Virus record (IMG/VR): IMGVR_UViG_3300028299_000032 | Location: 1 to 21,902 of that record | Strand: one strand, 5' to 3' | Source: a virus | Length of the DNA stretch: 21,902 nucleotides | Shown here: positions 1 to 21,902 of the stretch, piece by piece | Numbering within the stretch: the stretch's first letter is position 1 | How the letters are laid out: every line of letters begins with the position of its first letter | The notes under the pieces: model-generated | What the model was told of the DNA's origin: nothing | The model's database searches: none | What the model saw: the letters and a program-made list of their open reading frames with translations, nothing else | Made by a program: the position numbers and the translations under genes

Positions 1-31
1 AATTTGTTAATTAATATTAAAATTAATGATT

Positions 32-334
32 ATGACACAACAAGAAGAATTATTTTCCAATGCTACATTTGACGGCTCTAATTACATTCCCAGGTTTGAT
101 GATAAAAGATTACGTGGTCAATTAAAGCGTGTTTGGGATTGTATGAAAGATGAAAGATGGAGAACATTAGCAGAGATAGAAGTAATTACTAATGATCCTC
201 AAGCAAGTATATCTGCACAACTAAGACATTTACGTAAAGAGAGATTCGGCTCTCATTTTATTAACAAACGTTCTAGAGGAGCTAGAGAAAGTGGACTCTT
301 TGAGTATCAACTAGTAGTAAACAACACCGTATAA
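32..334 (+). CDS. Winged-helix DNA-binding protein
   Basis: A 100-residue protein that reads as a small winged-helix domain. A basic helix (residues about 26-38, QLKRVWDCMKDERW) leads into a TLAEIEVIT segment, then a recognition-helix-like ASISAQLRHLRKERFG stretch, and a C-terminal strand GLFEYQLV that would form the wing. Small proteins of this pattern are common in phages of many hosts and probably bind DNA as regulators, but no specific role is known. I chose the ATG at 32; an in-frame ATG at 26 would add only two residues. It is the first gene of the small early-type cluster and is followed ten bases later by the next gene. Function beyond DNA binding is inference. Confidence 0.7.
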   Translation: MTQQEELFSNATFDGSNYIPRFDDKRLRGQLKRVWDCMKDERWRTLAEIEVITNDPQASISAQLRHLRKERFGSHFINKRSRGARESGLFEYQLVVNNTV

Positions 335-344
335 TATTAACACT

Positions 345-611
345 ATGTCACACGATAAATATAAAGATTTAATTCTATACTTAAATAGTAAAGGATTTAT
401 AAAAATAGTAGGCTCAGTATCTAATAGAGATATAATTACATTAACATTTACAAGAGAAGGGGAAGGTCATATTGTAATTATGCACTATACTGAGGCAGAA
501 AATGACAAATATGGTGCTCTTGTTTATAATACTGAAGCTCTTTTAACAACAGAGATTCTACCTACAGATAACTTTAATATATTTATGAAAAAATTAACAT
601 CATTAATATGA
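345..611 (+). CDS. Hypothetical protein, 88 aa
   Basis: I do not recognise a family. The protein alternates strand-like and helical segments (GFIKIVGSVSNRDIITLTFT, then GHIVIMHYTEAEN), giving a small alpha/beta domain with no signal peptide, membrane segment or cysteine cluster. It starts 11 bases after the preceding gene. Its stop overlaps the next start as ATGA (608-611), a classic translational-coupling junction, so it belongs to the same transcript as its neighbours. The base composition matches the rest of the window. It is probably a small early phage protein; no function can be assigned. Confidence 0.65.
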   Translation: MSHDKYKDLILYLNSKGFIKIVGSVSNRDIITLTFTREGEGHIVIMHYTEAENDKYGALVYNTEALLTTEILPTDNFNIFMKKLTSLI

Positions 612-775
612 GTATAGGATCAGGAATAGGAGCAGCTAGTGCTGCTAGTGAGATTATTACACTTGTTGATAATCTTATTGAAAATGCTGAAGAAGAATCA
701 GTATTAGAGGTATTAGAGGTTATAAAAAGAAAAGCTCAACAAATTAAGGAAGCTGGAGACAGTGGATGGTATTAA
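608..775 (+). CDS. Small helical protein, 55 aa
   Basis: A short open frame filling the gap between two better supported genes. It begins MSIGSGIGAASAASEIITLV, continues as an acidic helix (NLIENAEEESVLEVLEVIKRK), and ends GDSGWY. The ATGA overlap with the upstream stop and the tight fit before the ATG at 787 support translation. The Gly/Ala/Ser-rich start is followed by an amphipathic, coiled-coil-like stretch. A 9-base tandem repeat (GTATTAGAG twice, near 702-719) lies in the coding part and yields the LEVLEV pattern. No family is recognised. Confidence 0.55.
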   Translation: MSIGSGIGAASAASEIITLVDNLIENAEEESVLEVLEVIKRKAQQIKEAGDSGWY

Positions 776-786
776 ACAACAACATT

Positions 787-1017
787 ATGAGTAATAAATA
801 TGAAATATGGTCAGAAGGATTTTCAGTTATAGAAGAACATGCTTCTGCTCGTTTTGAAGGAGTCTTTGAAGGAGAAACATTTATGGATGCTTATTTAGAT
901 ATGGTGAAACAGCAATATGGAGCTAATCCACCAGATTATGTTAAATTAAATGAACCAGTTATCTGGGGATGTAGATGTTTTGATAATGAAATAGATGCAC
1001 GTAAATCATTTGGCTAA
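787..1017 (+). CDS. Hypothetical small phage protein, 76 aa
   Basis: A compact 76-residue protein starting MSNKYEIWSEGFSVIEEHAS, with an aromatic-rich core (FEGVFEGETFMDAYLDMVKQ) and a CRCF motif near the C terminus. I recognise the YEIWSEG opening as typical of small conserved phage proteins, but know no function for it. The in-frame ATG at 766 would overlap the upstream gene and add a low-value MVLNNNI extension, so the ATG at 787 is preferred; it sits 11 bases after the previous stop. Probably a cytosolic early protein. Confidence 0.65.
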   Translation: MSNKYEIWSEGFSVIEEHASARFEGVFEGETFMDAYLDMVKQQYGANPPDYVKLNEPVIWGCRCFDNEIDARKSFG

Positions 1018-1030
1018 TAAATAAATATAT

Positions 1031-1237
1031 ATGAGTAAACTAATAAATACTAAATACGAGTATGACATACATGAAACTGTATATCACATAACTCCAGAAA
1101 GTCCTAAAGGTATTGTAATAGGTAGAAGAGTTGTAACTGATCCTTATTATTTTATTGAATATCTTGTAGCTTTTAGCCATGATGAGTCTTTATGGTGTGG
1201 TGAATTAGAATTAAGTAGAGATAAAGCTATAATATAA
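1031..1237 (+). CDS. Small SH3/Tudor-like hypothetical protein
   Basis: A 68-residue protein dominated by beta-strand patterns: YEYDIHETVYHITPESPKG, then IVIGRRVVT and YFIEYLVAF. The order 'hETVYhit....KGiVigrrv' resembles small SH3/KOW-type barrels that open with a 'G-D-x-V' turn. That resemblance is weak and only suggestive. It starts 13 bases after the previous gene behind an A/T-rich leader and ends just before the polymerase region. No enzymatic motif is visible. Confidence 0.55.
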   Translation: MSKLINTKYEYDIHETVYHITPESPKGIVIGRRVVTDPYYFIEYLVAFSHDESLWCGELELSRDKAII

Positions 1238-1242
1238 TAAGA

Positions 1243-1335
1243 ATGCCAAATCGTCAAGTGTTAACTAAAAATAGAAAGGAGACTCTAGATGGAATGTCAG
1301 GTGACGAGGATGAAAGAGCAACTAGAAGAAGTTAA
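1243..1335 (+). CDS. Possible 30-aa basic peptide upstream of polymerase
   Basis: A short frame starting six bases after the preceding stop and ending inside the polymerase gene. The peptide is strongly charged (MPNRQVLTKNRKET at the start, DEDERATRRS at the end). It would overlap the polymerase by 26 to 47 bases, depending on whether the polymerase starts at 1310 or 1289. The AAAGGAG box at 1275-1281 lies inside this frame. It could be a coupling leader peptide or a chance frame; I rate it as doubtful. Confidence 0.25.
   Translation: MPNRQVLTKNRKETLDGMSGDEDERATRRS
1275..1281 (+). promoter_or_regulatory. Shine-Dalgarno-like box before DNA polymerase
   Basis: AAAGGAG lies seven bases upstream of the ATG at 1289. 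This is one of the few clear purine-rich Shine-Dalgarno matches in a window whose other starts mostly follow A/T-rich leaders. It supports the 1289 start of the polymerase over the in-frame ATG at 1310. Confidence 0.5.
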
Positions 1336-3145
1336 TAATTTTATTAGAATCAACGAATTTGTTGGTTTTGATACAGAAACTTCTTCTATGTTGCCTTTTG
1401 ATGGTAAGTTATTAGCTGTACAAATAGGTGATTTTAATACACAATATGTTATAGATGTACAAACAATTGGGATAGATAATCTATTACCTACACTAAATTT
1501 ACTTAAAGATACTATAGTCATAGGCCATAATCTAAAGTTTGATCTTAAATGGATGCATTATCATGGAATAAAAGTAGATAAAGTATTTGATACATTTTTA
1601 GCTGAATGTTTATTAACTGCAGGCTTAGATAAAGAAAATAGACACTTATCATTACAAGCTTGTGTTAGTAACTATTTTGGAGTAAGACTTGATAAAAGTA
1701 TAAGAAGTAAGATTATCTATGAAGGATTTTCTGATAGAGTTATTAGATATTGTGCTGAAGATGTAAAGTATTTATCTCTATTAAGAAAAAGACAATTAGA
1801 AAAAATAGAAGAGTGGGAACTAGAAAAAGTAATGGACTTAGAGAATAGATTTGTTAAAGTTCTTATGCTAATGGAATATTACGGTCCCATTATTGATACT
1901 AAGAAATGGACTGAAGTATATACTTTAGTTGAAAAGACATTAGGAAAAACAGTTGAACAGCTTAATAATATTATATTACATAATGATAAGTTAAAGAAAT
2001 ATATTAATACTGAACCTCAACTAGGTTTAGAATTTCCAGATTTTAATAATAAAGTAGCTGATAAAGTACTTATTAACTGGTCTTCTCCTATTCAGAAGTT
2101 AAAACTACTACATGGATTAGATATCAATGTTAAATCTACAGAAGCTAAAGATCTTATAAGAAAGAGAGATAAACATCCTATAGTACCATTACTTATTAAA
2201 TATAGTAAATGGAACAAGCTATCTACATCATTTGGTAGAAATTTTCTTAAGTTTATTCATCCAGTTACAGGTAGAATACACCCTGATTACTTTCAAATAA
2301 TAGCCTCTGGACGTTTAAGTTGCTCTAAGCCCAACCTTTTAAACATACCGTCACATGGAGACCTTGCTAAGAAGATACAGGCTTCCTTTATACCCAAGTA
2401 TGGAAATAAGATAGTTGGCGGAGATTATAGTAATTTTGAACTACGTATTATTTCAGAATTTGCAGATGAACCATTATGGACTACAACATTTGCTGAAGAT
2501 AGGGATTTACATTCAGAATTATGCACTAGAATATTTAATATAAGAGAAGATCAAGTTAATGATCCGTTCCCACTAAAACCAGATTTTACATACCGCCATG
2601 TACAAAAAATTATAGACTTCGGTTTATCATATGGTATGACTGAATTTAAGTTAGGCGATCTCCTTGATATTCCTACCAGAGAAGCGAGGAAGTTAATAAA
2701 CAGCTTCTTTATCACCATACCAAGGGTTAAAAAGATACTATCTATCTGGGCATATGCAGCTACTTCAAGAGGATATATCAGGACTGCCCCACCTTATAGA
2801 AGAATTAGATGGTTTCCCAATTGGAATGAAGATCTATCTAAAGTAGAACCGTATCTAATATCTGCTATTGAAAGAGAAGCTAAAAACACAGTACCTCAAG
2901 GTAGTAATGCAGATTGTATTAAAGAGGCATTATGCTTAGTACAAGATGAAATTGACAATAATAACTATCCAGTTAAGATCATGCTAAGTATTTATGATGA
3001 AATTGTAACTGATTGTAAAAAAGAGTTTACAGAAGAGTGGAAAGTAATACTAGAAACATTGATGATTAAAGCTGCAAAAGAAATTCTTAAAATAACACCA
3101 GTTAAAGTTAATGTCACTATAAGTGATCATTGGATAAAAGATTGA
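1289..3145 (+). CDS. Family A DNA polymerase with 3'-5' exonuclease domain
   Basis: A 618-residue replicative polymerase of the PolI/T7 type. The N-terminal exonuclease shows Exo I (FDTET, D28/E30), Exo II (GHNLKFD, N81/D85) and Exo III (YCAED, Y154/D158), so proofreading should be active. The polymerase half has motif A GGDYSNFELR (D379), motif B as RHVQKIIDFGLSYG (R436, K440, Y448), and motif C IYDEI (D570/E571). Motif C carries Tyr569 where most family members have His. There is no 5' nuclease domain, as is usual for phage enzymes. The start at 1289 follows an AAAGGAG box; M8 at 1310 is possible. Neighbouring helicases and primase indicate that it is the phage's own replicase. Confidence 0.95.
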   Translation: MECQVTRMKEQLEEVNNFIRINEFVGFDTETSSMLPFDGKLLAVQIGDFNTQYVIDVQTIGIDNLLPTLNLLKDTIVIGHNLKFDLKWMHYHGIKVDKVFDTFLAECLLTAGLDKENRHLSLQACVSNYFGVRLDKSIRSKIIYEGFSDRVIRYCAEDVKYLSLLRKRQLEKIEEWELEKVMDLENRFVKVLMLMEYYGPIIDTKKWTEVYTLVEKTLGKTVEQLNNIILHNDKLKKYINTEPQLGLEFPDFNNKVADKVLINWSSPIQKLKLLHGLDINVKSTEAKDLIRKRDKHPIVPLLIKYSKWNKLSTSFGRNFLKFIHPVTGRIHPDYFQIIASGRLSCSKPNLLNIPSHGDLAKKIQASFIPKYGNKIVGGDYSNFELRIISEFADEPLWTTTFAEDRDLHSELCTRIFNIREDQVNDPFPLKPDFTYRHVQKIIDFGLSYGMTEFKLGDLLDIPTREARKLINSFFITIPRVKKILSIWAYAATSRGYIRTAPPYRRIRWFPNWNEDLSKVEPYLISAIEREAKNTVPQGSNADCIKEALCLVQDEIDNNNYPVKIMLSIYDEIVTDCKKEFTEEWKVILETLMIKAAKEILKITPVKVNVTISDHWIKD

Positions 3146-3166
3146 TTAATTTAAAATACAACTAAA

Positions 3167-3676
3167 ATGAATAAATCACAATTTAAACTAAGAAAAGTAG
3201 AAGAAGTGTATGTAATAACACTTGAAGACGAATTAACGACTATTTATCATCCTAGTGTTGAAGTAATAGTAAGAAATGATAATACTATTACTATGACTTC
3301 TCCCGAAAATGGAACAGTATTACCTATCAATGCTAGTTTCTTAAATACTCCACAAGTTATCTCTGATATAAAAGCAGATTTAGCAATTATAACTGAAGCT
3401 CTTGATTTTGTAGCTAGTTTAAGTAGTGGAAATACTTCTGCTTATCATGGGCCGTCTATAAAAGGATCAGAACTATTACGACAGGATATTGCTAAAGCTA
3501 AATTTCTAGCAGAACAACCAGAAAATGTTAGAGAAGCTGTTGAAAAAGGAGATTTAATATTAGTCTGTAGAGATAATGGTAAAGTTTTTCTACGTGCTGG
3601 AGTTGGAGTAAGAAGAGCACTAAAATCTAAAACTGATGAATCAACCAAAGAAGAAAAGGGTACTGGAAAAGGGTAA
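3167..3676 (+). CDS. Hypothetical protein, 169 aa
   Basis: I do not recognise this family. The N-terminal third is strand-rich (EEVYVITLEDEL, SVEVIVRNDNTITMTS). The middle is a long helix (DIKADLAIITEALDFVASL) and the C terminus a Lys/Glu-rich, probably disordered tail (STKEEKGTGKG). It lies 21 bases after the polymerase and overlaps the following nuclease gene by 41 bases, so it is likely co-transcribed with replication genes. No catalytic motif, cysteine cluster or membrane segment is visible. Confidence 0.65.
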   Translation: MNKSQFKLRKVEEVYVITLEDELTTIYHPSVEVIVRNDNTITMTSPENGTVLPINASFLNTPQVISDIKADLAIITEALDFVASLSSGNTSAYHGPSIKGSELLRQDIAKAKFLAEQPENVREAVEKGDLILVCRDNGKVFLRAGVGVRRALKSKTDESTKEEKGTGKG

Positions 3677-4265
3677 AACTGAAGAGTATATTAAATGGTA
3701 CTTTGAAGAACTACAGGAGAAGGGTTATGTACATAGTATAAATACAAATCCTTCTTCTATAGTTATCTTTGAGAAAATTGCAGTAACTCAATGGGTAACT
3801 TTACGACAAAGAGTTTATACTGCTGATTTTGAAATAATATGGACTATTTTAGGAATGGTTAAATGGTGTAATTTACAATATTCAACAGATGCTATAAGAA
3901 AACCATTTATATCATATAACGATAGTACTTTAATAGAAGTTAAACCTAATGTATCATATAGATTAGCTAGAGCTAATACTTCAATGGTTACATTTCCTTT
4001 AAGAAGGAATATGTTGTATCAGGCAACTGGTCAATATGTACAAATGGTTAAAACAGAAGATTTATTTGCATCAACATTTACACCTAAGAGATATTTATTA
4101 ACAGATAAAACAGGAAAACCAAGAATAATTCATTTTCATACAAGAACATTAGATGAATATTTACAATTAACTGATAACTTAACTAAACCTATGCCGGGTA
4201 GCAAATGGGATAGAGATGAGATATCAGACGATGATCTGGGATTTAAGTTTGTAGAAGATGGATGA
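3636..4265 (+). CDS. PD-(D/E)XK nuclease, resolvase-like
   Basis: A 209-residue protein with the layout of small phage endonucleases of the PD-(D/E)XK fold (T7 endonuclease I, DUF1064 and related families). After a basic start (MNQPKKKRV) comes RQRVYTADFEIIW with the acidic residue D64, then STLIEVKPN giving the E101-V-K103 pair. The spacing and strand pattern fit a metal-dependent nuclease core. The remainder (FPLRRNMLYQATGQ onwards) probably forms the DNA-binding face. It could trim or resolve branched replication intermediates. The start overlaps the previous gene by 41 bases and its end overlaps the next by 8. The fold assignment is moderately sure; substrate is inference. Confidence 0.65.
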   Translation: MNQPKKKRVLEKGKTEEYIKWYFEELQEKGYVHSINTNPSSIVIFEKIAVTQWVTLRQRVYTADFEIIWTILGMVKWCNLQYSTDAIRKPFISYNDSTLIEVKPNVSYRLARANTSMVTFPLRRNMLYQATGQYVQMVKTEDLFASTFTPKRYLLTDKTGKPRIIHFHTRTLDEYLQLTDNLTKPMPGSKWDRDEISDDDLGFKFVEDG

Positions 4266-4842
4266 TGAAACATTTCACATACTTGTTAATATTTGTATAC
4301 TACTTAAAATAGATGCAAGAACTGTAATGTCTAGTAAAACTAGAGATGCTTCATTTATAAAAAATGTTCTACAATACATACTTTTTACATTATATAATAA
4401 AAATAGATTATATTTATCTTTACAATTAAAATACGGAGGAATAAATATACGTAACTCGTTTATGCGAATTAATAACTACATTTACACTAAAGATAAGAAG
4501 TACTACCCTATGCTATTGACTATTAATAAACTCTACCCAATATTAGATATTGGAGTAGCTATTTATGAACTAAAGTCATTAACTTATGGATTTACACAAA
4601 GAAACAAGTGGAGCAAACGTCAAAAAAAGAGAGTTACTCCATTACGAGCAGCGAGAATATGTAATGAAATTATTAAACTTGAAAGACAATCAGAAAAACA
4701 AGTTAAAGAAGCTATTAACAGCGATTATTTCATTACTAGTTATCGTGAGTATAGGGATTATTACAACCTCCCCTATAAATATTACAAAGGCCAAATTTCA
4801 AAACAAACTTATTCTATATTTACCAGACACATTACCAGATAA
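4258..4842 (+). CDS. Hypothetical protein with possible DnaA domain IV-like helices
   Basis: A 194-residue basic protein. Residues about 25-78 resemble the DNA-binding domain IV of DnaA. SSKTRD is followed by a helix, VLQYILFTLYN, then a SLQLKYGG segment where DnaA has its SLxxIGxxFGG turn, and IRNSFMRINNYI where DnaA has the recognition helix. The match is by eye and the key DHTTV stretch is not conserved, so this is a hypothesis. The C-terminal half is Lys/Arg/Tyr-rich (RQKKRVTPLRAARI). It overlaps the preceding nuclease by 8 bases, and its last 179 bases also encode the signal anchor of the next gene. It might help mark a replication origin. Confidence 0.5.
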   Translation: MDDETFHILVNICILLKIDARTVMSSKTRDASFIKNVLQYILFTLYNKNRLYLSLQLKYGGINIRNSFMRINNYIYTKDKKYYPMLLTINKLYPILDIGVAIYELKSLTYGFTQRNKWSKRQKKRVTPLRAARICNEIIKLERQSEKQVKEAINSDYFITSYREYRDYYNLPYKYYKGQISKQTYSIFTRHITR

Positions 4843-5389
4843 TTACTATATTGATATTCAAAAAGTATTTCCTAATACTTTAATCAATACATTTGCAGTT
4901 CATAATCCAAAAAAGACCTACGAAGAGTTTAAAAAGAAACTTAGGTACATAGAGTCTAGTAATAGCTACAGTAGTAGACGTACTAATAGTAATGGATCAT
5001 TATCTCAATATCTTGGTGCTTACCAAATAGGTTCTCAAATGAGGACAATAATAGGATTAGGAGATATATCTGACAGTTTATTTTTATGTACACCTTCTAT
5101 TCAGGATGCAGCTATGGACTTATGTATAATTTACAATCGTAATTTACTTAGACCATATTTAGAACAATATGAAGGTACTTTTATTGCAGGTTATCAAATG
5201 ACAGAAAGTAATATGCTAGCCATAGCACATAATGCTGGTCCGTATGGCTTAATCAATTTCTTAATATCCTATGGAGTAAATCTTCCTAGAGATAGTAACG
5301 GTATATCTTACGAGTTTATGAAATTAAGTGGCTATAAAATAACACCACATGGGAACAACAACAAATCTTCAACAGCAACTAGACGCTAG
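4664..5389 (+). CDS. Membrane-anchored lytic transglycosylase-like protein
   Basis: With the ATG at 4664 this is a 241-residue protein opening with a basic n-region (KDNQKNKLKK) and a hydrophobic segment at about 17-38 (LLTAIISLLVIVSIGII), i.e. an uncleaved signal anchor or signal peptide. The exported part has a lysozyme-like/SLT pattern: YIESSNSY with candidate catalytic Glu97, LGAYQIG (118-123, GxYQ-type), and AIAHNAGPYG (186-194, AxNAG-type). These are hallmarks of soluble lytic transglycosylase folds that cut peptidoglycan. An earlier in-frame ATG at 4586 would put 26 polar residues before the anchor and is less likely. It could serve in cell lysis or local wall opening; its place within replication genes is unusual. 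Confidence 0.7.
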   Translation: MKLLNLKDNQKNKLKKLLTAIISLLVIVSIGIITTSPINITKAKFQNKLILYLPDTLPDNYYIDIQKVFPNTLINTFAVHNPKKTYEEFKKKLRYIESSNSYSSRRTNSNGSLSQYLGAYQIGSQMRTIIGLGDISDSLFLCTPSIQDAAMDLCIIYNRNLLRPYLEQYEGTFIAGYQMTESNMLAIAHNAGPYGLINFLISYGVNLPRDSNGISYEFMKLSGYKITPHGNNNKSSTATRR

Positions 5390-5669
5390 TGAACCAGGTT
5401 TAGGCGATAGTAACTCAAAACCTATGCTTGATAACATTAGGTTTAAAAAGAGTGAATTAACAAGTAAACAGAAATCTGCTGGTAAAATTGATGGTTTATA
5501 TCCAGTAATAATTGACAAGTCTCTAGTAGTATTCATCAAAGATCCTAGTAGAGAACAAGAAGTATTTGAAAAATATTATAAACATATATATGGCAGATTA
5601 CCTGCTGAAGAATTATTTACATTTATTGACGATAAACAACAGGCAGATGATACAGAAGACGATGAATAG
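5349..5669 (+). CDS. Acidic-tailed hypothetical protein, 106 aa
   Basis: An unrecognised protein with a polar N terminus (TTTNLQQQLDASEPG), a central strand-rich part (GLYPVIIDKSLVVFIKD), a helix (EQEVFEKYYKHIYGRL), and a very acidic end (DDKQQADDTEDDE). Acidic tails of this kind occur on ssDNA-binding and replisome-interacting proteins, but no such domain is evident here. It overlaps the upstream gene by 41 bases; an internal ATG at 5424 would remove the overlap. Its stop overlaps the helicase start (ATGAATAG, 5662-5669), so the two are probably translationally coupled. Confidence 0.6.
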   Translation: MGTTTNLQQQLDASEPGLGDSNSKPMLDNIRFKKSELTSKQKSAGKIDGLYPVIIDKSLVVFIKDPSREQEVFEKYYKHIYGRLPAEELFTFIDDKQQADDTEDDE

Positions 5670-6927
5670 AGAACAAGTTCAGAATGAAGCTCTGAATACA
5701 TTAAAACTATTTAGTGGAATAGGTTCATTGATAATGGATACTGGGGTAGGTAAAAGTAAAGTTGCAATAGACTTTATTATTGATGATCCAAATATACAAA
5801 CAGTATTAATTACATCTCCTAGAGAGAATCTAAAGGCTAACTGGTATAATGAAATAATATTATGGAGTAATTCTGTTGGTATATTCGCAGAAAGTGATCT
5901 TGAACCTAATACTATTCCATTTATGATGGGTGATAAAATAGTATTAGTAACTTTTGAAAATATACAAACTTGTTACAGATGGGAAAATAGACATTTTGAC
6001 ATGGTTATTGCTGACGAGGTACATTGCTGCATGACCTCAGAATATTCCAGAATATTCCTCAACAACGACTTTACATATAAAGTAGGACTAACTGCCACCT
6101 CTGATATAAAAGGTAAACCAGAGAAGCTAGAGCTATATAATTTGTACTGTCCTATCATTTATACTTTTCTAACTGCTGAAGAATATGGAGTAGTGAATAA
6201 GACCAAAATCATTGTAGTAGATCATATTCTGAATAATGTGCATAAAATTCACATTAAGACAAAAAAACATGACTTTTTTCTTGGAGAACAGGAAAGATAT
6301 TCGTATATTTGCAAAGAGTTCAGACGAGGACAGAGTTTGATGGCTTCAACAGGAAGTACAAACTATTTTGAAGATGCTGATTACTGGTTCTGGAAAGGGA
6401 ATGGAACACCAAATCAAAAAGAAGCAGCTAGAGTTTATCTAAAAGCAGTTCAGAATAGAAAGTACTTTCTGCTGAGGCTTACTTCCACAAAACAAATTGC
6501 TATTAAACTTAGTGAACAATTAACACAGGTTAATGGTAATAAAGTGCTTGTATTCAGTGAGCTTACTGAACAAATTGACAGTATTTGTACACATACAGTA
6601 CATAGTAAGCATAAGAATGATATTAATGCGCAAACTTTACAGAGATTTAATGATGGTGACATAAAAGTACTAGGTTCATGTTATTCCTTAACTTTGGGAC
6701 TTAACATGAAAGCTGTTAATATCGCTATCTTTGAATCATATTTAAGTAGTTTTACAAAAGCTAAACAAAGAAGAGGAAGATTAAATAGATTAATTGCAGA
6801 TGAAGAAATAGCAACACTTTACATAATTAGACTTCCTAACACTCAAGCAGAAACTTGGTTTAACGGATTTGTTGACAAAGACGAAATAAGCGAAGTAATA
6901 AAGTCGGAGGACATCTTAAAAGAGTAG
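5662..6927 (+). CDS. Superfamily 2 (SNF2/DEAD-like) helicase
   Basis: A 421-residue SF2 ATPase. It shows a Q-like entry, Walker A DTGVGKS (26-32), motif Ia TSPRENLKANW, the DExH box ADEVH (117-121), motif III GLTATSD (about 142-148), and in the second RecA lobe VLVFSEL, SLTLGLNMKAVN and the arginine-finger motif QRRGRLNR (about 369-376). Helicases of this type occur in crAss-like phages and many others and remodel DNA or act as annealing/branch-migration helicases. An upstream in-frame ATG at 5566 would lie deep in the previous gene; the ATG at 5662 overlaps that gene's stop by 8 bases and is preferred. It likely acts with the polymerase and DnaB-like helicase. Confidence 0.9.
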   Translation: MNREQVQNEALNTLKLFSGIGSLIMDTGVGKSKVAIDFIIDDPNIQTVLITSPRENLKANWYNEIILWSNSVGIFAESDLEPNTIPFMMGDKIVLVTFENIQTCYRWENRHFDMVIADEVHCCMTSEYSRIFLNNDFTYKVGLTATSDIKGKPEKLELYNLYCPIIYTFLTAEEYGVVNKTKIIVVDHILNNVHKIHIKTKKHDFFLGEQERYSYICKEFRRGQSLMASTGSTNYFEDADYWFWKGNGTPNQKEAARVYLKAVQNRKYFLLRLTSTKQIAIKLSEQLTQVNGNKVLVFSELTEQIDSICTHTVHSKHKNDINAQTLQRFNDGDIKVLGSCYSLTLGLNMKAVNIAIFESYLSSFTKAKQRRGRLNRLIADEEIATLYIIRLPNTQAETWFNGFVDKDEISEVIKSEDILKE

Positions 6928-6929
6928 TT

Positions 6930-7142
6930 ATGGAAAGAGATAGGTATGATTTACTTGATATGTGTATAGCCACAATTAAACTAAAATATAATGCGTGTAT
7001 ATCACCAGAACAATTACAGGATGTACTGAATAAAGAATTTCCGAGAATGATGTTTTCTATTGATGAGATAGTGGAGTTCCATATGTTGGCAATAGAAATA
7101 GAGGATAATCAACTAATACTAAAAAATACTGGTAATGGATAG
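6930..7142 (+). CDS. Hypothetical protein, 70 aa
   Basis: A small acidic protein with helical segments (YDLLDMCIATIKLKYN; PEQLQDVLNKEFPRMMFS; IDEIVEFHMLAIEIED). The pattern could be a compact helical or winged-helix fold, but I recognise no family. It begins 2 bases after the helicase stop and overlaps the next start by 8 bases (ATGGATAG, 7135-7142), so it is translated as part of the replication operon. Confidence 0.6.
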   Translation: MERDRYDLLDMCIATIKLKYNACISPEQLQDVLNKEFPRMMFSIDEIVEFHMLAIEIEDNQLILKNTGNG

Positions 7143-7797
7143 TAGTATATTTATAAATATAACCAAATTAATTAAAAGCCAATTAGGCTTACTTGAATTC
7201 TGTGTACTACAATTAATCCAAGATAAGAATTTTAAAACATTAGATTTACTACTAAATAATCAAATAGAATTAAGAGAGATAGAAAATTGTCAGTCTTTAT
7301 CTGATTTTGCTCCAAATGATGAGGTTATAGGAGAACAAGTAAGTAACCTTATAAGAGATTTGGAAAATAGTGGTTGGATAAAGATTACAGGAGATGATCT
7401 ACTTAAAAATCTAGAAATTAGACAGAAGTTTATTGAGCTAGTTGAATCTAATGATCTTGTTAATAGAATTGATGATGTAGAAAAATGGTACCAAGAGTAC
7501 CGAGATTTATTTAAAGTTATTCCAGGTGCCAGAGTTGGTATCATGGGTAGTAGACAAGCTGTTATTGACAGACTAAGAAGATTTTTAAAAGAACATCCAC
7601 AAGTTACAAAAGAACAAGTTTTACAAGGAACTAGAAGGTACATCGCTACAGAGTCTCCTAAGTATGTGATGAATGCTGAGTATTTTCTATATAAACAGGA
7701 TCAGTTTGATAAGACTACTAGGTCTAAGTTGGAAGCTGTTTTAGAAGATTTCTCAGAGAGAATCCCCAATGACTACGATCAAACTAGAAATATTTAG
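7135..7797 (+). CDS. Replication-operon protein, possible helicase loader
   Basis: A 220-residue protein with no motif I can name for certain. The N-terminal part is helical and acidic. The middle (residues about 80-115) resembles a winged-helix turn (NLIRDLENSGWIKIT). The C-terminal part is a conserved-looking helical domain (YREL-like YRDLFKVIPGARVG, then RQAVIDRLRRFLKEHP, TKEQVLQGTRRYIA, KYVMNAEYFLYKQ). This last region recalls C-terminal domains of phage replisome organisers and helicase loaders, and the gene sits immediately before the DnaB-like helicase, the usual place for a loader. Function is inferred mainly from position. Confidence 0.5.
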   Translation: MDSSIFINITKLIKSQLGLLEFCVLQLIQDKNFKTLDLLLNNQIELREIENCQSLSDFAPNDEVIGEQVSNLIRDLENSGWIKITGDDLLKNLEIRQKFIELVESNDLVNRIDDVEKWYQEYRDLFKVIPGARVGIMGSRQAVIDRLRRFLKEHPQVTKEQVLQGTRRYIATESPKYVMNAEYFLYKQDQFDKTTRSKLEAVLEDFSERIPNDYDQTRNI

Positions 7798-7798
7798 T

Positions 7799-8950
7799 AT
7801 GGCTCATTTTAGACATACTTTAGATGTTATAGAAAGGGGTATGACAGGCGGCAATGAAGGCTTGTCACACGGTTTATCCAGAATCAGTTATTTTGTTCCC
7901 GGTGTTCAGAAGGGAAACATCTATTTAATAGGTGGAGTAACTGGTTCTGGTAAAAGTGCCTTAGCTATGGATATGTTTGCTTGTAATCCATATGATGACT
8001 ACCTACTAAGAAGCACTACTTCTCCTGAAAATCCTATTAAGTTAAAAATATTTATTTGGTCATTAGAGATAAGTCCAGAAATATTATTAGCTAAAATGAT
8101 TTGTAGGAAAATGTTTTTGCAACATGGTATACTAACTGATATTAATTATATATTGTCAAGGGGAAAGAATAGAGTATCTGCAGAGATATACGATCTAGTA
8201 AAATCTTACGCACATTATTACGAAGAATTTGAAGATAGAGTTATAATAAACGGGGCAGATAATCCTACTGGAATCCGTAACACTTTATTAGAATATTTAA
8301 AAGCACACGGAAATATAGAAGAGAAGATTATTACTATAAAAAATAGAAATCATGATACTGGAGAAATAACAGAAAGTAATCGACCTATTTTTGGAAGGTA
8401 TAAACCGGATCATGATAATACCTATATTATAGTAATAGTTGATCATGTTAACATATTAAAAAAGGAACAAAGATTTAGTAAGAAAGAAACTGTTGATAAA
8501 TTAATGGAGTATATGATGGACATGTCGAATAAATATAAGATTACTCCAATAATAGTACAACAACTTAACAGGAATATTGAACTAGTAGATAGGATGAAAA
8601 TGTCTTCTATTGAACCTCAAATATCAGACTTTAAGGAAACATCAGATTCAACAGATGCTGCTCATTTCATATTTGGAATGAGTTATCCTCAAAGATGGGA
8701 AATAGGTTCATATAGAGGTTATGACTTAACCAAATTAGGTAATAGGTTCAGAGGTCTTAAGCTATTAAAGAATCGGGATGGTAATGCAGATGTACTTGTA
8801 GGTCTTAAATTTTTAGGAGAGATAGGTACATTTAAAGAGTTACCTCCGGGCAAGGAAATGTCTGAGCAAGATTACATTAATATACAATCAATAACTAAAA
8901 GCTATGACCATAGTATTACCAACAACAGTATCAGAGTCCAAGCTAACTAA
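7799..8950 (+). CDS. DnaB-like replicative helicase
   Basis: A 383-residue RecA-fold ATPase without the DnaB N-terminal collar domain. It has Walker A GGVTGSGKS (45-53), a SLEIS segment matching DnaB motif H1a (FSLEMS), Walker B VIVDHVNIL, and a VQQLNR sensor segment followed by DFKETSDSTDAAHFIFG, which matches the DnaB L2 loop and H4 region. This makes it a hexameric 5'-3' helicase for the phage fork. The ATG at 7799 starts one base after the previous stop and gives MAHFRHTL; a start at 7769 would overlap and add ten residues. It is followed, with a 47-base overlap, by a Sak4-like ATPase. Confidence 0.88.
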   Translation: MAHFRHTLDVIERGMTGGNEGLSHGLSRISYFVPGVQKGNIYLIGGVTGSGKSALAMDMFACNPYDDYLLRSTTSPENPIKLKIFIWSLEISPEILLAKMICRKMFLQHGILTDINYILSRGKNRVSAEIYDLVKSYAHYYEEFEDRVIINGADNPTGIRNTLLEYLKAHGNIEEKIITIKNRNHDTGEITESNRPIFGRYKPDHDNTYIIVIVDHVNILKKEQRFSKKETVDKLMEYMMDMSNKYKITPIIVQQLNRNIELVDRMKMSSIEPQISDFKETSDSTDAAHFIFGMSYPQRWEIGSYRGYDLTKLGNRFRGLKLLKNRDGNADVLVGLKFLGEIGTFKELPPGKEMSEQDYINIQSITKSYDHSITNNSIRVQAN

Positions 8951-9653
8951 TCCAGATAGCATTATATTATATGGACTCCCAAAATCAGGAAAAACGAGTT
9001 TTTGCTCTACTCTACCAAATAACTTAATTATTGATCTTGAAAAAGGAAGTAGGCATGTATCTGCTTTAAAATGTGAAGTAGAGAATTTTGCTGATCTAAC
9101 TGAATTAGGTCGTGAAATAATGAAGGCTGGTAGACCTTATAAATATATCACTATTGACACAATCACTAAATTAGAGGAATGGTGTGAAGGTGATGCTACT
9201 GAACTATATATGAAAAGCCCTATTGGCAAAAACTTTAATAGATATGATGAAGGACCAAAAGCTGGTCAACTAAAACCAAACAGTGAATGGACTAGTGTAT
9301 TAACATTACCCAAAGGAGCAGGTTATTATTGGCTTCGTTTAAGTTTTAGCACTTGGTTGGATAAGATCAAATTATTGGCACCCTACATCATACTAATAGC
9401 TCATATCAAGGATGTTTACCTAGAAAAAGCAGGTAAAGAGGTTTCTGTCAAGGACTTAGACCTAACCGGGAAGATAAGAGGTATTAGTTCGTCAAATGCT
9501 GATGCCATAGGCTATGTATATAGAAGTGGCGACAAAGGTGAAACTTTAAGGATTAACTTTCAATCTAATGATTCAGTGCTTTGTGGAGCGCGTCCAGAGC
9601 ATTTAAGAGGACAGGATATGGAAGCTGACTGGAGTAAAATCTTTGTAGAGTAG
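8904..9653 (+). CDS. Sak4-like RecA-fold ATPase (AAA_24)
   Basis: A 249-residue P-loop protein with Walker A GLPKSGKT (24-31), a short strand ending LIIDLEKG, and Walker B YITIDTITKLEE. The sensor-like strand is IILIAHIKD, and the C-terminal strand pairs with the motif GARPEHLRGQDME. This order matches phage Sak4/AAA_24 proteins, RecA-like single-strand annealing or recombination mediators that work with a phage SSB. A Cas4/RecE-type nuclease further downstream and a probable ssDNA-binding protein next door fit such a recombination role. The start lies 47 bases inside the helicase gene; no later Met gives a complete P-loop domain. Confidence 0.82.
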   Translation: MTIVLPTTVSESKLTNPDSIILYGLPKSGKTSFCSTLPNNLIIDLEKGSRHVSALKCEVENFADLTELGREIMKAGRPYKYITIDTITKLEEWCEGDATELYMKSPIGKNFNRYDEGPKAGQLKPNSEWTSVLTLPKGAGYYWLRLSFSTWLDKIKLLAPYIILIAHIKDVYLEKAGKEVSVKDLDLTGKIRGISSSNADAIGYVYRSGDKGETLRINFQSNDSVLCGARPEHLRGQDMEADWSKIFVE

Positions 9654-9688
9654 TTAATTTAATAATAAATCTTTTAAAACTTAAAAAA

Positions 9689-9928
9689 ATGGAAAACGCT
9701 GAAAAAATTACAATCACAAGGAGCATGCTTGATAATGCTATGTCACAAGGAATGAAACGTGCAGATATTGCTGCAACATTTGGTCTTAGTCTTAATCAGG
9801 TTAAGAAGCTTATGGCACAGGCCGGATATCAAAAGAGACGTGCTTCTTATATAAACTTTAACTTTGTTGATGATGCAGTTTCTGGAGTTGCTACAGAACC
9901 AGAACAAGCTGAATCAATCAATTACTAG
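9689..9928 (+). CDS. Small helix-turn-helix protein
   Basis: A 79-residue protein with a clear HTH at residues about 22-47: MKRADIAATFGLSLNQVKKL, where the GLS turn and following recognition helix resemble sigma-region-4-like and resolvase-type HTHs. A basic patch (YQKRRAS) follows, then an acidic Glu-rich tail. It probably binds DNA as a small regulator or replication accessory factor. It has its own leader of 35 A/T-rich bases after the Sak4-like gene, and 73 noncoding bases follow, so it may be separately controlled. Target unknown. Confidence 0.7.
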   Translation: MENAEKITITRSMLDNAMSQGMKRADIAATFGLSLNQVKKLMAQAGYQKRRASYINFNFVDDAVSGVATEPEQAESINY

Positions 9929-10001
9929 TCCTGTTACGGAATACTTTCCGCTACCCAATCATTTGAAGTAAATTTAAGTTTAACTAATTAAACTAATTAA
10001 T
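9929..10001 (+). promoter_or_regulatory. Intergenic leader before ssDNA-binding-like gene
   Basis: One of the two longest noncoding gaps in the window. It contains a small perfect hairpin (CGGAA, loop TACT, TTCCG at 9937-9950), too short and without a T-run to be a convincing terminator. Closer to the gene is a repeated AACTAATTA stretch just upstream of the ATG. The gap could hold a promoter or translation enhancer, but I see no secure match to the Bacteroidota TTTG / TAnnTTTG consensus. Confidence 0.3.
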
Positions 10002-10835
10002 ATGGCGATAAAAGGAAATGTTGGAAACGTAGAGGTAGCAAAGGACATAAAACTGTATACAGGAATTGTTGGTGCACAAGTACTAGCTATTAATCCTAGT
10101 TTGGAAGAGATAAACTCGTTTGGTGTAAACTTTCAAAATGCTATAACATATACCGATGTTAATAATGACGGTAATGAAAGAGTAAGGATTGATGTATGGT
10201 TTAAGTGCACTACACCAGATTCAGATGTAGCTGCTACTAATCCAGGTCTAAAAGACATACAAAATCTTGTTACTAAAGTAAGTTTCTTCCTTTCCAACAG
10301 ATTTAAAACTACTAACGAAGGAACTAAACTAGGTTTTATTAACAATTTTGGCCAGAATGCATGGGCTGAAATTATACCAGATGCTACAGAACCTAATTTA
10401 CCTTCTGAATCGTGGTTTAGAACAGAAGGAATACGTCAAGCATATGACGGAGAAGATGTTCTTATCAACTTTATTCGTAATTGGGTAAATGCTGGTAAGA
10501 ATGATGAGATGTCTCTTGATAATGTTAAGGATATAATTCTCGGTAAATTTGGAGAATTACAATCACTTGTTCCAACTTATAAGAACAATGTGGTCAGAAT
10601 TATGCTTACTGTTGTAGTTAAAGATAATAAATATTATCAATCAGCCTACAATAGATTTTTTGCTCGTTGGAATCATACAAGCCCACTTATCTGGCGTAAG
10701 TATATTCAACAAGATAAGTATAATAAGCCAAAAGGACCGTGGAGTTATGTTTTAACAGAATATAAACCAACGGATATGCCGGTAGTTGAAGAGGTACCGG
10801 ATGAGGAAGTCCAAGCTCAGTCCAATAAATGGTAA
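10002..10835 (+). CDS. Probable ssDNA-binding protein
   Basis: A 277-residue soluble protein. The N-terminal half contains strands separated by charged turns (YTDVNNDGNERVRIDVWFKC; KVSFFLSNRFK), compatible with an OB-fold. The central region (NVVRIMLTVVVKDNKYYQ) is again strand-like, and the C terminus is acidic and probably flexible (PVVEEVPDEEVQAQSNKW). Size, tail and position between a Sak4-like ATPase and the primase fit a phage single-stranded DNA-binding protein. Proteins beginning like this are known to me from phages with crAss-like gene content, but the SSB role is inference from architecture and context, not from a catalytic motif. Confidence 0.5.
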   Translation: MAIKGNVGNVEVAKDIKLYTGIVGAQVLAINPSLEEINSFGVNFQNAITYTDVNNDGNERVRIDVWFKCTTPDSDVAATNPGLKDIQNLVTKVSFFLSNRFKTTNEGTKLGFINNFGQNAWAEIIPDATEPNLPSESWFRTEGIRQAYDGEDVLINFIRNWVNAGKNDEMSLDNVKDIILGKFGELQSLVPTYKNNVVRIMLTVVVKDNKYYQSAYNRFFARWNHTSPLIWRKYIQQDKYNKPKGPWSYVLTEYKPTDMPVVEEVPDEEVQAQSNKW

Positions 10836-10841
10836 TTTACC

Positions 10842-11819
10842 ATGATACAAGGACACTCTCAAATAAGAAAGAGTGATATATTAGCAGTAACTAGTGAGGA
10901 AGAGTTATTCAAGAAGTACTGTAATAATTTTGAATATATCAACGTATCATTTAAGAGTGAACTGAGAGAGGACAAAACCCCCAGTTGCAGGATAGCTGAT
11001 CTAGGTAGCGGTTTACGCTATAAAGACTTTGGATCAGCTATACCTGCAACTGATGTTTGGGGCTATGTGATGTTAAAGTTTGGACTAAATTTCCCAGAAG
11101 CACTAGAAAAAATAGCTACTGACTTATATATCACTAGTACTACTGGTATTATAATAGAACCAGTACTACAAAAATCCTATCCTAAACCACCTAGAAAACA
11201 TCTTCTTATTAAAAGAAGAGATTGGCTATTATCAGACAAAGAGTTTTGGTATAATAGATATAACATTACAAAAGAATTATTGAATAGTTATTGTGTTAAA
11301 CCTATAGATTACTACTGGTTTAATGGTACTGTGTTTAGAGTTCTAAAACATGCCTATTCTTATGATTATTATTGGAATGAAGGAGTCTTCTTAAGAAAAA
11401 TATATCAGCCTTATTCACATAAAAATAAATGGATATCTAATGTAGATACCACCATAGTACAAGGCATTGATAATATACCTAAATTAGCTCCGTTATTAGT
11501 TATATCTTCATCTTTAAAAGACGTGATGTGCTTAAAACTATTAGACTATAATGCTGTCGCTCCTAATAATGAAAGAAGTTGGCTACCAGCTATGGTTTGG
11601 AAAAAGTTTAAAAAGAGGTATAAAAAAATAGTTATACTATTTGATAATGATGAAACAGGTCTAGAATCAGCCTCTAATTTTTCTAAACAATATAGTATAG
11701 ATTACAAATATATTCCACTCTCATTTACTAGACAAAATAAGAATATAAGTGATTTTATTTATAATCACTCGTTAAAAGAAGCTAAACTATTAATGAATAG
11801 TTTATTTAATCAGTTATGA
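10842..11819 (+). CDS. DnaG-like primase
   Basis: A 325-residue primase. Residues about 35-95 match the DnaG N-terminal domain fold (SFKSELREDKTPSCRI, then YKDFGS, then DVWGYVMLKFGLNFPEAL). The usual CHC2 zinc ligands are missing; only Cys27 and Cys49 are nearby. The TOPRIM metal motif is IVILFDNDETG (D268, D270), and the upstream strand LLVISSSLKDVMCL stands where TOPRIM proteins carry their E-G-x-x-D signature, with SLKD replacing EGxxD. This variant layout is typical of phage primases working with a separate DnaB-like helicase. The start is six bases after the preceding gene; the stop overlaps the next start (ATGA). Confidence 0.85.
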   Translation: MIQGHSQIRKSDILAVTSEEELFKKYCNNFEYINVSFKSELREDKTPSCRIADLGSGLRYKDFGSAIPATDVWGYVMLKFGLNFPEALEKIATDLYITSTTGIIIEPVLQKSYPKPPRKHLLIKRRDWLLSDKEFWYNRYNITKELLNSYCVKPIDYYWFNGTVFRVLKHAYSYDYYWNEGVFLRKIYQPYSHKNKWISNVDTTIVQGIDNIPKLAPLLVISSSLKDVMCLKLLDYNAVAPNNERSWLPAMVWKKFKKRYKKIVILFDNDETGLESASNFSKQYSIDYKYIPLSFTRQNKNISDFIYNHSLKEAKLLMNSLFNQL

Positions 11820-11977
11820 AACGATATCTTATTAAGTTAGAAATAATTAAGCTAAGTACTAATAGAAAATTCACTAGATACGAACTTGTACTAGCAGAGA
11901 GTAAACAACAAGCCGCTAATTTAGCAAAAAATAAGTATTCTAAAAAGGGTACTCGAATTCGATTACTTAATGTTTAA
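11816..11977 (+). CDS. Small basic protein, 53 aa
   Basis: A short frame coupled to the primase stop through ATGA (11816-11819). The peptide MKRYLIKLEIIKLSTNRKFT continues as TRYELVLAESKQQAANLAKN and ends TRIRLLNV. The strand-helix-strand pattern and high Lys/Arg content resemble small nucleic-acid-binding or ribosomal-protein-like modules, but no family is certain. It fills the space before the ubiquitin-like gene and is followed by a 17-base gap. Confidence 0.55.
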   Translation: MKRYLIKLEIIKLSTNRKFTRYELVLAESKQQAANLAKNKYSKKGTRIRLLNV

Positions 11978-11994
11978 TTTAAACCTTTCAAAAC

Positions 11995-12438
11995 ATGAAC
12001 GAAAGAAAAATCACTGTTGCCTCAACAAAGGCAAACAAACCTGTGACATTTAAAAGTGCTGCAGCAACATGGGGCGATCTTAAGAATGAGTTAAGCTCCA
12101 ACAATGTCGAGTTTAATGATAAGATGAACGCTGTATTGAAAAATACCAGAACTAATCTTGTTCTTGATGACGCTGTATTACCTGAAGAGGATATAATTAT
12201 CTTCTTAATGGCAAAGAAGATGAAGTCAGGTACTGCTAAAAAATCTACAGCTAAAAAGGCTCCGGCAAAGAAGTCCACTGCAAAAAAGCCAGCTAAGAAA
12301 GCTCCAGCCAAATCTGCAACTAAGGTTAAAGCTAAACCTGCTCCTAAAAAGAAGACTGTAGTTAAGAAAGTTTCAAAGGCTGATGAAGCTTTAATGAAAG
12401 AAGCTACTGAGATGGAGTCTAAGCTTAAAAGAATGTGA
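11995..12438 (+). CDS. Ubiquitin-like beta-grasp protein with histone-H1-like tail
   Basis: A 147-residue, three-part protein. Residues 1-76 read as a beta-grasp ubiquitin-like domain: strand KITVAS, strand KPVTFKS, helix TWGDLKNELSS, a loop with strands, then TNLVLDDAVLPEEDIIIFLM, the pattern of Ubl proteins in prokaryotic E1/E2/JAB operons such as PRTRC protein C. It is followed by KKMKSG (74-79), a possible C-terminal processing point after Gly79. Residues 81-127 are Lys/Ala/Pro repeats (AKKSTAKKAPAKK type) like a histone H1 tail, likely to bind DNA. Residues 128-147 form an acidic/basic helix (DEALMKEATEMESKLKRM). The E2-like, JAB and E1-like genes lie just downstream. Whether it is conjugated or acts as a DNA-bound tag is unknown. 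Confidence 0.72.
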   Translation: MNERKITVASTKANKPVTFKSAAATWGDLKNELSSNNVEFNDKMNAVLKNTRTNLVLDDAVLPEEDIIIFLMAKKMKSGTAKKSTAKKAPAKKSTAKKPAKKAPAKSATKVKAKPAPKKKTVVKKVSKADEALMKEATEMESKLKRM

Positions 12439-12440
12439 TT

Positions 12441-12617
12441 ATGGACTCCAAAGCCGCTGAAATAGGAGTATGGCTTATCGTTATTGTTATCTTAATTACT
12501 ATAGGAATTATTTTTTATTTTAGGTTCAAAAAGAGTAAATTTAACTCTGAGCCTAAGTTAACAGAAGAAGAGTTACGTCTAATGGAAGAGGCTAAATCTT
12601 TGGAAGATAGGCTTTAA
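12441..12617 (+). CDS. Single-pass membrane peptide with shared C-terminal motif
   Basis: A 58-residue protein starting two bases after the Ubl-like stop. Residues 8-27 (IGVWLIVIVILITIGIIFYF) form one transmembrane helix, followed by a positive RFKKSK stop-transfer, so the C terminus should be cytosolic. The C terminus EEELRLMEEAKSLEDRL repeats the pattern of the last residues of the upstream Ubl-like protein (LMxEAxx[ML]ExxxL). A GTG at 12435 is an alternative start. The pairing suggests a membrane partner or adaptor for the Ubl system; this is inference. Confidence 0.65.
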   Translation: MDSKAAEIGVWLIVIVILITIGIIFYFRFKKSKFNSEPKLTEEELRLMEEAKSLEDRL

Positions 12618-12643
12618 AATAATCAGTTCTTCCAATAATATAG

Positions 12644-12676
12644 AGAAGGGGTAGGTACATACTTACCCTTTCTTTT
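12644..12676 (+). terminator. Rho-independent terminator between Ubl and E2 genes
   Basis: A 13-bp stem (AGAAGGGGTAGGT pairing with ACTTACCCTTTCT, two G-U wobbles) closes on a four-base ACAT loop and runs into TTTT before AAAA. It is the best terminator-like hairpin in the window. The E2-like start codon lies only 15 bases further on, so downstream genes must be transcribed by read-through or from a promoter overlapping the hairpin. It may set the Ubl/membrane-peptide pair at a higher level than the enzymes. Confidence 0.75.
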
Positions 12677-12690
12677 AAAATTCTAGTATA

Positions 12691-14148
12691 ATGAGCCAAG
12701 AAATAGAACGAGAAGCAGAATTTGATCAGAGTGAATATGAAATGCTTGAGAATATGCTGTTAGCAAATAAGATACATGATGAAGTTATAACAGAAGTTAA
12801 AACTGAGATTAAAGAAATAGTATCTGCTAAACCTATTATTAATCATTATAAAAGGTTTAAATTTGATGAAGCAGCAGTAACTCCTGATACCAATAGAATT
12901 TTAATTGATTTTTGTACGCATTTAGATAAGTTAGGTGAATTAAATTATTTACCAAATGAAAAACATATTATAAACTACATACAATTTTTACAAAGTGCTT
13001 TAAGTTTAGATTCTATCTATTATAGTACAATGATGAAAACTTTAGCAATGTTTATGATTGTTTTTGACACTTATTATAAAGATAGATGGGATTTAATAAC
13101 TCTAGATTCGTATAATAGAATAGGTATAGCAGCTTATTATCCCGAATTTGTAATAGAAGATAGTGACGGTGAAACACATACTATAAAAGATTTATACGGC
13201 ATATATAAGTTTTCTGGATCTACTTATACTGAATTAGAGATATTATATACTAGAATTACTATAACAGAAGAAGAAGCATCATCTAATTACTTCTTTTCTC
13301 ATGGCAATTTTCCTAGTAACAGAATGATGAATGGAGGATATTATGGTAAAGTATGTGCTGGTTCTGGAGAAATAAAGACTATGATGGGACAAGTTCCTTC
13401 TCTAACAAGTCAAGATAGTCTTACTATAGAATTTGTTACACTTCTGGCTTTACAGTTAGAAGAGTTTTTTAAGTATGAGTACATCCCCGGCAGCCCTATG
13501 AAGAATATTCAAGCAATTGGATTTGGTGGACATTTTTCAGTACCTAATTTATTAGAAAACCATTTTCTAAAAGAATTTGTAGATAAAATTAGTTTAATAC
13601 CCGGAATAGCAGTTAAAAATTCTTATTTTGGGCTTATATCATATTTACCTAATATAAATAAAGAGTTATTTGCTAGGTTAATAGAATTTACGTATGTACC
13701 TAAATGTTTTTTAGATACTAATGATAATAGTTATTTTAATTCAAGTAATCCTATAATAGCAAATAATTCTGATGCTTTTAGATTTAAAGGTAATTTAATG
13801 ATTATTTTTAGAGAAGAACAGAAGTATTTAAAAATAATAAAAGAGGAATCTAAACAAGTTGTAATACTTACTCAAACAATTCATCCTGCAACTTTACGTT
13901 TAATACATGATCTAATTAACAAATTGTTATTTATACATTCAATACGAAATTCTTATGACAAAAAACCAGTCAAAAAACGAAAAGCGAAATTGGGCACTGA
14001 ACAGACCAGTAATCTCTTCAGAAGAAGGAGAGCAGTTACTCTTAACTCACAAAGCATTGTCAGGGAGAACCCCACAAGCGGGACAATATCCATTTCAGGA
14101 CAAGACTACGTATTCCAAACCCAAACTGTCTCCGCCAGTACGACATAA
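12691..14148 (+). CDS. E2-like ubiquitin-conjugating protein, large form
   Basis: A 485-residue protein in the position of the PRTRC protein B / prokaryotic E2 family D gene. The acidic helical N terminus (1-50) precedes a globular part. At 204-224 the sequence HGNFPSNRMMNGGYYGKVCA places an HxN motif ahead of G-K-V-C222-A-G, the same order as the HPN...GxxC signature of E2 enzymes, with a longer spacer (N206 to C222). C222 is the predicted thioester cysteine. A second domain (about 245-450) is unassigned. The last 65 residues are Arg/Lys-rich and then Ser/Thr-rich and are encoded in the region shared with the JAB gene. E2 assignment rests on motif plus operon context. It would receive the activated Ubl from the E1-like protein and pass it on. 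Confidence 0.55.
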   Translation: MSQEIEREAEFDQSEYEMLENMLLANKIHDEVITEVKTEIKEIVSAKPIINHYKRFKFDEAAVTPDTNRILIDFCTHLDKLGELNYLPNEKHIINYIQFLQSALSLDSIYYSTMMKTLAMFMIVFDTYYKDRWDLITLDSYNRIGIAAYYPEFVIEDSDGETHTIKDLYGIYKFSGSTYTELEILYTRITITEEEASSNYFFSHGNFPSNRMMNGGYYGKVCAGSGEIKTMMGQVPSLTSQDSLTIEFVTLLALQLEEFFKYEYIPGSPMKNIQAIGFGGHFSVPNLLENHFLKEFVDKISLIPGIAVKNSYFGLISYLPNINKELFARLIEFTYVPKCFLDTNDNSYFNSSNPIIANNSDAFRFKGNLMIIFREEQKYLKIIKEESKQVVILTQTIHPATLRLIHDLINKLLFIHSIRNSYDKKPVKKRKAKLGTEQTSNLFRRRRAVTLNSQSIVRENPTSGTISISGQDYVFQTQTVSASTT

Positions 14149-15271
14149 TGTAGTTGAAATGGATGGAGCTAGATTAACTATTTGTAATGAAGCTCAAAAA
14201 CAAATAGACTATCTATTAAATAAGTTTCCTTCTACTGAATGGTCTGGTATTATGGTTTGGGATGTAATAGAAGGTAGTCTTCAAGACCCAGCTACTTTAT
14301 TAGTAGAGGTTAAGTATATACTATTAATGGATATTGGTTCTGCAGCTTATACTGAATATGAAACTGAAGCTGAACTTACATTAGATCTCTATGATGAATA
14401 TCCAGATGCAATGTTAATGAGGATAGGACATTGCCATAGTCACCATAGCATGCAAGCTTACTTTAGTAGTACAGATACTCAAGAGTTGCATGATAATGTA
14501 GATAAACATGTAGCATACCTATCTCTTATTGTCAGTTCAAAATCAAAATATGTTGCTAAAATGGCAGCTTTATCTATTGACGAAACTAGACATATAGTTA
14601 AAGATTTCGATGATAGTGAAGCTGTAGCAATTTCAGAATCTAAAAGCATGATTATTTATAATGTAGATATTATAGGTCAGGAACAAAAGAGATTTGAAGA
14701 TACAGTAATTGATGCTAGAATAGATAAAGTTACAAAATTTTCAAGTACTAAAAGTAAAAGTAAGAATAAAAGTTATTCACCACATAATACTGATTACTAT
14801 GACAGAGTTTATAATTTTGGTTCTCACAATGCGGAACAACAGATGGAAATGTTTAAAGATACTGAACCTGTAGATAAGGAATTTGTTAATGGTATAGAAT
14901 GTATATTGTATCTAACTATTCCCCCACTCGAAATACATAGATTATTAAAAAGATTGCTTGGTATTAATGCGGAGGCTAATTTATCTGTTGAGGTAAAGGC
15001 TATGGATTTAATTCAAGGGTCAGCTTTAATGGATGAACTAGCAGATACATTTGAAGAAGAAATACTACATACAGTAAATTTACTCTATATTAAAGATGAT
15101 GCGATTATTAGTAATTTATTATTGTCGTCTGATGTTATCATGTATATAGTTTTAACTAAATTAAAAGCATCAGCTGAAACAAGTATGCCTGAAGGGCAGA
15201 CTAAAGACATAACTTTACAAACATTTAACTATTTATTAACAAGTTTTATTTGCGATGGAAACAAGGACTAA
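13955..15271 (+). CDS. JAB/JAMM metallopeptidase (Ubl isopeptidase)
   Basis: A 438-residue protein with a complete JAMM zinc-protease core. Glu95 (TEWSGI) is the general base, and GHCHSHHSMQAYFSSTD gives H161-x-H163-x7-S171-x2-D174, exactly HxHx7Sx2D. Such enzymes cut peptide or isopeptide bonds after the C-terminal glycine of ubiquitin-like proteins. The domain occupies about 70-215; a C-terminal extension of over 200 residues follows, including a Ser/Lys linker (SSTKSKSKNKSYS) and helical regions of unknown fold. The start at 13955 overlaps the E2-like gene by 194 bases; an in-frame ATG at 14159, eleven bases after that gene's stop, gives a 370-residue protein still containing the whole JAB domain. 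I list the longer form, but the start is uncertain. Confidence 0.88.
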   Translation: MTKNQSKNEKRNWALNRPVISSEEGEQLLLTHKALSGRTPQAGQYPFQDKTTYSKPKLSPPVRHNVVEMDGARLTICNEAQKQIDYLLNKFPSTEWSGIMVWDVIEGSLQDPATLLVEVKYILLMDIGSAAYTEYETEAELTLDLYDEYPDAMLMRIGHCHSHHSMQAYFSSTDTQELHDNVDKHVAYLSLIVSSKSKYVAKMAALSIDETRHIVKDFDDSEAVAISESKSMIIYNVDIIGQEQKRFEDTVIDARIDKVTKFSSTKSKSKNKSYSPHNTDYYDRVYNFGSHNAEQQMEMFKDTEPVDKEFVNGIECILYLTIPPLEIHRLLKRLLGINAEANLSVEVKAMDLIQGSALMDELADTFEEEILHTVNLLYIKDDAIISNLLLSSDVIMYIVLTKLKASAETSMPEGQTKDITLQTFNYLLTSFICDGNKD

Positions 15272-16046
15272 GATAAAAACTGATAACATTGCTGCAGATA
15301 CTAGTAGTAGATTTTCAGGATTCAGTTGGGCAGATAAAGATATTATCAAGAGTCTAAGTCCTATAACTGTTGTAGGTGCTGGCGGTATAGGCTCTTGGTT
15401 TACTCTTTTAGCTAGTAGAGTAGGATATAAAATAGTCATCTATGATAATGATATCGTAGAAAGACATAATATAGGAGGACAACTTTATTATACTAAAAGT
15501 ATTATGCGAAAAAAGGTAGATACATTATCTCGTATTATACAAGATTTTAGTCCACAAGGGGAAGTTTTACCAGTAGATGTTTTTGTAGACGAAAATACCC
15601 TTATTAATACTAAAATAATAATATCTGCTGTTGATAACATGAAGGCTAGAAACATTATTTATAATTCTTTTACCAATCATTTACAAGAAGCATTTAATGA
15701 TGGATATACAATTTCTGAAAACGGATTATATCTTGAACATAGTGATGGATATAATTTAGCATGTCTTTTTATAGATGGTAGATTACTTGCAGAGCAGTTT
15801 CAAGTATATGCTGTAACTCCTAAATCATTAAGTAGATATGCTGAAACACTATTTTCCGATGATGAACTGGAAGAAGAAGCATGTTCTATTAAACAAACTA
15901 GTCATTTTGCTGCTGGAATAGCTTTTAATATGATTAGAGTGCTTAATAACTATGTAGCTAACTTTATTGATCCTGATTGTGGAAGAGAGGTTCCTTTTAG
16001 TATTATAGATGACGGGTTATTAATAATGCCAACTATTGAATTATGA
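15255..16046 (+). CDS. ThiF/E1-like adenylating enzyme
   Basis: A 263-residue ThiF/MoeB/E1-type protein. ATP binding is marked by VVGAGGIGSW (39-48), then the acidic YDNDIVERHN (D64/D66), Lys87 in RKKVD, and the Mg/adenylate site SAVDNMKAR (D127, N128, R132). The usual NLNRQ stretch reads NIGGQ, so its arginine is replaced by Gly75. DGRLLAEQ (174-180) matches a conserved E1-like loop. Cys210 (EEEACSIKQ) is the best candidate for a catalytic cysteine. It would adenylate the C terminus of the Ubl and hand it to the E2-like protein. It overlaps the JAB gene by 17 bases and the next gene by 4 (ATGA), so expression is coupled. Confidence 0.88.
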   Translation: METRTKIKTDNIAADTSSRFSGFSWADKDIIKSLSPITVVGAGGIGSWFTLLASRVGYKIVIYDNDIVERHNIGGQLYYTKSIMRKKVDTLSRIIQDFSPQGEVLPVDVFVDENTLINTKIIISAVDNMKARNIIYNSFTNHLQEAFNDGYTISENGLYLEHSDGYNLACLFIDGRLLAEQFQVYAVTPKSLSRYAETLFSDDELEEEACSIKQTSHFAAGIAFNMIRVLNNYVANFIDPDCGREVPFSIIDDGLLIMPTIEL

Positions 16047-17047
16047 TACAAGATGTAAGTCTAGGAGAAAAACATGGATCATTGGAATTTGATATTTCAT
16101 TAAGATTAAATCCAAACTCTTCTCTAGTGCCACTAGCAGTAGCATCAGCACAATTACCAGAAAAATATGTTGCTGATTACTACGAATCATCCACAGGATT
16201 TACTGCTGTTGTTAAAAATATAATATGTACTACTGTATTAAATAAACTAGGTATAAACTCGTCTTTTTCTAAAGCTGTAATAGACTATATATTAATTAAA
16301 GATATAAGATTAACTGCTACATCTAATTATCACTCTATTGACGATATAATATCTCTGGTAATTGATTTGTTTAATAAGTATATGGAAAATGAATATTCTA
16401 TCAAGTCTTCATTTAATATGAAGATTTTATATTCAGAATTAGATCTACCAAATTGTTATAGTAATAGGCAGATTGAAGAAAGAGCTACTAAAAGATTATT
16501 ACCAGATGGCAGGTACTATGCTATACGAAATAATCTAGATACTGATCTTATTTATAAATTAATATTTGATACTGCACCATCTTATACAGCTCAACAAAAG
16601 TCAACACTTTTACTAGTCAATCTAGCTACCTTAGTAATAGTTCCTTGGTATTCAACTATTCAAAGTAGTAGTTATACATATCATAGACTAGCTTCTTATC
16701 CTTATATAGCTTGTATACCTATGATACAAAAAGATCGTATTATAGATTTAATAGATACAATAGTTAAAGATAAGAAAGTGGAAAATGAATGGTTTGAGAT
16801 ATTTTTTGATCAAAAGTTCTTCGATACTTTTTCTAGATATAGAGTAGTTGGCTCCTTTAACAATATTATTTACAAAAAATATTTTAATGAAGGATATAAA
16901 ATCACTTTAGTTGACAATATATTTAAAGAGTTATTTACACGAGATACAGTTAAATCTACTAAAATTAAAAAACAAGTAGATTTTATTCAACAAGCTAATG
17001 CTCTAAATAGAGCAGTGATGTATAAAGCTAGGCATGCTTTAAAATAA
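16043..17047 (+). CDS. Unknown protein coupled to the E1-like gene
   Basis: A 334-residue protein I cannot assign. It starts within the E1-like stop (ATGA), so it is almost surely part of the same operon. The sequence has an N-terminal strand-rich part (GSLEFDISLRLNPN), helical segments with several hydrophobic stretches (STLLLVNLATLVIVPW) and a basic C terminus (KIKKQVDFIQQANALNRAVM). No zinc, RING-like or P-loop motif is visible, so it does not look like a canonical E3. It could be a target, adaptor or specificity factor of the Ubl cassette; that is only positional inference. Confidence 0.6.
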   Translation: MIQDVSLGEKHGSLEFDISLRLNPNSSLVPLAVASAQLPEKYVADYYESSTGFTAVVKNIICTTVLNKLGINSSFSKAVIDYILIKDIRLTATSNYHSIDDIISLVIDLFNKYMENEYSIKSSFNMKILYSELDLPNCYSNRQIEERATKRLLPDGRYYAIRNNLDTDLIYKLIFDTAPSYTAQQKSTLLLVNLATLVIVPWYSTIQSSSYTYHRLASYPYIACIPMIQKDRIIDLIDTIVKDKKVENEWFEIFFDQKFFDTFSRYRVVGSFNNIIYKKYFNEGYKITLVDNIFKELFTRDTVKSTKIKKQVDFIQQANALNRAVMYKARHALK

Positions 17048-17059
17048 CCTTATAGATTT

Positions 17060-18154
17060 ATGACTAGAGAAGAATATGATAGTGTAGATGCTATTAATTA
17101 TAGTACTCTATCAAAGATGCACGATGATCCTAAGAAGCTACTATTACCTCCATCCAAGCCAGGTAGAGGTAGATTAATGGGTAGTACTATTGACTGTTTA
17201 ATATTTTCTGGACAGGAGTTTAACGACAGATTTTTTATATCTGAAGCTAAGTTACCAGCTGAGAAAATGTTAGCAATGTTAGAACGTTATTTAGAATTAA
17301 CAGGAAACGATTTTTTACCAATTAATGAAAATATGGTAATGGCTGCTAGAACAGATGTAGAGTTTGCTATGAACTGGGGACGTTCTACAGTCATTACCAA
17401 ATTTGAGGAAGCTTGCTTTGATTATTTAAGTGAACTTATTGTTGCGGGAAACAGATTAGTTATTGACAAAAGAATAAAAGAAACTTGTGACCAAATAGCT
17501 ACTGAAGTATTAACTAATAAGTTTACCTATGATGTTATAACAAGAGGTGATATAGTTCTTAATCAACCAACATTTATATGGAATCAAAAAATTGATGATA
17601 GCGAGGGAAAAGAAATTACAGTAAAATGTAAAGGTATTGCTGATAATATTACAGTACGAGATTTAGATAAAGAAACAGTACTTGTTTACATAAACGACGG
17701 TAAATATTCTTCACAAGGTTGGAAAACATTTGAAAAAGATTTCGTAAATTGGAATTATCATTTACAACCACCAATGTATATATTAGCAGTTAACAGTTTA
17801 GTTAATGGGACGAATGAATATTGCGAAGAACCTTTGAAAGATATATTAAGAGGTAAAAAAGTAATGATATTTTTTAGATTTATAATTTATACTGAAGGTA
17901 ATTTACCATTAATTTATACACTACCATCAGATTTAATTACATTAGGATTTTATGGAGGAACTTTATATAACGGTGCAAGAAAAAAAGGAATTAACAGACT
18001 TATTGTTGATTATTTACGTCATAAAGCTTTAGAGTATTATGACTATCCGTGGGATATTTATGATAATGCAGGTACACTTGATCTAAGTATTCCATGTTCA
18101 GTTAATAGACCATTACAAATTAAACCTCAGACAACACAATCAGAAGACAAATAA
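17060..18154 (+). CDS. Cas4/RecE-type PD-(D/E)XK exonuclease
   Basis: A 364-residue nuclease of the PDDEXK_1/RecB family. It opens with INYSTLSKMHDDPKKLL, the typical substrate-entry motif of RecE-like exonucleases (S-xx-L-K). The helix GRLMGSTIDCLIF stands where these enzymes carry their conserved Gly-x-x-x-His, with Asp in place of His. Further on come D195 (KGIADNI), the D213-G-K215 catalytic pair, and YHLQPPMY giving the Q236-xxx-Y240 motif. It probably resects DNA ends to produce single strands for the Sak4-like annealing ATPase and the SSB-like protein encoded upstream. It starts 12 bases after the unknown Ubl-operon gene. Confidence 0.8.
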   Translation: MTREEYDSVDAINYSTLSKMHDDPKKLLLPPSKPGRGRLMGSTIDCLIFSGQEFNDRFFISEAKLPAEKMLAMLERYLELTGNDFLPINENMVMAARTDVEFAMNWGRSTVITKFEEACFDYLSELIVAGNRLVIDKRIKETCDQIATEVLTNKFTYDVITRGDIVLNQPTFIWNQKIDDSEGKEITVKCKGIADNITVRDLDKETVLVYINDGKYSSQGWKTFEKDFVNWNYHLQPPMYILAVNSLVNGTNEYCEEPLKDILRGKKVMIFFRFIIYTEGNLPLIYTLPSDLITLGFYGGTLYNGARKKGINRLIVDYLRHKALEYYDYPWDIYDNAGTLDLSIPCSVNRPLQIKPQTTQSEDK

Positions 18155-18156
18155 TT

Positions 18157-18993
18157 ATGATAGCAAAAAGGACTGTAAACTTACAAGACGGGCGTTTGTT
18201 AATATTAGAAGCAATTAATGCTAGACATGTTAAACTTTACACTAACTCAAACAACTTACAGACTTTTGTATCTTCTGAACATAGTAGAAATTCTATTATT
18301 AGACTTGATATTAATAATGAGTTTATAATAGATTTACTTGATCCTGATTTATCTAAACTGCATTTTAATATTACAAATACATTTATAGCAAACTATTATT
18401 TAACAAAGATAATTAAATCAGGATTATCTACTTACTTATTAGAAACAATGCCTAGAACTGTTAGTTCATTCTTTATTCCGCCTATAGTAGTTCCATCTAA
18501 AGATTGGTTAGATTGGAATAGATTGTTTTGTAATGCTTATTTTGTTAAAATAAAACAACCTAAAGAAAGATATTATGTTGGCCTTATGTTTAGATTTTTA
18601 CCTACAGATGCCTATCATAACCTTGAATCCAAGCTAATTAAATTATCAACATTCTTTAAACACTATCCTTGGGATTATGACTATGAACTATTTACGTTTG
18701 TGGTTAATGAAAGTCAATCTAATGATCTAAATCTACTACTTGATAGTAAATATTCAAGAGTATCAGAATCATATAAAGCTAAGATTTTATACTTTAATAA
18801 GTTTTCTGCTACTGGAGACATGGCTAAAATCCTATGTAAGCATCCTGATAGAAGACGTCAGCTAGAATTAGATTTAGAATGTGAGATAAATGAAGAAACA
18901 GAACTATTTGAAGCAGTTGATTTAGAAAAAGAGCTTTTAATTATAACAGATAATGTTTTACAAAAACTTGGTAGAGTGGGTCAGCTAACATAG
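18157..18993 (+). CDS. Hypothetical protein, 278 aa
   Basis: Not recognised. The N-terminal third is strand-rich (RTVNLQDGRLLILEAINARH), the middle contains aromatic-rich segments (SKDWLDWNRLFCNAYFVKIK), and the C terminus is strongly acidic and helical (LECEINEETELFEAVDLEKE). It starts two bases after the nuclease stop. Its stop codon TAG lies in the loop of a terminator-like hairpin, so it is probably the last gene of a transcription unit. No membrane segment or catalytic motif is seen. Confidence 0.65.
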   Translation: MIAKRTVNLQDGRLLILEAINARHVKLYTNSNNLQTFVSSEHSRNSIIRLDINNEFIIDLLDPDLSKLHFNITNTFIANYYLTKIIKSGLSTYLLETMPRTVSSFFIPPIVVPSKDWLDWNRLFCNAYFVKIKQPKERYYVGLMFRFLPTDAYHNLESKLIKLSTFFKHYPWDYDYELFTFVVNESQSNDLNLLLDSKYSRVSESYKAKILYFNKFSATGDMAKILCKHPDRRRQLELDLECEINEETELFEAVDLEKELLIITDNVLQKLGRVGQLT

Positions 18994-19012
18994 GCTGACT
19001 CACCTACTTTAA
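18971..19012 (+). terminator. Terminator-like hairpin overlapping a stop codon
   Basis: Arms GTAGAGTGGGTCAGC (18971-18985) and GCTGACTCACCTAC (18994-19007) pair over 14 bp with one bulged A and one G-U wobble. The loop TAACATAG contains the stop codon of the preceding gene. A short TTT run and A/T-rich sequence follow. It would end transcripts of the nuclease/unknown pair; the T-run is short, so termination may be partial. Confidence 0.6.
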
Positions 19013-19022
19013 TAAATAAACT

Positions 19023-19298
19023 ATGGAACGTGAAAATATATTATGCTATGATGTTAATAGTACACCTGTAGGATGGGCATTACAAGATGTATTTATAACA
19101 ATGTCTGAAAGTAATGTTTTATTTTATCAGGAACATAAACTAGGCTATCCGCCTTCTTCTAAACCATATATATTAAATGCTTATAAAAATGAAGTAGTTA
19201 TTATTGATATAACTACTGAAGAAGGTAAACTAATACTAAAAAAGACAGAAGATGCTAGACAACGATCAAATAATACTATTCAAGAAAGTACTGGGTAA
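19023..19298 (+). CDS. Hypothetical protein, 91 aa
   Basis: A small soluble protein with strand-like segments (ENILCYDVNSTPVGWALQDV; NEVVIIDITTEEGKLILKK) and no recognised motif. It is the first gene after the terminator-like hairpin, with an A/T-rich leader (AATAAATAAACT) before its ATG. It overlaps the glycosylase gene by 47 bases, which suggests they are co-expressed. Confidence 0.6.
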   Translation: MERENILCYDVNSTPVGWALQDVFITMSESNVLFYQEHKLGYPPSSKPYILNAYKNEVVIIDITTEEGKLILKKTEDARQRSNNTIQESTG

Positions 19299-19956
19299 TG
19301 CATGGTATATAGCATTAGAGAAGACTTTAAATACAAAAGAGTTCTCTAATTTAGCTAAATTCATTAATTATGAAAGAACTAAATATACCATTTATCCTGA
19401 GAATATGGAAACTATTTTTCGTGCTTTTACATTGACTTCTCTTTCAGATATACTTGTAATAATTTTAGGACAAACACCGTATCACAATGGAAGGTATGAT
19501 GGTTTGGCATTTTCAAATGGTGGTCAGAAACATCCTTCTCCCTCTCTCCTTAACATTTTGGTTGAGGTAGAAACCCAGATATATCAAAATCATAAAGACC
19601 TTCTCTCAGAGCCTTATTTCGATCTTTCCAGATGGGCAAAGCAGGGAGTTCTTTTACTAAATACAGCTTTAACAGTAAGGAAAGGTGAACCTGAATCACA
19701 TATAGAACAATGGGAATTTTTTACAGCAGAAGTAATGAAAGCTTTAGGTAGACATCATTCTGGTTTAATCTATATGTTATGGGGTAAGCATGCCAAAAGT
19801 TATATTAAGTTTATAGATAGAGATAGAAATTATATCTTAACTTGTGGACATCCTGTAACTAAGCATTACGGTAATGATCTATGGTCTAATAATGGACACT
19901 TTGCTGAAGCTAATAGAATATTAAAGAGTATTAATAATAGGCGAATTAAATGGTAA
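19252..19956 (+). CDS. Family 1 uracil-DNA glycosylase homologue with altered active site
   Basis: A 234-residue protein that aligns by eye along UNG. LVIILGQTPYHNGRYDGLAFS (69-88) matches the water-activating loop, followed by HPSPSLLNIL (94-103), VLLLNTALTVRKGEPESH (133-150, with the uracil-binding Asn137), and CGHP (198-201, with His200). Two features are unusual. The catalytic Asp of GQDPYH is Thr75, and the intercalation loop HPSPLS is HPVTKHYGN. The Phe and Asn of the base pocket are kept. Family knowledge says the Asp is needed for efficient uracil excision, so this protein may be weak, altered in specificity, or used to bind rather than cut uracil DNA. The first ATG overlaps the upstream gene by 47 bases. 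Confidence 0.88.
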   Translation: MLDNDQIILFKKVLGNAWYIALEKTLNTKEFSNLAKFINYERTKYTIYPENMETIFRAFTLTSLSDILVIILGQTPYHNGRYDGLAFSNGGQKHPSPSLLNILVEVETQIYQNHKDLLSEPYFDLSRWAKQGVLLLNTALTVRKGEPESHIEQWEFFTAEVMKALGRHHSGLIYMLWGKHAKSYIKFIDRDRNYILTCGHPVTKHYGNDLWSNNGHFAEANRILKSINNRRIKW

Positions 19957-19967
19957 ACTAAAAAGAT

Positions 19968-20300
19968 ATGATACCACTAAACAAAGGCTCAAGAGACTTT
20001 CTTAAACTATTATTTACTTATGATTATATCAAGCTTCTGAAAGAAATGCTTAGAGATGAACAAGTAAAGTCAATAACTCTTTTAGAGGAAAGAGATGCTT
20101 TGTTATCAGAACTGCAGAAAATGAATAAAGCCGATAAAGAGTTTAAGAATGAGGTAAGGAAGACTGTTTATGTAAAGAATATACTAACTCTTAATGCTAG
20201 TTTACGTGAAAATAATAGAAAATTAAGAAGAAATAATAACGATTTAGTAGGTGAATTAGTAATACTAAAAGCCGAGCTAGATAAATTAAAACAAACTTAA
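19968..20300 (+). CDS. Coiled-coil hypothetical protein, 110 aa
   Basis: A highly charged helical protein with heptad-like leucines from about residue 35 to 108 (LLEERDALLSELQKMN; LRENNRKLRRNNNDLVGELV; LKAELDKLK). It is predicted to form a coiled coil and probably an oligomer or scaffold. No enzyme motif is present. It lies between the glycosylase and PurA homologues with gaps of about ten bases on each side, so it appears co-transcribed with them. Confidence 0.65.
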   Translation: MIPLNKGSRDFLKLLFTYDYIKLLKEMLRDEQVKSITLLEERDALLSELQKMNKADKEFKNEVRKTVYVKNILTLNASLRENNRKLRRNNNDLVGELVILKAELDKLKQT

Positions 20301-20309
20301 ATTAACATA

Positions 20310-21446
20310 ATGAAAACAAGCGTAGTCCTAGGATTAGGTTACGGGGATGAAGGTAAGGGAGTAGTAGTAAACTCCCTTGCCTCACAATCATCTTCAGCCT
20401 TAGTAATTAGATTTTCTGGAGGTCATCAATGTGGTCACACAGTTATACATGATAATGTACGTCACATATTTAGTAATTTTGGTTCTGGCACTTTAGTAGA
20501 TATTCCTACTTATTGGTCTAGATATTGTACTATAAATCCTACATCCATAGTCAGGGAATATGAAATACTTGTTAAAAAAGGTATTAAGCCTATACTGTTT
20601 ATTGATAGAGACTGTCCTATTATAATACCTATGGACATAGCAAGTAACCAGCTTCATACAAATTATTTTAGGAATGGTACTGTAGGTGTTGGTTTTGGTG
20701 CTGCTATAGAAAGAAATGAAAAAGGTTATAGGTTAGTAGCATCAGATATGTTAGATAAGACTTTATTTCGTACAAAATTGTCTAATATAAATGAAAGATG
20801 TTACGATAGAACATGGGAAGAAAAAGAGTTTTTAGCTGATGTAGAAACTTTAAATAACTTAAGTACTGTTACTATAATTAATGATATAAATAAATTACCT
20901 ATCACAAATACTACGCATATTATTTGCGAAGGCTCACAAGGTATTTTGTTAGATCAGACTTTTGGATTTTTTCCTTATGTAACAAGAGCTAATACTACTA
21001 GTCAAAATATGTGGGAACTATTTAAGCAGTTACCAATTAACTATAGTGATATTAATATATACTATGTAACTAGATGCTATCAAACTAGACACGGTAACGG
21101 GCCAATGTTTCCATCTATCCCACTAGATCAAGCACACGCTATTGTAGATTTTACTAATGTGACTAATCCTTATCAAGGAGTATTAAGAATGAGTTCGTTA
21201 TCTGGAAGTGCTTTAAATTATGCTTTAGACTGTGACGCTAGATTTATCTCTTCAATAGTAAAGAAAAAACTTGTTATAACATGTATAGATCAAATTGAAT
21301 CTCCATTTGTTTCATGGAAAGGTACAAAATATCAGTTAGAACCTTTTTTAAAGTCTGTATTAATGAAGAAATACAATTTTACTAATATCTATCAATGTAA
21401 TTCGCCTAACGGTAATATAACTGAATTAACATATCAACCTTTTTAA
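20310..21446 (+). CDS. Adenylosuccinate synthetase (PurA) homologue
   Basis: A 378-residue PurA-family enzyme, shorter than the usual 420-430. Present are the GTP-binding start LGLGYGDEGKG (7-17) with the catalytic Asp13 kept, GGHQCGHT (37-44) with catalytic His43, EGSQGILLDQTFGFFPYVTR (207-226), and YQTRHGNGP (257-264). In PurZ of 2-aminoadenine phages the Asp is replaced by Ser or Gly, so this looks PurA-like. The guanine-recognition motif, normally T-K-L-D, reads TCID (324-327), so nucleotide preference may differ. The enzyme would convert IMP plus aspartate to adenylosuccinate, supplying adenine nucleotides for an AT-rich genome. No purB-like gene is visible here. Confidence 0.88.
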   Translation: MKTSVVLGLGYGDEGKGVVVNSLASQSSSALVIRFSGGHQCGHTVIHDNVRHIFSNFGSGTLVDIPTYWSRYCTINPTSIVREYEILVKKGIKPILFIDRDCPIIIPMDIASNQLHTNYFRNGTVGVGFGAAIERNEKGYRLVASDMLDKTLFRTKLSNINERCYDRTWEEKEFLADVETLNNLSTVTIINDINKLPITNTTHIICEGSQGILLDQTFGFFPYVTRANTTSQNMWELFKQLPINYSDINIYYVTRCYQTRHGNGPMFPSIPLDQAHAIVDFTNVTNPYQGVLRMSSLSGSALNYALDCDARFISSIVKKKLVITCIDQIESPFVSWKGTKYQLEPFLKSVLMKKYNFTNIYQCNSPNGNITELTYQPF

Positions 21447-21456
21447 AATAGAAGTT

Positions 21457-21786
21457 ATGGAAAGACAAATATTTCATGAAAGCTGTATGAATTGCACAAG
21501 TCAATTAGTTTATGGAATTGAAAAATGCAAGTACTGTTGTTACTATCAAGCAGACTGGGCTTTAAAAGATTTATCTACCACAGAGCAGCCTAAAATCATA
21601 TTACCTACTCTTGAAGAGAAAATGCAGCAAGAAGCAGAAGCATTTGCTAATTATCTTCACCTTAATTATCAACCAGATGCAGATACAGGAAATTGGCTAG
21701 ATCACCATAAACAAGGTAATGAAGGAATAATTGAAATAAAAACTACCTCTGAACTCTATAACGAATATCAAAAACAAAAGGCATGA
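21457..21786 (+). CDS. Four-cysteine (zinc-ribbon-like) protein, 109 aa
   Basis: A small protein with an N-terminal Cys cluster, C10-x2-C13 and C24-x2-C27 (plus C28), in the segment HESCMNCTSQ and EKCKYCCYY. That spacing suits a zinc ribbon. The rest is an acidic helix (LEEKMQQEAEAFANYL) and a polar tail. Possible roles are protein-protein or nucleic-acid binding; no family is recognised. It starts 10 bases after the PurA homologue and overlaps the next start (ATGA). Confidence 0.6.
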   Translation: MERQIFHESCMNCTSQLVYGIEKCKYCCYYQADWALKDLSTTEQPKIILPTLEEKMQQEAEAFANYLHLNYQPDADTGNWLDHHKQGNEGIIEIKTTSELYNEYQKQKA

Positions 21787-21902
21787 ACGCAAAAGAAACA
21801 CAAGTAGAATGGCAAACAAGAGATGAAATGCTGTATCCAACTAACCCATTACAAAGATTAGATGAAGTATTTGGTTTTACTTCAAGAGATTGTAGTGAAG
21901 AT
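21783..21902 (+). CDS. Partial gene, truncated by window end
   Basis: An open frame coupled to the previous stop by ATGA (21783-21786) and running off the window edge after 40 codons. It starts MNAKETQVEWQTRDEMLYPT and continues as NPLQRLDEVFGFTSRDCSED. Too short to assign, though the open frame and coupling support a real gene. Confidence 0.5.
   Translation, partial: MNAKETQVEWQTRDEMLYPTNPLQRLDEVFGFTSRDCSED

Follow-up and report, generated by a model that had tools for sequence, protein, structure and literature searches.

A uracil-DNA glycosylase homologue with threonine at the catalytic aspartate position in a crAss-like phage replication module

Uracil excision by Ung relies on an aspartate that positions the attacking water and a histidine that stabilises the leaving uracil (PMC5387724). 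The DNA analysed here encodes an Ung homologue in which threonine stands at the position of that aspartate, which raises the question of whether such a protein still cuts uracil from DNA and, if it does not, why a phage would keep it.

A family-1 Ung homologue among crAss-like replication genes

The window, by which we mean the whole 21,902-base stretch analysed, is an IMG/VR virus record and a fragment covering the replication region. The best named relatives of its PolA and DnaB are crAss-like phages, and many crAss-like phages are found among the matches of its uracil-DNA glycosylase (UDG), a gene common in this group. By these similarities the gene set is assigned to a crAss-like replication module (Table 1). 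In many relatives a homologue of the exonuclease-like protein lies near UDG, and the possible single-stranded DNA-binding protein of the module likewise co-occurs with UDG in many of them.

Table 1. Replication-module genes of the window and motifs of the Ung homologue
Feature	Position	Strand	Basis or remark
DNA polymerase A	1289..3145	+	Best phage matches crAss-like; the module's polymerase, candidate partner
DnaB-type replicative helicase	7769..8950	+	crAss-like
Conserved crAss-like replication-module protein, possibly ssDNA-binding	10002..10835	+	No PHROG match
Toprim primase	10842..11819	+	
PD-(D/E)XK exonuclease-like protein, upstream of UDG	17060..18154	+	Weak similarity, 21-28%; no Pfam match
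Unknown protein	18157..18993	+	Precedes UDG in several relatives (L017, L104, L107)
Family-1 uracil-DNA glycosylase (Ung) homologue, 234 aa, Thr75 for catalytic Asp	19252..19956	+	Profile, sequence, model
Water-activating motif GQTPYH (GQDPYH in Ung)	19468..19485	+	GGA CAA ACA CCG TAT CAC, in frame
Thr75 codon ACA	19474-19476	+	At water-activating Asp position
Uracil-recognition motif VLLLNT	19648..19665	+	Asn137 (E. coli N123) unchanged
HPVTKHYGN loop	19849..19875	+	Catalytic His200 kept, intercalating Leu absent
Adenylosuccinate synthetase, PurA-type	20310..21446	+	GDEGKG Asp kept; not PurZ

The 234-residue protein scores 186.8 bits against the Ung profile NCBIfam NF003592 (cut-off 162), matches the Pfam UDG domain and matches human and E. 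coli UNG with phmmer E-values of ~1e-35 to 1e-36 at ~37% identity. The start of its open reading frame is supported by the homologue in viral record L017, which aligns from Met1. An AlphaFold model of the protein has a pLDDT of 95.8 and a pTM of 0.92, and its VIA-align superposition on DNA-bound human UNG gives a Z score of 31.8 at 1.4 Å over 217 residues. Foldseek was also run on the model, and Z scores to family-1 Ung (E. coli, human) are ~30-32. Profile, alignment and model together identify a family-1 Ung homologue with an intact predicted fold.

Other genes of the window have features of their own. The nearest named relatives of the PurA-type protein are in Rhizobium, Vibrio and Mycobacterium phages, with a 40%-identical copy in L017. 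In phage PurZ the catalytic Asp of PurA is replaced by Ser (PMC12884076); the window protein reads GYGDEGKG, and a link to Z-DNA (2-aminoadenine) through this gene was rejected because the PurA-type Asp is kept. A cassette at 11995-16046 encodes a small lysine/alanine-tailed protein whose first part is ubiquitin-like by eye only, a 485-residue unknown protein, a JAB-domain protein and a ThiF/E1 protein. PRTRC-system A and ThiF models match it weakly, and homologues of parts of it lie near UDG in L016, L017, L029 and L012. The open reading frames of the 485-residue protein (12691-14148) and the JAB protein (13955-15271) overlap by 194 bases (13955-14148), each in its own frame. The overlap may be genuine, or translation of the JAB protein may begin further downstream. 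The product of 4586-5389 resembles a lytic transglycosylase or lysozyme by eye, with a membrane segment near its start, and its reading frame overlaps the preceding one by ~250 bases.

Residue 75 in the window protein and its relatives

Motif 1 of family-1 Ung, GQDPYH with the water-activating Asp, reads GQTPYH in the window protein, in an unambiguous alignment. A preliminary description of this DNA had reported this motif with Thr75 encoded by ACA, and we confirm the reading in frame within the 234-residue ORF; Asn137 and His200, which it described as retained, are both present in the translation. The uracil pocket is kept throughout (Gln74, Tyr77, Phe87, Asn137 within LLLN, and His200, the catalytic His of HPSPLS). 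Conservation across 91 Asp-bearing phage homologues reaches at least 97% at 20 positions. Of these, 19 are intact in the window protein and D75T is the sole departure, which argues against chance. The preliminary description had also allowed for a sequencing error. ACA differs from both Asp codons, GAT and GAC, at all three bases, so that a miscall is very unlikely, as is a frameshift given the intact frame.

The same description had drawn attention to the intercalation loop, where HPSPLS is changed to HPVTKHYGN. The change itself is present and the intercalating Leu is absent, yet its value as evidence does not hold up, since the Leu is kept by only 21 of 157 Asp-bearing relatives (absent in 136) and is likewise missing from the active vaccinia D4 (PMC1936997). 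L015 and L104, both with Asp, moreover share part of HPVTKHYGN, and the interpretation of this loop as a mark of lost function was rejected.

Scans of viral contigs with three alignments, combined with phage records, gave a set of 171 non-redundant homologues; initial single-protein scans with UDG and with PurA had found no relatives. Residue 75 is Asp in 157 of the 171, Glu, Gly and Gln in three each, Lys in two, and Thr, His and Asn in one each. Thr occurs in the window only, which answers in the negative the earlier question of whether it is fixed among relatives. The sister sequence L104 (tree support 97, 45% identical) has Asp, as does L017, whose record is partly syntenic with the window (JAB, ThiF, exonuclease and the PurA copy), and L104 remained the nearest relative after a final scan directed at close kin. 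Scans for the GQTPYH pattern, in which an Ile was required two positions ahead of the Gly and which may overlook very near records, returned six matches in viral_contigs and 23 in 84,980 cellular species genomes, none of them Ung. Fixation of Thr in a clade is refuted by the Asp of L104 and L017 and by these pattern scans, and the comparisons identify Thr75 as a lineage-specific change, found in one virus, rather than a family trait. Three near-identical contigs from other samples (L095-L097) cover the first part of the window and end before the UDG gene, so the window holds the only sequence of it. The possibility that the virus has an additional, intact UDG was also considered; none was found in any record searched, many of these being fragments.

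Repeated loss of the aspartate across related phages is a stronger result than the single Thr75 change, and lends weight to it. Columns 75 and 200 were left out when the tree of the homologues was built. On that tree at least 10 changes fall in the Asp column, the highest number among 24 near-invariant columns (G73 7, T141 6, F56 5); the count is approximate, as the tree was made quickly and many of its forks are weakly supported. P49, G84, G178 and P201, which lie outside every search pattern, show no change. Two scans used patterns that covered position 75 with Asp or a few other residues, so that non-Asp forms are if anything under-sampled; the perfect conservation of Asn137 is partly built in, as this residue stood in a search pattern and nearby residues were partly fixed too.

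The losses are scattered over the tree and fall into two main groups. In the window protein, L105, L109, L127 and L199 the Asp is lost, sometimes with a neighbour, and the other catalytic residues are intact. In Cellulophaga phage phi14:2, L069, L144 and the L160/L164/L165/L186 clade further changes accompany the loss, mostly at His200 and in the pocket, while L192 and L215 have other changes and keep the His. Four non-Asp cases seen in single contigs lie one base from Asp and could be errors (L127, L199, L144, L215). The lineages independent of such contigs are the window, L109 (a two-base change), the Lys/Gln clade (several contigs), L069 (two contigs) and phi14:2 (an isolate); L105, with Glu, is one base from Asp yet also has the adjacent change Q74N. 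Every one of the 157 Asp rows keeps His200, whereas 7 of the 14 non-Asp rows have lost it, a pattern consistent with, though not proof of, loss of Asp before His. Counted by independent pairs, the coupling runs in the same direction one to two times and in the opposite direction never (p 0.5), an underpowered comparison. The non-Asp genes open to dN/dS analysis, a set that lies outside the window lineage, are under purifying selection: L105, 82-83% identical to its Asp sisters, has a dN/dS of ~0.2 against them and the Gln clade one of 0.16, so these genes are not decaying. In the literature searched we found no description of repeated Asp loss in phage Ung.

Two further sets of homologues merit mention. 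In the clade of L160, L164, L165, L186 and L192 (UDG near 6000, 5200, 700, 2800 and 6000, respectively) Asp has become Gln or Lys and Tyr has become His, and all but L192 also have His to Asp and Phe to Tyr. Its Gln members, with their purifying selection, are good targets in the search for a natural uracil-DNA reader. The Ung homologues at L130:8001-8723 and L170:6001-6663 keep the Asp and have lost the thymine-excluding Tyr (LDPD, LDPA), and are candidates for altered base specificity.

Possible roles of an Ung without its aspartate

Weak activity is to be expected of the window protein because the water-activating Asp is replaced in an otherwise intact Ung. The preliminary description had stated that changing this Asp strongly lowers family-1 activity, in agreement with the ~1000-fold drop of human UNG D145N (PMC3047565), and had proposed a binder rather than a cutter, which is the leading class of explanation here. 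The double mutant D145N/H268N of UNG, which binds but does not cleave uracil DNA, serves as a sensor for it (PMC8070346, PMC12572151), and Thr75 is expected to cripple uracil excision while leaving binding. Our preferred model, held with slightly less than even confidence, is that of a correctly folded Ung with crippled excision, kept for a non-catalytic DNA role, most likely in the phage replisome. Thr in place of the water-positioning Asp would greatly weaken excision, the pocket and the DNA-binding fold would persist, and the protein may join the replication machinery that the module encodes, as a subunit that scans DNA or acts as a scaffold. Vaccinia D4 and a gammaherpesvirus vUNG, whose replication roles need no catalytic residues, provide the parallel: vaccinia virus with D4 mutated at catalytic residues still replicates, and D4 serves as a processivity component of the polymerase (PMC2630940, PMC1936997), while MHV68 vUNG binds the polymerase and its processivity factor without its catalytic residues (PMC10312458). 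The many separate losses of the same Asp in related phages suggest that this protein is often retained for some function other than uracil excision. Weighing against a non-catalytic role, conservation of the uracil pocket would also be expected of an active enzyme.

The main rival, given that families 4 and 5 of the UDG superfamily are active without this Asp (PMC5387724), is a slow but genuine uracil-DNA glycosylase in which Thr75 or another residue positions the water. His200 and the pocket would still stabilise the leaving uracil, and the phage would tolerate or even prefer a mild enzyme that leaves fewer abasic sites in DNA under replication. We consider this unlikely, although every other catalytic residue is kept, human D145N retains ~1/1000 of its activity (PMC3047565), three other phage homologues have Gly at position 75, and family 4 UDGa has Gly or Ala here with a motif-3 Asn to place the water (PMC5387724). 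The position equivalent to that Asn, 146, is Glu in the window protein. A search across lineages for residues compensating for the Asp loss gave nothing significant in ~1100 tests, position 146 included (p = 0.018 uncorrected), and the loss of His200 as well in other non-Asp lineages points to abandoned chemistry. An improbable alternative is a uracil-DNA reader or shield that would bind but not cut uracil in phage DNA, and would either mark it or keep host Ung away from it. Retention of the pocket accords with such a protein, as do the stable binding of uracil DNA by dead UNG (PMC12572151, PMC8070346) and the group that lost both Asp and His, a natural counterpart of the D145N/H268N mutant. 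Pocket conservation is, however, partly built into the search pattern, and the 21.9-kb fragment, a minority of the genome, gives no sign of uracil-rich DNA, with no dUTPase found and no Ugi-like or dU-pathway gene noticed. Presence of dUTPase in only 3 of 18 records makes a comparison with Asp loss uninformative.

Less probable again is a gene on its way out, with uracil removal left to host Ung, catalysis no longer under selection and Thr a neutral loss. The confinement of Thr to one lineage and the scatter of Asp losses over the tree would fit such decay, whereas the full-length reading frame with its 19 of 20 strictly conserved residues, the very high confidence of the predicted fold and the purifying selection on L105 and the Gln clade argue against it. 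A glycosylase switched to another base, also raised in the preliminary description, is highly improbable. Within the UDG superfamily, proteins that carry a different residue here do act on other bases (PMC5387724), and some other non-Asp relatives change the pocket Tyr and Phe (Y77H, F87Y), but Tyr77, Phe87 and Asn137, which determine uracil specificity, are unchanged in the window protein, leaving this activity unsupported, and the Asp kept by the adjacent PurA-like protein gives no sign of 2-aminoadenine DNA.

It is conceivable, if somewhat doubtful, that the Ung of environmental crAss-like phages has repeatedly evolved into a DNA binder that does not excise uracil, as a uracil reader or replisome subunit, with Asp lost first and His after; the window protein would then stand at the first step, as an early representative of a natural 'dead Ung' class that is widespread in phages. 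Annotation gives UDG genes of crAss-like phages the name uracil-DNA glycosylase with or without the catalytic Asp. Should many have dropped the chemistry but kept the fold, the main job of UDG in crAss-like phages would not be uracil removal, and the catalysis-independent role of Ung in pox- and herpesviruses would extend to phages. L105 (Glu) and L108 (Asp), ~83% identical, provide a natural matched pair for comparison.

Relation to known Ung proteins

With E. coli Ung and human UNG the window protein shares the fold, the Gln-Pro-Tyr of motif 1, Phe87, the LLLN Asn137 and the HP with His200. It differs from them in the change of Asp64/145 to Thr, in the absent intercalating Leu and in being one residue shorter after GQxPYH. 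The UDGs of crAss-like phages (Steigviridae such as cr108_1) resemble it in their replication-module location, their altered loop after HP and ~30-35% identity, although cr108_1, cr106_1 and cr128_1 keep the Asp (GQDPYP). The UDG of Cellulophaga phage phi14:2 (KC821624), a Crassvirales isolate, also lacks the Asp (GKEPY), shares the one-residue deletion and is annotated simply as uracil-DNA glycosylase; it has Glu rather than Thr, has lost the catalytic His (EDP) and has Tyr for Phe. Vaccinia D4 and MHV68 vUNG are likewise viral family-1 Ung proteins with a role in the replication complex that needs no catalysis, and D4 also lacks the Leu loop. Both are nevertheless naturally active enzymes of animal viruses with different partners, and D4 keeps the Asp. 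The dead UNG sensor (D145N/H268N) has the identical Asp position removed and the pocket kept, as in the window protein, but is an engineered double mutant, whereas the phage protein retains its His.
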